Shown one piece after another: positions 1 through 64,000 of a stretch of 64,000 bases of DNA. Made by a program: the position numbers and the translations under genes. The stretch covers positions 1-64,000 of the forward strand of contig JBDRWD010000005.1 in assembly GCA_039802205.1 (NCBI GenBank), read 5' to 3'. Each line of letters opens with the position of its first letter. Position 1 is the stretch's first letter. Source of the DNA: a candidate division WOR-3 bacterium (GTDB lineage Bacteria; Hydrothermota; Tepidihabitantia; SM23-42; JAOAFX01). Below the pieces are notes generated by a model. The model was not told the DNA's origin, did not search any database, and was given only the letters and a program-made list of their open reading frames with translations.

Positions 1-96
1 AGTTTCCGATTGGGTTTAGAATTATTGGATAAGCTGGATTTATCCAAATACCCGTGGCTTTTTTGTTTCAAAAAGTTATGCCCAACCGAAGATTAA
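1..96 (+). CDS. 3' end of an unidentified gene cut by the window edge
   Basis: Frame 1 is open from the first base to a TAA at 94-96 and gives a 31-residue tail (SFRLGLELLDKL...CPTED). It lies just upstream of the rplM promoter and on the same strand. The fragment is too short to assign; the only thing visible is a leucine-rich amphipathic stretch followed by an aromatic patch (YPWLF). It could also be a chance open frame, but the stop sits neatly about 30 bases before the next -35 box, as expected for a gene end. Confidence 0.4.
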   Translation, partial: SFRLGLELLDKLDLSKYPWLFCFKKLCPTED

Positions 97-125
97 AAGT
101 GAGGAGTACTCAGTGCAGCTTAGTA

Positions 126-153
126 TTGACTTTTTTGTTAAATTAGGTATAAT
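126..153 (+). promoter_or_regulatory. Sigma-70 type promoter of rplM operon (leaderless)
   Basis: TTGACT (126-131), 16-bp spacer, TATAAT (148-153). The ATG of rplM is at 161, seven bases past the -10 box, so transcription should begin at or beside the start codon. No Shine-Dalgarno sequence fits in between. Confidence 0.85.
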
Positions 154-160
154 ATTTGCT

Positions 161-589
161 ATGAAAACAAAAGTGCTTAAGAAGACCGAGGTTAAAAGGA
201 AGTGGTATGTGATCGACGCCCAGGGCAAAATTCTGGGTCGGATCGCTTCACGGATTGCCCGGATTTTGACGGGCAAAGATAAGCCACAATATTCTCCGCA
301 GGTGGATTGTGGAGATTATGTGGTTGTGCTCAATGCGGATAAATTTAGAGTCACCGGAAAAAAGATGGAAGATAAGATCTATTATCACCATTCTTTCTAT
401 CTGGGTGGTCTGAAGGCAATAAGTTTAAAGCATTTGCTGGAAAAAAATCCTAAAAAGGTTCTTTATCACGCGGTAAGCGGTATGCTGCCCAAAAATAAAT
501 TCCGAACGCGGCGATTAAAAAGATTGAAACTTTATCTCGGTACTGAGCACCCACATAGTGCCCAATCACCGCAGGTGATCGAGGTTTAG
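161..589 (+). CDS. rplM: 50S ribosomal protein L13
   Basis: Large-subunit protein that binds 23S rRNA early in assembly. The 142-residue product matches the usual length. Visible family features are the N-terminal KRKWYVIDAQGKILGRIAS block, the GDYVVVLNADK segment and the C-terminal LKLYLGTEHPHSAQ motif. An in-frame GTG lies upstream at 113, but the ATG at 161 is preferred because it gives the normal L13 N-terminus and because the promoter -10 box ends at 153. It is first in a co-directional run rplM-rpsI-rpsB-tsf-pyrH-frr; rplM-rpsI adjacency is nearly universal in bacteria. Confidence 0.97.
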   Translation: MKTKVLKKTEVKRKWYVIDAQGKILGRIASRIARILTGKDKPQYSPQVDCGDYVVVLNADKFRVTGKKMEDKIYYHHSFYLGGLKAISLKHLLEKNPKKVLYHAVSGMLPKNKFRTRRLKRLKLYLGTEHPHSAQSPQVIEV

Positions 590-600
590 GAGGTTAATGG

Positions 601-984
601 ATGGAACAGATATTTACTGGTTCACGAAAAAGAAGTGTCGCTAAGGTTAGATTGTTCCCTGGCAAAGGAATTATCAAAATCAATGGTAAAGATCCCCTCC
701 AGTACTTCTGTCGTCAGGACCTGGTGGATCTTATCAATCTCCCTTTGATAACTGCGGGTGTGAAGGGGACGGTTGATATCTATGCCAAAGTGCGGGGAGG
801 TGGAATATCAGGTCAGGCGGGTGCGGTAAGTCTGGGTATCGCCCGCGCCCTCGTGCACATGAATCCCGAACTCCGTCCGACGCTCAAAAGTGCGGGTTTA
901 TTGAAACGGGATCCACGGGAGAAAGAACGGATGAAATACGGGCTCGCCAAAAGGCGGAAGCGATTCCAATTCTCAAAGCGTTAA
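601..984 (+). CDS. rpsI: 30S ribosomal protein S9
   Basis: Small-subunit protein whose C-terminal tail reaches the P-site tRNA anticodon loop. The 127-residue product has the GSRKRSVAKVRLFPGKG start, the GGGISGQAGA glycine loop and the basic KRRKRFQFSKR tail that ends in the invariant Lys-Arg. The start is the ATG at 601 behind AGGAGG, which overlaps the rplM stop codon; the ATG at 597 is out of frame. Translation is probably coupled to rplM. Confidence 0.97.
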   Translation: MEQIFTGSRKRSVAKVRLFPGKGIIKINGKDPLQYFCRQDLVDLINLPLITAGVKGTVDIYAKVRGGGISGQAGAVSLGIARALVHMNPELRPTLKSAGLLKRDPREKERMKYGLAKRRKRFQFSKR

Positions 985-1003
985 TATTAATGAAGGAGGC
1001 AAT

Positions 1004-1711
1004 TTGGAGTTGGTGACATTACAGGAGTTAATAAGCACCGGTATCCATTTTGGCCATAGGACCAAACGTTGGAATCCGAAGATGGCAAAATATATATTTG
1101 GCAAAAAGAACGGCGTCCATATAATAGATCTCCGGCAAACGCAGGAATGTCTAAAAAGGGCGTATGAAGCCACAGTAAGAATTGCCGAACAGGGAAAAGG
1201 GATATTATATGTGGGGACGAAAAAGCAGGCAAAGGATGTGATAAAAGAAGAGGCGCTCCGTGCTGGTGCTTTTTATATAATTGAACGCTGGTTAGGTGGA
1301 TTGCTCACCAATTTTAATACCTTATACACCCGGATTCAGCGGTTACGCGAATTGGAACAGATGAAAGAAGACGGGCGCTGGGCAATGCTTCCTAAGAAAG
1401 AACTGGTGCGGTATGAACATGAATTTGAAAAATTGACTCGGTATTTTGAAGGGATAAAAGAGATGGATAGACTGCCCGGACTCATTTATATTGTTGATGT
1501 AATCAAGGATGCTACAGCCGTGAAAGAGGCAAGAAAGATGGGCATTCCTATCATTGCGATTGTAGATACGAATGGTGATCCTACGGGGATAAATTACCCA
1601 ATTCCGGGCAACGATGACTCACTCCGGGCGATATCTCTGGTGACACGCATTATTTCTAATGCGGTACTTGAGGGCCGGAAAGGATTTGAGACCGAGGAAA
1701 AGGAGGCGTAA
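1004..1711 (+). CDS. rpsB: 30S ribosomal protein S2
   Basis: Small-subunit protein at the head-body junction of the 30S subunit. The 235-residue product carries the S2 signatures TGIHFGHRTKRWNPKM near the N-terminus, ERWLGGLLTNF in the middle and GIPIIAIVDTNGDP near the C-terminus. Initiation is at a TTG (1004), supported by a strong AAGGAGG five bases upstream and by the lack of an in-frame ATG at the right place. It is followed directly by tsf, the usual rpsB-tsf pair. Confidence 0.96.
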   Translation: MELVTLQELISTGIHFGHRTKRWNPKMAKYIFGKKNGVHIIDLRQTQECLKRAYEATVRIAEQGKGILYVGTKKQAKDVIKEEALRAGAFYIIERWLGGLLTNFNTLYTRIQRLRELEQMKEDGRWAMLPKKELVRYEHEFEKLTRYFEGIKEMDRLPGLIYIVDVIKDATAVKEARKMGIPIIAIVDTNGDPTGINYPIPGNDDSLRAISLVTRIISNAVLEGRKGFETEEKEA

Positions 1712-2299
1712 ATGGATACGGAAAAGATAAGAGAATTAAGAGAGAGGACAGGTGCGGGCATCGTTGATTGTAAGGATGCCCTCATCCAAGCCAATGGCGA
1801 TATTGAAAAGGCAGTAGATATTCTGCGTATGAAAGGTTTAGCCCTTGCCGCTAAAAAGGTGGGAAGGGTTACCAAGGAAGGGATAATTGATGCCTATATC
1901 CATCCTGGAGACCGGCTGGGGGTGCTGGTAGAGGTAAATTGTGAAACCGATTTTGTAGCGCGCAATCAAGATTTCCGCCGATTTGTGCGCGATATTGCAT
2001 TACAGATTGCTGCCAGCGAACCCTTGGTCGTGAGTCGGGAAGAGCTCCCCCCGGAGATCGTGGAAAAGGAAAAGGCGATCTACCGGAGTCAAATTCAAGA
2101 TTTAAAAAAGCCGCCTGAAATAATCGAAAAAATTGTGGAAGGCAAAATGGAGAAATTTTATAATTCGGTTTGTCTTTTAGAACAACCATTTGTCAAAATT
2201 CCCGAAAAGACTGTAGGCGATTACCTAAAAGAACAGATAGCAAAATTTGGTGAGAATATCGTGATTCGAAGATTTGTTCGTTTCCGACTCGGTGAGTAA
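1712..2299 (+). CDS. tsf: Elongation factor Ts, short form
   Basis: Guanine-nucleotide exchange factor for EF-Tu. The UBA-like N-terminus (IRELRERTGAGIVDCKDAL) is followed by the core motif VEVNCETDFVARN that contacts EF-Tu. At 195 residues it is the short type, like the Thermus protein, with one core subdomain rather than the longer enterobacterial form of about 280 residues. Its ATG abuts the rpsB stop, preceded by AGGAGG inside the rpsB 3' end, so the two are coupled. Confidence 0.96.
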   Translation: MDTEKIRELRERTGAGIVDCKDALIQANGDIEKAVDILRMKGLALAAKKVGRVTKEGIIDAYIHPGDRLGVLVEVNCETDFVARNQDFRRFVRDIALQIAASEPLVVSREELPPEIVEKEKAIYRSQIQDLKKPPEIIEKIVEGKMEKFYNSVCLLEQPFVKIPEKTVGDYLKEQIAKFGENIVIRRFVRFRLGE

Positions 2300-2999
2300 A
2301 AAAAAATTAAAATACAATAAGATTCTTTTAAAAATCTCCGGTGAGTTACTCGGGCAAAACCATGAGGTTTTGACTCCCAGGATTTTAGAATACATCGCCG
2401 CACAAATAATCACGGTAAAAAAGCTCGGTGTAAAAATCGCTGTGGTCATGGGAGGGGGTAATATTGTCCGCGGGAAAGAAGTATCATGGTTAGATAAGGT
2501 TGATGCGGACCATTGTGGAATGCTAAGTACGATAATCAACGGGATCGCGCTCTATTCAGTCTTAAAGAGGAAGATTTCCGATGTTTTTCTGCGCAGCAGT
2601 TTTGAAATCCCCGGTTTGGTGCGCGGTTTTCAAAAAACGGAAGACCGCATCCTTTATGAACAGGGCGGCATCCTCCTGCTGGCAGGTGGCACCGGTAATC
2701 CATTGTTCACCACGGATACCGCAGCAGCGTTGCGTGCGGTTGAACTTTCTGCCCAATTGCTCATCAAGGGAACAAAGGTTGAAGGGGTGTATTCTGCCGA
2801 TCCCGAAAAAGACAAAAATGCAAGACTTTATCGTCGGCTCTCTTTTCAAGAGGCGATAGATAAAAATCTTAAGGTTATGGATCTCACCGCTTTTGGAATT
2901 TGCAAAGATGCCCGTATCCCAATATGCGTTTACAATCTCACCCGATATCCCCTTGAAAAAATTGTTTTAGGGGAAGAGATTGGAACACTGGTCTTTTAA
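2292..2999 (+). CDS. pyrH: Uridylate kinase (UMP kinase)
   Basis: Phosphorylates UMP to UDP in pyrimidine nucleotide synthesis; the bacterial hexameric amino-acid-kinase fold type. Visible motifs are KISGELLG (phosphate loop), VMGGGNIVRG, GMLSTIINGIAL and the C-terminal IKGTKVEGVYSADP. I place the start at GTG 2292 (SKKKLKYNKI...), which overlaps the tsf stop by eight bases and gives a 235-residue protein of normal length. A TTG 18 bases upstream is possible but would add unconserved residues. The pyrH-frr order after tsf is classic. Confidence 0.94.
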   Translation: MSKKKLKYNKILLKISGELLGQNHEVLTPRILEYIAAQIITVKKLGVKIAVVMGGGNIVRGKEVSWLDKVDADHCGMLSTIINGIALYSVLKRKISDVFLRSSFEIPGLVRGFQKTEDRILYEQGGILLLAGGTGNPLFTTDTAAALRAVELSAQLLIKGTKVEGVYSADPEKDKNARLYRRLSFQEAIDKNLKVMDLTAFGICKDARIPICVYNLTRYPLEKIVLGEEIGTLVF

Positions 3000-3019
3000 A
3001 AATTGTAGGAGGAACAGAT

Positions 3020-3577
3020 ATGATAGAAAAAATTAAAGAAGAAGCGAAACAGAAGATGGAAAAATCCTTGAGCCTATTGAATCAGGAATTTGCTAAGATA
3101 AGAACCGGTCGGGCAACTCCTGCCCTTTTGGATGGAGTAAAGGTTGAGTATTATGATACACTGTTGCCTTTGAATCAAATTGCTACTATCAGTATACCCG
3201 AACCAAGATTGATTGTCATCCAGCCCTGGGATAAACAGGCCCTTGGGGCAATTGAAAAGGCAATCTACAAGGCAGACATCGGGCTCACCCCGAACAACGA
3301 TGGCAATGTGATAAGACTCTCTTTACCACCCCTTACTACCGAAAGGAGAGAAGAACTCGTCCGTCTGGCCCAGAAACTCGCTGAAGAATGCCGGATAGCG
3401 GTGCGAAACATCCGGCGCGATGCGAATAATGAACTAAAAAAGATTGAAAAAGAAAAAAAGATTTCCGAAGATGATTCATTTAAAGCCCAGGAAGCAATCC
3501 AAAAAATGACGGATGAATATATTAAGAAGATTGATGAATTGCTTAAAAAGAAGGAAAAAGAAATCAGGGAACAATAG
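3020..3577 (+). CDS. frr: Ribosome recycling factor
   Basis: Splits post-termination ribosomes together with EF-G. The 185-residue product is full length, with the RTGRATPALLDGVKVEYY motif near residue 30, the IQPWDK turn, and the long basic helix RRDANNELKKIEKEKKISED. The start is ATG 3020 behind AGGAGG. It is the last gene of the translation operon. No clear intrinsic terminator follows in the 135-base gap to the next gene. Confidence 0.97.
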   Translation: MIEKIKEEAKQKMEKSLSLLNQEFAKIRTGRATPALLDGVKVEYYDTLLPLNQIATISIPEPRLIVIQPWDKQALGAIEKAIYKADIGLTPNNDGNVIRLSLPPLTTERREELVRLAQKLAEECRIAVRNIRRDANNELKKIEKEKKISEDDSFKAQEAIQKMTDEYIKKIDELLKKKEKEIREQ

Positions 3578-3712
3578 AATTTCCCCCTAACCATAGAAGT
3601 TTAAAAATATCTTTTATTCCCGGCGTCCATTATTTTATAGTTTATAATTATTCCCAACCGACAATAAACCGGCTCGAATAGTAACCGGTCAAAATAAGGT
3701 AAGGAGGTATTA
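3578..3712 (+). other. Intergenic region before the stress operon
   Basis: A TATAAT occurs at 3643-3648, but no TTGACA-like -35 box sits 16-17 bases upstream (the sequence there is CGGCGT). This differs from nearly all other promoters in the window. The promoter of the downstream operon may therefore use another sigma factor or an activator. A weak ACCGG/CCGGT inverted pair lies near 3667-3690. Confidence 0.35.
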
Positions 3713-4021
3713 ATGGCGAAATTCTGGGACGATTTTTCCCGCTGGCTTGAAGAAGCTTCAAGAGTTTTGAGCAAAGAGGCTGGAGATCTCACACTGAAGG
3801 GTAAACTGAAACTGGAGATTTTTGAGTTGAAGCGGCAATTACAGGAACTGTTTCGCGAACTGGGTGAAGTTTTTTATGGTTTTTTCCCGTTGAAAGGTAA
3901 TGAGGATTTCAAAAGCGACACTAGGATCAAACAACTCATCCAGAAGATTAAACGTATAAAAAACGAGATAACCAAAAAAGAGAATGAGTACAAAAAAATT
4001 GGACTAAAAAATAAACAATAA
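3713..4021 (+). CDS. Small coiled-coil protein of unknown function
   Basis: A 102-residue, highly charged, almost wholly helical protein without a signal peptide or membrane segment. Residues 25-60 (LKLEIFELKRQLQELFRELGEVFY) and 75-100 show heptad-like spacing of hydrophobic residues, suggesting a coiled coil. AAGGAGG precedes the ATG at 3713. It lies 14 bases before hsp20 and reads as first gene of an operon with hsp20, htrA and a sigma factor, so a stress or envelope role is plausible. I do not recognise a family. Confidence 0.8.
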   Translation: MAKFWDDFSRWLEEASRVLSKEAGDLTLKGKLKLEIFELKRQLQELFRELGEVFYGFFPLKGNEDFKSDTRIKQLIQKIKRIKNEITKKENEYKKIGLKNKQ

Positions 4022-4035
4022 GAAAGGAGGTCAAT

Positions 4036-4485
4036 ATGGCAGATAAATTAATAAAAAGATGGGATCCATTCCGGGAGTTGATGTCATTGAGAGAAGATAT
4101 GGATAGACTGTTCAATGCCTTTTTTGGTCGCACAACAAGCGAAGAAACCGAAGGTATCTGGGTTCCGGTGATTGATATTGAGGAAGACAACGAGAATTTT
4201 ATCGTGAGCGCCGAACTTCCAGGATTGAAAAAAGAGGATGTCAAAATCTCGGTACGCGGTAATCTGCTGACGATTTCCGGAGAGAGAAAGCACGAGGCTG
4301 AGACCAAAAATAAGACTTTCCATCGAGTTGAACGGATGTATGGTAAATTCTCTCGGACGATAACCCTGCCCAGCGAGGTGGATGTAAATAAAATCAAGGC
4401 CGTATACAAGGATGGTGTTCTACAGATCACGCTACCCAAACCCGAGACGATGAAACCGAAAGAGATTGAAGTGGAGATTAAATAA
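4036..4485 (+). CDS. Small heat-shock protein, Hsp20/alpha-crystallin family
   Basis: ATP-independent holdase that binds unfolding proteins. The 149-residue product has an N-terminal arm (WDPFRELMSLREDMDRLF), an alpha-crystallin domain from about residue 40 (VPVIDIEEDNENFIVSAELPG), the GVLQITLPK signature near residue 130 and a short C-terminal tail. AAGGAGG precedes ATG 4036. Its position between the small coiled-coil gene and htrA, with a sigma factor downstream, indicates co-expression under protein-folding stress. Confidence 0.95.
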   Translation: MADKLIKRWDPFRELMSLREDMDRLFNAFFGRTTSEETEGIWVPVIDIEEDNENFIVSAELPGLKKEDVKISVRGNLLTISGERKHEAETKNKTFHRVERMYGKFSRTITLPSEVDVNKIKAVYKDGVLQITLPKPETMKPKEIEVEIK

Positions 4486-4499
4486 TCAAAGAGGCGGCA

Positions 4500-5990
4500 A
4501 TGGAAGGAAAGATTTCACTGAGAGTTGCGGGTATCATTGCCGGAGTAGCGGCAGTCGTTGCTTTTCTTTTTGGATTGATAATAAGTGCCGGGTTCCCCAC
4601 GATAACCAATAAGAACGAGGCACACGCGACGGACAAGGGATTGTATCCCATTGTAGATGAACAGGGCGGAAGTCCCTTTACCCAGGTTGCCGAAATGGTA
4701 TCACCGGCAGTGGTGAATATTTCTGCAGAGAAAACTGTTAAGACCGGAATTGATGAATTTCGATGGGAATTCCGTGGTCCATTTGAAGATTTCTTCCGGG
4801 ATTTCTTCAAAAATTTCCCCCCTCCCGAGAGCAAAACAAGGACTTTGGGCTCGGGGTTCATTATCTCCGAAGACGGTTATGTAGTGACGAACCACCATGT
4901 CATAAAAAATGCTTCCAATATCATCATCCGCCTCACCAATAAAAAAGAATACAAAGGCAATGCTGTGAAAATCATCGGTTCAGACTCCCGGACCGATGTC
5001 GCATTATTAAAGATTGAGACGAAAGAGAAACTTCCATATCTAAAGCTCGGCGATTCGGATAAAATCAAAGTAGGCGATTGGGTGATGGCGGTAGGTAATC
5101 CTTTTAATCTGGAAGGGACAGTGACGGTGGGAGTCATTTCGGCAAAGGGTCGGCACGATATTCCCTTAAGCGAAGGACCGGATTTACAGAACTTCTTACA
5201 GACAGATGCTGCGATCAATCCGGGTAATTCCGGAGGACCGTTGATCAATCTCCAAGGAGAGGTGATCGGAATAAATACCGCAATCACCTCTACGAGCGGC
5301 GGGAACATTGGCATTGGCTTTGCAATCCCCATAAATCTTGCCAAAAATATCATCGAAGAACTCAAGACAAAAGGCAAAGTAACGCGCGGATATCTGGGGG
5401 TTTATTTAGAAGAACTTACAGAAGAGATGAAAGAGGCATTGAATCTTCCTTCGCTGGATGGGGTGCTGATAAGCGAGGTGATCGCCAATTCTCCGGCTGA
5501 GGAAGCCGGGATAAAAGAGGGAGATGTGATAATTGAATATGATGGGAAGAAGGTTACAGATCTCCAGTCTTTGCGGTTGATGGTAGCTGGGACTACGCCT
5601 GGTAAGACGGTGAAGATAAAGTTGATAAGGAACGGTAAAGAGTTGGAGTTGAAAGTTAAGATTGGGGAAATGAAGGAGTCGGTTGCGGGTGTCAGCGAGG
5701 AAAAGCAGGCTACCGAACTTGGTCTCCAGGTAGTGGATATTGACAGTCCCAAGGCAAAAGAATATAATATCAGTGCGCAAAAGGGAGTGGTGGTGATTGG
5801 TGTGGATCCGAATTCGCCCGCGAGTGATGCCGGCCTGCAGGTGGGAGATGTGATAATCGGAATTGCCAACAAAGAGATTAAAAATTTGAGTGACTTCCGA
5901 AATGCACTTAAAGATTTGAAGAAGGGGAAGCCGGTGATCTTTCAGATTCAAAGGGGTGAACGCAAAAGATATGTAGCGGTGACACCATAA
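4500..5990 (+). CDS. htrA: Periplasmic serine protease HtrA/DegP family
   Basis: Envelope quality-control protease of 496 residues. A single membrane anchor or uncleaved signal spans residues 8-32. The trypsin-like domain carries the triad His133 (TNHHV), Asp166 (SRTDVALL) and Ser244 (NPGNSGGP). Two PDZ domains follow: the first contains GYLGV and SPAEEAGIKEGDVI, the second SPASDAGLQVGDVI. An insertion rich in Phe and Asp (FEDFFRDFFKNF, about 95-106) precedes the protease core and resembles the flexible LA loop of HtrA proteins. It is 14 bases after hsp20 and 7 bases before the sigma gene, so the three are surely one transcript. Confidence 0.96.
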   Translation: MEGKISLRVAGIIAGVAAVVAFLFGLIISAGFPTITNKNEAHATDKGLYPIVDEQGGSPFTQVAEMVSPAVVNISAEKTVKTGIDEFRWEFRGPFEDFFRDFFKNFPPPESKTRTLGSGFIISEDGYVVTNHHVIKNASNIIIRLTNKKEYKGNAVKIIGSDSRTDVALLKIETKEKLPYLKLGDSDKIKVGDWVMAVGNPFNLEGTVTVGVISAKGRHDIPLSEGPDLQNFLQTDAAINPGNSGGPLINLQGEVIGINTAITSTSGGNIGIGFAIPINLAKNIIEELKTKGKVTRGYLGVYLEELTEEMKEALNLPSLDGVLISEVIANSPAEEAGIKEGDVIIEYDGKKVTDLQSLRLMVAGTTPGKTVKIKLIRNGKELELKVKIGEMKESVAGVSEEKQATELGLQVVDIDSPKAKEYNISAQKGVVVIGVDPNSPASDAGLQVGDVIIGIANKEIKNLSDFRNALKDLKKGKPVIFQIQRGERKRYVAVTP

Positions 5991-5997
5991 TAATTGG

Positions 5998-6831
5998 ATG
6001 AGGTTCGGGCGATTCACGGAAAGGGGTTTGAACCAGTTCATTGAAGAGATAAACCGTTATCCAGTCCTCTCCAAAGAAGAAGAATTTGAGCTTGCCCGGC
6101 GTTTCCGTGAGAATAAAGATACGGCAGCGAAGGAAAAACTAATCCTTTCAAATCTGCGGATCGTTCTTCATGTTTGTAAGAATTATCTGGACTATGGTTT
6201 GAGTTTGAGCGAACTGATAAATGCGGGAACTCGCGGTTTAATCCACGCGATAGAGAAATTTGACGAACGGAAGGGTTATCGACTCAGCACCTATTCCATC
6301 TGGTGGGTAAAACGTGAAATCTTTAATGCATTGTTCTCCGAACAGGAACTTATCCCCAAGAGTTATTTGGCACGGCGGATTAAGATGTACATTCCTGATT
6401 TTGTCCAGGAACATGGCCGTGAGCCCTCGGTTCAGGAATTAGCGAAACATTTCAAGGTTTCCAGCCAGCAGATTTCCCGGGCATTGAGGGAATTGTTGCC
6501 GATAATTTCTCTTGACGAAACTCCTACCGAAGAAGAATATGGTCCCTTAATCGAAATTCTTTCCTTGGAAGAGGTTCCTCAAAGTTATGTGCTCCCTTCA
6601 CCCGAAGAGGTCTTGAGACGGAAGCAGGAATCTGAAAAGATTCAGAAGGCATTAAAGAAACTATCCCTGCGGGAAAAAGAGATAATCGAAAGAAATTTTG
6701 GTCTGGGTGATTACGAAACTCAGAGTCTTGAAGAGATTAGCCGGCTGATGAACATCACCAAGGAGCGGGTAAGACAGATCCGGGATAATGCTTTAAAGAA
6801 ATTAAGGCTGATCTTACCCAGGATCAAGTAA
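5998..6831 (+). CDS. Sigma-70 family RNA polymerase sigma factor (group 2/3, RpoD/RpoH-like)
   Basis: Promoter-recognition subunit of RNA polymerase, 277 residues. Region 1.2 (LNQFIEEINRYPVLSKEEE), region 2 (NLRIVLHVCKNY, FDERKGYRLSTYSIWWVKREI), region 3 and region 4.2 (SLEEISRLMNITKERVRQIRDNALKKL) are all visible. It lacks the long region 1.1 and non-conserved insert of primary sigma factors, so it is probably an alternative or compact sigma. Region 2.4 differs from the usual YATWWIRQAI, suggesting an altered -10 preference. It is encoded right after hsp20-htrA, so a heat-shock or envelope-stress role is likely, but it could be a primary sigma of a small genome. Confidence 0.9.
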   Translation: MRFGRFTERGLNQFIEEINRYPVLSKEEEFELARRFRENKDTAAKEKLILSNLRIVLHVCKNYLDYGLSLSELINAGTRGLIHAIEKFDERKGYRLSTYSIWWVKREIFNALFSEQELIPKSYLARRIKMYIPDFVQEHGREPSVQELAKHFKVSSQQISRALRELLPIISLDETPTEEEYGPLIEILSLEEVPQSYVLPSPEEVLRRKQESEKIQKALKKLSLREKEIIERNFGLGDYETQSLEEISRLMNITKERVRQIRDNALKKLRLILPRIK

Positions 6832-6838
6832 ACTCGTT

Positions 6839-7363
6839 CTATAACTCTTCAATAAAGAGCTCGTTATTAGTATAGATACAAATCTGGGCGGCAATTTTTA
6901 TTGATTCTTCAACAATCTCCCGGGCCGAGAGGTCGGTGTGTTTTAATAACGCCCGCGCCGCAGCAAGGGCGTATGGTGCACCGGAGCCAATCGCCACGAT
7001 ACCATCATCCGGTTCCACCACATCACCAGCGCCGGAGACAATATAGGAATGTTCACGGTCAAGAATTGCCAGAAAAGCTTCCAATCTTCGTAAAATTTTA
7101 TCCTGCCGCCAATCCTTGGCGAGTTCCAAAACGCTGCGGGGGACATTACCCCGGAACTCTTCTAATTTTGCTTCAAATCTTTCAAACAGCGTCAAGGCAT
7201 CTGCCGTAGCGCCGGCAAAGCCCACCAGAATTTTATCATTATACATCTTGCGGATTTTTCGCGCCCGCTGTTTCATTATGGTTTCCCCACTTGTCACCTG
7301 TCCGTCACAGCCGATCGCAACTTTATCATTTTTTCTCAAACCTAATATCGTCGTGGAGATCAT
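6839..7363 (-). CDS. hslV: ATP-dependent protease peptidase subunit HslV
   Basis: Threonine peptidase that forms the proteolytic core of HslUV. The 174-residue product has the family start [21 protein letters not shown]; the nucleophile would be Thr4 (MISTT), exposed after removal of three residues. [17 protein letters not shown] and the C-terminal [10 protein letters not shown] are further signatures. The start is ATG 7363, seven bases past a promoter -10 box, so the message should be leaderless. The partner ATPase gene hslU is not adjacent and not in the window. It converges on the sigma-factor gene with only 7 bases between the stops. Confidence 0.94.
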
Positions 7364-7371
7364 AGTGGATA

Positions 7372-7399
7372 ATTATAATTATCAATATGTTGCTGTCAA
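7372..7399 (-). promoter_or_regulatory. Promoter of hslV (leaderless)
   Basis: On the minus strand TTGACA (7399-7394), 16-bp spacer, TATAAT (7377-7372). The hslV ATG starts at 7363. It stands back to back with the serA promoter, the two -35 boxes being only three bases apart. Confidence 0.8.
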
Positions 7400-7402
7400 T
7401 TG

Positions 7403-7430
7403 TTGATTTTAGAAGGTATTTGAGTATAAT
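7403..7430 (+). promoter_or_regulatory. Promoter of serA
   Basis: TTGATT (7403-7408), 16-bp spacer, TATAAT (7425-7430). The start site should fall near 7437, giving a leader of about 15 bases that holds AAAAGGAGG (7436-7444). Confidence 0.75.
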
Positions 7431-7451
7431 TAGCCAAAAGGAGGCTCAAAA

Positions 7452-8357
7452 ATGAAGATTCTTATTTCGGATCCGATCGCACCCGCTGGGATTGAAATTT
7501 TAAAGCAAAGTGGGTTTGAGGTGGTGGAAAAAAGCGGGATGACTCCGGAAGAATTGATAAAAACAATTCCGGATTTTGATGCGATAATCGTCCGTAGTGC
7601 CACAAAGGTGACCAAAGAGGTTATTGAGGCTGGAAAAAAGTTAAAGGTTATCGGCCGGGCCGGCGTCGGACTGGACAATGTGGATGCTGAAGCTGCCCAA
7701 GCAAGAGGGATAAAAGTTTTGAATACCCCTGCCGCAACTTCGATTTCGGTCGCCGAACTTGCTTTAGGTATGATGCTGGCAGCAGCTCGGATGATTCCTC
7801 AGGCCACCGTCTCTACTAAGGCAGGAAGATGGGAAAAGAAGCGTTTTCATGGGATAGAACTTTATGGCAAGACCTTGGGCATCATCGGCATTGGACGGAT
7901 CGGCTCTGAACTGGCAAAAAGGGCCCAGGCCTTAGGCATGAAGGTGATTGCCTATGACCCCTATGTCACAGTCAGTGAATTTGCCCAGATCGTCGATTTT
8001 GATACCCTGCTCAAGAATTCGGATTTCATCTCACTCCACATTCCCAAGACCAAGGAGACCACCCATCTCATCAACAAAGATGCCTTTGATAAGATGAAAG
8101 ATGGTGTCATTCTGGTCAATTGCGCACGGGGGGGTGTAGTAGATGAGAATGCCCTTTATGATGCCTTAATTTCGGGAAAGGTAAAAGTTGCCTGCCTTGA
8201 TGTTTTTGAGGTTGAACCCGCAAAAGAGCATAAATTATTCAGTCTGGAACAGGTAATACTCACTCCCCATATTGGTGCACAGACTGAGGAAGGTCAGATA
8301 CGTGCTGGAGTCCAGATTGCAGAGCTGGTCCGGGATGCGTTAAAATCTTATCAATAA
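7452..8357 (+). CDS. serA: D-3-phosphoglycerate dehydrogenase, short form
   Basis: Oxidises 3-phosphoglycerate to phosphohydroxypyruvate, the first step of serine synthesis. The 301-residue product has the NAD-binding GIGRIG at 156-161, the catalytic Arg region (VNCARGGVVDENAL), and the catalytic His in LTPHIGAQTEEGQ. It lacks the C-terminal ACT regulatory domain of longer SerA proteins, so serine feedback through ACT is not expected. A related 2-hydroxyacid dehydrogenase cannot be excluded, but the class V aminotransferase at 14.2 kb could supply the next step. Confidence 0.88.
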   Translation: MKILISDPIAPAGIEILKQSGFEVVEKSGMTPEELIKTIPDFDAIIVRSATKVTKEVIEAGKKLKVIGRAGVGLDNVDAEAAQARGIKVLNTPAATSISVAELALGMMLAAARMIPQATVSTKAGRWEKKRFHGIELYGKTLGIIGIGRIGSELAKRAQALGMKVIAYDPYVTVSEFAQIVDFDTLLKNSDFISLHIPKTKETTHLINKDAFDKMKDGVILVNCARGGVVDENALYDALISGKVKVACLDVFEVEPAKEHKLFSLEQVILTPHIGAQTEEGQIRAGVQIAELVRDALKSYQ

Positions 8358-8406
8358 CCAATATTTTAACCCGAAAAATCAAGAGGGTGATGTAAAGGAG
8401 GTATAA

Positions 8407-9678
8407 ATGCCGGAGGTCCGACCCTTTAAGGGCATCCGCTACAATCTGAGTAAAATAAAGAATCTTTCGGATGTAATTACCCAACCCTATGACCAGATAA
8501 CGGATGAAATGGAAAGGGAATATAAAAAGCGGAGCCCGTATAACTTTGTGAATCTGGTTTTGACCCACTACGCCGATGGTCATGACCGAAAGTGGGAGTA
8601 TGAAAATGCCAAAAATTGTGTAGCGAATTGGTTGAAGGAAGGCATTTTTATTCAAGAAAAGGAAGAATCGATATATCCTTATTTCCAGGAATTCACACTT
8701 GATGGCAAAAAATTAGTGAGAAAAGGTTTCATATGCCGGCTGCGCCTTGAGGAATTGGGCAAAGGTAGCATCCTTCCCCATGAAAAGACCCTTTCAAAGC
8801 CTAAAGAGGACCGTCTCAATCTTACTCGCATCACCAAGAAGGATTTTGAACCGGTTTTCCTCTTGTATACAGATCCCCAAAATCGTGTCATGGAATTGAT
8901 TGAAGGTGCGCTTCAAACCCCACTCCTTGAGGTGGTGGACGACCGGGGAATAACCCATAAATTGTGGAGAATCAGTGATAACGAACTGCTCAAAAAGATT
9001 ACAGATCAAATCCAAAATTCAACTCTGGTCATTGCCGATGGGCATCATCGTTACGAGACCGCATTGAATTATTTAAAAGAACTCGGTGAGGTGGGCAAAG
9101 AACATCCAGCAAATTTCAAGATGGTGACATTGGTGAATATTCAGGATCCGGGGCTGGTAATCCTGCCCACGCATCGTTTGGTAATGAATTTGAAAGATTT
9201 TGACATCACGGAGTTTATTGAAAAGGCAGATAAATTCTTTTCTTTCCGAAAGGTCGGCAAAGACGAACTAAAGACCGAATTAGAGAAAGAAAGAGAACAT
9301 GCCTTTGGCTTTTATGGACCTCAGGGTGTTTATTTGTTGAAATTAAAGGATATCACCCCCCTGCGCCAGTTATTGCCGGATCGGAGCCAGGAATATCAAG
9401 AATTGGATGTCACAATTCTACATACCCTTTTGATTGAAGAAATCCTCGGGATAAAACCTGAGAAGACTGAAGAACATATCCGTTATCAGCGCGGCATCAA
9501 AGAAACAATGGATCGGGTGGATGCGGGTGAGTTTCAATTTGCCTTCCTTTTGAATCCGACACGTCCGGAACAAGTGCAGGCAGTGGCGATGAAAAGAGAA
9601 AGGATGCCCCAGAAATCAACCGATTTTTATCCAAAACTGATTTCCGGTTTGGTCTTTTATGATATTGCTGGAGATTAA
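8407..9678 (+). CDS. DUF1015 family protein (COG4198)
   Basis: A 423-residue cytosolic protein of unknown molecular function. Typical family landmarks are the start PEVRPFKGIRYN, the VITQPYDQIT motif near residue 25, and the central IADGHHRYETALNYL motif, which looks like a metal or phosphate-binding active site. AAAGGAGG precedes ATG 8407. It follows serA by 50 bases on the same strand; serA-DUF1015 linkage is common in archaea and thermophilic bacteria, suggesting a link with serine or hydroxyacid metabolism (inference). Confidence 0.9.
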   Translation: MPEVRPFKGIRYNLSKIKNLSDVITQPYDQITDEMEREYKKRSPYNFVNLVLTHYADGHDRKWEYENAKNCVANWLKEGIFIQEKEESIYPYFQEFTLDGKKLVRKGFICRLRLEELGKGSILPHEKTLSKPKEDRLNLTRITKKDFEPVFLLYTDPQNRVMELIEGALQTPLLEVVDDRGITHKLWRISDNELLKKITDQIQNSTLVIADGHHRYETALNYLKELGEVGKEHPANFKMVTLVNIQDPGLVILPTHRLVMNLKDFDITEFIEKADKFFSFRKVGKDELKTELEKEREHAFGFYGPQGVYLLKLKDITPLRQLLPDRSQEYQELDVTILHTLLIEEILGIKPEKTEEHIRYQRGIKETMDRVDAGEFQFAFLLNPTRPEQVQAVAMKRERMPQKSTDFYPKLISGLVFYDIAGD

Positions 9679-10268
9679 GAAGTATAAAGTTTATTCTTGA
9701 TGATGTAATCTGCTACCCCAGGAAGCACCAGGTATTCAATACTCAATCCCTTTTGGATTCGGGAGCGAACCAGGGTTGAAGAGATATCAATCAGCGGGGC
9801 ATTGCTGATGAGGATTTGGCGATAAAAAGGCTGGATTTTTTTAATTTGATGATGGGGTCTGGGGACTACAATAACTTTTGTTTCATCAAATATCAATTCG
9901 GGATGCCGCCACTTATTTATTTCATTCCATTGGTCGGCGCCGATGATCAGATAAAACTGTCCTTTCTGAAATGCTGCCACCTTTTTTAATTCCTTAATTA
10001 CCTTGAAAGTATAACTTTTCCCCTTGATTTTTTTCTCTATTGCGCTGAGGAGAAATTTTTTGTTAGCCTGGATTGCGAGTTTGGTCATTGCCCACCGATG
10101 GTGAAAAGAAGCACAATCTCGTTTATGGGGTGGATTAAATGCAGGAATGAAAATTATCCTATCCAAGGCGAATTCTTCCAGCACCCACTGGCTCAAAATA
10201 AGATGTCCGATATGGGGTGGGTCAAAGAGCCCGCCAAAGATGCCAAAGGAAAGATTAGGGTTTTTCAA
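9675..10268 (-). CDS. nadD: Nicotinate-nucleotide adenylyltransferase
   Basis: Converts nicotinate mononucleotide and ATP to deamido-NAD. The 197-residue product has the nucleotidyltransferase motif GIFGGLFDPPHIGHL at the N-terminus and ISSTLVRSRIQKGL near the C-terminus, plus the NadD ending LPGVADYIIKNKLY. Its stop overlaps the convergent DUF1015 stop by four bases, and its start overlaps the upstream TPR gene by 14. It is the last gene of a long minus-strand operon beginning at the slipin gene. Confidence 0.95.
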   Translation of the reverse strand: MKNPNLSFGIFGGLFDPPHIGHLILSQWVLEEFALDRIIFIPAFNPPHKRDCASFHHRWAMTKLAIQANKKFLLSAIEKKIKGKSYTFKVIKELKKVAAFQKGQFYLIIGADQWNEINKWRHPELIFDETKVIVVPRPHHQIKKIQPFYRQILISNAPLIDISSTLVRSRIQKGLSIEYLVLPGVADYIIKNKLYTS

Positions 10269-10995
10269 CCCCCAGACTCCTGATTCTTTTTTCTGCCCGT
10301 TTCTTCCAGACCTGATTTTCCAGGAGCTTGGTATATATTTCCTGTGCTTCTTGCTTTTTCCCTAATTTTTCGTAACTCAACCCTAATAAATACTGGGCCT
10401 CGTCGGCAAATGGGGTTTCGGGATAATTTTCAATCACATATTTAAAATAAAGAACCGCTGCCGGATATTCTTTCATTTTCAGATAAAGCCGGCCGTTTTC
10501 CAATTCCTTTTTTGCCAGACGACTACGCCCCTGGAGAATCAGGATTCGGGCTGAATCATTATAGGGCGAATTGGGAAACCGGGTAATGAAATCCTCAAGG
10601 GCCGCGATGGCATCTTTTGTCTCTGTCTGGTCTTTTTCATAACTGGGCGATTTTAAGAAATATGCTTTTGCCTTTAAAAAATAACTCGGTTCCAAAAATG
10701 GTGTATTGGGAAAATTCTTTATTAGATATTCAAATTCAGTGATAGCCTGGGCATAATCTTTTTTTTCGAAATAGGTTCGTGCTAAATAAAACTGGGCATC
10801 GTCAACGAATTCCGAGGTTGCATGATAAAAGATAATCCGCTCAAAAGCTTTAATCGCCATATCATATTTTTTATGTTCAAAAAACTCCCGCGCGCGCTCG
10901 AATTCGTCTTCCGGTGCCAGTGGTGTAAGGGCAGGTTTACTGCACAAAAGGATTAGCAAAGATATGAATAGATATATTCTTAAATACCTTTTCAT
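10255..10995 (-). CDS. BamD/YfiO-like TPR lipoprotein
   Basis: A 246-residue exported protein with a signal peptide ending in ISLLILLC (Cys18), then five or so tetratricopeptide repeats (e.g. AREFFEHKKYDMAIKAFERI, LARTYFEKKDYAQAITEFEY). The arrangement and the NFPNTPF/RFPNSPY repeat ends match BamD, the TPR lipoprotein that works with BamA in outer-membrane protein insertion. The residue before the Cys is Leu, not the usual Gly/Ala/Ser. A generic TPR lipoprotein is the alternative. The gene overlaps its neighbours on both sides, showing tight operon packing. Confidence 0.8.
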   Translation of the reverse strand: MKRYLRIYLFISLLILLCSKPALTPLAPEDEFERAREFFEHKKYDMAIKAFERIIFYHATSEFVDDAQFYLARTYFEKKDYAQAITEFEYLIKNFPNTPFLEPSYFLKAKAYFLKSPSYEKDQTETKDAIAALEDFITRFPNSPYNDSARILILQGRSRLAKKELENGRLYLKMKEYPAAVLYFKYVIENYPETPFADEAQYLLGLSYEKLGKKQEAQEIYTKLLENQVWKKRAEKRIRSLGVEKP

Positions 10996-11864
10996 TGTTT
11001 TTCCTTTATTTCTTTTATCCGCGCCTGCGCCTTTTGGACGAGTTCACCTTTTTGGTAAGGATTCAGGCGGAGGACTTTTTTGTAGTACTCAAGTGCCTGA
11101 GAATAATTTTCCTGGTTATAGAATATCTCCGCAATATAGAAATAGCTATCATCAAGAAGGGATTTGGGTTCTTGACTAACGGCGATTTCTTTAAAATAGA
11201 TTAGCGCACTATCATACTGATTGGACGCAAAATATTTTTTGCCTAGAAGATAATTGATTTCACCCAAAAGCAACAAATTCTCTGAAGTGCGCATTTTTTT
11301 ATATTCCTTCAGAGCTAAGGCGTGTGCACGCTTCAGACTATCACAGGCAATAAGCGTGCGCAAGAAATTCTTTATGGATCGGCGGGCAACCTCCGAAGTG
11401 GAATCAATATCAAAAGCCTTGAGATACCCAAGGAGTGCATTATGATAATCCCCTTCCCGAAAATTCAAATCCGCCATCAAAAATAGGTTGTCCGCCTGCC
11501 GATGATCGGGAATCAAATCGGCAAGGATGCGGGAGAAATAGAGGGCTTTTTTGAAATCCGAAATCGCCAGGGCTTTTTTTGTAGCAGTGTTATAGACATT
11601 TATAATACTGTCTTTAAAGATAGTGTCGTTATCCAGTGCGATTTTAAAATGTTCTTTTGCTTGGTCATACTCATTCTTACCAAAATAACAGACTCCAATT
11701 AAATATTGAACTTCGGCGTCCGGGGTCTCACGGTATTTTAACAATTCGACCAATGCCCGATCATAATTCCATTGACCGATAAACCGACGGGCGTTTTTGA
11801 CATGGACATCCTGGGCTGCACAGGTGAGAAGGAGGATTATCAAAAAATAACTTTTTTTATTCAT
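10992..11864 (-). CDS. TPR-repeat lipoprotein
   Basis: A 290-residue exported protein. The signal peptide MNKKSYFLIILLLTC ends at a likely lipidated Cys15, with Thr before it. About six TPR units follow (e.g. VCYFGKNEYDQAKEHFKIAL, FREGDYHNALLGYLKAFDID, YNQENYSQALEYYKKVLRLN). No other domain is visible. It overlaps the downstream BamD-like gene by four bases (ATGA type), so the two may act together at the outer membrane; the exact role is not known. Confidence 0.8.
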   Translation of the reverse strand: MNKKSYFLIILLLTCAAQDVHVKNARRFIGQWNYDRALVELLKYRETPDAEVQYLIGVCYFGKNEYDQAKEHFKIALDNDTIFKDSIINVYNTATKKALAISDFKKALYFSRILADLIPDHRQADNLFLMADLNFREGDYHNALLGYLKAFDIDSTSEVARRSIKNFLRTLIACDSLKRAHALALKEYKKMRTSENLLLLGEINYLLGKKYFASNQYDSALIYFKEIAVSQEPKSLLDDSYFYIAEIFYNQENYSQALEYYKKVLRLNPYQKGELVQKAQARIKEIKEKQ

Positions 11865-12673
11865 AGCTGTCCGACTAAATTTTCCACGAGCTTTATCAAT
11901 TGGGGTTCGGACTTTTTTGCTGCCAAAAGAATCTTAATAATGCTTGCGGGCTGGAGGGCATCGGCGACACCCATGTCGGTGATAACGGAAAAACCGAGAA
12001 CCTTTATCCCTAAATATCTTGCCATTATTACCTCGGGCACGGTGGACATCCCTACGGCATCGGCTCCGATCATGCGCAGGAACCGATACTCTGCCCGGGT
12101 TTCGAGGTTGGGTCCGGGGACCGCCACATAGACGCCTTTCTTTAAGAATATACCAAGCCGCTGTGCCAATCTTTCCACCTTCTTGATGAGCATTGGGTCA
12201 TAGCAATGATACATATCAGGAAACCGCGGTCCCATCTTTAACTCATCAGGACCCCTTAAAGGATTGTCAAAGATTAGATTTATATGGTCGGTAATTACCA
12301 TTATATCACTCGGTTTAAAATCGGGATTTAAACCTCCCGCAGCATTGGAGATTATAAGATAGCGCACCCCCATCTTTTTCATAACCACTACTGGAAAGGC
12401 AATCGTCTGGGCACTGTAGCCTTCATAATAATGGAATCTCCCCTGCATTACCATAACTTCCCGGTTATTCAACCGACCGAATATCAATCTTCCTTTATGG
12501 AATGAAACTGTGGCCACCGGAAAGTTGGGAATCTGGGCGTAATCAAAGGCATTTTTGATTTTGATTCTTTTGACCAACCCATCGAGTCCTGTGCCCAATA
12601 TGATGCCGATCTTAGGTTTTAGATCGGTCCGTTTTTCAAGATAGGCTAAAGTCGTTTTTAATCTCTCTTTCAT
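11861..12673 (-). CDS. punA: Purine nucleoside phosphorylase (trimeric PNP-I/MTAP family)
   Basis: Phosphorolysis of inosine or guanosine to free base and ribose-1-phosphate in purine salvage. The 270-residue product has GIILGTGLDGL at the start, the HKGRLIFGRL and QGRFHYYEGYS phosphate/base-pocket segments, NAAGGLNPDFKPSDIM, and VPGPNLETRAEYRFLR with the Met-rich VGMSTVPEVIMAR. The substrate-distinguishing residue is Asp in VITDMG rather than the Asn of mammalian PNP, so the base preference (6-oxo, 6-amino or methylthio) is uncertain. The pathway fits the deoA gene at 25-26 kb. Confidence 0.92.
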   Translation of the reverse strand: MKERLKTTLAYLEKRTDLKPKIGIILGTGLDGLVKRIKIKNAFDYAQIPNFPVATVSFHKGRLIFGRLNNREVMVMQGRFHYYEGYSAQTIAFPVVVMKKMGVRYLIISNAAGGLNPDFKPSDIMVITDHINLIFDNPLRGPDELKMGPRFPDMYHCYDPMLIKKVERLAQRLGIFLKKGVYVAVPGPNLETRAEYRFLRMIGADAVGMSTVPEVIMARYLGIKVLGFSVITDMGVADALQPASIIKILLAAKKSEPQLIKLVENLVGQL

Positions 12674-13119
12674 TTCTTTTCCAATCTTTCCAACAGACGG
12701 AGATAGGATTCCAGAAGTCCGCGAAATTCAGAGACGAGCAACAATTTTTGGTGCTCGACCATCTTCGTTTCTTCCTTGATGCGAGCGAGTTCGGCTTGTG
12801 CCTCGCGGAGGAAACGCTGGGCTTCAACCCGGGCATTGGCGATTATTGTCTCTGCCTCTTTTTTTGCTCCCTCTCTTAATTCCTCGGTCGCCTTCTGGGT
12901 AGTGGTGAGGGTATCCTGTAAGATTTTTTCCATCCTTCGGTAATCTTCTATCTTTGCATCTAAATCCTTGACTTTTTCCGCTAAGGCCGCGTTCTCGCGT
13001 AATAGGTTTTCTAACTCATTTGAGACCATCTCCAGAAACGATCTCACTTCATGAGGATCGTAACCACGGAGAGATTTTCTGAATTCTTGTTTTCGTATCT
13101 CCAAAGGGGTTATTGCCAT
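12670..13119 (-). CDS. divIVA: DivIVA domain protein
   Basis: Coiled-coil protein that in Gram-positives marks curved membrane and recruits division or growth factors. The 149-residue product begins MAITPLEIRKQEFRKSLRGYDPHEVRSFL, the lipid-binding DivIVA N-terminus, followed by a long coiled coil (residues 35-145). I choose ATG 13119 behind AAAGGAGG rather than the GTG at 13134, which lies ahead of that ribosome site. DivIVA in a diderm is less usual and its partner is unknown. It sits between the GGDEF gene and the phosphorylase with overlapping ends. Confidence 0.9.
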   Translation of the reverse strand: MAITPLEIRKQEFRKSLRGYDPHEVRSFLEMVSNELENLLRENAALAEKVKDLDAKIEDYRRMEKILQDTLTTTQKATEELREGAKKEAETIIANARVEAQRFLREAQAELARIKEETKMVEHQKLLLVSEFRGLLESYLRLLERLEKK

Positions 13120-13130
13120 ATTCCCTCCTT

Positions 13131-14135
13131 TCACATGAATACCATAATCTGATTTCCACCCCGCTCCTTTGCTTTGTAAAGGGCCGTGTCTGCTTTCTTT
13201 ATCAACTCGTATGTGCCACCCGCATCATCGGGGAAAGAGGCAATTCCGATAGAAACAGCCAATTCCTTGATTTTTTTTGTTTCCTTGAAAAAATCGTACT
13301 GCTGGATCGCATAGAGGATGCGGTTGGCGGTCTTGTACGCTGCCTCCTTTTTGGTCTCGGGCAAAAGGATGATGAATTCATCTCCACCATAGCGGGCAAT
13401 CACATCCACGCTGCGTAAATTTCTTTCTAAGAGTTGGGCAAGTTCCAGGAGTACCTGGTCACCTATCTGATGCCCAAATTCATCATTCACTTTTTTAAAT
13501 TTATCAATATCAATAAAAAGCACAGAAAGGGCATGTTCATAACGGGATGCCCGCTGCAACTCCTTGCTCAACTGATTCTCGAAATACCGACGGTTGAATA
13601 TGCCGGTGAGGGGATCAAGCCAGATACGATGTTTGACCCGGGAATAGAAACAATTGGGTTTGAGGAGGTGCTCCACAAAGACATAGGGATGGTTTTTAAG
13701 AATATCCAAGATCTCTTGAGAGCTTACATTGCTAATCCGGTACTGGCACAAAACAAATAAACGGAGGTCGGGCTGGGTATTAAAATCATCCAGGAGTTCC
13801 TCGAAAGATAAAAATTCTGATGTACTCTCCACAAAGATACGTACACCCATATGGTTTTTGATGAGGCGATCGTATTCATTCTTCAACCAAGGAAGGAATA
13901 GTGAAGCCTCAATATTCTCCTCCACGACGATGAGTTGATTTTTGAATTCACTCTTTAATTCTTTGATACAAGGCTCTTTACCTATATAGACGCACCGCTC
14001 CTTCCGTTCAATCCCTTCTTTGATTAAGGGCTTGATATTCTCCAGGAGCTGGTTTTCATCCCGATAGAGGTAAAGGGCATGAACCGGTAATTCGAGTTCC
14101 ACACCCTCATAACCGAGTTTTATGTAACGATTCAT
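13131..14135 (-). CDS. Diguanylate cyclase with N-terminal MEDS sensory domain
   Basis: Makes the second messenger cyclic di-GMP. Residues 1-165 resemble the MEDS (DcmR-type) sensory domain (PVHALYLYRDENQLLENIKPLIKEG, VRIFVESTS). The GGDEF domain follows (DPLTGIFNRRYFE, then RYGGDEFIILLPE). The active-site GGDEF is intact, and RSVD lies five residues before it, matching the RxxD product-inhibition site. The protein is soluble, with no membrane segment. AAGGAGG precedes ATG 14135. It counters the two HD-GYP phosphodiesterases encoded elsewhere in the window. Confidence 0.92.
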   Translation of the reverse strand: MNRYIKLGYEGVELELPVHALYLYRDENQLLENIKPLIKEGIERKERCVYIGKEPCIKELKSEFKNQLIVVEENIEASLFLPWLKNEYDRLIKNHMGVRIFVESTSEFLSFEELLDDFNTQPDLRLFVLCQYRISNVSSQEILDILKNHPYVFVEHLLKPNCFYSRVKHRIWLDPLTGIFNRRYFENQLSKELQRASRYEHALSVLFIDIDKFKKVNDEFGHQIGDQVLLELAQLLERNLRSVDVIARYGGDEFIILLPETKKEAAYKTANRILYAIQQYDFFKETKKIKELAVSIGIASFPDDAGGTYELIKKADTALYKAKERGGNQIMVFM

Positions 14136-14170
14136 AGCTCGGCCCTCCTTATGATATCAATCCCTGGTTT

Positions 14171-15256
14171 CTATCTGCCACGATTTTGCGCCATAACCTT
14201 TTTTAGAATATCAAGGGCCTGATGCAATTTTTTCAGACTATAATTACCCATATGCCCGATGCGCAGGATTTTGCCTTTCATTTCTCCCTGGCCATTCGCA
14301 AAGAGAATACCGTATTTTTCCTTGCATTCTTTAATGATCGGCGTACTCTCCATGCCCGAGGGCATTTTTATAACCGTCAAACCATCCGAGGGGTTTTCAG
14401 GAAATAGTTCGTAGCCCATGTTTTTGACCCACTTCCGGACATATTCGCCGATTTGGTGGTGACGTTCATAATTCTTTTCGATGCCGATGCGTTTTATCTT
14501 TTCCAGGCCCTTTTTCAATCCATACAAAATCGTGATTGCCGGAGTCCACGGGGTCTGGCCTTTTTCTAAAAATTTATCATAAAGACAAAAATTGAAGTAA
14601 TAACGAGGGGTGTCGGAGGATTTGATTTTTTCAAAGGCCCGGGCACTGATGCCGACAAAAGCGATACCCGGAGGTGCCATCAATGCTTTTTGTGAGGCAC
14701 CTACGACCACATCCACACCCCAGCGGTCCTGGTAAAACCGGTCCGCGCCGATACCTGCAACTCCATCGACGACGAGATAGCCTTCGTATTTTTTCACTAC
14801 TTCACTGATCGTGTGTATATCGTTGACCACTCCGGTGGATGTCTCGGTGAGGGTTGTGAAGACAACCGCTGGTTTTTTTGCTTTTTTCAGACCATTTTCA
14901 ATCATCTCAGCGGTGACCGATTTGCCAAACTCCTGACGCACCACAATGGGTCTTTTGTTAAAACTGGTGCACAATTCTGCCCAGCGCTCGCCAAATTTGC
15001 CACATATTGCTACTACTACGGCATCGGCTTTTGAGACCATATTCACATAGGCGGCTTCCATTGCCCCGGTTCCGGAGGCGGTGAGGAGGTAGATTTTATA
15101 ATGGCAGTCGATAACTTTTTTTAGCATCTCATTGATTTGATCAAGAAGCATCCCAAATCTTTCTTCACGGTGATAAATGCATTTGTGGGCAGTCGCTTTA
15201 AGAATTTCTTCTGGAATATCAATTGGACCTGGAGTAAAGAGTTTATATTCTTTCAA
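14171..15256 (-). CDS. Class V aminotransferase, serine-pyruvate/alanine-glyoxylate type (COG0075)
   Basis: PLP enzyme transferring amino groups among serine, alanine, glyoxylate or pyruvate. The start is TTG 15256 (LKEYKLFTPGPIDIP) behind AGGAGG, giving the canonical LFTPGP N-terminus at 361 residues; the open frame extends further upstream but without conservation. Other signatures are TASGTGAMEAAYVN, VVDGVAGIGADRF and the PLP-lysine segment GASQKALMAPPG. In several thermophiles proteins of this type act as phosphoserine aminotransferase, so it could be the serine pathway partner of SerA (inference). Its start overlaps the upstream metalloprotease gene by 14 bases. Confidence 0.88.
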   Translation of the reverse strand: MKEYKLFTPGPIDIPEEILKATAHKCIYHREERFGMLLDQINEMLKKVIDCHYKIYLLTASGTGAMEAAYVNMVSKADAVVVAICGKFGERWAELCTSFNKRPIVVRQEFGKSVTAEMIENGLKKAKKPAVVFTTLTETSTGVVNDIHTISEVVKKYEGYLVVDGVAGIGADRFYQDRWGVDVVVGASQKALMAPPGIAFVGISARAFEKIKSSDTPRYYFNFCLYDKFLEKGQTPWTPAITILYGLKKGLEKIKRIGIEKNYERHHQIGEYVRKWVKNMGYELFPENPSDGLTVIKMPSGMESTPIIKECKEKYGILFANGQGEMKGKILRIGHMGNYSLKKLHQALDILKKVMAQNRGR

Positions 15257-15734
15257 GTTTCCTCCTACACGCTTCACAGAAATCACTCCCCTTATGGTCT
15301 GTATCAGCAACGGTGTTGGAAAAATACATCACACAGTAAGAGCGAGTACAATGCTCGAGCCCCCAGAGATGCCCTAATTCATGAATTACTTCTTTTATGA
15401 GTCGGTTTTTTAATAAACCACCTCGGGAAAGTCGATGAATTGATACCAGCGCGATGTGTTTTTGAGTATTGGCAAGACCAAGGATAAAGTTGAAGCGCGG
15501 GGTGTAAATATCAACATCCACAATGAACAAATGGTAGGAGCATTTTTTATTCAAGCTTCCGGCAAGCGCTTCAATGAGGTTGGTGGCATCATATTGGGCA
15601 CGCAGGGGATTGAATGTGTTTTCAGGAATCTGGAACTTTTCACCAACGATTACGGGAAGATTGAACTTCTTGCTCAAGACCTCCTCAATGAGTTCTGAAA
15701 ACTCCAACCCGGCTTGCTGATACAGACAGAGCAT
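15243..15734 (-). CDS. Archaemetzincin-like zinc metalloprotease
   Basis: Small soluble peptidase of 163 residues in the archaemetzincin (M54) group. The signature is complete: HELGHLWGLEHC (zinc ligands plus third His/Cys), four residues on CVM, then CEAC near the end, which is the second zinc site peculiar to this family. The N-terminus (VIVGEKFQIPENTFNPLRAQYDATNLIEAL) also matches. The family is common in archaea and vertebrates and sparse in bacteria. Cellular substrate unknown. It sits 10 bases after the slipin gene, so a membrane quality-control link is possible (inference). Confidence 0.88.
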   Translation of the reverse strand: MLCLYQQAGLEFSELIEEVLSKKFNLPVIVGEKFQIPENTFNPLRAQYDATNLIEALAGSLNKKCSYHLFIVDVDIYTPRFNFILGLANTQKHIALVSIHRLSRGGLLKNRLIKEVIHELGHLWGLEHCTRSYCVMYFSNTVADTDHKGSDFCEACRRKLERI

Positions 15735-15743
15735 TATATTATT

Positions 15744-16496
15744 TTACTCTTTTTCCGCCATTTTTTTTATAAAAGGTGTAAAAAGGTCGATGGGTATGGG
15801 AAAGATGGTTGTGGAATTTTTTTCCGTCGCCACTTCGGTGAGGGTCTGTAAAAATCTCAGCTGAATACCAGTAGGAGTGCGACCGATGATTTCTGCAGCT
15901 TTATTAAGCTTTTCTGCTGCCTGCAATTCGCCTTCGGCGTGGATGATTTTAGCCCGTCGTTCACGCTCGGCTTCGGCCTGACGCGCGATTGCCCGTTGCA
16001 TCTCCTGGGGAATATCAACATGTTTTATCTCTACGGTCGATACCTTTATCCCCCAGGGGTCGGTGTGTTGGTCAATTATCTTCTGAAGGCGCATGTTTAT
16101 TTTTTCGCGCTGGGTCAAAAGGTCATCAAGTTCATATTCGCCCAGCACACTCCGCAGGGTCGTCTGAGCAATCTGACTGGTCGCGTAGAGATAATCTTCT
16201 ACCTCGATCACGGCTTTGGCGGGATCAAAAACCCTGAAATACGCCACGGCGTTGACTTTAACCGAAATATTATCCTTTGTGATCACATCCTGGGGTGCTA
16301 CATCGAGCGTAACCACCCTTAACGAGACCTTCACCATTTTATCAATACCGGGCCAAAGGATGAAAAGGCCTGGTCCTTTTACACCAATAAATCTTCCTAA
16401 TCTGAAGACCACGGCCCTTTCGTATTCTCGCATCACTTTAATCGCACTAAGTACAATTAAAATGAGAATGAGGATTAATATCGTCGTCAATCCCAT
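15744..16496 (-). CDS. SPFH/band 7 protein, slipin (stomatin-like)
   Basis: Membrane scaffold of 250 residues. One N-terminal membrane helix (residues 3-20) is followed by the SPFH domain: [39 protein letters not shown], and a helical tail rich in Ala/Glu ([25 protein letters not shown]). Slipins form oligomers at the membrane and are often paired with an NfeD protease, which is not seen next door; here an archaemetzincin takes that place. It is first gene of the minus-strand operon, with AAGGAGG before ATG 16496. Confidence 0.93.
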
Positions 16497-16516
16497 TAAA
16501 CCTCCTTAATTTGATT

Positions 16517-16544
16517 ATTATAGCCCTTTTTTGGAATAAGTCAA
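16517..16544 (-). promoter_or_regulatory. Promoter of the slipin-to-nadD operon
   Basis: Minus-strand TTGACT (16544-16539), 16-bp spacer, TATAAT (16522-16517). The transcript should start near 16510 with a 14-base leader carrying AAGGAGG. A dispersed repeat copy ends about 19 bases upstream of the -35 box. Confidence 0.8.
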
Positions 16545-16560
16545 GCCTAGTTTTTCACTG

Positions 16561-16830
16561 GGTCCTCTCTATATTTTTTATATCTATGAAGGCATGGGCA
16601 AGATTTGAAATGGTAATCGATGATTTAGCGTCGGGGAAAGGCACTCGCGTTGCTTAAATAAAAAATGCCAGCCTGAAGTCGTCGGTGGTAACCGGTAAAA
16701 TGTAGGCGCAGGCTTTAGCCTTCGGATAAATCTCTTTAAATCCCAGGGTATCTCGCACCCAGAAGGGTGCGGTTACCTCTAATAATCCAACGTATAAAAA
16801 CAATTTGACAAAAAGTGGATTCAGTAGTTT
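16561..16830 (-). repeat. Dispersed intergenic repeat, copy B
   Basis: Read on the minus strand, this stretch closely matches the repeat at 28.9-29.4 kb over most of its length, including both small hairpins: a CGCACCC/GGGTGCG type pair near 16753-16771 and a GCAGGCT..AGCC pair near 16706-16725, and the GGTAACCGGTAAAATG block. The end nearest the slipin promoter keeps only part of the terminal sequence and lacks the ATGTTTTATTTAGTG segment. No gene is visible in it. The boundaries are approximate. Confidence 0.8.
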
Positions 16831-16847
16831 TCAACCACCACTAAGTA

Positions 16848-17951
16848 TCACCACAGACGGGATAATCTCGCCCCGGGATAGTAGTATTTCAGCATTTCTC
16901 CAAATTTTTTCTTCTTTTGAGCCATCGCAAGTATCCCATACTGACACATCCCCACTCCGTGTCCATACCCCTTACCTTCAATCACCACTGCACCATTTTT
17001 CAGATAAATCTCAAAGCAATTTGATTTTAACAATCCCCCTGGATCTTTTTCAGAACCCAGTAATTTACGGATTTGGTGCGCAAAAATTTTATATTCGTTT
17101 CGGGTGGTAACGATTTTCATCTCCGTAACCCTTTGACTTCGCGGATTACGTTTCAATTTTAAAGAGACAATTAATTCTGTATCCAGAATGGCAATTCCTA
17201 AGTTTTGGAGATTTTTCTTTAAATTACGAAAAAATTCGTCTCGGGTTATGACTTTTTTCCAGCGAAAATGGGGGCTTTGACTACAAAAGTTACAAGGGAT
17301 GCTCTTTAAATATGGTGGGGCATTGTCGGGCCATGCATCATTAAAATCTGCCGTATGCCCTCCACAAGTGGAGTGAAATTTGGCATCGATCGGCTTGCCT
17401 CGGTAGGTCAAAACTAATCCCCTGGTTTCCCTTATCGCCCGGTTGATCAATGAATCTTCAACCGCGATGCCTCCGTATACCTGATCTTTAACGGTCCCAT
17501 AAAGGTCAAACCCCAATTCTGGATACTGTCCTAAATGGGCATAGGCATATGTCCGGGCTGCTACCGCCTGGGCCTTTGCTGCCTCGATAATTTTTCCATC
17601 AATACGACCCAGTTCCATGGGCACGACACCTTTTAAATAACTTTCAATATCTATGATATTGAGGACCCAGATTTTATTTTTTATTTTTTTTATCTCTATC
17701 CATCCCTGGTATGGTCGGCCATTCACCATCACGGACCCGCCATAGGGTCGCAAGATAATGGGCAAGCTATCGGTGGTTTTGATTTTGTATTCCTTGAGAT
17801 GTTTATCTTCTTTAATTCCACTTACGATTATGGAATCAACCCCGATAACGATCGCGACTCGCACCTGCGGTTCTGGTTTCGGAGGTTGAAGATACGGAAT
17901 ACAATTGATGAAAATAAAAATGACAAAAAGTATACCGGGGTATTTAATCAT
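16848..17951 (-). CDS. SpoIID/LytB domain lipoprotein
   Basis: A 367-residue exported protein; the signal peptide ends FIFINC with a likely lipidated Cys17. The SpoIID/LytB domain is recognised by YLKGVVPMELGRIDG, AAKAQAVAARTYAYA, FHSTCGGHTADF and GYGHGVGMCQYGILAMA. In spore formers SpoIID cleaves glycan strands denuded of stem peptides; in non-sporulating diderms relatives remodel cell-wall glycan. Nothing else indicates sporulation here, so a general peptidoglycan role is inferred. It overlaps the Mut7-C gene by eight bases. Confidence 0.9.
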   Translation of the reverse strand: MIKYPGILFVIFIFINCIPYLQPPKPEPQVRVAIVIGVDSIIVSGIKEDKHLKEYKIKTTDSLPIILRPYGGSVMVNGRPYQGWIEIKKIKNKIWVLNIIDIESYLKGVVPMELGRIDGKIIEAAKAQAVAARTYAYAHLGQYPELGFDLYGTVKDQVYGGIAVEDSLINRAIRETRGLVLTYRGKPIDAKFHSTCGGHTADFNDAWPDNAPPYLKSIPCNFCSQSPHFRWKKVITRDEFFRNLKKNLQNLGIAILDTELIVSLKLKRNPRSQRVTEMKIVTTRNEYKIFAHQIRKLLGSEKDPGGLLKSNCFEIYLKNGAVVIEGKGYGHGVGMCQYGILAMAQKKKKFGEMLKYYYPGARLSRLW

Positions 17952-18396
17952 TCAATTCCAGTAATCCCTTTAATTCCTGAAGCATTTTTTCATAATGACT
18001 CCCCCTCCAGTAAATCCGCTGACATCTTGGGCAGCGGACAAACTCCGCAAAATTTTGATAAGTGTAGTAAGGGATGATTCCCTTTATCTCCTCTTTTGTG
18101 ATTGCTTCTAATGGTTCATTACATCGAAGACAACGGGAGAAAAAATTTAATCGGTCTTTAAGACTAAAATGTCTGATTACGGTTTTAATCTGCAATGAAG
18201 TTTCTTCGGTTTGAAGGAAAAAAACTCCTTCTTTTCCTTCCAATTTTGAATTGCGGGTTAAGAAGATCCTGCCCTCACGCCGGGCTTCGAGATAAGCCTT
18301 TACGCCTTCATTGGAATATGCCGTATCAATTCCGCACATCCTCAGGTATTTGCAAAGTTTACCAAGCATGCCATTGCAAAGGAATTTTATCGCCAT
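17944..18396 (-). CDS. Mut7-C domain protein (PIN-like RNase fold plus zinc ribbon)
   Basis: A 150-residue protein. Residues 1-80 match the Mut7-C fold (FLCNGMLGKLCKYLRMCGIDT, GRIFLTRNSKL), and residues 90-135 hold two CxxC pairs (CLRC, CPRC) typical of its zinc ribbon. The first conserved acidic residue is usually Asp (DGMLG); here it is Asn (CNGMLG), which could weaken nuclease activity. ATG 18396 is chosen because it gives the conserved N-terminus and directly follows the holB stop. Function in bacteria is unknown. Confidence 0.87.
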   Translation of the reverse strand: MAIKFLCNGMLGKLCKYLRMCGIDTAYSNEGVKAYLEARREGRIFLTRNSKLEGKEGVFFLQTEETSLQIKTVIRHFSLKDRLNFFSRCLRCNEPLEAITKEEIKGIIPYYTYQNFAEFVRCPRCQRIYWRGSHYEKMLQELKGLLELND

Positions 18397-18397
18397 T

Positions 18398-19336
18398 TTA
18401 AGGCAGGCGTAGAAAGGTGTTAAGGAGCAGGATTCTATAATTAGGATTATATTCAAGTGAATTTATGTTACTGTTGAGGAACAGCAGAATATCAATGAGT
18501 TTTTCCCTGGAGATTTTTTGTGCCTTGCGGGTGAGTTCTTCATCAAATTCATCGACTATTGATAGGTGGAGTTGTTTGTAAAGCAGATTCCGGTATAGTA
18601 TTAAAAGGGCATAAAGCAATTCAGCGAGTTTTTCCTCTTCAAACTCTTTGACTAACTTTGCCGCGGCGGCGACAGAAAAAGGGGTTTTTTTGAGGATATT
18701 GCGGGCGATTTCCATTGTATTGCTCTCGCGCAGGAAAAGTATTTCTCCAGGACTACCAAGGAAAAATTTGTCCTCGCCATCAAAAATAATGTTTTTGATC
18801 TCTTCAGGTTTTAAGTAACTAAATTTTACGATCTGGCAGCGGGAGCGAATCGTGGGTATCAGATATTCGGGACGGGAAGAGGTGAGAATGAAGATAGTGT
18901 CGAGCGGAGGTTCTTCCAGGGTTTTGAGAAATGCATTAGCGGCTTCTTCATTCATCCGATCCGCCTCAAGAATGATAACAACTCTTTTTTTCTCTTTTTG
19001 GGGCAGAAGCAAGAGCCGTTCTACCAGACGCCTTATCTGGTTGATGCCGATTGTAGCACGGTCTTCAATGTGGACTGTAGCATTCCCGGGCAGGTAGTTT
19101 TTGAGATATTCATCCATCTTCTCTTCTTTATCCAGAGGAGGAACCGGAGCAACGAGTATAAAACTTGGTGAGTCAAATGGACAACCCAAGGTCTTAGCCA
19201 GGGCAAATGCGGTCGTCCTTTTGCCTACACCCCGGGGACCAGCGAGAAGGAGATTATAAAGACACTCTTTTCTCAGGGCATTACGCAAAAAGCGTTTGGC
19301 AATCTCTTGTCCGATTATCTCATCAAGGTGATCCAC
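18398..19336 (-). CDS. holB: DNA polymerase III delta-prime subunit
   Basis: Clamp-loader subunit of the replicative polymerase, 312 residues. It has the AAA+ Walker A region LLAGPRGVGKRTTAFALAK, RLLLLPQKEKKRVVIILEADRMN, the sensor segment NAFLKTLEEPPLDTIFIL and the arginine-finger context RSRCQIVKF. The DEAD-like Walker B is EADR. The DnaX-type zinc finger is absent. The start is GTG 19336. It could be confused with a small DnaX, but length and lack of the tau extension favour HolB. Confidence 0.92.
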   Translation of the reverse strand: MDHLDEIIGQEIAKRFLRNALRKECLYNLLLAGPRGVGKRTTAFALAKTLGCPFDSPSFILVAPVPPLDKEEKMDEYLKNYLPGNATVHIEDRATIGINQIRRLVERLLLLPQKEKKRVVIILEADRMNEEAANAFLKTLEEPPLDTIFILTSSRPEYLIPTIRSRCQIVKFSYLKPEEIKNIIFDGEDKFFLGSPGEILFLRESNTMEIARNILKKTPFSVAAAAKLVKEFEEEKLAELLYALLILYRNLLYKQLHLSIVDEFDEELTRKAQKISREKLIDILLFLNSNINSLEYNPNYRILLLNTFLRLP

Positions 19337-19365
19337 AGACCGTTATACTAAATTTTTCTCCTCAA

Positions 19366-19965
19366 TCAAGCCTGCTCTCTTATTTCCTTAGCAAAGTTCT
19401 GGAGTAAGAACTTTTTGAATTTTTTCAATGCCCTTGCCCGATGGCTGATTTTATTTTTAATGCTCGGACCAAGTTCCGCGAATGTTTTGCGATAACCCTT
19501 GGGAATGAAGATGGGATCGTAACCGAAGCCTGAATCTCCGCGCGGTGCATAGGCAATTCGGCCTTCAATTTCACCCTGGAAGACCGCAAATTTTTTGATA
19601 TCGTAGTAATAAACAAAAACCGCACGGAACCATGCCTTTCTATTACGGGAAGTGCCGAGTTCCTTTAGGATACGTTCGATCCTTGCACGGTCATCAGGTC
19701 CATAGCGGGCAGATAAAACCCCGGGACCATTGTCCAGGGCTTCAATAAAAAGTCCCGAGTCATCAGCCAGGGTTGGTAATCGGGTGATCCGGTGGACAAA
19801 TTCGGCTTTGAGTAGACTGTTTTCCAGAAGGGTCTCACCGGGTTCAGGAATAGTGATCTCAAGAAAATAGGTATAGGGATAGAAGACGACGTTTTTGAGA
19901 TTAAGAATCTCTTTTATCTCTTCGATTTTTTTAGAATTTTTTGTTGCCAGGACGATCGGAAACAT
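19366..19965 (-). CDS. rdgB: XTP/dITP diphosphatase (RdgB/HAM1)
   Basis: House-cleaning enzyme hydrolysing deaminated purine triphosphates. The 199-residue product shows LATKNSKKIEEIKEIL at the start, the active-site LADDSGLFIEALDNGPGV with SARYGP, GFGYDPIFIP, and the SHRARALKKFKKFL end. There is no clear ribosome site, and a strong hairpin lies between it and the upstream SPOR gene, so its expression probably depends on readthrough or an unrecognised promoter. Confidence 0.95.
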   Translation of the reverse strand: MFPIVLATKNSKKIEEIKEILNLKNVVFYPYTYFLEITIPEPGETLLENSLLKAEFVHRITRLPTLADDSGLFIEALDNGPGVLSARYGPDDRARIERILKELGTSRNRKAWFRAVFVYYYDIKKFAVFQGEIEGRIAYAPRGDSGFGYDPIFIPKGYRKTFAELGPSIKNKISHRARALKKFKKFLLQNFAKEIREQA

Positions 19966-19981
19966 GTTGAAAAACAGAATA

Positions 19982-20001
19982 AAGGGGGGATATCCCCCCT
20001 T
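19982..20001 (-). terminator. GC-rich hairpin between SPOR gene and rdgB
   Basis: AAGGGGGGATATCCCCCCTT is a perfect 20-base palindrome. On the minus strand it is followed by TATTCTGTTTTT, a loose U-tract, so it looks like an intrinsic terminator eight bases after the SPOR gene stop. Confidence 0.6.
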
Positions 20002-20008
20002 ATTCCTT

Positions 20009-20617
20009 TTAAGGATTTATCATTGTCTCCACAACAAATGCACCTCGGTAGCCTTTGCTGATCGCGAGATTTTTTAGGGCCTCAGCTTCTTCTTTGGTCA
20101 GACAATCCCCAACCCGGACTTTGTAATAAGGTGGGGTATGTTCGATGTAGACCTTGCCTCCAAAGATGCTCCGGGCGTCATCGGCGACCTTTGAAGCACC
20201 TTTCTGGGTAGCCGAAGCGAAGATTTGAACCCGAAAACCATAAACCGAAGTCGGAGGGGCAGAAGGTGTGGTAGGGAGTGCAGGGGCTACGGTCGGAGGA
20301 GCAGGTGGGGGTGATACTGGTTCCTCAATGGGTAGCTGAGGAAGGGGTGGTGCGACCGTGACTTCTTCAACTGGCGCAGGAGTGATTTCTGGGATCGTTG
20401 GCAATTGGGGAACTTCTGGAGCTGGCGGAGCGACAGAGACTTCAGGTTCGGGTGGCGTGGGCGAAGGTGTGGGATAGACAGGTTCCTCGGAGATGTTTTT
20501 CCCCTCTTCACCGAAGACTACCACTTCTTCTAAGCCTTCAGTTTTTATTGTGGTCTTTTTAGGCGCACAGAGAAGGAAAAACGCAATGATACTTATTGTG
20601 AGTATTTTTCTCGTCAT
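20009..20617 (-). CDS. SPOR-domain lipoprotein
   Basis: A 202-residue exported protein. The signal ends AFFLLC (Cys17), followed by about 100 residues rich in Pro, Ala and Val, an unstructured wall-spanning linker. The last 75 residues form a SPOR domain (YGFRVQIFASATQKGASKVADDAR, YYKVRVGDCLTKEEAEAL, RGAFVV). SPOR domains bind septal glycan lacking stem peptides, so this protein probably sits at the division site. Note that SpoIID-type enzymes, encoded in the same run, act on such glycan. It overlaps manC by four bases. Confidence 0.9.
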   Translation of the reverse strand: MTRKILTISIIAFFLLCAPKKTTIKTEGLEEVVVFGEEGKNISEEPVYPTPSPTPPEPEVSVAPPAPEVPQLPTIPEITPAPVEEVTVAPPLPQLPIEEPVSPPPAPPTVAPALPTTPSAPPTSVYGFRVQIFASATQKGASKVADDARSIFGGKVYIEHTPPYYKVRVGDCLTKEEAEALKNLAISKGYRGAFVVETMINP

Positions 20618-21645
20618 TTTGACCTCCTTTTATTTTCCCCAGCAATTAATTTTTTAAGTTCGGGGACCCGTGTTTTTTTACAAACGAGAACCCCTCTGGG
20701 GCTTGCTACAATCACCAGTCCCTTTACACCCCAGACACGGACCGGCACATTGTCAGAGTAAATAATTGAATCCTGAGTATCAAGGGCGACTACATCCGCT
20801 ATTGCGATATTGTCATTTTTGTCTTTCTTAAAATATCTCTCCAAGGCAAGATAGGTTCCTACATCATCCCAACCAAAATCCGATTTGATTACACAAATCC
20901 GTCGGGTTTTTTCCATGAGTCCATAATCTATCGATATCGCGGGAATTGCAGCGAAAAATCTTTTGTTTTTAAATTTTAAATAATCCTCCACACCCTGATA
21001 CACCTCGGGAAGGAGAGTCTTCATTTCATCTAAAAGATTGATAATCCGGAATGTAAAGATACCACTATTCCAGAGATATTTTTTGGTTTTAAGGTACTGG
21101 ATTGCTTTATTAAGCGATGGTTTTTCGGTAAACCTCTCGCCGTAAAAACTGACAATGCCATTGCATTCGTTGATGATCCGGCCAATTTTTATATAACCAT
21201 AGCCAGTCTCCGGACGCTCCGGAATTATTCCGTAGGTAACCATAAAACCTTCCTCTGCCATTTTTGCCCCGGCATGGAGATATCTTAGAAATTTCTTTCG
21301 ATCGTTGATAATATGGTCGGCGGGTAGTACATGGATGATGCCGTCACCGTATTTTTGTTTTAGGATCATTGCTCCCAAACAGATTGCCGGTGCGGTATTC
21401 TTCCGGTCGGGTTCAATTATTAAATTTTCATTGCCTACAAATCTTCGGGTGATTTTTTCTAACTCTTGGGGAATGATGAGGAAGCGCCTCTCTTTGGTGA
21501 ACTGGTCTTTGATCCGGTCAAGGGTCTGGTTAATTAAGGGCTGATTATTGAAGATGCTGATGAATTGTTTGGGAAAATCAGGTTGGCTTAAGGGCCAGAA
21601 ACGTTCACCTTGCCCACCAGCGAGGATCAGTGCAAAACTTTTAAT
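20614..21645 (-). CDS. manC: Mannose-1-phosphate guanylyltransferase, AUU start codon
   Basis: Makes GDP-mannose for surface glycans. The full 343-residue protein has the pyrophosphorylase motif LILAGGQGERFWPLSQPDFPK, EPDRKNTAPAICLGAMIL, HVLPADHIINDR, YLWNSGIFTF and SDFGWDDVGTY. Starting at the first ordinary start codon (TTG 21378) would lose the first 89 residues, including the catalytic loop. The reading frame runs intact back to a TAA at 21651-21649, and the only suitable initiator is ATT at 21645-21643 after GGAGG, overlapping the upstream stop as ATTAA. This gives the family N-terminus MKSFALILAGG. There is no frameshift. Confidence 0.9.
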   Translation of the reverse strand: MKSFALILAGGQGERFWPLSQPDFPKQFISIFNNQPLINQTLDRIKDQFTKERRFLIIPQELEKITRRFVGNENLIIEPDRKNTAPAICLGAMILKQKYGDGIIHVLPADHIINDRKKFLRYLHAGAKMAEEGFMVTYGIIPERPETGYGYIKIGRIINECNGIVSFYGERFTEKPSLNKAIQYLKTKKYLWNSGIFTFRIINLLDEMKTLLPEVYQGVEDYLKFKNKRFFAAIPAISIDYGLMEKTRRICVIKSDFGWDDVGTYLALERYFKKDKNDNIAIADVVALDTQDSIIYSDNVPVRVWGVKGLVIVASPRGVLVCKKTRVPELKKLIAGENKRRSK

Positions 21646-22354
21646 TTCTTACCTCCTTTAATTTAAAATTAACCGTCCCGAATTTTAATTTTGTGCGGAT
21701 TTGAACGGGTAGCCGATTTTGGTCGTCGGTATACCAGATATCCATGCTTCCGCCTGCACCGAAGATGCCTTTGCCAGCAGTTCGCGGTGTGACACGGATT
21801 GTCGAGAATTTGCCCAGTGGGGTTTTTATTACTTCTTTTTTTTGAATAAGACACTCTATACGATGGGCTTCGTTGCGCTCAAAAATCCACAAAATCAATG
21901 TATCTTTTAAAACGAGCGGGACGAGACGGAGGTAATACCAGAAACTGAGGAGATCCCTCACAGGATGGGTGATGTTGATTTTTGACCCGGCAGTGAGCAC
22001 ATAAAGGCTTTCCTGACAGAATTGAAATTTCTGATGTGCAGAATACTTGCCTTCATGAATTCTCTTTTCATAACTAACCGGGAGCAATCCGTCCACCGTG
22101 GTCATGGTATTTAGCGTATCGTTAATAGAAAAGATAAAACGCATATCGGGATGGGAGTTAAGGAAAGAAGAGAGCAGATAACACTTTTTACCCGCAATTG
22201 TCGCGGTATCCGTGATTTCCAGAATGAGGGTGCCTAAATTGATGAATCCATAATGAGCTTCAAACATAAGTTTTTCTCCTGGCATAAGGAAGGTTTTAGA
22301 AGACGAGGCGGACATGAGAAGAGGGAGATAGAAAATAAAAAAAATTTTTCTCAT
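21641..22354 (-). CDS. DUF3108 family exported protein
   Basis: A 237-residue protein with a signal peptide (RKIFFIFYLPLLMSASSS). The mature part resembles DUF3108: FEAHYGFINLGTLILEI near the start and a final PVQIRTKLKFGTVNFKLKEV strand. The family is predicted to be a beta-rich periplasmic or outer-membrane-associated protein, function unknown. ATG 22354 is preferred over upstream in-frame starts because it gives the signal peptide and avoids overlapping htpX. Its stop overlaps the manC AUU start. Confidence 0.85.
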   Translation of the reverse strand: MRKIFFIFYLPLLMSASSSKTFLMPGEKLMFEAHYGFINLGTLILEITDTATIAGKKCYLLSSFLNSHPDMRFIFSINDTLNTMTTVDGLLPVSYEKRIHEGKYSAHQKFQFCQESLYVLTAGSKINITHPVRDLLSFWYYLRLVPLVLKDTLILWIFERNEAHRIECLIQKKEVIKTPLGKFSTIRVTPRTAGKGIFGAGGSMDIWYTDDQNRLPVQIRTKLKFGTVNFKLKEVRN

Positions 22355-22373
22355 GAGAGCAAATCCATGTTCG

Positions 22374-23273
22374 TTATAGAACAAGGCGGTTAAGCCTTTC
22401 AATCCTTTTATCGATCGGGGGATGTGTAGCGAAGAGATTTGAGATCTCAAAGCGGTCTTTGCCAAAAGGATTGGCAATAAAAAGATGAGCATTGGACTGC
22501 GATGCCCTTGCTAACGGTTGATAGTATTCTTTCAATTTACGGAGTGCCTGAGCAAGCCCCTGAGGGTACCGGGTGATGTAGGCACCCGAGGCATCGGCAA
22601 GATATTCCCGCTGGCGCGAGATGGCAGCACGTATGAGCGCAACGAATAATGGGGCGATGATTGCAAGCACAAGTCCCAAAAGAATTAATATGCCGCCACC
22701 CCGTCCCCGGTTTTCTCTTTTTCTCCCACCCCAGAGAAAACTTCTTAAAAAGAAATCGCGCAAAAGAACGATTAACCCCCCGATAGCCGAGACAACCGTC
22801 ATGAGCAGGATATCGTAATTGCGAATATGAGCCATCTCATGGGCAATTACCCCCTGCAATTCTTCCCGATTCATGATCTCCAATAGACCGGTCGTCACGG
22901 CGATTGCAGCATTCTTGGGATTTCTTCCGGTAGCGAAGGCGTTAGGCGCGGGCGAGGGCGTGATGTAGACTTTGGGTTTTGGTACCCCAGCCGCGATTGC
23001 CACTTCTTCTACTACATTATGGAGTTGTTTGAATTCTTCCGGGTCTGCGGGAACCGAACCCGTAGAAAGAAGGGCGATCTTATCGGCATTGTAATAAAGA
23101 ACGAAATTGTAAATGATGATGAGTAAGGCAAAGAAAATGTAGCCGGCTGTCCCCCAATCTAATAAGGTCACAACGATATAACCAAAGGCACCCAAAAATA
23201 AACTGGTGACAACGATAAAGATAAATGTCTTGCGCTTGTTGGCGGCGATCTGGTCGTAGAGTGTTTCGCGCAT
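22374..23273 (-). CDS. htpX: HtpX-like membrane zinc metalloprotease
   Basis: Inner-membrane M48 protease of quality control, 299 residues. Two N-terminal membrane helices (about 17-55) precede the HEMAHIRNYD zinc motif, with GRNPKNAAIAVTTGLLEIM before it and SRQREYLADASGAYIT after it carrying the third ligand. Another pair of helices lies between. The next gene upstream is lemA; lemA-htpX pairing is very common. The catalytic motif is HEMAH rather than the usual HELSH, which keeps all ligands. Confidence 0.95.
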   Translation of the reverse strand: MRETLYDQIAANKRKTFIFIVVTSLFLGAFGYIVVTLLDWGTAGYIFFALLIIIYNFVLYYNADKIALLSTGSVPADPEEFKQLHNVVEEVAIAAGVPKPKVYITPSPAPNAFATGRNPKNAAIAVTTGLLEIMNREELQGVIAHEMAHIRNYDILLMTVVSAIGGLIVLLRDFFLRSFLWGGRKRENRGRGGGILILLGLVLAIIAPLFVALIRAAISRQREYLADASGAYITRYPQGLAQALRKLKEYYQPLARASQSNAHLFIANPFGKDRFEISNLFATHPPIDKRIERLNRLVL

Positions 23274-23274
23274 C

Positions 23275-23820
23275 TCAGAACTTTACCTTCACCGCCTCTT
23301 TCTCTTCCGGAGGGGCGGTAAAGAACTCCCGCGGTTTGAAATTGAAGGTTGAGGCGATGATTGTTTGTGGGAATTTCTGGATCGTGGCATTATAATCCAT
23401 CACCACATCGTTATAGAACTGGCGCGCAAAAGCGATCTTGTTTTCAGTGGCGGTTAACTCTTCCTGGAGCCTCATGAAATTCTCGTTCGCCTTTAACTGG
23501 GGATAATTTTCTGCAACTGCAAACAGAGTCTTTAATGTGGTGCTGAGCATGTTGTTCGCTTCCGCTGCCTCTTTAGGATTGGTGGCACCCATTGCCCGGG
23601 AACGTAATTCAGCAACCTTTTCAAGAACCTCTTTTTCGTGTGCGGCATAACCTTTCACGGTCTCTACCAGATTGGGAATCAAATCATAGCGTCGTTTCAA
23701 TTGAACATCAATCTGTGCCCAGCCGTTATCCACCCTGGCCCTTTTGGTCACAAGACTATTGTAGATCGCGAAGACCCATAAGACCAGAAGAATGATAATG
23801 ATAATCAAAAAAATTGTCAT
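23275..23820 (-). CDS. lemA: LemA family protein
   Basis: A 181-residue membrane-anchored helical protein: one N-terminal helix (residues 2-20), then [32 protein letters not shown], the family signature, and [19 protein letters not shown]. The precise function is unknown; it is regularly linked to HtpX. GGAGG precedes ATG 23820. It is the first gene of a minus-strand run reaching spoIID. Confidence 0.95.
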
Positions 23821-23838
23821 TTAACCTCCATTTTCTTT

Positions 23839-23866
23839 ATTTTATTTAAAATCGATGATTTGTCAA
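23839..23866 (-). promoter_or_regulatory. Promoter of lemA-htpX operon
   Basis: Minus-strand TTGACA (23866-23861), 16-bp spacer, TAAAAT (23844-23839). The leader of about 12 bases holds GGAGG. It is divergent from the HD-GYP promoter; the two -35 boxes are seven bases apart. Confidence 0.7.
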
Positions 23867-23873
23867 CTGGCTA

Positions 23874-23901
23874 TTGACATTCTTTGAAATTTGAATAGAC
23901 T
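23874..23901 (+). promoter_or_regulatory. Promoter of HD-GYP gene (leaderless)
   Basis: TTGACA (23874-23879), 16-bp spacer, TAGACT (23896-23901). The ATG is at 23910, eight bases after the -10 box, with no ribosome-binding site. Confidence 0.7.
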
Positions 23902-23909
23902 TAAGCCCG

Positions 23910-25232
23910 ATGGCCCCGTCCCTTTTTACTCTTCCCGCATTGGTTCTTCTGTTTTTTATAAATTTGGCGCTTGGATATCTTTGTTTGAATCTTAAAGATA
24001 GCAAGCGCTTCTGTCGCGTGCTGCCTTTTTTTCTCTCTGGTTTCTTTACGGTATTGTGCCAGTTATTATTGGAATGTAACGATATCCCGGCACAGGCGAT
24101 TGTTTTTGTCCGGATGCAATATCTGGGGTTCTGGTCATATTTTATCACTGTACCGTTGCTGGTGAATGCCCTCACCGAGAGCGATCTAAAGCCTTGGATC
24201 AAGTGGAGTTTGGGTGTTTTCGCACTCACCTCAATTATGACTTTATTCACGGGCGCTATTATTACCTCCGAACCAATCCTTTACCATAATTACTACTTCG
24301 CGCAATTGGGAAGATTTTATCCTATCTTTGCCTCCTTGTTATTTGTGGTCTGTATCCTCTCTTATCGCAACATCTTCATCTATGCCAATAAGCTGGAAGA
24401 CCGGGCATTGCAGATCATCATGCCGGTTGGTCTTGGATTGTGCCTGCTATGTGGCCTGCTTGATTATGGTGGTAAACTACGCGGGAGCCCATTGTTACCT
24501 GGCTTTGAAAATACTTTTTCTTTGGGGATGGTGATCATCAGTCTTTCCTTTGGTATCTTCATTCTGGTTAATTATGCCCGCCTTATTCGGGAATACCACC
24601 GGTCATTAGCGAATCTGGAATTCCTGTTGCAAAAGAACGTAAAGAGTTTTGATGAATTTGTTCAGTTGATTGCCCGCACGATTGATGCCAAGGATAAATA
24701 CACCGCTGGCCACTCCCTGAGGGTAGCAGAATATGCGGTCCGGATCGCCCGCCGTTTAAATCTTGAAGAACGACAGATCGAACTTTTACGCAAAGCCTGC
24801 CTTCTCCACGATATCGGCAAAATTGGTATTCCGGATGGCGTCCTCAACAAAAAATCTCCATTGACTGATAAAGAACGCTCTTACATCTTTCGACATCCGA
24901 TATTGGGGAAGGAGATTTTGAGTCAGATGAGTGAATTTCATGAGATCCTTGATATCATATATTTTCATCACGAGCACTATAATGGTTCTGGATATCCCCA
25001 CGGTTTAAAAGAAGATGAAATTCCTCTTTTAGCCCGGATTCTGGCGGTGGCGGATGCCTACGATGCGATGCTTTCGGAAAGGCCTTATCGTCCACCGAAG
25101 ACTAAGCTGGAGGCGATAAAAGAGTTGCTGAATTTTAGCGGTAAGCAATTTGACCCGTATGTAGTGGAAAAATTTATTGAATCATTGTACCAAGAAAATT
25201 GCGAGATTTCACCGGATAATCTCCCTGATTAA
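23910..25232 (+). CDS. HD-GYP domain protein with 7TM-type membrane sensor
   Basis: Predicted cyclic di-GMP phosphodiesterase of 440 residues. The first 230 residues hold about seven hydrophobic helices and resemble the N-terminal 7TM region of some histidine kinases. The HD-GYP domain follows: GHSLRVAEYAVRIARRL, LLHDIGKIGIP (HD), RHPILGKEIL, FHHEHYNGSGYPHGL (GYP intact), RILAVADAYDAM. All metal-binding His/Asp residues seem present. Its last 24 bases overlap the convergent deoA gene. Confidence 0.92.
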   Translation: MAPSLFTLPALVLLFFINLALGYLCLNLKDSKRFCRVLPFFLSGFFTVLCQLLLECNDIPAQAIVFVRMQYLGFWSYFITVPLLVNALTESDLKPWIKWSLGVFALTSIMTLFTGAIITSEPILYHNYYFAQLGRFYPIFASLLFVVCILSYRNIFIYANKLEDRALQIIMPVGLGLCLLCGLLDYGGKLRGSPLLPGFENTFSLGMVIISLSFGIFILVNYARLIREYHRSLANLEFLLQKNVKSFDEFVQLIARTIDAKDKYTAGHSLRVAEYAVRIARRLNLEERQIELLRKACLLHDIGKIGIPDGVLNKKSPLTDKERSYIFRHPILGKEILSQMSEFHEILDIIYFHHEHYNGSGYPHGLKEDEIPLLARILAVADAYDAMLSERPYRPPKTKLEAIKELLNFSGKQFDPYVVEKFIESLYQENCEISPDNLPD

Positions 25233-26504
25233 GTATCGGTAATTAGGCTTTTTGCCAATCAAAAACACCGAGGGTAATTCATTGAGGATTGCTTCTGCCT
25301 TTTGTTTATCATCAGAGAAGATTTCTACCAGCGGTTCTCCCTTATCAACCCGTGCCCCTGTCTTTTTGTAAATTCTAAAACCACAACCCGGGTCGATCTG
25401 GTCTTCCTTTTTTAATCGCCCAGCCCCCAGTTTCGTCGCTAAAATACCCAGTTTTTGTGTATCAATCCTTTGGATATAACCACTCTTTTGTGCATGAAAT
25501 AGACGGCGCTTTTGGGCGATGGGTAGTCTTCCGTAGTCTTCTATCACTTGCGCATCACCTCCCTGGGCAATGATGATCTCCTTGAACTTCCTCAATGCCT
25601 CACCCCTCACAATTTTTTCTTTTAAAAGTCTTGTTCCTCCCTTTACTTCCGCAAGCTTAAGCATCAGTAATGCAAGGGTGAAGGTGAGTTCCATTAGGTC
25701 TGGAGGACCTTTTCCTTTTAGGCATTCGATCGCCTCCATAACCTCCAGGGCATTACCCACATAAGCACCCAGGGGATCATTCATGTCGGTCAAAACAGCG
25801 ATCGTTTTTACTCCGAATTTCTTGCCGGTCTGGACCAGATAATGGGCAAGTTGTTTTGCTTTTTTATAATCTTTCATAAATGCGCCATTGCCGAATTTTA
25901 CATCCAGCACCAGACCATCAAGGTTTTCAGCAAGCTTTTTGGACATGATACTGGCTGTGATCAACGGAATAGATTCAACCGTGGCAGTGACATCCCGTAG
26001 ACTGTAAATTAATCGGTCTGCCGGTGCAATCTCCTGGGTTTGTCCAATAAAACCAGCATTGATTGTTTTTAGCTGTTTTTTAAATTCCGTCAAACTCAGA
26101 TCGGTTCTGAATTTAGGAATTGCCTCCAGTTTATCCAGGGTACCTCCGGTATGACCCAAACTCCGACCGGAAATCATGGGTATACAGATACCACAGCTGG
26201 CAACGAGCGGGGTGAGAATTAGGGAGATTTTGTCGCCTACCCCGCCGGTGGAGTGTTTGTCTATCTTTGGCAGTTTAATGTCTGATAAATCGAGAATGGA
26301 GCCGGATTGGAGCATGGCTTTGGTTAAAAAGGTTGTTTCTTCAAAATCCATACCTTGAAAATAGACCGCCATTAGGAAGGCAGCGAATTGATAATCAGGG
26401 ATCAGACCGGCGGTATAATCATTAATCAATGATTCAATCTCAGAAGCATCGAGTTTCTCCCCGTTTCTTTTTTTGATGAGGATATCAAGGAAATTATATC
26501 CCAT
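25209..26504 (-). CDS. deoA: Pyrimidine-nucleoside (thymidine) phosphorylase
   Basis: Phosphorolysis of thymidine or uridine in salvage. The 431-residue product has the family marks DIKLPKIDKHSTGGVGDKISL (phosphate site), GRSLGHTGGTLDKLEAIP, SLRDVTATVESIPLITASIMSKKLAE and the C-terminal GFRIYKKTGARVDKGEPL domain. The length fits the Pdp/DeoA type. Either ATG 26504 or GTG 26507 could initiate; the -10 box ends at 26512, so the message is leaderless or almost so. Together with the purine phosphorylase it supports nucleoside scavenging. Confidence 0.94.
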   Translation of the reverse strand: MGYNFLDILIKKRNGEKLDASEIESLINDYTAGLIPDYQFAAFLMAVYFQGMDFEETTFLTKAMLQSGSILDLSDIKLPKIDKHSTGGVGDKISLILTPLVASCGICIPMISGRSLGHTGGTLDKLEAIPKFRTDLSLTEFKKQLKTINAGFIGQTQEIAPADRLIYSLRDVTATVESIPLITASIMSKKLAENLDGLVLDVKFGNGAFMKDYKKAKQLAHYLVQTGKKFGVKTIAVLTDMNDPLGAYVGNALEVMEAIECLKGKGPPDLMELTFTLALLMLKLAEVKGGTRLLKEKIVRGEALRKFKEIIIAQGGDAQVIEDYGRLPIAQKRRLFHAQKSGYIQRIDTQKLGILATKLGAGRLKKEDQIDPGCGFRIYKKTGARVDKGEPLVEIFSDDKQKAEAILNELPSVFLIGKKPNYRYLIREIIR

Positions 26505-26511
26505 CACGATT

Positions 26512-26540
26512 ATTATATCCGTGGGCTAAAGAAAAATCAA
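26512..26540 (-). promoter_or_regulatory. Promoter of deoA (leaderless)
   Basis: Minus-strand TTGATT (26540-26535), 17-bp spacer, TATAAT (26517-26512). ATG 26504 lies seven bases beyond. Confidence 0.75.
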
Positions 26541-26561
26541 CGGTCTAATATCGATAAAAAG

Positions 26562-26590
26562 TTGACAAAGATTAAAGGGGTGGGTATAAT
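26562..26590 (+). promoter_or_regulatory. Promoter of the kelch-like secreted protein gene
   Basis: TTGACA (26562-26567), 17-bp spacer, TATAAT (26585-26590). A leader of about 22 bases carries AAAAGGAG (26606-26613) before ATG 26619. Confidence 0.8.
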
Positions 26591-26618
26591 TTATCAAATT
26601 AAGAGAAAAGGAGTCCAA

Positions 26619-28754
26619 ATGGGATATTTGTTGATGGGATTTATGATACTTGCAGCAAGCAGAGGACATGAGACTAAGGTTGGTCAGACAATCGTCTGGT
26701 CATTTGAAACGGGATGGCAAGACTGGACACACACCAGTAGCTATCAATTCCCCAATGCCTGGGGTATCGCAAGCTCCAATCTATACCCGGGTTGGAGACC
26801 ACCTGATGCCCAAGATTTCTGTTTATGGTTTGATGATGCATCGGCTGGTCCTGGCGCACCTGTGTTTAAAGATACTGCCCTTTCTCCGCTCATTGTTCCG
26901 GATTCCACCACCACCTGGTTAAAATGGGGTGTAACATACAATTTCTTCGGCGGTGCAGAACGGTTAGAGATGGGGATTAAATATTTTGATGATAGCACCT
27001 GGCGTGTCGTGCCTTTAAGAATTTACACCTCCGATGTTTTAGGGCAATGGGATTCGGCAGATGTTAGTGCCTATAAGATCTATCCAAAAATCCAGGTTTA
27101 TGTCTACTATGATGACGGCGGTGGCTGGCAATGGTATGGGGCAATTGACAATGTAACGATAAATGGAATGTTATACATACCGGACCATGATGTGGGCACG
27201 ATTGCCATTCTTCAACCTCCGGAGAATCTGCTGCCCCATACGATATATCATCCTACCGCAATATTTAAAAACTTCGGAGGGAATCAAGAGGTTTTCCAGG
27301 GCCACTTTCAAATCGACTCTTCAGGGATTGTTATCTATCACCGCATTCAGAATGTAACTCTTTATCCGGGCGCGGATACTACCATCACCTTTGACGAATG
27401 GAGGAGTGGTGTCAATGTCGGTATGTCTTACTTATTCAAAGCATTTACCGTTTTAACCAGTGATATGAATCCCCTGAATGATACATTGGTGAAAACTGGT
27501 ATCGTTAATCAAACATTCTGGGAGATTCTGCCGGCTCAGTTTCCACAGCCGAGCTCCGGGCACTCCCTGGCAACATTGCATAATGGTCGATATATGGTAT
27601 TCGGACTCAATACCTCAGCGGGTTATACCCATCAGACCTGGATTTATGAGATAAATTCAGATCAGTGGATTGCGGGACCAATCAATCCCTATGGGTGTGG
27701 GGCTTACGGAACAGCCCAGGGGGTTCGGGGTAAATATTACCGGATAGGTGGTACTGATTCTTGGCCCACACCCATAGCCCGGGTCGAGATCTACGATCCT
27801 GTTTCTTCACAGTGGACAAGGGGTGCAGATTGTCCGATGGCTAATATTGATATGGTTTCTGGTGTTTATAAAGATTCCCTCATTTTCACTTTCGGAGGTG
27901 GTAACTGGGGAGGCATCGTCTTACCCCATACCAATGTTTACTTTTATGATACATACCTTGATAATTGGAGCCAAGCGACCAATATCCCTGGTCCGGGTCG
28001 GGGTTGTGCAGCAGGTGGAATAATTGATACCTTTGCTATTGTGGCCTGTGGCTATGATGGTTCAGCGGTCTACCGGAGTGATTATATTGTGGGCAGGATA
28101 AACCCCAATAACTGCGCACAAATCAACTGGAGCACACCTGCACTGATCCCGGGAATGGTGGGTCGGTATCGGGTGCCCAGTGGTATAGACCGGATAAACA
28201 AAGAGCTCTGGCTTGTTTGTGGCCAGATAACCGGAGGGACCAGCGATGAGATCTGGTCTTATAACCCATACACCAATACCTGGACAAACTGGAATAGACC
28301 AAAACCACATCCAGTAGGAAATGTTTCACCAATCGTGGTGACCCTGACGGCACTGGGCGACTTAGGTATATTTATTGCCAGTGGTTACTTGGGCGGAACT
28401 TTGATTTCGGAGCACGAAGTTTTCCATACTGGCTATTCTCCAGGCATTGAGGAAAACTTTTCCCTTGAAAAAAATCCATCGCAGGTTCTCATCAAGTTGC
28501 CTAACCCGACAGGCGCACATGTTCCAATCACTTATACTACCACTAAAACCGGCACAGTCACCCTGCATATTTACGATGTCACGGGCCGGCTGGTGCGGCG
28601 GCTGGTCAATCGGGTGCATGAGCCTGCCGGGGCAAAGACTGTTTACTGGGATGGTGAGGATGATCACAAAAGGTGCGTTCCCGGTGGGATTTACTTTATA
28701 AAACTTGAGGCGGAAAATAGAGTGATTAGTAAAAAATTTGTTCTTATCAGATAA
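26619..28754 (+). CDS. Secreted kelch-like beta-propeller protein with FlgD/T9SS-type tail
   Basis: A 711-residue exported protein. A signal peptide (GYLLMGFMILAASRG) is followed by a beta-sandwich region (about 25-185), a CARDB-like segment (DHDVGTIAILQPPENL), and kelch-like repeats (YMVFGLNTSAGYTHQTWIYE, YYRIGGTDSWPTPIARVEIYD, LIFTFGGG). The last 80 residues form an FlgD-like Ig domain (VTLHIYDVTGRLVRRLV, GAKTVYWDGEDD, PGGIYFIKLEA), the tail used for surface sorting in FCB-group bacteria. ATG 26619 is chosen over the TTG at 26562, which is itself the -35 box. Substrate or ligand unknown. Confidence 0.85.
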   Translation: MGYLLMGFMILAASRGHETKVGQTIVWSFETGWQDWTHTSSYQFPNAWGIASSNLYPGWRPPDAQDFCLWFDDASAGPGAPVFKDTALSPLIVPDSTTTWLKWGVTYNFFGGAERLEMGIKYFDDSTWRVVPLRIYTSDVLGQWDSADVSAYKIYPKIQVYVYYDDGGGWQWYGAIDNVTINGMLYIPDHDVGTIAILQPPENLLPHTIYHPTAIFKNFGGNQEVFQGHFQIDSSGIVIYHRIQNVTLYPGADTTITFDEWRSGVNVGMSYLFKAFTVLTSDMNPLNDTLVKTGIVNQTFWEILPAQFPQPSSGHSLATLHNGRYMVFGLNTSAGYTHQTWIYEINSDQWIAGPINPYGCGAYGTAQGVRGKYYRIGGTDSWPTPIARVEIYDPVSSQWTRGADCPMANIDMVSGVYKDSLIFTFGGGNWGGIVLPHTNVYFYDTYLDNWSQATNIPGPGRGCAAGGIIDTFAIVACGYDGSAVYRSDYIVGRINPNNCAQINWSTPALIPGMVGRYRVPSGIDRINKELWLVCGQITGGTSDEIWSYNPYTNTWTNWNRPKPHPVGNVSPIVVTLTALGDLGIFIASGYLGGTLISEHEVFHTGYSPGIEENFSLEKNPSQVLIKLPNPTGAHVPITYTTTKTGTVTLHIYDVTGRLVRRLVNRVHEPAGAKTVYWDGEDDHKRCVPGGIYFIKLEAENRVISKKFVLIR

Positions 28755-28919
28755 CTGAATTTTTGCTAATCCTCTAAACCGAAAACACCTCAATGTTAAA
28801 ATTCTCTTTGAATGATCTGCATACGGTGCGGTTTTTTGTGAGTCAGAATAGAAAAAGAACCAGATGAAAAAGATTATGGAAACGGGATTAAGCGCATCCG
28901 GAAATCTTGCCTGAATCTT
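28755..28919 (+). other. Gap after the kelch-like gene
   Basis: No open frame, hairpin or promoter that I can support. It leads into the repeat element that fills the rest of the space to the pilM promoter. Confidence 0.5.
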
Positions 28920-28925
28920 CTCCAC

Positions 28926-28953
28926 TAAAATGTTTTATTTAGTGACAATAAAA
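28926..28953 (+). repeat. Left terminal inverted repeat of copy A
   Basis: Exact 28-base reverse complement of 29404-29431. Confidence 0.85.
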
Positions 28954-29118
28954 TCTATTTCGGAGAATGTCTGGCTGTTCTCCTCTCGTAGCGCAGGGCT
29001 TTAGCCTTGCAAGAATTAAAGAATGCAAACCCGAAGATTTGTCCTACACTGATAATTGTATATAAATAAAAGTTTTTCTCTGCCATTGATAGCCCATTAG
29101 GTGTGAAAGATAACTTCA

Positions 29119-29165
29119 AGAGAGTGGAGAGGACTCAGAAATCGACTAAGTCCTCTCCACTCTCT
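29119..29165. repeat. 17-bp perfect hairpin inside copy A
   Basis: AGAGAGTGGAGAGGACT (29119-29135) pairs without mismatch to AGTCCTCTCCACTCTCT (29149-29165) around a 13-base loop. The GTGGAGAGG motif recurs at the right end of the element. Confidence 0.85.
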
Positions 29166-29403
29166 GTCAAATCATTTTTATGCGCTAAATTATTAGCGGT
29201 AGCCGCACCCTTCAGGGTGCGAAATACCCTGGGATTTAAAAACATTTATCCGCAGGCTAAAGCCTGCGCCTACCATTTTACCGGTTACCACCCGACTAAC
29301 TTTTTATTTATGCAATGCGAAAGGCTTGCCCTACGAAGGGCATCAATCAAAACCTTGTCCGACACTGAAATTATTGGATGCCCTTACCAATTTTGCCCAT
29401 AGG

Positions 29404-29431
29404 TTTTATTGTCACTAAATAAAACATTTTA
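29404..29431 (-). repeat. Right terminal inverted repeat of copy A
   Basis: Exact 28-base reverse complement of 28926-28953; the same sequence survives in part at 57.71-57.73 kb in copy C. Confidence 0.85.
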
Positions 29432-29464
29432 TAAAAATGTGGAGAGGCTCAGCGCAATTGACTC

Positions 29465-29492
29465 TTGACATTCTTGCAATTATATATATAAT
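29465..29492 (+). promoter_or_regulatory. Promoter of the pilMNOPQ operon
   Basis: TTGACA (29465-29470), 16-bp spacer, TATAAT (29487-29492). Transcription would start near 29499, leaving a 70-base leader, much longer than for the other genes here. Repeat copy A ends about 17-20 bases upstream of the -35 box. Confidence 0.8.
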
Positions 29493-29571
29493 ATTCAAAT
29501 TAAAATTTTGGGGGAATAGCCCCAGATTAGTTTAAATTAATGATTTGGGAAAATAGAGCAAAGGAGTGCGT

Positions 29572-30612
29572 ATGTTTGGAAAAAAGAAGAGAGTGGTCGG
29601 TCTTGATATTGGGTCAAGCCAAACCAAGGTAGTAGAACTTCTTCCCGGCAAGACCAAGAGATTATTAAATTACGGTATTTCCAAAATCTTGCCGGATGCA
29701 ATTGTGGAAGGTGAGATTATCGACCGTGAAGCAGTTCTGGACTCAATAAAAACGCTTTTTGAGACTAGGAACATCACCACTCGGGATGTGGTGATTGGTT
29801 TAGCAGGTAGGGATGTGATAATAAAAAGAATCGTAATGGACCGCCTCAGTGAAGCCGAGACCCGGGAACAGATAAAATGGGAGGCGGAACAATATGTACC
29901 CTTTGATATCAATGAAGTATCTCTTGATTTTGATGTGGTCAATCCGAATTACGGTGAAAATCAGCAAGAAGTGGTGTTGGTTGCAGCAAAGAACGAACTC
30001 ATAAACAACCTCACAGCCCTTTTAAAGGAAATAAATTTAAATCCTGTGATCATTGACACCGCGGCATTTGCGCTCCAGAATGCCTTTGAATACAACTATC
30101 AACCCAGTCCCGATGAGCTCATCGCCTTGGTTAATATCGGGGCGGGCATGACGATAATCAATGTTATAAAGGGTGGTTCCTCATTGCTTGCTCGTGATGT
30201 TTATTACGGTGTCAACTCTTATATCAATAAGTTGCAGAAAGAGATCGGTTTTAACTATGAGGATGCCGCAAATGCCGTAAAAGGAACAATTCCGGTGGGA
30301 GCCTCGAGCGATTCAATCCACGCAGTTTTTGAGTCCTTTGTTAATGACCTGAGCACACAGATTGAGAGAAGTCTACAATTTCTTTCTACGGTGACCGGAG
30401 AAGAACGTGTGAACAAGATGTACATAACCGGTGGGGGTGCACTAATTGCAAATATGGTTGATTACCTGAAACGAAGATTGAATATGAATGTAGAAATTTT
30501 CAATCCCTTTAAGAACATTTTATATGACCCCTCCATCTTTGCACCCGAAGGGGTTGAGGTTGTGGGACCGCTTCTTACTCAGGCTGTCGGACTTGCATTA
30601 AGGGGGGACTAA
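29572..30612 (+). CDS. pilM: Type IV pilus assembly protein PilM
   Basis: Actin-like cytoplasmic ATP-binding protein of the pilus alignment complex; it holds the N-terminus of PilN. The 346-residue product has VGLDIGSSQTKVVEL, REQIKWEAEQYVPFDINEVSLDF, LVNIGAGMTIINVIKGG and YITGGGALIANMVDYL. ATG 29572 is chosen, five bases after AAGGAG; an in-frame GTG at 29566 overlaps that site. It opens a pilMNOPQ run with overlapping ends. Confidence 0.95.
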   Translation: MFGKKKRVVGLDIGSSQTKVVELLPGKTKRLLNYGISKILPDAIVEGEIIDREAVLDSIKTLFETRNITTRDVVIGLAGRDVIIKRIVMDRLSEAETREQIKWEAEQYVPFDINEVSLDFDVVNPNYGENQQEVVLVAAKNELINNLTALLKEINLNPVIIDTAAFALQNAFEYNYQPSPDELIALVNIGAGMTIINVIKGGSSLLARDVYYGVNSYINKLQKEIGFNYEDAANAVKGTIPVGASSDSIHAVFESFVNDLSTQIERSLQFLSTVTGEERVNKMYITGGGALIANMVDYLKRRLNMNVEIFNPFKNILYDPSIFAPEGVEVVGPLLTQAVGLALRGD

Positions 30613-31214
30613 TGATAAAAATAAATCTATCGCCTAGCCCTAAAAAGGCGAAAGCGCCAAAGGCAAAAGCCGCAAAACCCGGGGCCCCAGCCATTAAGTT
30701 ACCCGCCGTGAAATTGGGTGCCCTTTATATCCTGGGAATTGCGGTGGTTGTGATCATTATCGCGCTATTTCTGATTATACAATCGAGTAAGATTGGTGGA
30801 TTAAACCGTGATATTACCCAATTACAGACGAAACTTGATGAATTAAAAGTGTATGTCGCCACGGTGGATAGCTTGAAAAAACGCGAGAAGGAATTAATGA
30901 CCCTCCTCAGCCCAATTAAAGAACTAAATAGGAATAGATTTCTTATTGCTCACATCCTCGATGAGATATCTGCACGCCTCCCAGAATTCACATGGCTGAC
31001 AATGCTCAATGTTTCTTCCCAGAACATTGACATCAAGGGCACGACTGCATCGAATCTACTCGTTGCGGAATTTATGAATCGTCTGGAGGAATCACCCTAC
31101 ATTGGCAATGTCGACCTCACGGTTCTGGAAAAAAAGACTGTGGAGAAACAGGAGATGATGGAGTTTACCTTAACCGCAAATGTTAAGATTGATTCAGCAG
31201 GAGGTACAAGATGA
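30612..31214 (+). CDS. pilN: Type IV pilus assembly protein PilN
   Basis: Bitopic inner-membrane protein of 200 residues. It begins MIKINLSPSPKK, which fits the PilN INLLP-type motif that docks into PilM. A basic Ala/Lys/Pro-rich linker precedes one membrane helix (about 36-57), then a coiled coil and a ferredoxin-like periplasmic domain. TAATG overlap with pilM indicates translational coupling. Confidence 0.92.
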   Translation: MIKINLSPSPKKAKAPKAKAAKPGAPAIKLPAVKLGALYILGIAVVVIIIALFLIIQSSKIGGLNRDITQLQTKLDELKVYVATVDSLKKREKELMTLLSPIKELNRNRFLIAHILDEISARLPEFTWLTMLNVSSQNIDIKGTTASNLLVAEFMNRLEESPYIGNVDLTVLEKKTVEKQEMMEFTLTANVKIDSAGGTR

Positions 31215-31783
31215 ATTTAAAGGAGACAAAAACCCAACAGGCGATTGCGTTTTTTATTATTTTGATAATTGTGCTCGTGCTCTTTTTCAAACTCCCCTAT
31301 GCTGCGAATCAGAAAAAGATTGAAGCCCTTACCGCAAGAAAAGATTCATTGCAGATAAAAGTTCAGGAAGCCGAAGCGGCGAAAGCCCGGCTCCCGGAAT
31401 TGCAGGCGACGATTGCCCGACTGGAAGCCGAATGGGAAGTGGCGAAAGAGATGTTGCCTCAGGAAAAAGAGATTCCAAAATTGATTCAGCAGATCTCTAA
31501 TTCGGGTACCAAAGCGGGTGTCAGTTTTCTTTTATTCAAACCTGGTGGCCCGGTGGCGAGACAGAATTATTCCGAGATTCCTGTTCAGATAAAGGTGGCT
31601 TGTGGCTATCATCAACTGGGGAGATTTCTTTCCAATCTCGGCAATCTTCCCCGGATTGTTAATGTGCCTTCGGTGAAGATCGTTCCGGGGAAGGATCGAA
31701 GCACCGAAGCCGAATTGCAGGCAATTACTTACACTGTGGCTAAAACACAGGAGGTGCCAAGTGGTATTCCACGCCGTCGCTAA
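31211..31783 (+). CDS. pilO: Type IV pilus assembly protein PilO
   Basis: Inner-membrane partner of PilN, 190 residues: a short cytoplasmic N-terminus, one membrane helix (about 12-28), a coiled coil (31-85) and a small periplasmic domain (SGTKAGVSFLLFKPG, VACGYHQLGRFLSNLGNLPRIV). It overlaps pilN by four bases (ATGA). The heterodimer with PilN aligns the secretin with the motor. Confidence 0.92.
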   Translation: MNLKETKTQQAIAFFIILIIVLVLFFKLPYAANQKKIEALTARKDSLQIKVQEAEAAKARLPELQATIARLEAEWEVAKEMLPQEKEIPKLIQQISNSGTKAGVSFLLFKPGGPVARQNYSEIPVQIKVACGYHQLGRFLSNLGNLPRIVNVPSVKIVPGKDRSTEAELQAITYTVAKTQEVPSGIPRRR

Positions 31784-32159
31784 TCTTATCTGTGTTTTAT
31801 TAATTTTTAATCAGACACCCGCCGCCGATTCGCTATTCCCGGTAGAGAAGTATAACTATGAACCCGCTGGTCGGAGGGATCCCTTCGTTCCTTTGCTCGG
31901 GCTCGAATTGGGTGGTGGTAAGACTGGCCATTTAAGTCCGGAAAATTTGCGTCTCATCGGGATTTTGTGGGGAGACCGCGGGTACTATGCACTGGTAAAA
32001 GATGGCCAGGACAATGGTTACATTTTAAAGCGTGGCGACCGCGTTGCCGGTGGTCATGTTAGTGAAATTAATAATCAGGCAATAGTTTTTGAAATCATGC
32101 ATGCCGGAGTTGTGACCAAGTATGAATTACGACTCCAAGAGGGAAAAGAAAGGAGGTAA
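31761..32159 (+). CDS. pilP: PilP-like secretin-linker protein
   Basis: A 132-residue exported protein. It begins with GTG 31761, six bases after AGGAGG in the end of pilO, and has a hydrophobic leader (VFHAVANLICVLLIFNQ). The mature part has the PilP hallmark YEPAGRRDPFVPL, then a small beta domain (LRLIGILWGDRGYYALVKD, YILKRGDRVAGGHVSEI). PilP links PilNO to the PilQ secretin. Family assignment rests on position and the RDPF motif. Confidence 0.82.
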   Translation: MVFHAVANLICVLLIFNQTPAADSLFPVEKYNYEPAGRRDPFVPLLGLELGGGKTGHLSPENLRLIGILWGDRGYYALVKDGQDNGYILKRGDRVAGGHVSEINNQAIVFEIMHAGVVTKYELRLQEGKERR

Positions 32160-32162
32160 ATT

Positions 32163-33758
32163 ATGAAATTTTTGTTAACAATTCTTTCAATTCTCGCACT
32201 GCTCAATGGAACAATCATCAAGGATATAGTGGTAAAATCGGAAGGAGTTAATACCAAATTGGTCATTGAATCCGATGGTCCTTTCATCGCCAATGCATTC
32301 AGTTTGAAGGATCCCTCAAGATTGGTTGTTGACTGTTCAGGGGTTTCCAGTGCGCTCACCGGTAGAAGTTATGTTCTCAATAGCGGCGGGATAAAAGAGA
32401 TCTCCATCACTGGCTTTGCCGGGCAACCCGACTTGGTCCGGGTAGTCGCCAAACTGAATCAGGATTATTCTTTTTTAACCACCACTGAAGGTAACAATTT
32501 TATCGTAACCTTGCTCACCGGACTCACAGCACCTATCCCCACCTGGCAGGCTTTGACAGCCCAGGCGATGAGCACCGTCCCCACCGAAGCACCTCCACCG
32601 GTAGTTCCTACTGCCCGGCCACCAGTAAGTATCACAGGCCGGCCGATCAGCATCGACCTTGAAAATGCCGATATTTTAACCGTTTTGCGGGCACTCTCTG
32701 AGTATGCTGGGGTGAACATTGTCGCGGGAAAGGATGTAAAGGGAACGGTTACGGTGAGATTGCATAATGTTCCTTGGAAACAGGCATTGGAGATAATTCT
32801 ACGAGCAGCTGGGTATGCATACCGTGAGGATCCTGGTGTGATTCGGGTCGATACCGCAGAAAACCTTGATAAACAAGATTTTGATCTGCCTCTTATTTCT
32901 AACATCTATAAACTGGAATTTGCTAATCCTTCTGAGATGTTAAATAAAATACAGGCGATGCTTTCACCCAAGGGTAAGGCAAATGTCGATGAACGGACGA
33001 ATTCGGTGGTTGTGACGGATGTGGAGCCGATTCACGAAAAGATTAAACAGTTGGTCAAACTTCTCGACACCCCGACACCTCAAGTAGAAATTATGGCGAA
33101 GGTGGTGGATATCGATGCCTCGCAGTCTCAGGGATTGGGTATCAACTGGACACTCAAAGGGCTGGAAAGCAGACTTTTGAGAGTTGATGTGACAAGTAAT
33201 CCCACCCCAGCAATCGCGGGTTATGGGGTTTTCAATGTTGGTACGGTTCCATCCTTGGCCCAGGTAAATGCTACAATAAACATGCTCGAAGAGAAGGGCA
33301 AGGCAAATACCATCTCAGCACCACGGGTTTCAGCAGTGGATAACAAAAAGGCATCAATACTCGGTGGTCAGCGTTTCGGTATCCCAACCCGAGATATGGC
33401 AGGTAATACGGTTATTCAATTCTATACCGTGGGTACAAAACTGGAAGTTACTCCTCACATCAATTCCCTCGAAGAAATAACGATGGAGATCCATGCTGAG
33501 GTAAGTGAATTAGACCGTGCTTCAGCCCTTGCCGGACGTCCGATAATCACCACTTCCGAGGCCGATACCAGGGTTTTGGTGAAAGATGGGAATACCGTGG
33601 TCATCGGTGGTTTTATCCGAAAGAAAGAAACAAAGAATGTGCGGGGGATACCGATTCTTAAAAATATTCCCATCATCGGTGCTTTATTCCGTGAGACGAC
33701 AACAACTTACGAAGACCGCGAGTTGTTGATATTTATTACGCCCACGATAATTAAATAA
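32163..33758 (+). CDS. pilQ: Type IV pilus secretin PilQ
   Basis: Outer-membrane channel of the pilus or competence machine, 531 residues. In order: signal peptide, one AMIN domain (about 25-120), a Pro-rich linker, an STN/secretin N0 domain (ISIDLENADILTVLRALSEYAG), an N1 domain (NVDERTNSVVVTDVEPIHEKI), and the secretin barrel ending ILKNIPIIGALFRETTTTYEDRELLIFITPTII. The VPWKQALEIIL and GGFIRKKETK signatures are clear. With a single AMIN domain it is shorter than proteobacterial PilQ. No pilin, PilB, PilT or PilC is in the window. Confidence 0.95.
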   Translation: MKFLLTILSILALLNGTIIKDIVVKSEGVNTKLVIESDGPFIANAFSLKDPSRLVVDCSGVSSALTGRSYVLNSGGIKEISITGFAGQPDLVRVVAKLNQDYSFLTTTEGNNFIVTLLTGLTAPIPTWQALTAQAMSTVPTEAPPPVVPTARPPVSITGRPISIDLENADILTVLRALSEYAGVNIVAGKDVKGTVTVRLHNVPWKQALEIILRAAGYAYREDPGVIRVDTAENLDKQDFDLPLISNIYKLEFANPSEMLNKIQAMLSPKGKANVDERTNSVVVTDVEPIHEKIKQLVKLLDTPTPQVEIMAKVVDIDASQSQGLGINWTLKGLESRLLRVDVTSNPTPAIAGYGVFNVGTVPSLAQVNATINMLEEKGKANTISAPRVSAVDNKKASILGGQRFGIPTRDMAGNTVIQFYTVGTKLEVTPHINSLEEITMEIHAEVSELDRASALAGRPIITTSEADTRVLVKDGNTVVIGGFIRKKETKNVRGIPILKNIPIIGALFRETTTTYEDRELLIFITPTIIK

Positions 33759-33786
33759 GAAACATAAATCATAACTTTATTAGACG

Positions 33787-33816
33787 CCCCCGAAGCACAT
33801 CCGTGTGCTTCGGGGG
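33787..33816. terminator. Strong hairpin between pilQ and rsmD
   Basis: CCCCCGAAGCACA (33787-33799) pairs with TGTGCTTCGGGGG (33804-33816): 13 perfect pairs, loop TCCG. There is no U-tract on either side (ATTCGCTAAAA follows), so it may be a factor-assisted terminator or an RNA-stability stem ahead of rsmD, whose ATG is 12 bases further on. Confidence 0.5.
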
Positions 33817-33828
33817 ATTCGCTAAAAA

Positions 33829-34368
33829 ATGAAGATTTTAACGGGAATCTATAAAGGTAGGAACATTAAGACTGCTCCAACCGGAATCAGACCGACGAAA
33901 GCGATAGTTCGTGCAGCAGTATTCAATATCCTTGGCGACTTGGTTATTGATGCCTCAGTGCTTGATATCTTTGCCGGAACTGGAGCGATGGGTATTGAAG
34001 CCCTTTCCCGTGGAGCAAGATTTTGTGTTTTCATCGAAAAAGATCCCCATGTTCTTTTCAAAAATATTAAGATGTTAAAACTCCAGAAGCAAGTGAGGGT
34101 AATAAAACAGGATTTTCGGCCGGGTTTAAAGAAGATCAAGGATATGAATTTTGATATTGTGTTTATTGATCCACCTTACCAGAGAAGATATCTTACAGAG
34201 GTCTTAAAGATCCTGCTCTTTTTAAATCTTATCACCAAAGGAAGTGTTGTGGTTGCAGAATATTCGGGTTTCAATCTTCCATCCATCCCTGAGGAATATT
34301 CCATAATAAAGACCAAACGGTATGGTGAAACAATAGTTTCTTTTTTAAAATTAAAGGAGAGTGAATGA
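33829..34368 (+). CDS. rsmD: 16S rRNA (guanine966-N2)-methyltransferase RsmD
   Basis: Methylates G966 of 16S rRNA. The 179-residue product shows IYKGRNIKTAP, RPTKAIVRAAVFNIL, the SAM-binding VLDIFAGTGAMGIEALSRGA and the catalytic-site FDIVFIDPPYQR. The only possible ribosome site is the G-run in the preceding hairpin stem. It overlaps coaD by four bases; rsmD-coaD linkage is widespread. Confidence 0.94.
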   Translation: MKILTGIYKGRNIKTAPTGIRPTKAIVRAAVFNILGDLVIDASVLDIFAGTGAMGIEALSRGARFCVFIEKDPHVLFKNIKMLKLQKQVRVIKQDFRPGLKKIKDMNFDIVFIDPPYQRRYLTEVLKILLFLNLITKGSVVVAEYSGFNLPSIPEEYSIIKTKRYGETIVSFLKLKESE

Positions 34369-34850
34369 TGAGAAAGGCGGTCTATGCCGGAACATTTGAT
34401 CCCATCACCTACGGTCATGTAGATGTGATAAACCGGGCAATAAGGATTTTTGATAAGATAATCGTGGGTGTCAGTGCCCGTCCAAAAAAAACACTATTCA
34501 CCCTTGAGGAGAGAATCGATATGATACAGGAGATATTTAAAAATAATCCTCGCGTGACCGTTAGGGGTTTTTCTTCGTTGTTAGTGGAATTTGTTGAGTC
34601 GGTATCGGCCCGGACGATAATTCGGGGAATCCGTGCGGTTTCTGATTTTGATTATGAATTTCAGATGGCGCTGATGAACCGGAAATTGAATCCAGATATC
34701 GAAACCCTTTTTTTGATGCCTTCAGAGAATTATATCTTTATCAGTTCTTCGTTAGTCAAAGAAATTGCGGCGCTGGGTGGAGATGTCTCAAAACTGGTGC
34801 CACCGCCTGTGAAAAAAAGATTGATGGAGAAGTTTAATATTAAACCTTGA
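34365..34850 (+). CDS. coaD: Phosphopantetheine adenylyltransferase
   Basis: Penultimate step of coenzyme A synthesis. The 161-residue product has the motif YAGTFDPITYGHVDVI, the ARPKKTLFTLEERIDMI segment, RTIIRGIRAVSDFDYEFQMALMNRKL and ISSSLVKEIAALGGDV. Two adjacent ATGs (34365, 34368) could initiate; the second is better spaced from GGAGAG. The last 11 bases overlap the convergent acyl-CoA ligase gene. Confidence 0.96.
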   Translation: MMRKAVYAGTFDPITYGHVDVINRAIRIFDKIIVGVSARPKKTLFTLEERIDMIQEIFKNNPRVTVRGFSSLLVEFVESVSARTIIRGIRAVSDFDYEFQMALMNRKLNPDIETLFLMPSENYIFISSSLVKEIAALGGDVSKLVPPPVKKRLMEKFNIKP

Positions 34851-36474
34851 TGCTGCGTTCAAGGAACATATGTCTTTTAATCTTTTGTGTCGTGGTCTTA
34901 GGAAATTCTTCTTCTCGGATTTCAAACTTGGTGATGCGTTTATAAGGGGGCAAATCCTCATTGACCTTTTTTATTTCTTCCCGAATTAAATTCTCAATAT
35001 CATTAAATTGTAAATTGAGGTTGTGGGTAATGCTATATTCTTCAAGCAGTTCGTAATCGGGAAAGATTAAAGCGCAAACTTCTTCTTTTTTGGTGCAGGC
35101 ATCGATTCGGGGAACGACCAGAACCTCTTTTATCCATTTGCTCGTCAGCAATTTTTCTTCTAACTCTTCAGGAATTATATTTTTGCCGGAGGCGGTCACG
35201 ATCAAACTTTTCTTTCGTCCTGTGATATGAATGTATCCTTCGGCATCGATATAACCCAAATCCCCAGTATAAAGCCAGCCATCCTTTAATACTTCCGCAG
35301 TCGCTTCTTTATTATTATAATAGCCGAGCATCACATTAGGCCCTTTCACCATTAATTCCCCTATACCATCTTCATCCGGCTCAGAAATTTTTACTTCAAT
35401 TCCGGGTAAGGGTTTACCCACGGTTTCGTTTTTGGGGCGATCCGGAGGATTTACTGACACCACGGGCGCGGCTTCGGTCAATCCGTAGCCCTGTAAAATT
35501 GGGATACCTAACATTTCCAGACCCCGGGCAACTTTTGCTGATAAAGCAGCTCCTCCAGAGACTGCCAGCCGCAAATTTTCTAATCCCATCTCTTTGCGTA
35601 TCCGACTGAAGAATGGTCGGCGCAAGAATTTAAAAATAGAAGTAACACCACTCATAGTGGTGAATAACAATTTAGCTGGCAGGGGAGCTCTGGCGATTTT
35701 ACGTTCTACACCCGCAAGAAATTTTTCAAACAAAAGGGGAACTGCAATTAGACATGTAACTTTTGCCTCTTTAAAAGTGGCAATTAGCTCGTTGGGTTTT
35801 AGACTCGGGGGATAATAAATGGATACCCCCCGATATAGAGGATATAAGAATCCGCAGGTGGCTTCAAAAGTGTGGTGCATAGGGATTATTGAGACAAAGG
35901 TATCTGTAGGATAAACCGGGATGACCTTTTCTATTGATTGGAGGTTGGCGATGATATTCTTATGACTGAGCATGACTGCCTTTGCCAGTCCAGTGGTTCC
36001 AGATGTGAAGATTAAGACCGCCAGGGCATCAGGTTCGATCTTGATTGAATGTTCCCCGGTTGGGGTGGGGAGTTTCTTGATCTCTTCCATACTTATGATC
36101 CATTTTAACCTCTTGAGGTCGCCTTTAAGCCCAACGATTTTGTATTTATGGAGTTCCGAGACCAACACACCCTTTGCCTCACTCTCACGAAGGATATGGA
36201 GCAATTCCGCTTCGGAATGCAGGGCATCAAGAGGGACACAAACAAGACCCGCACGCAAAATTCCCAGATAACTGATTGCCCATTCCGGACTGTTTTCACC
36301 TAAGATGGCAAAACGCTCTTTAGGTTTTAAACCAAGATGGAGGAGATACTGCTGGAGTGCGAGGACGCGGTCTTTTAATTGGGCATAGGTATAAACTGTA
36401 TTGCCCTTCTTTAAGGCGATTTTTTCTGGATAATTTTTAACCGAGTGTTCGAATATCTCACCGAGGGTTTTCAT
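34840..36474 (-). CDS. Long-chain acyl-CoA ligase (AMP-forming)
   Basis: Activates fatty acids to acyl-CoA via acyl-AMP. The 544-residue product carries the AMP-binding P-loop LIFTSGTTGLAKAVMLSH, GYGLTEAAPVVSVN, GWLYTGDLGYIDAEGYIHITGRKKSLIV and the C-terminal catalytic Lys region TKFEIREEEFPKTTTQKIKR. It belongs to the COG1022 long-chain type. ATG 36474 is chosen; GTG 36480 is also possible. It overlaps the EIIA gene by 17 bases. It may feed exogenous fatty acids into lipids; fabD and acpS are encoded separately. Confidence 0.93.
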   Translation of the reverse strand: MKTLGEIFEHSVKNYPEKIALKKGNTVYTYAQLKDRVLALQQYLLHLGLKPKERFAILGENSPEWAISYLGILRAGLVCVPLDALHSEAELLHILRESEAKGVLVSELHKYKIVGLKGDLKRLKWIISMEEIKKLPTPTGEHSIKIEPDALAVLIFTSGTTGLAKAVMLSHKNIIANLQSIEKVIPVYPTDTFVSIIPMHHTFEATCGFLYPLYRGVSIYYPPSLKPNELIATFKEAKVTCLIAVPLLFEKFLAGVERKIARAPLPAKLLFTTMSGVTSIFKFLRRPFFSRIRKEMGLENLRLAVSGGAALSAKVARGLEMLGIPILQGYGLTEAAPVVSVNPPDRPKNETVGKPLPGIEVKISEPDEDGIGELMVKGPNVMLGYYNNKEATAEVLKDGWLYTGDLGYIDAEGYIHITGRKKSLIVTASGKNIIPEELEEKLLTSKWIKEVLVVPRIDACTKKEEVCALIFPDYELLEEYSITHNLNLQFNDIENLIREEIKKVNEDLPPYKRITKFEIREEEFPKTTTQKIKRHMFLERSIKV

Positions 36475-36856
36475 CCACACTCCCCAAAATCATAATATTA
36501 TCCCGCCCTTTTTTTAACAAAATCGGTATCAATTCGTCTACCCGATATTTTTCGCGCAAAAGAAAAAATTCCAAAAGCATGGGAAGATTGACACCACAAA
36601 TAATCTTTAAATTTTTGTTTTCTCTCAGAATATTAAGACATGAGATTGCACAACTGCCTCCGGGTAAGTCGACAAAGACGATTTTTTCGTCTCCATCCGA
36701 ACCCAACGATTTTTTTAACAATTCAGTCAAAGTACTGCAGGATAAGTTTTCATTGGAGAATACTTCGACCATCTCCTGTTTGCCGAGAATCTTTTCCACA
36801 GTATTTAGCAGCGCCTGTGCAAGGTTTCCATGACCAATTATTACACCTTTAATCAT
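36458..36856 (-). CDS. PTS system EIIA component, mannose/fructose family
   Basis: A 132-residue cytosolic phosphocarrier of the EIIA-Man fold. His9 in IIGHGNLAQAL is the expected phosphorylation site; the second family motif is FVDLPGGSCAISCLNIL. No EIIB, EIIC or EIID is next to it. It is directly after hprK, overlapping by four bases, so a regulatory rather than transport role is likely, as in the truncated PTS of many Gram-negative bacteria. Confidence 0.88.
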   Translation of the reverse strand: MIKGVIIGHGNLAQALLNTVEKILGKQEMVEVFSNENLSCSTLTELLKKSLGSDGDEKIVFVDLPGGSCAISCLNILRENKNLKIICGVNLPMLLEFFLLREKYRVDELIPILLKKGRDNIMILGSVDENPR

Positions 36857-37833
36857 TCAATATCCTCGTCAAAATGGACACTGGGAACTTCCCTTTTTAG
36901 AAGTAGGCGGCGCAATTCTTCGTTGTATTCCCGGGCAACATTTATACCCCTTAACTCCAGGAGATAGTTCATTGCTACAACTTCGGCGATAACCGAAATA
37001 TTCTTCCCCGGGGTAAGGGGTAACTTGATATAAGGAATTGCCACGCCCAGAATCTTTTTAGTTTTTTTGGTCAGGCCCAATCTCTCATACTCACCTTTTG
37101 TCTCGGACCAGTAAACGAGTTCGATGATTATTTCAATCCTTTTGCGAAGGCGGACGGCTTTTACTCCAAAGATCCGAAAGATATCAACAATCCCCACCCC
37201 ACGGATTTCAAGGTGATGTTTAAGCTTATCGCTTTTTTCCGCGCCCATGCCGATTAACATCTCACCCCGACGGACCACCTTTACCAGATCATCTGCTACC
37301 AAACGGTGGCCACGCTCCACCAAGTCCAGGGCGCATTCGCTCTTGCCGATGCCTGGTTTTCCCAGAAATAATACTCCAACGCCGTATATGTCCATCAGCG
37401 TGCCATGTAGATAAAGGGTGGGGGCAAGTTTATAATCCAGATAGGTAGAGAGGGCATGGATGAATGGGGTGGTAGACATCGGCGTCCGCAAAATCGGAAT
37501 TTTCCTTTTTTGTGCTTCATCAATAAATTTTCTGTCAATGGCCAGTTTCTTGGTGACAATCACACATGGAGTGCCTAATCGCATTATTGTGGCGATGCGC
37601 CGGGCTTTTACTTTTTCCTCCAGGGTCTTTAGATACGAAGTCTCGGTTTTCCCAATGATCATGATCCTTTCGCTCAAGAAATAACCGGTATAGCCGGCAA
37701 GGGCAAGTCCGGGTCTAAAAATGTCACAGCTCGTTATTATCCTGCGGGCGAGGAAATCTTCTCCGGTAATTATTTCAAACGAAAAATCGTCTTTTTTCTC
37801 TTCGTATAAAGTTTTGGCAGTTATTTTGGTCAT
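36853..37833 (-). CDS. hprK: HPr kinase/phosphorylase
   Basis: Phosphorylates HPr on Ser46 and reverses it in response to ATP, phosphate and sugar phosphates. The 326-residue product has an N-terminal domain, the P-loop VLFLGKPGIGKSECALDLVERGHRLVADD and the HprK signature HHLEIRGVGIVDIFRIFGVKAV. It overlaps hpf and the EIIA gene by four bases on either side. Neither HPr (ptsH) nor enzyme I is in the window. Confidence 0.95.
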   Translation of the reverse strand: MTKITAKTLYEEKKDDFSFEIITGEDFLARRIITSCDIFRPGLALAGYTGYFLSERIMIIGKTETSYLKTLEEKVKARRIATIMRLGTPCVIVTKKLAIDRKFIDEAQKRKIPILRTPMSTTPFIHALSTYLDYKLAPTLYLHGTLMDIYGVGVLFLGKPGIGKSECALDLVERGHRLVADDLVKVVRRGEMLIGMGAEKSDKLKHHLEIRGVGIVDIFRIFGVKAVRLRKRIEIIIELVYWSETKGEYERLGLTKKTKKILGVAIPYIKLPLTPGKNISVIAEVVAMNYLLELRGINVAREYNEELRRLLLKREVPSVHFDEDIE

Positions 37834-38147
37834 ACGCGCTTGGTTTTGGCAGCCATTCTTTTTCGTTCTTTAAATTTATCCTCGTATTTTTGTAACTGCC
37901 TTTCGGCTTTTTTTGCCACATCAATTATCCCCTGATATATATCCTGGGTATTGACTTTGCAGGTGATGGTGGAGTGTTTGACCCGGAGTGTGAGTTCCAC
38001 GATACTGATTGATTTATCTTTTTCCAATATTAGATTACCATCGATGATGTGATGCTCAAACCTCCTTAACTTGCCAAGTTTACGACCTGCAAACTCAGTT
38101 ATTGCATCGGTCAAGGTAAAATTTCGTGCCGAGATCGTAATGTTCAT
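37830..38147 (-). CDS. hpf: Ribosome hibernation promoting factor, short form (HPF/YfiA)
   Basis: Binds the 30S A/P site to silence ribosomes in stationary phase. The 105-residue product has ISARNFTLTDAITEFAGRKLGKLRRFEHHI and the VNTQDIYQGIIDVAKKAERQLQKYEDKFK helix. It is the short type lacking the C-terminal dimerisation domain. ATG 38147 gives better spacing to GGGAGG than ATG 38150. The hpf-hprK-EIIA order resembles the rpoN-hpf-ptsN-hprK clusters, but rpoN itself is missing here. Confidence 0.92.
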   Translation of the reverse strand: MNITISARNFTLTDAITEFAGRKLGKLRRFEHHIIDGNLILEKDKSISIVELTLRVKHSTITCKVNTQDIYQGIIDVAKKAERQLQKYEDKFKERKRMAAKTKRV

Positions 38148-38165
38148 CATGCCTCCCTACATTAA

Positions 38166-38193
38166 AGTATAAATAAAAATTTAAATAATTCAA
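38166..38193 (-). promoter_or_regulatory. Promoter of hpf-hprK operon
   Basis: Minus-strand TTGAAT (38193-38188), 16-bp spacer, TATACT (38171-38166), followed by a short leader with GGGAGG. Confidence 0.6.
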
Positions 38194-38213
38194 GGGCATT
38201 GATAATCAACAAT

Positions 38214-39218
38214 TTATAACTTTAATCTCCTTAGGTTCTCTTTAAGGTTGCCTTCAAAAAGATATGAGGCAACAGCTATTCCATCTGCACCCGCCCTGAT
38301 GACTGCGCGATAATTTTTCTCATTAATGCCTCCGATACCGATGATGGGTAAGGAGATTTTAGCTCTCAATTTTCGGATTAAATTTAGACCCCGGAGTTGG
38401 GTGTCCAGTTTGGTCTGGGTTGGATATATCGCGCCTACCCCTAAATAATCTGCACCATCTTTTTCAGCCTTCAGGGCTTCCTTCAAGTTATGGGCAGAAA
38501 TTCCGATAATGGCTTTTTCTCCAAGCATCGCGCGGGCAATCCTGAGCGGCAGATCATCCTGACCTAAATGGACACCATCGGCTTTGGTCCCCAGGGCAAT
38601 ATCCGGTCGATTGTTGATGATAAATTTGATCTCGGGATTGGTTATTGCCTTTTTAATCTTTTCGGCAACCTGAAAAAATTTTTTATCCGGAAGGGTCTTT
38701 ATCCGCAATTGAATCATCGTCGCACCATTTTCCTGGAGAATCTTTACTGTCTCCCTTAGCTCTATTTTTTCAAGATATTTTTCATCGATGATTGCATATA
38801 ATTTAGGGTTGAATCGCTTTTGACTTGTTTCAAGAACAATCTTTTCTATTTCATAGATGCCGAACCTTATTTCCTTCATCTGCCGGCCCGCTTTTTTATT
38901 TTTCAAACGCAGGATTTCTTCGATGATTCGGGATGCTTCTTTAGCCCGGGTAAAATTTGCCAGGATGAGGTCAGTCTCCTGGGAACGGGGGATTCTATCA
39001 AAATCGGGAGTTCTGCCTGCATCCAATTTAATACAGCGATGGGAGATTATCTCTGAGAGGGAAAGAGATTTTTTTAGTAAAAAAAAATCATATCTTAATT
39101 TTCGGATTTTTTCCAAATGTCGTGGATTTTTGAGTTCAAACCGGATATAATCCTCAATAAATTTTAAAGATTCACTGAGACGATTTAAATTGACATCAAG
39201 GATTTGCGTCCATTGCAC
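38214..39218 (-). CDS. thiE: Thiamine-phosphate synthase with N-terminal ThiD2-type domain
   Basis: Joins HMP-pyrophosphate and thiazole phosphate to thiamine phosphate. Residues 1-125 (LDVNLNRLSESLKFIEDYIRF, TRAKEASRIIEEILRL) match the helical ThiD2 domain found in some ThiE proteins. From about 140 comes the ThiE barrel: LYAIIDEKYL, MIQLRIKT, FIINNRPDIALGTKADGVHLGQDD, DYLGVGAIYPTQTK, IIGIGGINEKN. GTG 39218 initiates, six bases past a TATAAT box, so no TPP riboswitch can precede it. Confidence 0.92.
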   Translation of the reverse strand: MQWTQILDVNLNRLSESLKFIEDYIRFELKNPRHLEKIRKLRYDFFLLKKSLSLSEIISHRCIKLDAGRTPDFDRIPRSQETDLILANFTRAKEASRIIEEILRLKNKKAGRQMKEIRFGIYEIEKIVLETSQKRFNPKLYAIIDEKYLEKIELRETVKILQENGATMIQLRIKTLPDKKFFQVAEKIKKAITNPEIKFIINNRPDIALGTKADGVHLGQDDLPLRIARAMLGEKAIIGISAHNLKEALKAEKDGADYLGVGAIYPTQTKLDTQLRGLNLIRKLRAKISLPIIGIGGINEKNYRAVIRAGADGIAVASYLFEGNLKENLRRLKL

Positions 39219-39223
39219 GATTA

Positions 39224-39251
39224 ATTATATCAAAAGCGACTGTCATGTCAA
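39224..39251 (-). promoter_or_regulatory. Promoter of thiE (leaderless, GTG start)
   Basis: Minus-strand TTGACA (39251-39246), 16-bp spacer, TATAAT (39229-39224). GTG 39218 follows after five bases. Confidence 0.8.
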
Positions 39252-39349
39252 GCGATAGGTGGACTTGGATGCTCGTGATTTTTGATGGGGTGTATCCTAC
39301 TTATGAATTGGGATTACCAGTTTTGAACAATGTTCAAGCTTACGCTCCA

Positions 39350-39377
39350 TTGACAAAACGACCAAAATCCTTATAAT
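39350..39377 (+). promoter_or_regulatory. Promoter of the NHL protein gene (leaderless, GTG start)
   Basis: TTGACA (39350-39355), 16-bp spacer, TATAAT (39372-39377). GTG 39384 follows after six bases. Confidence 0.8.
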
Positions 39378-39383
39378 TATCGG

Positions 39384-40673
39384 GTGTGCCTGATTATTCT
39401 CTTTATCCTTAGTGAGTATCAACCCCAGACCTTGGCGGTTCCACCATTTGAACATACCTTTGGTTTTTATCGCGCCTCCAAGTATTACCTCCGTCTCTTC
39501 ATCGGTCCGAATTTTGATTATAATGACCCTCAAGGCATTACCGCTGTAAAATTAAAAGAACTTGATGACCCCCGGACCAAGCGTGATGACGATGAACTTA
39601 CAGTCTTTGCCGTAAATTCAGGGTCCGGGCAGATTGTTTATAATATTGGTCTAAAGGAAGTAAGAGTTTATGGGAACGAAAAGATTTTTTCCCAGCCTAA
39701 AGGGATTGTGGCTAATGAAGACGGATTGATTGCGCTTGCCGATTTCGGTAACCGACGGGTCGTCAAATTACAATACACCAAAGGTAAATTAGAGATAATA
39801 GGTGAGATAAAACTTCCTGGACGCCCATTTGGTGTCAGTTTTGATTCAAAAAATAATCTTTATGTAACCGACTACGATAATTCAAAGATATATGTCTATT
39901 CGCCAGAGGATTCATTGATAAAATCCTTTGGCAAGGAAGGACAGGCGTATGGTGAGATATACCATCCGATGGGGATAGCAGTCATCGATGCTGCCGCTCC
40001 CCATAATCATTATCGTGATGAGTTTATTGTCATTACTGACAACGATGGTAAACGGGTTTCCCGTTTTGCTACTTCGGGCCGATTTCTAAACTCGGTTTAT
40101 AGTTTTGAAATCGGCTTCGCTGAGGCAAATTTTCTTTACTGTGCGATTGACTACTTTGGGAATATTTATATCACCGATGAAAAGAATGACCAAATCCATA
40201 AGTTTGATCATCAGCTGACTTATATCATCTCCGAAGGTCGGACCGGAACCGGACAGGGCGAATTTCATTCTCCGAGAGGAATTACTATCAATCGGCGCTA
40301 TGGTCAGGTTTTTATAACTGAGAAAGAAGGTGGACAATATCTCTGGATCGCCATAGATGCTATCTTTGTGGGTTGTTTTCCTAAAGTGTTTACTCAAACA
40401 CAGCCAGGAACCACACTTGCCCTTTATGTCACGGATGAAGCCCGGATTGATATTGATATCTATGATCAGACAGGTAAGAAAATAGGTAACCTGATTGACG
40501 GATTAAAAAAACCCCCTGGGGAAGTGCTTATTGTCTGGGATGGGCGTGACCAAAACGGCAATGTCGTGCCACCGGGTGAGTATGAATTCCGTATCACAGT
40601 GCGGGCACGTCATGGCCATGGTACAAGAATAAAAAAATATTTAAGAGGGATAGTGAAATGCATCGCATCATGA
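39384..40673 (+). CDS. NHL-repeat beta-propeller protein with FlgD-like tail
   Basis: A 429-residue protein, probably exported, though its leader (CLIILFILSEYQPQTLA) is short. NHL-type blades are visible from about residue 100 (QPKGIVANEDGLIALADFGNRRVVKL, RPFGVSFDSKNNLYVTDYDNSKIYVY, HPMGIAVID, GNIYITDEKNDQIHKFD). The last 85 residues form an FlgD-like Ig domain (IDIDIYDQTGKKIGNLID, VLIVWDGRDQNGN, PPGEYEFRI). Starting at GTG 39384 fits the promoter. It overlaps the PorV-like gene by 16 bases, suggesting both belong to one surface-export unit. Confidence 0.85.
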   Translation: MCLIILFILSEYQPQTLAVPPFEHTFGFYRASKYYLRLFIGPNFDYNDPQGITAVKLKELDDPRTKRDDDELTVFAVNSGSGQIVYNIGLKEVRVYGNEKIFSQPKGIVANEDGLIALADFGNRRVVKLQYTKGKLEIIGEIKLPGRPFGVSFDSKNNLYVTDYDNSKIYVYSPEDSLIKSFGKEGQAYGEIYHPMGIAVIDAAAPHNHYRDEFIVITDNDGKRVSRFATSGRFLNSVYSFEIGFAEANFLYCAIDYFGNIYITDEKNDQIHKFDHQLTYIISEGRTGTGQGEFHSPRGITINRRYGQVFITEKEGGQYLWIAIDAIFVGCFPKVFTQTQPGTTLALYVTDEARIDIDIYDQTGKKIGNLIDGLKKPPGEVLIVWDGRDQNGNVVPPGEYEFRITVRARHGHGTRIKKYLRGIVKCIAS

Positions 40674-41587
40674 GTATAAAAAAATTTTGGTTTCTGGTAA
40701 TCATCTATAATTTGGTTGGGACAATAGGATTCGCGACCAAATACGCTGGTGAATTTCAGGATCTAATTGTCGGTGGAAGGGTTTGTGGCATGGGTGGAAC
40801 GGGTGTTGCTCAGGGTAATGATCTGAGCGCCCTGCTTTTGAATCCTGCCCTCTCACCATTCCTGCAACGCTCATTGCAGTTCATGCACGCGGAGAATTTC
40901 TCGGGTGTGGTCAAAAATGAATTTGGTGCTTTGGTGATAACCCAGAAAAATCTTGCTTATGGACTTGGTTTCCAGTTAGTCTCGGTAGGTGGTATTAAGT
41001 TAACGACTCTTCCTGATACCACCCGACCCCCGGGTTATGATAATCAACCGATCCCTTACGATACCGTTGCCACCCACGATTGGGTATTTTATCTTAATGC
41101 TGGTAAAACGAAGAACTTTTTTGCCTACGGATTAAATCTAAAATTTTACTATCGCGACCTCTCTGTGCTAAGGGGGTGGGGAGCAGGAGTGGATGGTGGT
41201 CTTAGGTTCGCACTAAAAAATTTCACCTGGGGTATTAGTATCCGGGATATAATCCTCTCACCCATCTATTGGGAGAGTGACAATCGGGAGTATATTGCTT
41301 CAAAAATCGCCATCGGAGGAGCTCCGCAGATCCCTCTGGATCAAATAAATTCTGTTTTGATTATCGAAACCGACATCGTCAAAGACCTTGCTCAGGATGA
41401 CTTTTTCCTCCTCCAGGGTATTGAACTGGCGTTCCGGCAGCGAATATATGGTCGTGTCGGTCGCTATGGTGAGCGTCTCACTGCGGGTGTGGGTTTACGG
41501 TATCAGAGATTACTCTTTGACTACGGGCTTATCACCCATAATGATTTAGGTATTTCTAACAAATTCTCACTCCTCGTTCAATTTTAA
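40658..41587 (+). CDS. PorV/OmpP1-like outer-membrane beta-barrel protein
   Basis: A 309-residue exported protein. After a signal peptide (about residues 7-25, ending GFA) comes the typical PorV/UPF0164 start: VGGRVCGMGGTGVAQGNDLSALLLNPA, then alternating amphipathic strands to the C-terminal SLLVQF aromatic end expected of a barrel. In the type IX secretion system PorV carries substrates to the surface; relatives also act as lipid or hydrophobic transporters. The upstream NHL protein has a tail of the sorted type. ATG 40658 or 40670 could start it. Confidence 0.82.
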   Translation: MHRIMSIKKFWFLVIIYNLVGTIGFATKYAGEFQDLIVGGRVCGMGGTGVAQGNDLSALLLNPALSPFLQRSLQFMHAENFSGVVKNEFGALVITQKNLAYGLGFQLVSVGGIKLTTLPDTTRPPGYDNQPIPYDTVATHDWVFYLNAGKTKNFFAYGLNLKFYYRDLSVLRGWGAGVDGGLRFALKNFTWGISIRDIILSPIYWESDNREYIASKIAIGGAPQIPLDQINSVLIIETDIVKDLAQDDFFLLQGIELAFRQRIYGRVGRYGERLTAGVGLRYQRLLFDYGLITHNDLGISNKFSLLVQF

Positions 41588-41597
41588 ACCCCAAACG

Positions 41598-42170
41598 ATG
41601 CTCAAGGCGGAAATATTTCGGAAACTATTGAATCTTTGGGCAATATTCATTCCGGTTTTATACTACCTTTTGCCCCAGACTTCTGCTCGTTCCCTGCTTT
41701 TTACAGTCACCATGATCATCGTAGCAATAGATTTTATCCGCCTTCATGTCAATGGAGTAAAAGAAGGTTTCATTCTTTTCTTTGGTTCTTTTCTCCGCCG
41801 CCACGAGTTGACGAACCTTAGTGGTGCAACCTATCTCCTTTTAGGTTGTCTGATTACCGCATTCCTGTTTTCGCGACCGGTGGTGATCGCTGCCTGCACA
41901 TTTACCATCGTGGGCGATACCTTTGCGGCAATGTTCGGTCAGAATATAAAAGGTCCGAAACTTTTTAAAAAAACATTGATTGGTAGCCTTGCTTATTTCG
42001 GTGCCAATGTGTTGATGGTCTTTGTTCTTCATTCTTTGTTAAATATTTCTTTCGCGGTGTTATTTTGGGGTGCACTATGCTCAACATTTTTTGAAGCCTT
42101 GCCTTTGCCCTGGGACGATAATTTTTCGGTGCCGATACTCACCGGCATCGCCATGAGTTTGATTATTTAA
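41598..42170 (+). CDS. Polyprenol/diacylglycerol kinase-like membrane protein (SEC59/VTE5 type)
   Basis: A 190-residue integral membrane protein with about six helices. The RRHELTNLSGATYLLLG segment and the VGDTFAAMFGQNIKG motif match the COG0170 dolichol kinase/phosphatidate cytidylyltransferase-like group, and FFEALPLPWDDNFSVPI is the conserved end. Likely a CTP-dependent lipid or prenol kinase; the substrate cannot be told. Eight bases at its end overlap the convergent COG2426 gene. Confidence 0.85.
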   Translation: MLKAEIFRKLLNLWAIFIPVLYYLLPQTSARSLLFTVTMIIVAIDFIRLHVNGVKEGFILFFGSFLRRHELTNLSGATYLLLGCLITAFLFSRPVVIAACTFTIVGDTFAAMFGQNIKGPKLFKKTLIGSLAYFGANVLMVFVLHSLLNISFAVLFWGALCSTFFEALPLPWDDNFSVPILTGIAMSLII

Positions 42171-42696
42171 GAATTCTTAACAAAGAAAATAATAGTATCC
42201 CGCAGCCAGCAATGATTGCTCCAATCCAACCCATAAGACATAAGGAGGTGACAATAATTCCAGCCATAAAAACCCCGAGGGCGATATAAAAGAGGGCTTT
42301 TTTATAATCAAGGTCTAGCAAATAGGCTAAAAGCGCACCAGTCCAGGCACCAGTCCCGGGGAGAGGGATGGCGACGAATAACATGAGACCGACTTCCTCG
42401 TATTTCTCAATCATTGCGCTTTTCCTGCGGGTGCGTGTGAATAACCAATCAAAAAATCTTTTGAATAAAATGAGGCGAGACAAAATATTGGTGATGGGTT
42501 TCAAAAAATAAAGGATAAAGGGAACAGGCAGGATGTTGCCCAGGAACGAAATCAAAAATGCCCGGGGCCAGGGAATTTTAAAAAGATTGATTGCCAGAGG
42601 CAGTGCCCCCCGCAATTCTACCACTGGAATCATGGAAGTCAAAAAGACTGCCCATTCAGGGGAGAATCCTCGGGCTACGAGTTCTTGAGGATTCAT
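42163..42696 (-). CDS. Small multidrug-export family membrane protein (COG2426)
   Basis: A 177-residue membrane protein of the PF06695 group. Motifs are SMIPVVELRGALPLAI near the N-terminus and AIPLPGTGAWTGALLAYLLDLDYKKA in the middle, both re-entrant-loop sequences shared with the DedA-like superfamily. It may be a lipid flippase or transporter; the drug-export name is historical. Overlaps the VWA-like gene by four bases. Confidence 0.85.
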   Translation of the reverse strand: MNPQELVARGFSPEWAVFLTSMIPVVELRGALPLAINLFKIPWPRAFLISFLGNILPVPFILYFLKPITNILSRLILFKRFFDWLFTRTRRKSAMIEKYEEVGLMLFVAIPLPGTGAWTGALLAYLLDLDYKKALFYIALGVFMAGIIVTSLCLMGWIGAIIAGCGILLFSLLRILK

Positions 42697-44618
42697 ACCA
42701 TCCCTCCTTTTTTTCGGATAATCCAGTCAATCAGAATGAGCATGAATATTAGAAGATAAAAGAATGGTTTATCAAAGGTAAAATTTATAATTTCGTATCT
42801 TGTTTCTCCAGCTGGAGGCTTAAATGTTTTCAACATTGAGATATCGTAATAGGCACCTTTGGTCATTTTGGCGATTTGCTCGAGCCGTGACACATTGAGC
42901 CACTCTTCGTATTCTTTCTCTTCTGCCGTGACCTCCAAATTTAATGGATTGCTATGCAGGGTATCATTCTGGAGCGTTCCCTTTACCCACAAGGTATAAG
43001 TACCGGCTTTTTCGGCCGAGAATTGAGTTTCGTAATATCCAGGTCGGGTTTCAATGAATGGGATTTTTTTATTCTGATATTCGAGATAGAATTCGCCCCC
43101 GGATCCCAAACGGAGATTTTGGTCGTAGGCTTTGAGATAGAGTTTAACGATCTCTCCGGGATGGTATTTACTCTTCGGGATTTTTACCCAGAGCCGTGTG
43201 CTTCCACCATAAGGCGAGAGAAACCGTATGATATCATTTATCAATTTTTTAAGGATATCTTGATTATTTAAATTACTCTGGATGAACTGCCACACACCAA
43301 GATCCGAAATGTTGATCTGGAATACAACGCCCGAGACTAATTTTCGATAACCCAATACCGGAAAAGAACCTGCTTGGGCGATCAAGACGGCATTCTGATT
43401 CACTCCTAATACCTGATTAATCCGGGAAACGGCCGGATATTCGATGCCAGGCGCAAGGATTGAAAAAGGAATGATAATTTTAACCGGTAAATCCTGCAGG
43501 TACTGGCTGCCGGAGACTTTAAAAGGGAGTATCTCATTGAGGGCAGCGCTCATTCCATAGATATTGCCACAGACCAATAGCCCTTTTTTCGGAGCTAAAA
43601 AATCCCGGAACTTTTTATCATAAGTAATGGCGTCAATGTTATCCAGAATAAGGATATCAAAGGCTGATAATACTATACGATTTTCATTCACCCATTTCCC
43701 AATGCCCTCATAACGACCCGGCGCAATCTGGATGACCGAGGCGAGTTCGATGTCCGGATTTTCTTTAAGTGCGCGGCTGATGAAGAATGTATTAAATGAA
43801 GGATGGTCAGTGTAGTATAAAACCGATGCCTTTTTTTCAAATACCGTTATCAGAAATTCTTGTTCATTATCCAGATAATTTGATTCTGAGACCTGGGGTT
43901 CCAGTTTTATTTTAAAGCGTTGGGTGCCGGTGCGGGTCGGGACGAGATCAAAGACTACTGATTGGCGGGCATATTGCTCGGAAAGTTTACATTCCTTTTT
44001 CAGGGTAGACTTCTCTGTTATTAAGTTTATCTTACCAATTTTATTGCCCAAACCCGTTGCTTCAATAACAACTTCAACTTTAATTGTATCATTGAGAAAA
44101 GCATAATCCGGGTAGAATATTTCGGCAATTGCCTGATTGCTTTTTATCTGCTCGCCCACCCCAAAACAATAGATCGGAATTTTGAAGTCTTTGATTATTT
44201 CCTCGGGCGGAGGTCCAAGGTTATGGTTGCCATCGGATATCAGAATTATTGCCGATGGTACAAGTTTTGCCGCAAAAGTCAGGGCTTGGGTGATATTGGT
44301 GAATCGTGGATTTACCCCGGTCGTATCCGCATATACTGAATCGCTGAAAAAAAATTTTTGAAACGGAAAATTTAGCGAGTCGAGTATACCAAAAATTGAA
44401 TGGAGAAGGGGCAAGACGCTTGGTGAAAAATCCACCAGCATTATTGGTGGAGAAGAATTTATCTCTCTTTGATACTGAAAACTAAAATTACTGATGAGTA
44501 AATATAAAATGCATAACGCACCGAGCCGGAGTAACAGCTGTCCCACTTTTTTACGGTAGAGCAGAATACAACAAATGCCGGCAATGATACTAATAAATAA
44601 GGGAATCAATGTTAACAA
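42693..44618 (-). CDS. Membrane protein with VWA-like domain, BatA-type architecture
   Basis: A protein of about 640 residues. Two N-terminal membrane helices (about 1-45) are followed by a von Willebrand A-like region (MLVDFSPSVLPLLHSI, SAIILISDGNHNLGPPPEEI), then Ig-like or class-I amidotransferase-like parts (ILILDNIDAITYD) and a last helix before RKKGG. The MIDAS is degenerate: DFSPS replaces DxSxS. The start is uncertain: TTG 44618 directly abuts GGAG, TTG 44609 is better spaced. Probably an envelope scaffold; function unknown. Confidence 0.75.
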   Translation of the reverse strand: MLTLIPLFISIIAGICCILLYRKKVGQLLLRLGALCILYLLISNFSFQYQREINSSPPIMLVDFSPSVLPLLHSIFGILDSLNFPFQKFFFSDSVYADTTGVNPRFTNITQALTFAAKLVPSAIILISDGNHNLGPPPEEIIKDFKIPIYCFGVGEQIKSNQAIAEIFYPDYAFLNDTIKVEVVIEATGLGNKIGKINLITEKSTLKKECKLSEQYARQSVVFDLVPTRTGTQRFKIKLEPQVSESNYLDNEQEFLITVFEKKASVLYYTDHPSFNTFFISRALKENPDIELASVIQIAPGRYEGIGKWVNENRIVLSAFDILILDNIDAITYDKKFRDFLAPKKGLLVCGNIYGMSAALNEILPFKVSGSQYLQDLPVKIIIPFSILAPGIEYPAVSRINQVLGVNQNAVLIAQAGSFPVLGYRKLVSGVVFQINISDLGVWQFIQSNLNNQDILKKLINDIIRFLSPYGGSTRLWVKIPKSKYHPGEIVKLYLKAYDQNLRLGSGGEFYLEYQNKKIPFIETRPGYYETQFSAEKAGTYTLWVKGTLQNDTLHSNPLNLEVTAEEKEYEEWLNVSRLEQIAKMTKGAYYDISMLKTFKPPAGETRYEIINFTFDKPFFYLLIFMLILIDWIIRKKGGMV

Positions 44619-45507
44619 CTCCAGGCAACAGTTTGATTAAATTTTCTTTTACTACCGATACCGAATCGGCGCCGTAACAATTAGCACCCAAGATTTGGAG
44701 GTAATAATTACTGCTGTCGCGCACTTCAAACAAAAATTCCCCCTTTTCAACTGTGCTTATTCCCAACGGCCTGGTCCGCGTAAGAATGCCAATCCCATTG
44801 ATCAGCGGTGTATCATTTACTACTGCTTTTCCCCTTATGAATAAAGGTTTGTATAATGAATCCGGAGTGATGGTGGTGATAAATGGTGGTGCAGCATTTC
44901 CTGCTAAATCCTTAATCTCCTGGATGAATAGATAGTAAGTTGTATCATAATTGAATGAATCACTCCCAGGGTCAAGCAATAGGGTTTTTAGATTTCGCCA
45001 GATAGGGGGGATTTTTTTTGCAGGGACGATATAAAATTTCAGAGAACTTGTATCCATTGGTTCGGAATATTCCACGACAAATTTTTTTGATTTGGGTCCT
45101 TTTGAGTAAGAGACCGGAAGGGGAGGAATGGTGTCTTTCTTTGTTGAAGAGATGAATTTTGTTTTAAAAAAACCACTCCGTCCACTCCGGTCATAAACCC
45201 GCCCCTGCAGATTATACTCTCCCGGTCGCATTGTTGGGGTGAAAATAAAAATCTGATCCGGAGTATTTCCATGGGTTACATATATAATCTCTAAGGTCTC
45301 TTTTTCCGTGTAAATCAAAAAGTTTTCCGGGTTCATGCTTAGAGAATCTATCTCCTCGGAAAAATTGAGAATGATTTGATGGCTATAAAATGGGATCACC
45401 CGGGTAAGCTTTGGATCGACCCGGTCGATGCGTAAAGGTGGGGCTTTATGGGCACAGAATAAAGAGATAATAATGAACAGTAGATAAAAACAGTGCCGTC
45501 TTACCAT
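44590..45507 (-). CDS. Ig-like domain lipoprotein
   Basis: A 305-residue exported protein. The signal ends IIISLFC (Cys18, Phe before it). Three Ig-like units of the SbsA/big-5 type follow (VDPKLTRVIPFYSHQIILNFSEEID, KFVVEYSEPMDTSSLKFYIVP, TYYLFIQEIKDLAGNAAPPF) and a carboxypeptidase-regulatory-like end (GKAVVNDTPLINGIGILTRT, GEFLFEVRD). It has its own leaderless promoter and overlaps the VWA gene. Likely a periplasmic or surface adhesion/scaffold protein. Confidence 0.82.
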   Translation of the reverse strand: MVRRHCFYLLFIIISLFCAHKAPPLRIDRVDPKLTRVIPFYSHQIILNFSEEIDSLSMNPENFLIYTEKETLEIIYVTHGNTPDQIFIFTPTMRPGEYNLQGRVYDRSGRSGFFKTKFISSTKKDTIPPLPVSYSKGPKSKKFVVEYSEPMDTSSLKFYIVPAKKIPPIWRNLKTLLLDPGSDSFNYDTTYYLFIQEIKDLAGNAAPPFITTITPDSLYKPLFIRGKAVVNDTPLINGIGILTRTRPLGISTVEKGEFLFEVRDSSNYYLQILGANCYGADSVSVVKENLIKLLPGVVNIDSLIY

Positions 45508-45514
45508 ACTTTTT

Positions 45515-45542
45515 ATTTTAATGTTTTTCGCTCAAAAGTCAA
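45515..45542 (-). promoter_or_regulatory. Internal promoter of the Ig-like lipoprotein gene (leaderless)
   Basis: Minus-strand TTGACT (45542-45537), 16-bp spacer, TAAAAT (45520-45515). ATG 45507 follows after seven bases. The -35 box overlaps the stop of the upstream gene. Confidence 0.65.
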
Positions 45543-46366
45543 TTCATTTTCAAAAGTTTCTTTAAGTGGGACTGAGCCTTCAGAGGTCCGTAAGGGATAA
45601 TCAAACGGGAGAGCGTACGATATACCTCCTTGAGAGCCGGGTCTTTCTGTAAAATTTGGAGGTGTGCTTTGATGGTTTTGATATCACCCCGGGCAATGGG
45701 TCCACTCAATGCCTTGCGGAGTCCGTATTTTTTAATATTATCAATCGTTTGTTGCATGAGAGGAAGAATAATAGTATAGAAATCATTTTTCTGCCAATTG
45801 AGTTTTTTGGTCATCATCTTGATACCAGTTCCCAGCGCAACGAGTAAATTGCTGGCGAAGACACCGGTTAAATGATACAAACCCTTCTTCCCTTTTTTCA
45901 TGGGACGGATGAAAAAATATTTACTGGGAAATATCATCCGGGCAATTTTTTGGCATCCTTTATCACCTTGGAGGAATAAAAAGTACTTTTTTTGGAGCGG
46001 GGGCAAGGTAATAACAGGAAAGGTAGCAAAAGGATGGGCTGAAGCCCGGACGACAAATTTATCCTTTGGGAAGATTTCAGCCGGTAGTAACCCGCTGCAG
46101 TGAAATAAATATTTTTTGTCTTTGATATATTTTCGGGCCTGCTTATACGCCTTCAAAATTTCGTCGTCAGGAGTGGCAAACAGCAACACTTCTGAATTTT
46201 TGATTAACTCTCCATAATCAGGATTATTTTTTATTTTCAGAAGGCGCAACGCCAGGTGCAATTTTTTTCTATCTCTGTCATAGATTCCAAAGAGGTGGTT
46301 TGCCTTTTTTAGAAAATATCCCAGGGTTATTCCAACCCGGCCGCAGCCGATGAGGGCTACTTTCAT
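45539..46366 (-). CDS. Rossmann-fold DUF2520 protein
   Basis: A 275-residue soluble protein. The N-terminal dinucleotide-binding motif is VALIGCGRVGITLG, followed by FATPDDEILKAY, LFHCSGLLPAEIF and ASAHPFATFP, which are typical of the DUF2520 family related to 6-phosphogluconate and ketopantoate dehydrogenases. The C-terminal half is helical (GVFASNLLVALGTGIKMM). An NAD(P)-dependent oxidoreductase is likely; the substrate is unknown. It follows fabD by three bases. Confidence 0.88.
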   Translation of the reverse strand: MKVALIGCGRVGITLGYFLKKANHLFGIYDRDRKKLHLALRLLKIKNNPDYGELIKNSEVLLFATPDDEILKAYKQARKYIKDKKYLFHCSGLLPAEIFPKDKFVVRASAHPFATFPVITLPPLQKKYFLFLQGDKGCQKIARMIFPSKYFFIRPMKKGKKGLYHLTGVFASNLLVALGTGIKMMTKKLNWQKNDFYTIILPLMQQTIDNIKKYGLRKALSGPIARGDIKTIKAHLQILQKDPALKEVYRTLSRLIIPYGPLKAQSHLKKLLKMN

Positions 46367-46369
46367 TAT

Positions 46370-47302
46370 TTAGGCAAGATTGGGGAGTAAATCTTCGAGT
46401 ACGGGATAAAGGGCGACAGAATCGCAGTGCAGCGCAGGGTCAATCTTATTTACCAGGTCTTTCAGAATCCGACTCGGTCCAATTTCCAAAAAATGTTCAT
46501 AACCCTGTGCCCTTAAACTATTAATCGCCCCCACCCAATCTACTCTTGCAAGCATCTGTCTTTTTAAAGAATCTTTAATCTGCATGCCATCGGTAAGAAT
46601 TTTTTGTTCCACCACCGAAAAGAACTTATATGTCGGGGTGCGAAATGGAATCGTATCTAAAAATTCGCTGAATTCTTCTGAAGCCTCTTTGAGATAAGGA
46701 CTATGCCAGGCACCTCCGACATCCAAAGGAATCCCCCGGCCCCTATTCTTTGTAGCAAACTGGGCAATCATTTGAATCCCGGTCTTGGAACCAGAGATTA
46801 CAATCTGGTTAGGGGCATTGATATTAGCGATTACCACCGGTTCTTTTATCTCTTCGCTCACTTGCCGGCATTTCTCTTCCAGGAGATTCTGGTCAATGTT
46901 GATGATTGCCATCATCCCACCGTGTTTTGCACCCTTTTCCATCACCTCACCGCGCTTCTGGATCATACGTATACCATCAGTAAAATCCGTAATACCACAG
47001 TAGACGATAGCGGTTGCTTCACCTAAACTATGGCCCAAGGAGACCTCGCCAGCAATCCCCATTTCCTTAAGAATTTCGGCGTAGGCAAGAGAAACTAAAC
47101 TTATTGCGGGCTGGGCAATGCTCGTCATCTTGCTCGTTTCACTCGCCTTTTCACCCCACAAATATTCTTTTATATCATAACCAAGGATTTCACAGCCCTG
47201 ATCAACGATTTCTTTTGCCTTCGGATATTTGGAATAGAGTTCCCGACCAATGCCGGGTTTGAACGCACCTTGGCCATCGAACAAAAAGACGATTTTTTTC
47301 AT
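46370..47302 (-). CDS. fabD: Malonyl-CoA:ACP transacylase
   Basis: Loads malonyl groups onto acyl carrier protein for fatty acid synthesis. The 310-residue product has the start FLFDGQGAFKPGIGREL, the active-site Ser in VSLGHSLGEATAIVYCG, the Arg-containing MIQKRGEVMEKG and the His in GGAWHSPYLKEASEEF. AAGGAG precedes ATG 47302. It is next to acpS, which activates the carrier protein. Confidence 0.94.
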   Translation of the reverse strand: MKKIVFLFDGQGAFKPGIGRELYSKYPKAKEIVDQGCEILGYDIKEYLWGEKASETSKMTSIAQPAISLVSLAYAEILKEMGIAGEVSLGHSLGEATAIVYCGITDFTDGIRMIQKRGEVMEKGAKHGGMMAIINIDQNLLEEKCRQVSEEIKEPVVIANINAPNQIVISGSKTGIQMIAQFATKNRGRGIPLDVGGAWHSPYLKEASEEFSEFLDTIPFRTPTYKFFSVVEQKILTDGMQIKDSLKRQMLARVDWVGAINSLRAQGYEHFLEIGPSRILKDLVNKIDPALHCDSVALYPVLEDLLPNLA

Positions 47303-47316
47303 ACCCTGCTCCTTTT

Positions 47317-47694
47317 TTAAATCGTGGCGATTGCCAGACCGACAGCCAGTTCTTTAGTGTGGCTGATGCTAATAAAAATTTTATCAATTTTTAATTCCGT
47401 GCATATCTCTTTTGCCCGTCCGGACAAAACTACATAGGGAGCGCCGCTTTTTTCATTCAGGATTACTACATCCCGGTAACTTATTCCCCGACGCCAGCCG
47501 GTCTTGATCGCCTTCAAAACCGCCTCTTTTGCCGCAAACCTTCCGGCCAGTTCTTCATACCGGAAGACCCCCCGCTCGGAAAATTTTAATTCTTCAGGTG
47601 CGAAGATTTTATCGACAAAATTTTTGTGCTTCTCCACTGCTGATTTTATTCTTGTCACCTCAATTATATCAATGCCAATTCCGAATATCGCCAT
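47317..47694 (-). CDS. acpS: Holo-[acyl-carrier-protein] synthase
   Basis: Transfers 4'-phosphopantetheine from CoA to apo-ACP. The 125-residue product has the Mg-binding IGIDIIEVTRIKSAVE and RFAAKEAVLKAIKTG motifs and the ISISHTKELAVGLAIA end. Its ATG directly follows the stop of the JAMM gene. Confidence 0.95.
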   Translation of the reverse strand: MAIFGIGIDIIEVTRIKSAVEKHKNFVDKIFAPEELKFSERGVFRYEELAGRFAAKEAVLKAIKTGWRRGISYRDVVILNEKSGAPYVVLSGRAKEICTELKIDKIFISISHTKELAVGLAIATI

Positions 47695-48276
47695 TTATTT
47701 TTTAACCCCGATGCCGGTGACCGAGGGACATTTTATCCTTACCCGTTCATACTTTTTGCCAATCGCGGGTTTTTTGACAAAATATCCACCAATCTCAATC
47801 CGATAATCGCCTACAGTGCCCACCAGCACCCCTTTTTTATTCTCATACCAACGGATCGCGCGTTTTTTGGGATTTACTGCACAGATGATATTCAATTCTC
47901 CGGGGACTGTGGTCAAAAGGTCCTCGGCCGAGGGCGTGATATAAGCCCGCGATTCGCCAAACGCGGTATGGGAATGAAATTCGCCGATGTATTCTAAACC
48001 TTCGGAGAGGAGTCGTAATATTGAGTTTACCCTCTCCACCCTCTTTAAATCAATCGTCACATGGGCAAAACTACTCTCTGCGGTCTGGTATGGTATGGCG
48101 TATTCCACTACATATTTATTCTCGCCTTTAACACCCACGAGATAACCGATGGTCTCTTTTTTAAAAGTCTCAATGGAAGAAGAGACGATGGACAAAAAAG
48201 CTGGCAGGCTTAAAAACGCTTCAATATCCTTTTTGGGGATTTCAACATTAATTTGTTCCACGTTCGTATTGCGCAA
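47695..48276 (-). CDS. Stand-alone JAMM/MPN-domain metalloprotein
   Basis: A 193-residue soluble protein with a complete JAMM zinc site: Glu41 (KKETIGYLVG), His101-x-His103 (GEFHSHTAF), Ser116 and Asp119 (TPSAEDL). The space between the second His and Ser is 12 residues rather than the usual seven or so. In eukaryotes such proteins cleave ubiquitin; bacterial ones act on sulfur-carrier adducts or cysteine-protein conjugates. No ubiquitin-like or E1-like gene is adjacent. The start is either TTG 48276 or GTG 48261, both inside the gltX end. Confidence 0.85.
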   Translation of the reverse strand: MRNTNVEQINVEIPKKDIEAFLSLPAFLSIVSSSIETFKKETIGYLVGVKGENKYVVEYAIPYQTAESSFAHVTIDLKRVERVNSILRLLSEGLEYIGEFHSHTAFGESRAYITPSAEDLLTTVPGELNIICAVNPKKRAIRWYENKKGVLVGTVGDYRIEIGGYFVKKPAIGKKYERVRIKCPSVTGIGVKK

Positions 48277-49717
48277 TGATGTTAGAAATCCTTTTGATAC
48301 ACCTCTCCTGCCCGATTAACTCCATTGTTTCAAAGAGTCCTGGACCAGCATCGGTCCCAGTGATATAAACACGCAGGGGGTGGATTAATTCACGGGCTTT
48401 AATTTTCTTCATTTCGCAGAATTTCCTCAGCTTTTCTTCTATCACCGGGGCGCGGTAGTCGTTGAGGCTTTGTAAAATAACAGTAAATTCTTTAACCAGG
48501 CTGATGCTTTTTTCATCAAGATATTTTTTTAGAATATTTTCATCGTAGAGAAATTCCTCACTGAAGAAATACTTTGCATTGGCAATATCCTTTAGAACTT
48601 TCAGACGCGGACGCATCAAAAGGCATACCCGCTCAACCCAGTCTCTATTCTTGTTATATTCTTCCTCGGTAATATAACCGGTTGCCAGGACAAAAGGTTT
48701 GATGTTTTTTAAAAAAGTTGCCTCATCAATCCGGTTGATGATATAGTGATTATTCAACCATTCCAGTTTTGTTTCGTCATAGATGGCATTTGCCGGATTA
48801 ATTCGCTCCAACGAGAAGAGTTCAATCATCCTTTCCCGACTCATAATCTCCTCATCACCACCCGGTGACCAGCCTAACAGGGCGAGGAAGTTAATCAGGG
48901 CATCGGGAAGATACCCGGCATCCCGGTATTCTAATACGGAGCGGGCTCCGAGGCGTTTCGATAATTTCTTTTTATCCTTGCCCAGGATTACCGGCAGATG
49001 GGCAAAAGACGGTATCGGAAAATTGAACGCTTCATAAAGGAGGATTTGTTTAGGGGTATTGGCGATATGCTCAACCCCACGGATAACATGGCTGATGCGC
49101 ATCAGGTAATCATCTATCACACAGGCAAAGTTATATGTTGGCATTCCATCGGATTTGATGATTACAAAGTCTTCGATATCCGAGGCATTCTTTTCAACTG
49201 TTCCGTGGATGATATCTGCAAATACAATCTTTTTTTCCAGAGGCACTTTGAACCTCAATGCCGGATTGATACCGGCACTCTTTCTTTTTTGTTTCTCTTC
49301 ATCAGAAAATTTCTCCCGACAGCGGTGCTGCCAGTTCAATTTTTTTTCAAAATGTTCCTTTCTTTCTTTTTCTATCTCTTCTTCCGTACAGTAACACCAA
49401 TAGGCTTTATCCTCTTTAAGTAAGTTTTGGGCATAATCTTTATAGATTTCCTTCCGTTCAGATTGGAAATATGGTCCGAAATCCCCGCCTTTTTGGGGAC
49501 CTTCATCCCATTCCAGGCCAAGCCAGTTAAGCGATTCCAGTATCACCCCAGTCATCTCTCGGGAGGAACGGGTGACATCTGTATCTTCAATCCGGAGGAT
49601 GAATTTGCCACCATTATGCCGGGCAAAAAGCCAGTTATAAAGCGCTGTGCGGGCACTACCAATATGAAAAAAACCGGTAGGACTGGGTGCAATTCTAACT
49701 CTAATCTCCTGTTTCAT
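48248..49717 (-). CDS. gltX: Glutamyl-tRNA synthetase
   Basis: Charges tRNA with glutamate; class I synthetase of 489 residues. The HIGH-like motif is APSPTGFFHIGSARTALYNWL and the KMSKS-like loop is KDKKKLSKRLGARS. EDTDVTRSS and the zinc-region YWCYCTEEE are also seen. Whether it is discriminating cannot be told; GatCAB is not in the window. It lies downstream of two tRNA-Ser genes on the same strand and may share their transcript. Confidence 0.96.
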   Translation of the reverse strand: MKQEIRVRIAPSPTGFFHIGSARTALYNWLFARHNGGKFILRIEDTDVTRSSREMTGVILESLNWLGLEWDEGPQKGGDFGPYFQSERKEIYKDYAQNLLKEDKAYWCYCTEEEIEKERKEHFEKKLNWQHRCREKFSDEEKQKRKSAGINPALRFKVPLEKKIVFADIIHGTVEKNASDIEDFVIIKSDGMPTYNFACVIDDYLMRISHVIRGVEHIANTPKQILLYEAFNFPIPSFAHLPVILGKDKKKLSKRLGARSVLEYRDAGYLPDALINFLALLGWSPGGDEEIMSRERMIELFSLERINPANAIYDETKLEWLNNHYIINRIDEATFLKNIKPFVLATGYITEEEYNKNRDWVERVCLLMRPRLKVLKDIANAKYFFSEEFLYDENILKKYLDEKSISLVKEFTVILQSLNDYRAPVIEEKLRKFCEMKKIKARELIHPLRVYITGTDAGPGLFETMELIGQERCIKRISNIIAQYERGTN

Positions 49718-49775
49718 GATAAATCTATTATGCCTGATTGCCCCTAATCTTCACCAGAAACCAAAGATTTAAAGA

Positions 49776-49864
49776 CGGAGAGGGGGAGATTCGAACTCCC
49801 GTCCCATCTTTCGATGAGAAACCGCTTAGCAAGCGGGTGCCTTCGACCACTCGGCCACCTCTCC
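49776..49864 (-). tRNA. tRNA-Ser (anticodon GCT)
   Basis: Minus strand, 89 bases. Acceptor stem GGAGAGG/CCTCTCC, D-arm with GGCCGAGTGGTCGAAGGC, anticodon loop TTGCTAA (GCT), a long variable arm typical of class II serine tRNAs, and the T-loop GTTCGAATC. Discriminator G; the CCA end is not encoded. Confidence 0.95.
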
Positions 49865-49888
49865 GGGTTGGTCGTTATTCTCAATTAA

Positions 49889-49972
49889 CGGAGGGCGAGG
49901 GATTCGAACCCCCAAGGGATTGCTCCCGGCGGATTTCAAGTCCGCTGCCTTGCCAGTTAGGACTAGCCCTCC
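49889..49972 (-). tRNA. tRNA-Ser (anticodon TGA)
   Basis: Minus strand, 84 bases. Acceptor GGAGGGC/GCCCTCC, anticodon loop CTTGAAA (TGA) on a GCGGA/TCCGC stem, extra arm CGGGAGCAATCCCT, T-loop GGTTCGAATCC. Discriminator G; CCA not encoded. It is 24 bases upstream of the GCT isoacceptor. Confidence 0.95.
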
Positions 49973-49984
49973 AGGAACATTAAT

Positions 49985-50012
49985 ATTATAATCAATTTCG
50001 TTAAAATGTCAA
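49985..50012 (-). promoter_or_regulatory. Promoter of the tRNA-Ser pair
   Basis: Minus-strand TTGACA (50012-50007), 16-bp spacer, TATAAT (49990-49985): full consensus, with the start about six bases upstream of the first tRNA. Confidence 0.85.
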
Positions 50013-50034
50013 CCAAACTTGCTTCAACCTGATA

Positions 50035-50062
50035 TTGATTTTTTAATGGAAATAGTTAGAAT
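50035..50062 (+). promoter_or_regulatory. Promoter of msrA (leaderless)
   Basis: TTGATT (50035-50040), 16-bp spacer, TAGAAT (50057-50062). ATG 50069 follows after six bases. Confidence 0.7.
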
Positions 50063-50068
50063 AATAGT

Positions 50069-50554
50069 ATGAACACAAAAAAGGCTTATTTTGCAGGTGG
50101 TTGTTTCTGGGGTGTGGAATATTTTTTTGATAAAAAAGAAGGAGTGATTTCGGCAGTCTCCGGGTATATGGGTGGTTCCCTGGAGAATCCTACTTATCAG
50201 GAAGTAAAAACCGGCACAACCGGTCATTATGAAACCGTGGAAGTTACTTATGATCCAGAGAAGGTATCCTATGAAGAATTGGCTAAGTTATTCTTCGAGA
50301 TTCATGACCCCACCCAACCCGATGGTCAGGGACCGGATATCGGCGAACAATATAAATCAGTGATTTTTTATAATGATGAAGAAGAAAAACAGATTGCCGA
50401 AAAACTGATCGGGATTCTCCGGTCCAAGGGCTATAAAGTGGTGACAAAGGTCCTGCCGGTGACCAAATTCTACCCTGCCGAAGATTATCATCAGGATTAT
50501 TATGCCCGAAAAGGAACCAAACCCACCTGCCATTTCTATAAGAAAAGATTCTAA
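50069..50554 (+). CDS. msrA: Peptide methionine sulfoxide reductase A
   Basis: Reduces methionine-S-sulfoxide in oxidised proteins. The 161-residue product has the active-site Cys12 in FAGGCFWGVEYFF, the GYMGGSLENPTYQEVKTGTTGHYETVEV block and the HDPTQPDGQGPDIGEQYKS motif. No signal peptide is present, so it is cytosolic. It is single-gene, with its own leaderless promoter, between the tRNA pair and the regulator gene. Confidence 0.96.
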   Translation: MNTKKAYFAGGCFWGVEYFFDKKEGVISAVSGYMGGSLENPTYQEVKTGTTGHYETVEVTYDPEKVSYEELAKLFFEIHDPTQPDGQGPDIGEQYKSVIFYNDEEEKQIAEKLIGILRSKGYKVVTKVLPVTKFYPAEDYHQDYYARKGTKPTCHFYKKRF

Positions 50555-50584
50555 AAATACCGAATTTGGCTAAACGAGATGCTA

Positions 50585-50612
50585 TTGACAAAAAGAAGGA
50601 ATAGATTAAACT
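50585..50612 (+). promoter_or_regulatory. Promoter of the kinase/sigma-54 activator gene (leaderless)
   Basis: TTGACA (50585-50590), 16-bp spacer, TAAACT (50607-50612). ATG 50620 follows after seven bases; no ribosome-binding site is visible. Confidence 0.65.
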
Positions 50613-50619
50613 ACAATGT

Positions 50620-53600
50620 ATGCCGCAATTGCCAGCCGGGATCGGTCGGTATCAAATAATTAAAAAAATTGAAGAAGGGAATTACGCAACAGTCTATAAA
50701 GTTTCACTTCAAAACCGGGAATATATTTTAAAGATTGCCCGGAAGAATTTGCCCGAATTCAATGATCTGATCAAGAGGGAATTTCAGATTCTCGCGCAGT
50801 TCACCCACCCCAATATTGTTCCTACCCACGAATACAATACCGCCCCTGATGGCCGGGCTTATTTCGTTCTTGATTACATCAAGGGAAAACCAATAAATCA
50901 ATTCTTTCATGGGTTATCAGATGAGTTAATTGAGGCATTAATCCAGGTGATTAATGGACTCGGTGCTTTCCACAATAAAGGATTTGTTCATAGCGATTTG
51001 AAACCCGAACATATTATTTATAATCCTGAAGCGAAGAAGATCGTTCTCATTGATTTTGGTTTTGCCGGCATTACCACCCGACAGATTAAAAAATATGGCA
51101 CGGTCGGTTATGTGGCACCAGAGGTGTTAAAGGGAATCGGGATTGACCAGCGCAGTGACCTTTATTCCTTAGGCGTAATAATTTATGAAATTTTGTCTGG
51201 TACCAATTTGAAATTACCACTCCGACCAATACAAAATATCCCCGAGCAGTTGAACAATGTGATTCTTCGTCTCCTTTCAGAAGAACCTTGTTTAAGACCC
51301 ACTGTTCCGGAATTATATGAAGTCTTCACCGATCTTTTGCCCAAGAGGAAATTTGTGATTCCTCCTTACGAAGTTTCTCTTCCACCTACAATATTTGTTG
51401 AGATACCAGAGATAATGGAAAGGCTTTTAAGATTAAAAGGTGAGGCAGTGATCATCAACGGCGAGACCGGTTCTGGGAAGAGCCGCCTGTTAAAAGAGTT
51501 GAAATATAAATATCTATTTCAGGATTATGAAGTTTTTTCTTATACCGGGAGAGAAGAAGGTTACTTACACGAATTTATCTGTAGGTCTATAAATTTTAAA
51601 GATTTAAAATTTGCCGATAAGGAAGACCAGTTTCAGATCTTTGCTGAAATCACCGAGCATTTACTTGAATATGCCCGTAACCGCAGGGTTGTTTTACTCA
51701 TTGATGACCTCGATGAATTGAGTGATTATGAACTTGGCTTAATGCGATTCATCGGGCATAGCCTTGAGGAGACCAATATCACACTAATTGGCACAGCCAC
51801 TTCTGAACTGCGAGTTAAAGATCTAAACTTCTTTCAACTCAATTTGCGACCATTTTCCCGGAACGAAGTTCAATTATTGATTGAGAGGACATTTTTTGAA
51901 ATCAAACCCCGAGATGGGCAAGATTTAACATCCTTCATCGATTGGTTATATCAGCATACAGGGGGTAATCCGCTCTTCATTGTGGAGACCCTGAAGGAAC
52001 TTCATAATCAAAGAATTTTAAGATACTATATCAATCACTGGGAAATTGATATTGAAACACTGCACCGTGCCGGAATTCCAGAAAATGTCGCCGGACTATT
52101 ATCAAGGAGATTGCAAAGGCTTAGTGGAAATGCCCTTGCCATTTTAAAAATTCTGATGATCGCCGATTTCCCTCTCGACCTTTCGGTTCTCTGGCAAATT
52201 CTACCCGAAATGGAGATTGCCGATTTCGAGTTTTTGCATATGCAGGGGATGATTAAGGAGGAACGGCGCGGTGAAAAGAGATATTTCACAGTGGCTAATC
52301 AGTATTTGAAGAGTCTTATTGAAAAAGAAATCAGTGAAGAAGAGGTTGTTTTTTTAAGCAGAAAGATTATTGAAGTGATTGAAAAGACAATCCCTGCGGA
52401 GGTCTTTTATCCATTGCTCGCAAGATTGTATAAAAAAATCGGTTGTCCAAAAAAGGCTTTTTATTATTCTTACAATGCAGGAGTAGTCGCAGAAGAAGTA
52501 AATGACCGTAAGGGAGCGATAAAATTTTATACCAGTGCTCTTGAATCTGTCTATAACTTGGATTCGGAAGATGCAGCATCCGTTTTCCTCCGTCTGGGCG
52601 GACTTTATCTTCTTGACGGTGAGAATCACCGGGCGATTGAGTGCTACAATAAGACGATTGGATTAGAGAAATTCAAAGTTGCCGGACTATTTGGTCTTGG
52701 CAAGGCATATTCAAATCTGGGGGATTATGGGCAGGCGATTGAGTATTTAAAGAGTGCAAGTGCAACGGCAAGCGAAGAAAAAAACAAAGTTGAGATTCTC
52801 AACCGTCTTGCCTATTGTTATATTTGTTTAAAGGATTTTGCTCAGGGAAAAAAGATACTTAAGGAAGCTGAGGAACTTTCTCGGAAGATAGAAGCGCCTG
52901 AACTTGAAGCCGAGGTATTATACTACCTTGCAACATTGGAATGGTTTAGGGGCAATCACACTGATGGATTGCAAATCGGCAGAAAATTGCTTGAGTTCTG
53001 CGATAAAAAAGGCATGATCAAGCAACTGGCTTATGCTGCAAATCTTTTGAGTTCTTTTTTTATCCAGACCGGAGATATTGAAAGTGGCTTAAAGTATATT
53101 GACATTGCGATAGAGAATTTTGAGAAAATTAAATATTTAAATGCCCTGGGCGCAGCGATGATTAATAAAGGGTTTTTAATCCTTAATGCGAATGATTTTA
53201 CGGGAGCACTGAATACTTTTAAAAAGTCATTCAATATAGAATCACGACTAAAAAATCGTGTTCAGGAGTGCACAATTACTCTCTGTCTGGCAAATATCTA
53301 TGAAATCACGGGGAAATTAAAAAACGCCCTTGATTATTATAAGCGGGCAAAAGATATTGACCCGGATTCAGCGTATGCGAATTATGGCATGGCAATGATT
53401 TATTACAAGACCGGAGAGATTGATAGGGCAAAGGGTATACTTGAGGAAAGTTTGAAGAAAAAACATGAGGTCTTATATCTTATAGGACTTGGACTTATCT
53501 TTTTGGTGCTGGGAAAGAAAGAACTCGCAGAGGAATATATTGAGAGAGGAATTGCAATCATGGAAAAAGAAGGCGCTGAGATTTCAATCAAGCGAGAGGT

Positions 53601-55464
53601 ATATCTAAAATCGAGCCAGGCGTATTATGAGATAGGGGATTTTAAAAAGGGACTCAGTTTTGCCCGGCAGTTAAAAGATATTGCGATAAAAGGTAGTCGG
53701 GAATACTGGCTTGGTGATGGTTTGATAAAGATCAATGAATTCCGGCTCAAGGTGATTGGGGAACTGGATATCGAAGAGAATCTCACATATCTGAAAGAGA
53801 AAGAACTTTTGTATGATTATGCATATTTAAAGAGATTGAAGATCGAATCAATCATTGACCGTGGTATTGCCCAGGAGATGATAAAAGGGATTGCTGAGGA
53901 ACTGGAATCAGTAGCCCGGATTTTCCATGCCCTTGGTGGGACATTGGAACTAAACAGGGTGGAGAAGCTCAAATTAAGCTTCTATCCTCTGGTGGTGCGT
54001 GACTATTCAAGAAGGGTTATTTCAGCTCAATATTTTGAGACATTCTCTAAACTTGCCGAACTCATAAGTTCTCGACTTGGTGATGAAGACTTTATCGTCA
54101 ATATCCTTGATCTGGTGATAGAGGCAACCAGGGCTGAACGGGGAGCGGTATTCATCAAAACCGAAAAAGGGATGGAATTTGTGGCGGGCAGGAATATAGA
54201 CAGAAAGACAATCAAAGATGCGGGTGAGTTATCCAGAACCGCGATAGCCGAAATAAATAAAAATAGAATCGTCTTTGTTCCCAATGCTCTTGATGACCCG
54301 CGGTTTAATATAAGAAAAAGTGTTCTTTTAAACCAGATTCGTTCCATCCTGTGTATCCCGCTTGTGGTTGGTGCCAATGTGATCGGTGCAATCTACCTCG
54401 ATTCCCGGATGATTGGTTCCATCTTCAATGAACAGGACCGGGATTTTTTAATCACCATTGCCAGGATTCTTGCCTCGGTCATTGAGAAATCAATTGCCTT
54501 CCGTAATTTGAGCGAGGAGAACATTCTTCTGAAGACCAAGGTTATCAGCGATCTGGGCGCAGGTTATCTGTTGAGCAAATCCACGAAGATGAGAAGAATA
54601 TATAAAACAGTTGAGGCGATTGCCAATTCCGATGCCCCAGTTTTGATATACGGTGAGACCGGAACCGGCAAGGGGATGCTTGCTCGTTTGATTCATTTAA
54701 GGAGTAGACGCCGGGATAAGAAATTTTTATCCATAAACTGCGGGGCAATCCCTGAGACTTTGCTGGAATCTGAATTATTCGGACACAAAAAAGGTGCATT
54801 TACCGGTGCGATTGCGGATAAGAAGGGTCTACTGGAAGAGGCTGAAGGCGGGACAGTATTCTTAGACGAGATTTCCAACACCACCCCTGGATTCCAGGCA
54901 AAGATGCTTGAGGCAATAGAGGATAAGATCATCCGGAGGGTGGGTGAGACGACAACGAAGAGGATTGATGTCCGTTTCATCCTCGCCTCTAACCGGGACC
55001 TTGAAATTGAGGTAGAAGAGGGCAGGTTCCGCCAGGATTTATACTTCCGAATAAATGTCTTTAAGATAACGGTTCCACCCTTGCGTGAACGGGTCGTTGA
55101 TATCCCCCAGCTTGCCCGATTCTTTTTGGAGAGATATGCGAAAGAGATGGGTAAGCCGATACGGGGCTTTGCCCCTGGCGTGATGGAGCGGTTAAAGACC
55201 TACCACTGGCCCGGGAATATCCGGGAATTGATGAATGTGATTGAAAGGGCAGTCACCCTTTGCAATGGGGATTTGATTACCATGGAAGACATCGGTCTTG
55301 CAGCACCCAAAAAGGGGATAATACCTTTAGAGGAACTGGAAAAAGAGGCGGTCCTCGAGGCATTGAACGCGACAGGCTGGAATCGGACAAGGGCAGCAAA
55401 GAAACTGGGGATTGATCGGAGGACATTGTATAACTACATAAAAAAATATTCTCTATCCCCATAA
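50620..55464 (+). CDS. Ser/Thr kinase - AAA ATPase - TPR - GAF - sigma-54 activator fusion
   Basis: A 1614-residue cytosolic regulator. Domains in order: protein kinase (10-240; VAIK-type Lys38, Glu54, catalytic HSDLKPEH with Asp126, DFG Asp145, VAPE); AAA ATPase (about 255-500; Walker A GETGSGKS 281-288, Walker B LLIDDLDE); helical linker and about ten TPRs (620-1080); GAF (1138-1300); sigma-54 AAA+ (1320-1560; Walker A GETGTGKG, GAFTGA loop near 1391, FLDEI); Fis-type helix-turn-helix (1575-1614, NRTRAAKKLGIDRRTLYNYI). The Asn normally following HRDLKPE is His131, so kinase activity is uncertain. GAFTGA predicts contact with sigma-54. Two palindromes and a -24/-12 promoter lie just downstream, so autologous control of that operon is likely. 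Confidence 0.93.
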   Translation: MPQLPAGIGRYQIIKKIEEGNYATVYKVSLQNREYILKIARKNLPEFNDLIKREFQILAQFTHPNIVPTHEYNTAPDGRAYFVLDYIKGKPINQFFHGLSDELIEALIQVINGLGAFHNKGFVHSDLKPEHIIYNPEAKKIVLIDFGFAGITTRQIKKYGTVGYVAPEVLKGIGIDQRSDLYSLGVIIYEILSGTNLKLPLRPIQNIPEQLNNVILRLLSEEPCLRPTVPELYEVFTDLLPKRKFVIPPYEVSLPPTIFVEIPEIMERLLRLKGEAVIINGETGSGKSRLLKELKYKYLFQDYEVFSYTGREEGYLHEFICRSINFKDLKFADKEDQFQIFAEITEHLLEYARNRRVVLLIDDLDELSDYELGLMRFIGHSLEETNITLIGTATSELRVKDLNFFQLNLRPFSRNEVQLLIERTFFEIKPRDGQDLTSFIDWLYQHTGGNPLFIVETLKELHNQRILRYYINHWEIDIETLHRAGIPENVAGLLSRRLQRLSGNALAILKILMIADFPLDLSVLWQILPEMEIADFEFLHMQGMIKEERRGEKRYFTVANQYLKSLIEKEISEEEVVFLSRKIIEVIEKTIPAEVFYPLLARLYKKIGCPKKAFYYSYNAGVVAEEVNDRKGAIKFYTSALESVYNLDSEDAASVFLRLGGLYLLDGENHRAIECYNKTIGLEKFKVAGLFGLGKAYSNLGDYGQAIEYLKSASATASEEKNKVEILNRLAYCYICLKDFAQGKKILKEAEELSRKIEAPELEAEVLYYLATLEWFRGNHTDGLQIGRKLLEFCDKKGMIKQLAYAANLLSSFFIQTGDIESGLKYIDIAIENFEKIKYLNALGAAMINKGFLILNANDFTGALNTFKKSFNIESRLKNRVQECTITLCLANIYEITGKLKNALDYYKRAKDIDPDSAYANYGMAMIYYKTGEIDRAKGILEESLKKKHEVLYLIGLGLIFLVLGKKELAEEYIERGIAIMEKEGAEISIKREVYLKSSQAYYEIGDFKKGLSFARQLKDIAIKGSREYWLGDGLIKINEFRLKVIGELDIEENLTYLKEKELLYDYAYLKRLKIESIIDRGIAQEMIKGIAEELESVARIFHALGGTLELNRVEKLKLSFYPLVVRDYSRRVISAQYFETFSKLAELISSRLGDEDFIVNILDLVIEATRAERGAVFIKTEKGMEFVAGRNIDRKTIKDAGELSRTAIAEINKNRIVFVPNALDDPRFNIRKSVLLNQIRSILCIPLVVGANVIGAIYLDSRMIGSIFNEQDRDFLITIARILASVIEKSIAFRNLSEENILLKTKVISDLGAGYLLSKSTKMRRIYKTVEAIANSDAPVLIYGETGTGKGMLARLIHLRSRRRDKKFLSINCGAIPETLLESELFGHKKGAFTGAIADKKGLLEEAEGGTVFLDEISNTTPGFQAKMLEAIEDKIIRRVGETTTKRIDVRFILASNRDLEIEVEEGRFRQDLYFRINVFKITVPPLRERVVDIPQLARFFLERYAKEMGKPIRGFAPGVMERLKTYHWPGNIRELMNVIERAVTLCNGDLITMEDIGLAAPKKGIIPLEELEKEAVLEALNATGWNRTRAAKKLGIDRRTLYNYIKKYSLSP

Positions 55465-55502
55465 ACCAGTCACGAGTTTACCTCAATGGTGATCCGGACA
55501 AC

Positions 55503-55519
55503 TGGGAAAAATTTTCCCA
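55503..55519. promoter_or_regulatory. Putative upstream activator site 1
   Basis: TGGGAAAAATTTTCCCA, a perfect palindrome of 8-bp arms around one base, with ACAAC/AATG flanks. Centre about 157 bases upstream of the predicted start site. Confidence 0.75.
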
Positions 55520-55572
55520 ATGAGATCCCATTAAAATAGCGTATTTTCCAGTATCTTAGGGACTCCACATAA

Positions 55573-55590
55573 TTGGGAAAAATTTTCTCA
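55573..55590. promoter_or_regulatory. Putative upstream activator site 2
   Basis: TTGGGAAAAATTTTCTCA repeats site 1 with one change in the right arm; its right flank GTTG mirrors the left flank CAAC of site 1. The centres are 71 bases apart, close to seven helical turns. Confidence 0.75.
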
Positions 55591-55617
55591 GTTGCGGGGT
55601 TACCAAATTCGTTTTTC

Positions 55618-55633
55618 TCATGAAATTTCATGA
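55618..55633. promoter_or_regulatory. 16-bp palindrome next to the -24 element
   Basis: TCATGAAATTTCATGA is perfectly self-complementary and unlike the two activator sites. It ends nine bases before the -24 GG, where a repressor or bending protein could act. Confidence 0.55.
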
Positions 55634-55641
55634 ATTTTTAT

Positions 55642-55658
55642 TGGCATGATTTTTGCTA
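55642..55658 (+). promoter_or_regulatory. Sigma-54 (-24/-12) promoter
   Basis: TTGGCATGATTTTTGCTA contains the invariant GG (55643-55644) and GC (55655-55656) separated by exactly ten bases, with the family context TGGCAYG and TTGCT. The start should be near 55667, giving a 15-base leader with AAAGGAG. No TTGACA-type promoter competes. Confidence 0.85.
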
Positions 55659-55682
55659 TATAAGAAGGTAAAAGGAGTCAGC

Positions 55683-55874
55683 ATGAGAAGAGCAATAACA
55701 TATATCATGATTCTTTTGGTCTTGGGCGGCATTTTTGGCTTGAGCCTCCGCCCGCATAATAACCCAATAATCGGGTCAACAGTTGATATCATTGCACCTG
55801 CAGTCGCGTATGCAGATTCCGATACGGTAAGGTCTCCTTTCCCTCCTCCTCCGCCACCGCCACCGATTGATTAA
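55683..55874 (+). CDS. Small exported peptide precursor with polyproline C-terminus
   Basis: A 63-residue product, ATG 55683 behind AAAGGAG (55671-55677). Residues 1-22 are a basic-start hydrophobic segment (MRRAITYIMILLVLGGIFGL). Residues 33-45 are again apolar and end in AVAYA, a good signal-peptidase AxA site. The part beyond it would be DSDTVRSPFPPPPPPPPID: acidic start, eight consecutive prolines, Ile-Asp end. Proline codons are mixed (cct, ccg, cca), so this is not simple slippage of one triplet. First gene of the sigma-54 operon. I do not recognise a family; secreted signal, surface ligand or adaptor are all possible. Confidence 0.78.
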   Translation: MRRAITYIMILLVLGGIFGLSLRPHNNPIIGSTVDIIAPAVAYADSDTVRSPFPPPPPPPPID

Positions 55875-55892
55875 TTCGCTGGAGGGGTATTT

Positions 55893-56087
55893 ATGGGACC
55901 TGTCCATCTTTATGAGATAAAGATGATTGATGGCTCGAAATATCGGGGCGAGATTGCCTACCGGGATGATAAGATGATTGTGCTCAAATTAAACCGGCTT
56001 AATAATCTTGGAGTGGCGCAGAAGATTCGGCTCTTCTATAACGGCATAATGAGCATCCAGGAACTCGGCTGGAGAAGGAGATTTTAA
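55893..56087 (+). CDS. Small LSm/Hfq-like fold protein
   Basis: A 64-residue protein beginning ATG 55893 after GGAGGGG. The pattern fits an Sm fold: strand 1 VHLYEIKMIDG, strand 2 SKYRGEIAYRDD with the conserved Gly and Asp, strand 3 KMIVLKL, then QKIRLFYNGIMSIQEL in place of the Hfq Sm2 motif (YKHAIST). The C-terminus GWRRRF is basic. The Hfq KH signature is absent. It may bind RNA or serve as a small oligomeric adaptor; fold assignment is inference from the residue pattern. It is 18 bases after the peptide gene and shares its transcript. Confidence 0.75.
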   Translation: MGPVHLYEIKMIDGSKYRGEIAYRDDKMIVLKLNRLNNLGVAQKIRLFYNGIMSIQELGWRRRF

Positions 56088-56096
56088 TTGAGGTTC

Positions 56097-56136
56097 GGGG
56101 CAGGTGGAATTTTTCTACCTGCCCCTTGCTCTTTTT
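56097..56136 (+). terminator. Intrinsic terminator of the sigma-54 operon
   Basis: GGGGCAGGT (56097-56105) pairs with ACCTGCCCC (56117-56125), extended by GG/CT and A/T pairs to a 12-bp stem with loop ATTTT, followed by TTGCTCTTTTT. It ends 21 bases before the HD-GYP start codon, so that gene may be expressed by readthrough or attenuation. Confidence 0.85.
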
Positions 56137-56156
56137 AAATTTAATGGAGAGCAAAA

Positions 56157-57500
56157 ATGGGATTTATGTTTAATTTAATAGCTATCGGACTATTGATAAT
56201 TTCTGCGATTATATTATTTTTTTGTTCCAGAAAGGAGTGGGGTAAGATATTGATTTTTTTCGGGATTGCATTATTTTTAATGGCACTTAAGTATATTTTG
56301 AACCTGTTACATATTTATTTACCAATACTCATCTTTGATATCCTCACCCTTTTTGGTGCAATTTTGTTTTTAATTGTGACCTTATCTCTCCGCAGAATTT
56401 CCCGCGAGATGGAAAGAAAGAGCATCCACCTTAAAGGATTGTGGGAAATGGATCGGATTTTGCTCAGTGGATTGACTTCCAAAAGTATCATGGAGGCGAT
56501 TAAAAAGACGATTGTTGAAATCGTTGATTGCAATGCCCTGGCGATCTATACCATTGATGCTTGGACCGGAGATTTTATCCTCTATAACAATTACAACCTT
56601 AACGATACATTCCATAGTGGGGTTCTAAGCCAGGGTAAGGATTTTCTTAAAGAAGTGATAACAAGTAAAAAGACAATATGCACTCGAGGAACGGGGTTTC
56701 GTCATAAAGATTTTTTATCGTTCATCCAAAATTTCGGTTTTAACATATGCGCCGGAGTTCCTTTGGTCATTAGAGGTATGCCGATTGGAACATTGCTAAT
56801 TTTTTCTCAAAGGAAAAGGGGATATGAAAAACAAGAGATTGAGTATATTGAAGGGATTGCCCGCCAACTGGTAGTTACCATGGACAGAATTCAAACATTT
56901 GAGAAAATGAAAGAAATGACAGTAGAATCGGTCCAGGCATTGGTCCAGGCGATTGAGATGCGCGATCCATCGACACGGGGACATTCGGCACAGGTCGCCG
57001 AACTGGCGCTTGAACTTGCCCGAAGAATGGAATTTCCGGATAGAAAATTGATCCTGATCAATTTTGCTGGCTTATTACACGATGTTGGTAAGATTGCGGT
57101 TCCCGAGGATATTTTAAGAAAACCTGAGGCGCTGAACTTAGAAGAATGGAAAATCGTAAAGAATCATCCTATCCACAGTATGAACATTGTAAAACCAATA
57201 AAAAATCTTGCTGAGATTAGTAAATGGATATTATACCACCACGAGCGCTGGGATGGTTCGGGTTATCCCGAGGGTTTGAAAAAAGAGGCGATTCCCTTGG
57301 AATCAAGGATTCTGGCAGTTTGTGATGCCTTCTCCGCAATGGTGAGTGACCGACCGTATCGTAAAGGGCTCACTCTCGAAATTGCAATAGAGGAGATTAA
57401 GAAATGTGCGGGACAACAGTTTGATCCAGGAATAGTGAAGATATTTTTAAATATTCCCGAAGAATTTTTAAAAAATTTTATCAGAAGAAATTTCGAATAG
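56157..57500 (+). CDS. HD-GYP phosphodiesterase with membrane helices and GAF domain
   Basis: Predicted cyclic di-GMP phosphodiesterase of 447 residues. Three hydrophobic helices (about 3-80), a GAF domain (about 100-245; CNALAIYTIDAWTGDFILY, ICAGVPLVIRGMPIGTLLIFS), then HD-GYP: RDPSTRGHSAQVAELALELAR, GLLHDVGKIAVPEDIL, YHHERWDGSGYPEGL, RILAVCDAFSAMVSDRPYR. All catalytic residues are present. GGAG precedes ATG 56157. It is the first gene past the sigma-54 operon terminator and so may be its signalling output. Confidence 0.93.
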   Translation: MGFMFNLIAIGLLIISAIILFFCSRKEWGKILIFFGIALFLMALKYILNLLHIYLPILIFDILTLFGAILFLIVTLSLRRISREMERKSIHLKGLWEMDRILLSGLTSKSIMEAIKKTIVEIVDCNALAIYTIDAWTGDFILYNNYNLNDTFHSGVLSQGKDFLKEVITSKKTICTRGTGFRHKDFLSFIQNFGFNICAGVPLVIRGMPIGTLLIFSQRKRGYEKQEIEYIEGIARQLVVTMDRIQTFEKMKEMTVESVQALVQAIEMRDPSTRGHSAQVAELALELARRMEFPDRKLILINFAGLLHDVGKIAVPEDILRKPEALNLEEWKIVKNHPIHSMNIVKPIKNLAEISKWILYHHERWDGSGYPEGLKKEAIPLESRILAVCDAFSAMVSDRPYRKGLTLEIAIEEIKKCAGQQFDPGIVKIFLNIPEEFLKNFIRRNFE

Positions 57501-57539
57501 AAAAATTATTCAAGAAAGGGCACAATATCTTGAGTCTTT

Positions 57540-57750
57540 TCCATTTTGTGAAATTATTATGCGCCAAAACAGGTGCTGGATTATTAATGGTAGCCGCACC
57601 CTTCAGAATGTGTAATTCCTTGGGATTTAGAGATATCCATCCGCAGGCTAAAGCCTTGTTCGAGAACTTGATGATCGGTCATCTTTACAAATTTTGCCTA
57701 TAGGTCTCATTTTGTCTAAATAAAACATTCTATAAAAATGTGAGGACTTC
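57540..57750 (+). repeat. Dispersed intergenic repeat, copy C (degenerate)
   Basis: Matches copy A in order: ATTATTATGCGC, GGTAGCCGCACCCTTCAG, TTGGGATTTAGA, CCGCAGGCTAAAGCC, then a large internal deletion, and GTCTAAATAAAACATTCTATAAAAATGT at the right end. The small hairpins are partly destroyed. No gene is visible in the 298 bases between the HD-GYP stop and the adh start. Confidence 0.8.
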
Positions 57751-57763
57751 ACATAACATCCTA

Positions 57764-57791
57764 TTGACTTTTCACTCCAAGTCAATATAGT
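57764..57791 (+). promoter_or_regulatory. Promoter of the alcohol dehydrogenase gene (leaderless)
   Basis: TTGACT (57764-57769), 16-bp spacer, TATAGT (57786-57791). ATG 57799 follows after seven bases. Repeat copy C ends about 18 bases upstream of the -35 box. Confidence 0.75.
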
Positions 57792-57798
57792 TTTCAAT

Positions 57799-58797
57799 AT
57801 GAAAGCAATGATCTTGGAACAGCAAGCACCTTTGGAAAGCGAACCATTAAAGTTAAAAGAAATTGCGCTTCCTGAACCGAAAGATAATGAGATAAGATTA
57901 AAAATAAATGTCTGCGGTGTTTGCCGCACAGATTTACATATTGTGGAAGGGGAATTACCACCCCACAAAATGCCGGTCATTCCCGGGCATCAGATTGTGG
58001 GACGGGTTGATAAGCTTGGTAAGGGTGCTAAAAATTATAAACCTGGAGATAGAGTCGGTATCCCATGGTTGTATAAGACCTGTGGAAAATGTAGATTCTG
58101 TAGGTCGGGAAGGGAAAATTTATGTGATAACCCAATGTTTACTGGTTATGATGCGGATGGAGGATTCGCAGAATATGTGGTCGTCCATGAAGATTTTGCT
58201 TATTTACTTCCAGAAAATTATAGTGATAGTGAAGTTGCTCCACTTCTGTGCGCAGGGGTCATTGGCTATCAGGCATTCAAAGCTACTGGTCTAAAAAACT
58301 CGGGAAGGCTGGGTTTATTCGGCTTTGGCTCCAGTGCCCATATCTTGTTACAGGTTTGCAACCATCTCGGTATCGAAACATATGTCGTATCACGGACAGA
58401 AAAAGAACTTAAACTCGCCCAAAGACTCGGGGCAAGATGGACAGGGAGGATTGATGACGAGATGGGAACTTTACTCGATGCCGTCATTGTCTTTGCTCCC
58501 AGCGGCGAACTGCTGGTCAAGGCGTTGAAAAAGATTGATAAAGGAGGAATTGTGGTCTCAGCAGGTATCTATACCACGCCCCTGCCTGGATTTGATTATT
58601 CCCATATCTATCCAGAAAAGACTTTGACCTCGGTCGCCCATACATCAAGAGATAATGTCCGGGAATTTTTAAATCTTGCAGGGAAATTCAAGATTAGAAC
58701 TGAAATAAATGAATATAAATTAGAAGATGCGAATCAGGCGCTACTGAATATAAAATATTCAAGGGTCTCGGGTTCATCGGTTCTGATTATCCAATAG
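57799..58797 (+). CDS. Zinc-dependent alcohol dehydrogenase
   Basis: NAD(P)-linked medium-chain dehydrogenase of 332 residues. Catalytic zinc ligands are in CGVCRTDLHIVEG and IPGHQIVGRV; the structural zinc cysteines form CGKCRFCRSGRENLC. The cofactor fold has LGLFGFGSSAHILLQV in place of the usual GxGxxG. The overall type is close to AdhA-like enzymes acting on simple alcohols or aldehydes. It is a single gene with its own promoter. Confidence 0.93.
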   Translation: MKAMILEQQAPLESEPLKLKEIALPEPKDNEIRLKINVCGVCRTDLHIVEGELPPHKMPVIPGHQIVGRVDKLGKGAKNYKPGDRVGIPWLYKTCGKCRFCRSGRENLCDNPMFTGYDADGGFAEYVVVHEDFAYLLPENYSDSEVAPLLCAGVIGYQAFKATGLKNSGRLGLFGFGSSAHILLQVCNHLGIETYVVSRTEKELKLAQRLGARWTGRIDDEMGTLLDAVIVFAPSGELLVKALKKIDKGGIVVSAGIYTTPLPGFDYSHIYPEKTLTSVAHTSRDNVREFLNLAGKFKIRTEINEYKLEDANQALLNIKYSRVSGSSVLIIQ

Positions 58798-58916
58798 TTT
58801 TTACAGAAACGATTTCCAGTCACAAAAAAATTGACTCCAGTATATACCTTAATGTCTAAAAAGGTGTACCAATATTTAAGCCTTTGAATAATAGGAAATT
58901 GCAGACCCGATTTTTC

Positions 58917-58944
58917 TTGACTTTGAATGCATTTTTAATATAAT
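58917..58944 (+). promoter_or_regulatory. Promoter of the pal-tol operon
   Basis: TTGACT (58917-58922), 16-bp spacer, TATAAT (58939-58944). Transcription should begin near 58951, which is itself an in-frame ATG; the AAAGGAGG inside the next codons points to ATG 58966. Confidence 0.8.
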
Positions 58945-58965
58945 TAAGCCATGAAAGGAGGCATA

Positions 58966-59442
58966 ATGCGCTATATTAAACTAACTATCCCTATAATATT
59001 AATTGCTGTTGTATTCTTTGGTTGCCCAAAGAAGCAGGTGGTAAAACCTGTAGAACCTGCTCCAGAGGAAACGACCGTCGTTGTTCCTAAAGAAACGACC
59101 GTTGTGGAAACTAGACCACAACTTGTTTTGGAACGAATATTCTTCGACTTTGATAAATCCGATATCCGCCCGGATGCCGCTGAGACTTTGAAAAAGAATG
59201 CCGAGATGCTCAAGTTGTATCCGGATGTAAAAGTATTAATAGAAGGCCACTGTTGCGAAATCGGGACCGCTGAGTATAATATGGCTCTTGGCGAGCGTCG
59301 AGCAAAGTCGGCTCGGGACTACCTAATTATGCTTGGCATTTCACCGGATAGACTTTCGACCGTAAGTTACGGTGAAGAAAGGCCATTGGATCCAAAGGTC
59401 CTGGAACGAAATCGACGGTGTGAATTTGTGATAATAAAGTAA
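58966..59442 (+). CDS. pal: Peptidoglycan-associated lipoprotein Pal
   Basis: Outer-membrane lipoprotein that tethers the envelope to peptidoglycan. With start ATG 58966 (after AAAGGAGG) the 158-residue product has a signal peptide ending VVFFGC, a Pro/Thr/Val linker and an OmpA-like domain: FFDFDKSDIRPDAAETL, LIEGHCCEIGTAEYNMALGERRA, VSYGEERP. The usual GHTD motif is GHCCE here. ATG 58951 lies at the transcription start and could give a leaderless form with five extra residues. It heads the operon, unlike the E. coli order. Confidence 0.94.
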   Translation: MRYIKLTIPIILIAVVFFGCPKKQVVKPVEPAPEETTVVVPKETTVVETRPQLVLERIFFDFDKSDIRPDAAETLKKNAEMLKLYPDVKVLIEGHCCEIGTAEYNMALGERRAKSARDYLIMLGISPDRLSTVSYGEERPLDPKVLERNRRCEFVIIK

Positions 59443-59447
59443 AATTT

Positions 59448-60203
59448 ATGGAAATTAAGATCAATTCGAAGCATCCCTGGGGGTATCAGTCAAAATTTAG
59501 ATTTTGGCTCCTGATACCCCCGCTTGTTATCTTGACTCTTTCCCTGCTGGGAAGTTTGAGCTGTTTAAGCCGAACCCGTTTTAATAATTTCAACTGGCAA
59601 ATGGATAGTTTGAGATTTTATACAATAAAATTTGATAGTCTGCTCCAAAACCAGTCAAGAGAAACAAACCAGTTAAGAACTGACTATTATACCAAATCCG
59701 AGGAGATTTCCGAAAAGATTGAAATGTTAAATACACGCCTGAGTGAACTCGAAACCCAATTAACCCAGATAAACGAAAAGTTATCCCGGGGTAAAAGGGC
59801 TTCTCCAGATTCTGAAGAAGTTTCCTCGGTCAGTCCGGAAGCCCGAATGATTTATGAATCAGCCTATCTCAATTATGTGAAAGGGAATTACAATGAAGCG
59901 ATAACCGGGTTTCGATCTTATTTAAAAATCGCACCGGATTCGCCGCTCGCAGATAATGCCCTATACTGGATTGGAGAATGCTATTACTCAATGGGGAAAA
60001 GGCAGGATGCGGTGGATACCTTCAATGAATTGATCAATAAGTATCCTCAGAGCAACAAACGGTCTACTGCCTTATATAAAATTGGCATCATCTATGAAGA
60101 GGCAAAAGATATCAAGACCGCAAAGACATATTATGAAAGGGTGATCCGGGAGTTTCCTAATGCTCCAGAGGCATCCTTGGCAAAGGAAAGGTTGAAAAAG
60201 TGA
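59448..60203 (+). CDS. cpoB: Tol-Pal system protein CpoB (YbgF)
   Basis: Periplasmic protein that coordinates wall synthesis with outer-membrane constriction. The 251-residue product has an N-terminal membrane or signal segment (LLIPPLVILTLSLLGSLSC), a coiled coil (about 55-115) and a C-terminal TPR domain (AYLNYVKGNYNEAITGFRSYLK, NALYWIGECYYSMGKRQDAVDTF, ALYKIGIIYEEAKDIKTAKTYY). The Cys after the helix may or may not be lipidated. It ends overlapping tolQ by four bases. Confidence 0.92.
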   Translation: MEIKINSKHPWGYQSKFRFWLLIPPLVILTLSLLGSLSCLSRTRFNNFNWQMDSLRFYTIKFDSLLQNQSRETNQLRTDYYTKSEEISEKIEMLNTRLSELETQLTQINEKLSRGKRASPDSEEVSSVSPEARMIYESAYLNYVKGNYNEAITGFRSYLKIAPDSPLADNALYWIGECYYSMGKRQDAVDTFNELINKYPQSNKRSTALYKIGIIYEEAKDIKTAKTYYERVIREFPNAPEASLAKERLKK

Positions 60204-60862
60204 ATATCTTTCGCGTTTTTTTGGAATCCAGTCTTGCCGCCCAGATTATCATGGTGATTCTGGTCGTGTTTTCCATCTGGTCCTGGGCGGTATTTTTCAG
60301 GAAACTTTACGAACTGGGAGTGGTGAACCGGCGGAGCAAATCATTTCTAATGAGTTATCAGTTTCATAAGCATATTAAGGAAATGGAAAATCTCGGACAT
60401 CTTTTAACGGATAATCCATATGGGAAGATTTTAAAAAGCGGCATCGAGGAATTTAAAACTCTAAAATCAGCAGGCAATCCGGAATTTCTGCAACTGGCGG
60501 AGAATATCAAACTGGCGATGGAACGGACCAAAGCAAAAGAGATAGAGACGATTGAAAGTGGACTCCCGGTGCTGGGCACGATCGTGACGGCGAGCCCATT
60601 TTTAGGGCTTCTGGGCACGGTCTGGGGGATAATGGAATCATTTTTGCAGATCCGGGCACGCGGCTCAGCCCATATTACAGTTGTGGCACCAGGAATTTCG
60701 GATGCTTTAATCACGACCGTCTATGGGCTCCTGGTGGCAATCCCAGCGTTAATTTTTAATAACTTATTGCGCAGCCGAATAATAAAATTGGATACCCAGC
60801 TTGATAACTTCATTAGTGAGGTATTTGCTCGCTTAAAAAGGGGACTCGTTGAAAGCGAATAG
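60200..60862 (+). CDS. tolQ: TolQ/ExbB-type proton channel protein
   Basis: Inner-membrane motor subunit of 220 residues with three helices: about 12-30, 130-155 and 170-195. The conserved stretch ESGLPVLGTIVTASPFLGLLGTVWGIMESF contains the channel motif, and PGISDALITTVYGLLVAIPALIFNN the third helix. Neighbouring tolR, tolA and tolB identify it as TolQ rather than ExbB. Starts with GTG 60200. Confidence 0.94.
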   Translation: MNIFRVFLESSLAAQIIMVILVVFSIWSWAVFFRKLYELGVVNRRSKSFLMSYQFHKHIKEMENLGHLLTDNPYGKILKSGIEEFKTLKSAGNPEFLQLAENIKLAMERTKAKEIETIESGLPVLGTIVTASPFLGLLGTVWGIMESFLQIRARGSAHITVVAPGISDALITTVYGLLVAIPALIFNNLLRSRIIKLDTQLDNFISEVFARLKRGLVESE

Positions 60863-61256
60863 GAATAATGGCTTAATTCAAGATTTGAATATTACCAATC
60901 TGGTGGATGTGGCACTGACCGTGTTGGTCGTTTTTATCATCACCGCGCCGATGATGACCCCTGGTATCGATGTTAACCTCCCCCGCACCGATGCTTCGTT
61001 ACCTCATGATGAAGAAGGGATTACAATATCTATAAAAGAAGATAAGCAGTTATTTATTGAAGGTGATAAAGTCAAATTTGAAGATTTTGAAGCAAAACTA
61101 AAAAAGATTCTCGAAAAAAAGCCACCCGGAGTTATGGTTTACCTGAGAGCCGATAAGAATATTGATTATGGATTTGTTATTGAAGTGATTGGCAGAATGC
61201 GTAAGGCAGGGGTAAAGGATTTAGGACTCGTTGCTGAAATACCGCAGGAAGAATGA
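60849..61256 (+). CDS. tolR: TolR/ExbD-type protein
   Basis: Motor partner of TolQ, 135 residues. One membrane helix near the N-terminus carries the catalytic Asp in NLVDVALTVLVVFIITAPMM; the periplasmic part has ISIKEDKQLFIEGDKVKFEDF and VMVYLRADKNIDYGFVIEVI. TTG 60849 initiates inside the end of tolQ (14-base overlap). Overlap with tolA follows. Confidence 0.94.
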   Translation: MKANRNNGLIQDLNITNLVDVALTVLVVFIITAPMMTPGIDVNLPRTDASLPHDEEGITISIKEDKQLFIEGDKVKFEDFEAKLKKILEKKPPGVMVYLRADKNIDYGFVIEVIGRMRKAGVKDLGLVAEIPQEE

Positions 61257-61897
61257 ACCGTTTTACATTCCTTTCCATTTTGCTCCATCTCCTTTTATTT
61301 GGCACGATTGCCCTTTCCTCAAGGAATACATTCAAGTCAATTCCAAAAATGGAAGTCTATAAAGTAAGTCTTGCGCCTTTGCCCCAACCAAAGGTTGCAG
61401 GTATTCCTGAGCCACCTGCCGAGCCACCATCTACAATAAAAGAACCCGAGAAAAAAATTGAAGAAAAAAAGCCACCCGAAGAAAAGAAGGCGGTGGCAAA
61501 AAAAGAAACGAAAGGGACTAAAGAAACCGAAAAGACCAAAGAAACCAAAAAGAAAGGCTTACCTGATGGACTTCCTGATATCAAACCCCAGATTTATACC
61601 GGCAGTGGTCGGGGATTTACATATTCTTATTATTTGAATATCTTATTAAACAAAATTGCCCAGAACTGGAATAATCCATACCGGGATAAAGATGTAATAT
61701 TAAAGTCAATTGTCTATTTTGAAGTTGATAAAAATGGTGTGATTTCTAATATCAGGATTGAAGAAGATTCAGGCGATGAGATTTATAACGAATCCACAAT
61801 CCGGGCGGTGGCGCTAACCAAAAGACTCCCGCCTTTACCCGAAGAATTTTCTGATGATTATCTTAAGGTACATTTAGAATTTCTAACCGCAAAATGA
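61253..61897 (+). CDS. tolA: TolA/TonB-type energy transducer
   Basis: Links the TolQR motor to Pal/TolB across the periplasm; 214 residues. An N-terminal helix (about 4-22) is followed by a Pro-rich then Lys/Glu/Thr-rich linker (60-110) and a TonB-like C-terminal domain (about 125-214; YYLNILLNKIAQNWNNP, IVYFEVDKNGVISNIRIEEDSGDEIYNESTIRAV, LPPLPEEF). The linker is much shorter than in E. coli TolA. Context rather than sequence separates it from TonB. Confidence 0.9.
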   Translation: MNRFTFLSILLHLLLFGTIALSSRNTFKSIPKMEVYKVSLAPLPQPKVAGIPEPPAEPPSTIKEPEKKIEEKKPPEEKKAVAKKETKGTKETEKTKETKKKGLPDGLPDIKPQIYTGSGRGFTYSYYLNILLNKIAQNWNNPYRDKDVILKSIVYFEVDKNGVISNIRIEEDSGDEIYNESTIRAVALTKRLPPLPEEFSDDYLKVHLEFLTAK

Positions 61898-63126
61898 AAA
61901 ATTATTCTAAATTCTCTATTTACTTTTTTTTAGTTGGAATCCTCTCAGCCCAAGATGTATATCTGAGACTAACTGACTATGCGGGCGGAAAGACAAATAT
62001 TATAATTGAACCATTCAATCCCCAGGGTACACCTGACTTTATTACAAAAGTAAAAAATATAGAGTCAATAATAAAATTTGACCTTGATTATTCTTTATAT
62101 TTTGAGATACTCGCTGATACAAATGCGCTAACCGGAAATCCCAAGAAAAGTGGTGTCATATTAAAGGCATCAAGCAAAGAACCGAATCTGACGATAAGCC
62201 TCATTGACTTTGAAACCAAGCAGAAAATCGGTGAATTTACCTTACCTCTATCTGGTGAATTAAGGCATTATGCACATACCCTCTCTGATAAAATTATTGA
62301 AACAATAACCGGAGAAAAAGGAATCTCTACAACCAAGATTGTCTTTTCATATCGTTCAGGAACCGGTAAAGAACTGGCAATGATTGACTATGATGGTTAT
62401 AACTTTACACAACTGACAAAAAATAATAATTTCAATCTCTTTCCCTGCTGGGCACCGGATGGTAGCAGGGTTCTTTATTCAACTTATATAAAAGACCGAT
62501 TGAATCTAAATCTTCTTGACCTGAATCAGAAGACACTGACAATCATTTCCACCCATGCGGGATTAAATTACGCACCGGACTGGTCTCCGGATGGCACAAA
62601 GATTGCCCTGACTTTAACCAAAGATGGCAATGCCGAAATTTATCTTCTTGATTTAGAAAGTAAACAGTTATACAGACTTACCAACAATCGTGCGATTGAT
62701 TGCTCACCGGTATTTTCACCCAACAGCCGAGAAATTGCCTTTGTCTCTGACCGCTCAGGAATGCCACAGATTTATATAATGGATATTTATGGCACAAATG
62801 TAAGGCGTCTGACATATCATGGTGATTATAATACCTCACCTGCCTGGTCACCAAGGGGTGATTTGATAGCATATGTATCAAGGCAGTCAAATTATTCCCA
62901 GCAGATCTGTGTCACTGACCCGAATGATTTCCAGCCCATTCAATTGACATTTGAAGGAAATAACGAAGAACCATCTTGGTCACCGGATGGATTGCATATT
63001 GTATTTATCTCAAACCGCACTGGCCAGTATGAACTCTGGACAATGAACTGGGATGGCACAAGGCAGCGCAAGTTAACCCAGGGGCTTGTCGCCTACTCAC
63101 CTGACTGGTCCCCATTTTTGAAATAA
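61894..63126 (+). CDS. tolB: TolB periplasmic beta-propeller protein
   Basis: Partner of Pal and TolA, 410 residues. The signal peptide ends GILSA; the TolB N-terminal domain follows (about 25-130), then five or six PD40 blades (FPCWAPDGSRVLYSTY, APDWSPDGTKIALTL, SPVFSPNSREIAFVSDRSG, SPAWSPRGDLIAYVSRQ, EPSWSPDGLHIVFISNRTG). It closes the pal-cpoB-tolQRAB operon. Confidence 0.95.
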   Translation: MKNYSKFSIYFFLVGILSAQDVYLRLTDYAGGKTNIIIEPFNPQGTPDFITKVKNIESIIKFDLDYSLYFEILADTNALTGNPKKSGVILKASSKEPNLTISLIDFETKQKIGEFTLPLSGELRHYAHTLSDKIIETITGEKGISTTKIVFSYRSGTGKELAMIDYDGYNFTQLTKNNNFNLFPCWAPDGSRVLYSTYIKDRLNLNLLDLNQKTLTIISTHAGLNYAPDWSPDGTKIALTLTKDGNAEIYLLDLESKQLYRLTNNRAIDCSPVFSPNSREIAFVSDRSGMPQIYIMDIYGTNVRRLTYHGDYNTSPAWSPRGDLIAYVSRQSNYSQQICVTDPNDFQPIQLTFEGNNEEPSWSPDGLHIVFISNRTGQYELWTMNWDGTRQRKLTQGLVAYSPDWSPFLK

Positions 63127-63390
63127 TCTTAAGAGTCTTAGCCAATACGACCCATAGCACCACATTTTGTTTCATAATTTCTTCCCTTTTTAACTACATA
63201 CCTTTTTCCTGTTGATACATGTTTTGTCTATAAGGCAAAAATCAACATTTCCTGCCTGGCGAGAAATGTTGATATTTGAGCATCATACCCTATTTCATAT
63301 CTCAACCACCTCCAACACACTGATATACACGACTTATTAATTTTTTCAGCAATTAAAAAATGTTAATTTATTTAATCCAAATTGGATATT
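63127..63390 (+). other. Convergent gap between tolB and the CPBP gene
   Basis: No gene is visible. Apart from the minus-strand terminator hairpin at 63236-63273, I see only AT-rich sequence. Confidence 0.6.
63236..63273 (-). terminator. Intrinsic terminator downstream of the CPBP gene
   Basis: ATCAACATTTC (63241-63251) and GAAATGTTGAT (63263-63273) form an 11-bp stem. On the minus strand the stem is followed by TTTTTGCC, the U-tract. Confidence 0.7.
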
Positions 63391-64000
63391 CTAAAACAGT
63401 AATCCCAGTAAATCTGCAATCAATGCTATTGAAAAATGCAGTATCGCACAGGGGAGGAAACTTTTTCCACGAATTGCAACAACCCCTAAAAAAATTCCCG
63501 CAATGATTGAGCCGTAAGCCTCAAGGGCTGGTTTGCGATAGTGTAATAAGGCAAATGGAATAGTCTGAATCAATATTGCCAATCTGGAATCAATCTTTTT
63601 TGAAAGACCGAAGAGCATAAATCCGCGGAAGAATAGTTCCCAACCAAACATATAACATAAGTGAACAAATTCATAGACTAAAAGATTATTGATTCCCCTT
63701 CGGGCAGTATGGGAAAGCGGATATACAGTCTTGAAGTTAGTAAATTTGAAGACAAGCAGAACAATCGGTATCATTATACACAGGATTATCAAGATATCCT
63801 TGGCCCAGACCTTATAATCACCGATTCGTATTCCATAATCTTTTGGTTTATTTTTAAAGATAACCATCGGTACAATCGGCGAGATTCCATAAATTATCCC
63901 CAGCACCAGCAATTTTTCAAAAAAAGATTCGTTGGGAAAGAATATTCTTGTTCGCTTGAGGTAGAGCGAAAATAATAATACAAAAGTTGAATAACAGATA
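63391..64000 (-). CDS. CPBP-family intramembrane metalloprotease, N-terminus cut by the window edge
   Basis: The minus-strand frame stays open from 64000 to the stop at 63391, giving at least 203 residues. At least five hydrophobic helices are visible. The protease motifs are WELFFRGFML (Glu and Arg of the EExxxR motif; the first Glu is Trp), TIPFALLHYRKP (FxxxH) and AILHFSIALIADL. CPBP (Abi) proteins include CAAX proteases and bacteriocin self-immunity proteins. The role here is unknown. An internal TTG at 63912 would cut off the first helix, so the true start is outside the window. Confidence 0.82.
   Translation of the reverse strand, partial: ICYSTFVLLFSLYLKRTRIFFPNESFFEKLLVLGIIYGISPIVPMVIFKNKPKDYGIRIGDYKVWAKDILIILCIMIPIVLLVFKFTNFKTVYPLSHTARRGINNLLVYEFVHLCYMFGWELFFRGFMLFGLSKKIDSRLAILIQTIPFALLHYRKPALEAYGSIIAGIFLGVVAIRGKSFLPCAILHFSIALIADLLGLLF

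Follow-up and report, generated by a model that had tools for sequence, protein, structure and literature searches.

Why should the gene for a giant TPR-bearing transcription activator be followed by a short open reading frame that ends in a run of prolines, and is that frame a gene at all? The question is raised by a 64,000-nucleotide stretch of DNA from a candidate division WOR-3 bacterium (the window), in which the frame at 55683-55874 (+), with the Shine-Dalgarno sequence AAAGGAG 5′ of its ATG, starts 218 nt after the end of the regulator gene. A first-pass annotation had read it as an exported peptide encoded by the first gene of a sigma-54 operon, and had suggested a relation with the neighbouring TPRs.

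A conserved gene for a Pro-tailed peptide

We find that 55683-55874 is a real, conserved gene, beyond chance. Its translation, MRRAITYIMILLVLGGIFGLSLRPHNNPIIGSTVDIIAPAVAYADSDTVRSPFPPPPPPPPID followed by a stop codon, gives a Pro-tailed precursor of 63 aa that is predicted to be exported, and the features first noted in it are all present: the end of eight prolines and Ile-Asp, the AVAYA|D site and a 19-residue putative mature part. The precursor has a basic start and reaches its best 12-residue Kyte-Doolittle mean (2.72) from residue 8. Across the orthologue alignment D45 is invariant and A44 nearly so, which is the basis for putative cleavage at AVAYA|D; the putative mature peptide that follows is DSDTVRSPFPPPPPPPPID (55815-55871, +), and the net charge of the tail is -2.

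Some 15 genomes of the order to which the window genome belongs (WOR-3/Stahlbacteria) carry orthologues of the peptide. A single-sequence search of 61 genomes located them in genomes sharing the genus, the family or the order, and a profile search returned one strong copy in most carrier genomes, with a second in both G014 and G019. A K/R start and a hydrophobic core are common to most of them, as are the stretch (D)APVIxxxLDxIxPAVAYADS and a Pro-rich end, with tails closing on PPPPPID, PPPPPIN, PPPPIDG, PPPIW, PPPKE or PPPPTE; frame, length and tail character are kept among them. Whole-ORF dN/dS is 0.06-0.24 in close orthologue pairs, while for the tail alone it is 0.07-0.24 in four comparisons (window pair, genus g6) and 0.48 in two g7 pairs, and the peptide genes of relatives show synonymous differences in their Pro codons. 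Two doubts that accompanied the first-pass annotation, namely that the frame might be broken in close relatives and that conservation might be confined to promoter DNA, are thereby laid to rest: the frame is kept, and selection acts at the protein level. Frame, dN/dS and synonymous Pro-codon changes together rule out a chance ORF as well as promoter-only conservation.

Other explanations of the frame can be set aside in turn. Slippage in a Pro-codon repeat is ruled out by the mixed use of codons, which in the window read CCT CCT CCT CCG CCA CCG CCA CCG. A small RNA in place of a peptide is likewise ruled out, the codon pattern showing translation and four loci giving no Rfam match. Nor does the product belong to a known peptide family, as it has no Pfam match at E<=10 and its best NCBIfam match (E 0.08) is far below cut-off.

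Promoter, operon and the Hfq-like neighbour

That the peptide gene opens a sigma-54 operon, as first proposed, is borne out by a -24/-12 promoter, TGGCATGATTTTTGC (55642-55656, +). This is the sole mismatch-free match of the searched promoter pattern in the 2.65-Mb genome, and its position 41-47 nt 5′ of the peptide ATG is conserved in all orthologues with complete upstream sequence, except the G014b and G019b paralogues. Further upstream stand the palindrome TGGGAAAAATTTTCCCA (55503-55519) and its one-mismatch copy TGGGAAAAATTTTCTCA (55574-55590), which, as read from the sequence, are probable enhancer sites 1 and 2 for the activator. Another palindrome, TCATGAAATTTCATGA (55618-55633), directly precedes the -24 element; a similar one is present in G001, and related sequence in the promoter copies on contigs C30 and C75 of the window genome. 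Palindromes lie upstream in most orthologous loci, often as two about 70 bp apart and of the type TGCGACA-AAA-TGTCGCA; such pairs upstream of a promoter are the usual layout of enhancer sites. Within 260 nt downstream, a sigma-54 promoter is found at 23/45 regulator loci versus 0/187 control genes and 6/900 shuffles, and the TGCGACA half-site occurs at 18/45 regulator loci versus 5/187 control genes. By pattern, the peptide gene is shown to be sigma-54-promoted in about half of the loci.

Two further observations concern these elements. At G000:C75:454-509 (L003) the promoter and its upstream palindrome recur as a stray copy, 84% identical over 56 nt, with no peptide gene behind it, and in G144-G146 (L111, L112, L113) several GTGTAACnnnnnGTTACAC palindromes, probably lineage-specific enhancer sites, lie between the regulator and the peptide gene.

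The next gene of the operon (55893-56087, +) encodes a 64-aa Hfq/Sm-like protein of a family confined to the order, save one weak match elsewhere in the phylum. Its AlphaFold model, of moderate confidence (pLDDT 78), is best matched by bacterial Hfq (TM 0.70, E ~3e-3) and predicts a five-stranded Sm-like barrel, with the conserved positions in the same order as in Hfq. It differs from Hfq in that NGI replaces the KHA motif and in giving no Pfam match, Hfq included, although one homologue reaches Hfq_1 at E=0.1; canonical Hfq (PF17209) was not found in the window genome. A second Hfq-like clade, in G003, G004, G015, G016 and G019, is peptide-free, and in G017, G015 and G023 (L027, L028, L026) a second Hfq-like gene lacks a peptide too and is preceded, at about 46 nt, by a sigma-54 promoter of its own. 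The CCTCC in the Pro codons is complementary to the Shine-Dalgarno sequence of the Hfq-like gene, from which comes the idea of a possible coupling. A membrane-anchored GAF and HD-GYP-type protein (56157-57500, +; Pfam HD_5, GAF), with homologues downstream in most orthologous loci, is a probable further member of the operon and its probable output.

This arrangement could be read as a SecM/VemP-like leader peptide sensing secretion or EF-P, in which a poly-Pro stall would control the Hfq-like gene in cis. The Pro run stands after a leader and 0-5 codons before the stop, the Hfq-like start follows 7-21 nt further on, and poly-Pro is known to stall ribosomes without EF-P. Also bearing on a stall is an apparent SmpB gene, recognised by eye from its translation, that lies 3′ of the peptide gene in G056 (L091) and G048 (L097), probably through synteny. 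In more distant relatives, however, the Pro-tailed peptide directly 5′ of the Hfq-like gene is replaced by a repeat precursor (a leader with GPDAPPPSP repeats in G009 and G012; GPEAPPQPT repeats in G011; GGIPQPPPSGR repeats in G020), and in such precursors the Pro motif is present in several copies, a long way from the stop. It was these precursors that first suggested the Pro-rich segment as the functional unit. Further against control in cis, the pairing of peptide and activator persists without the Hfq-like gene in G007 (MKRIFGWLLSLIFVLGIISAISSTLVHAYGHVSAGMDAPIPPPPPDSSG) and for the G003 paralogue (MKKLLQILSMVMLVMSILLPTTVSAFTDSNSPLYGDDTILPPPPPTPPPPPPPGP), both peptides being leadered and Pro-tailed. 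That peptides follow regulators in loci lacking the Hfq-like gene also rules out the peptide as a partner of that gene only.

Pairing of Pro-rich peptides with one activator family

The gene upstream of the peptide (50620-55464, +) encodes an activator and putative receptor of 1614 aa, which according to Pfam combines a Ser/Thr kinase, an AAA/STAND-type ATPase, a TPR superhelix, GAF, a sigma-54 activator domain and a Fis-type HTH_8. Homologues are present in 35/147 genomes of the phylum with the window protein as query (E<=1e-70) and in 58/147 with the G033 homologue as query (E<=1e-50); the family is 1600-1800 aa long, TPR-rich and predicted to be cytosolic. AlphaFold models the TPR region of the window activator (aa ~631-1135) as a confident superhelix (pLDDT 94.4). 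Among the solved structures nearest to it are peptide-binding TPRs (LGN/Inscuteable), and kinesin light chain is among the TPR sequence matches, a likeness that is generic across LGN, OGT and kinesin light chain; no RRNPP receptor is among the best fold matches of the model. The window genome holds a paralogue of this regulator (L039; G000:C30 3899-8716, -), 56% identical over its whole length, whose own palindromes and sigma-54-like promoter drive an HD-domain protein and no peptide.

The adjacency of peptide and TPR regulator, on which the first reading had built, is not accidental, since Pro-rich ORFs recur 3′ of homologous activators. We scored loci by a rule that calls for a Shine-Dalgarno start, a length of 12-150 aa, six or more Pro among the final 20 residues and a position <=480 nt downstream. 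By this rule 27/45 loci of the kinase-ATPase-TPR-GAF-sigma54 family score, these 45 being related to one another and not independent, as against 0/185 other genes in the same loci, 0/45 reverse strands and 2/4500 shuffled segments. Because the rule was fixed after the first examples had been seen, the evidence lies in the contrast with the controls and not in the raw count. About six more loci have a Pro-rich peptide by eye that misses the rule (e.g. G003, G014, G056, G076, G144 and G145), and the peptides are spread over ten families (f1, f2, f4, f5, f6, f10, f13, f15, f18 and f37). This survey shows that the Pro-rich peptide belongs with the upstream activator, as a phylum-wide pattern in WOR-3. 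A peptide behind every sigma-54 activator is ruled out, as 0/11 other sigma-54 activators of the window genome score.

Some members of the activator family have no Pro-rich peptide 3′ of them, namely the C30 paralogue and those of G137, G138 and G128. Downstream of the paralogue activators in G001 and G002 are HD-domain proteins, and downstream of the activators in G077, G137 and G138 large exported proteins; in G008 and G004 the peptide operon has no regulator next to it. Behind the regulator homologue of G128 (L087), at 5328-6719 (+), is a radical SAM/SPASM peptide maturase, closest in NCBIfam to Clo7bot/CefB, below cut-offs; a Pro-rich small ORF was not found near this regulator.

The peptides themselves come in three forms: a signal sequence with one Pro tail, a signal sequence with tandem repeats, and leaderless micro-ORFs of 16-21 aa. 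Most of the family measures 16-105 aa, with 127 aa in G056. Common to the leadered forms are a basic start, a hydrophobic core and an AxA site, and single tails of this kind occur in G074, G076, G036/G038, G143, G144, G145 and G146. Tandem Pro-rich repeats are found in G009, G011, G012 and G020, in leadered peptides of G061 (105 aa, four VDGIPHPPKPVPPTQ-type units) and G056 (DGGTFPPTPGPNGDGM-type units), and in a leaderless one of G086 (two GIPIDMPGSPRPPW units). Leaderless micro-ORFs include those of G033 (MDGIVPILPPPRPAPPVK), G031 (MDAPIVPILPPPRPAPPVK), G039 (MDGPIIPILPPPRPAPPMD), G041 (MDGPIIPILPPPLPAPPMN), G054 (MDGWARPLPPPAPAPPQV) and G029 (MFGVFVPPSPLPVPPK). Since all three forms have a Pro-rich part, the shared product is the Pro-rich segment, not the leader or the Hfq-like gene, and the leaderless micro-ORFs of sister lineages mean that not all of the peptides have a Sec leader. 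The first-pass annotation had proposed to see whether the C-terminal tail is the conserved part. It is in its Pro-rich character, which recurs downstream of similar regulators even with an unrelated leader and neighbours, but not in the exact end of eight prolines and Ile-Asp, which varies.

The micro-ORFs also bear on action in cis. In five f6 genomes (G033, G031, G039, G041 and G054) the micro-ORF stands between a sigma-54 promoter and a convergent gene, with a clear GC-rich hairpin separating it from that gene in 4/5, and in two f5 genomes the gene after the micro-ORF is convergent too. Aligned micro-ORFs differ mainly by synonymous changes in most pairs (6 synonymous and 1 amino-acid change between G033 and G031), the pairs G039/G041 and G058/G053 being little informative with their few synonymous changes. 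Since no gene other than the micro-ORF precedes the convergent neighbour, the peptide is the only evident protein product of its unit, and this speaks against control in cis by a leader or arrest peptide. With no gene behind them on their own strand in f5 and f6, attenuation or arrest in cis is disfavoured, and we regard a stall controlling the Hfq-like gene as highly improbable.

Proposed function and relation to known systems

The reading we favour, at a probability of about 0.52, is that the neighbouring TPR activator takes the peptide as a secreted signal or feedback ligand, for which we infer binding, secretion and re-import. The activator would bind the palindromes and drive the sigma-54 promoter of the peptide operon, a Sec-type leader would take the precursor across the inner membrane, and cleavage at AVAYA|D would free the tail of about 19 residues as an extracellular or periplasmic signal. 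The tail might then be re-imported, Opp-type binding proteins being present (PF00496 in 27/27 genomes of the order, six in the window genome), or be sensed otherwise, and would then affect the activator, the simplest way being for the tail to occupy the TPR superhelix. Such contact would tune transcription of the peptide, Hfq-like and GAF/HD-GYP genes, in a feedback of presumed sign. In the leaderless lineages the peptide could leave by another exporter, as SHP/PrgQ peptides do, or act inside the cell. The TPR superhelix, its likeness to LGN, the OppA-type proteins, the tandem repeats, the micro-ORFs and the locus counts all speak for a signal, short of proof. Counting against it are the 44 aa before the cleavage-like site, unusually long for a simple Sec leader, the generic nature of the TPR likeness, the family members with no peptide behind them, the peptide operons of G008 and G004, and the leaderless forms.

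If the peptide were instead intracellular, it might be a feedback ligand of the TPR/ATPase part of the activator, an autoinhibitor or coactivator made from the activator's own target promoter, with export, where present, being secondary or serving peptide removal. Such a role is consistent with leaderless micro-ORFs that are sole genes before a convergent neighbour in several genomes, and with a TPR-rich regulator family predicted to be cytosolic. It seems unlikely nevertheless, for most deep branches (f1, f2, f4, f10, f13, f15 and f37) have retained signal sequences and the tandem repeats of leadered precursors point to extracellular processing. We think it quite doubtful that the peptide is an exported effector (an antimicrobial, or an envelope or adhesion part) made on demand by the sigma-54 activator and not a signal. 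Export leaders, repeats and a conditional promoter would suit an effector, as would the family activators that drive large exported proteins instead (G077, G137, G138), and animal Pro-rich antimicrobial peptides also come from repeat precursors. However, most tails checked are acidic (-1 to -3), unlike cationic Pro-rich antimicrobials, with G146 (+3) as the exception; next to the peptide genes we recognised neither a transporter nor an immunity gene, and leaderless forms of 16-21 aa would make poor envelope parts.

Bacillota and their mobile elements are known to signal with peptides through cytosolic TPR receptors. To our mind the chances are even that WOR-3 holds an undescribed phylum-wide class of ribosomal Pro-rich peptide signals in diderms, with a dedicated giant kinase-ATPase-TPR-GAF-sigma54 receptor-activator to read each of them. 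The same evenly poised reading would include an origin independent of RRNPP, with ligand genes that are leadered, multi-copy or leaderless with 16-21 residues. If this is true, the TPR-receptor design has arisen repeatedly, since WOR-3, a deep and mostly uncultured diderm phylum, would have a system parallel to that of the Bacillota. A short peptide would then be linked directly to control by sigma-54, to kinase activity and to HD-GYP/Hfq-like output, and some 30 ligand-receptor pairs would be open to test. In any case, conserved genes of 16-21 codons have come to light, much shorter than annotation cut-offs usually allow.

In the open-licence literature searched, neither a system of sigma-54 TPR activator and Pro-rich peptide nor any WOR-3 peptide system is described. 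With SecM, MifM and VemP the peptide shares a short exported ORF with a Pro-containing C-terminus 5′ of another gene, but here it is tied to the upstream regulator; a target gene is present in the window, and membership among arrest peptides fails on the f5 and f6 micro-ORFs, which lack one in cis. Pro-rich antimicrobials of the apidaecin and oncocin type, sometimes made as tandem repeats, resemble the peptides in their proline content and, in some of our loci, in their repeats; they are cationic and Arg-rich, whereas most tails here are acidic (-2 in the window) and each peptide is linked to a transcription activator. The C-terminal GAF, Sigma54_activat and Fis HTH domains, together with a -24/-12 promoter and palindromes downstream of the activator gene, are those of the NifA/NtrC/NorR class of sigma-54 enhancer-binding proteins, from which the system differs by its N-terminal kinase, its ATPase, a TPR superhelix of about 500 residues and a dedicated downstream peptide gene.

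A further comparison is with RRNPP systems (Rap-Phr, PlcR-PapR, NprR-NprX, Rgg-SHP, ComR-ComS, AimR-AimP), in which a short precursor gene likewise stands beside that of a cytosolic TPR regulator. These are recognised by a propeptide of 10-100 aa with a Sec leader or SHP/PrgQ-type export, a receptor of 250-500 aa with TPRs binding the mature peptide, adjacent genes and, in transcriptional members, an Xre/HTH_3 domain (PMC10075063). Propeptide size (63 aa in the window), adjacency (218 nt in the window, 27/45 loci by rule, with G008 and G004 as exceptions) and the presence of TPRs (Pfam, AlphaFold) all agree. Both leadered and leaderless precursors occur, as in RRNPP (PMC10075063, PMC11343458), the former with basic start, hydrophobic core and AxA site, which make Sec export plausible, and the latter in f5 and f6, and the tandem Pro-rich repeats find a parallel in the multi-copy Phr pheromone precursors (PMC11343458). 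On the other hand, the receptor has 1614 aa (1600-1800 in the family) and adds kinase, ATPase, GAF, sigma-54 activator and Fis HTH parts; no HTH_3 is among its listed Pfam matches, which have Sigma54_activat and HTH_8 instead. The tails are Pro-rich where those of RRNPP are hydrophobic or mixed, and both the sigma-54 promoter and the diderm phylum set the system apart. With a receptor far too large and a non-Xre HTH, it is not filed as RRNPP, but it may work like RRNPP.
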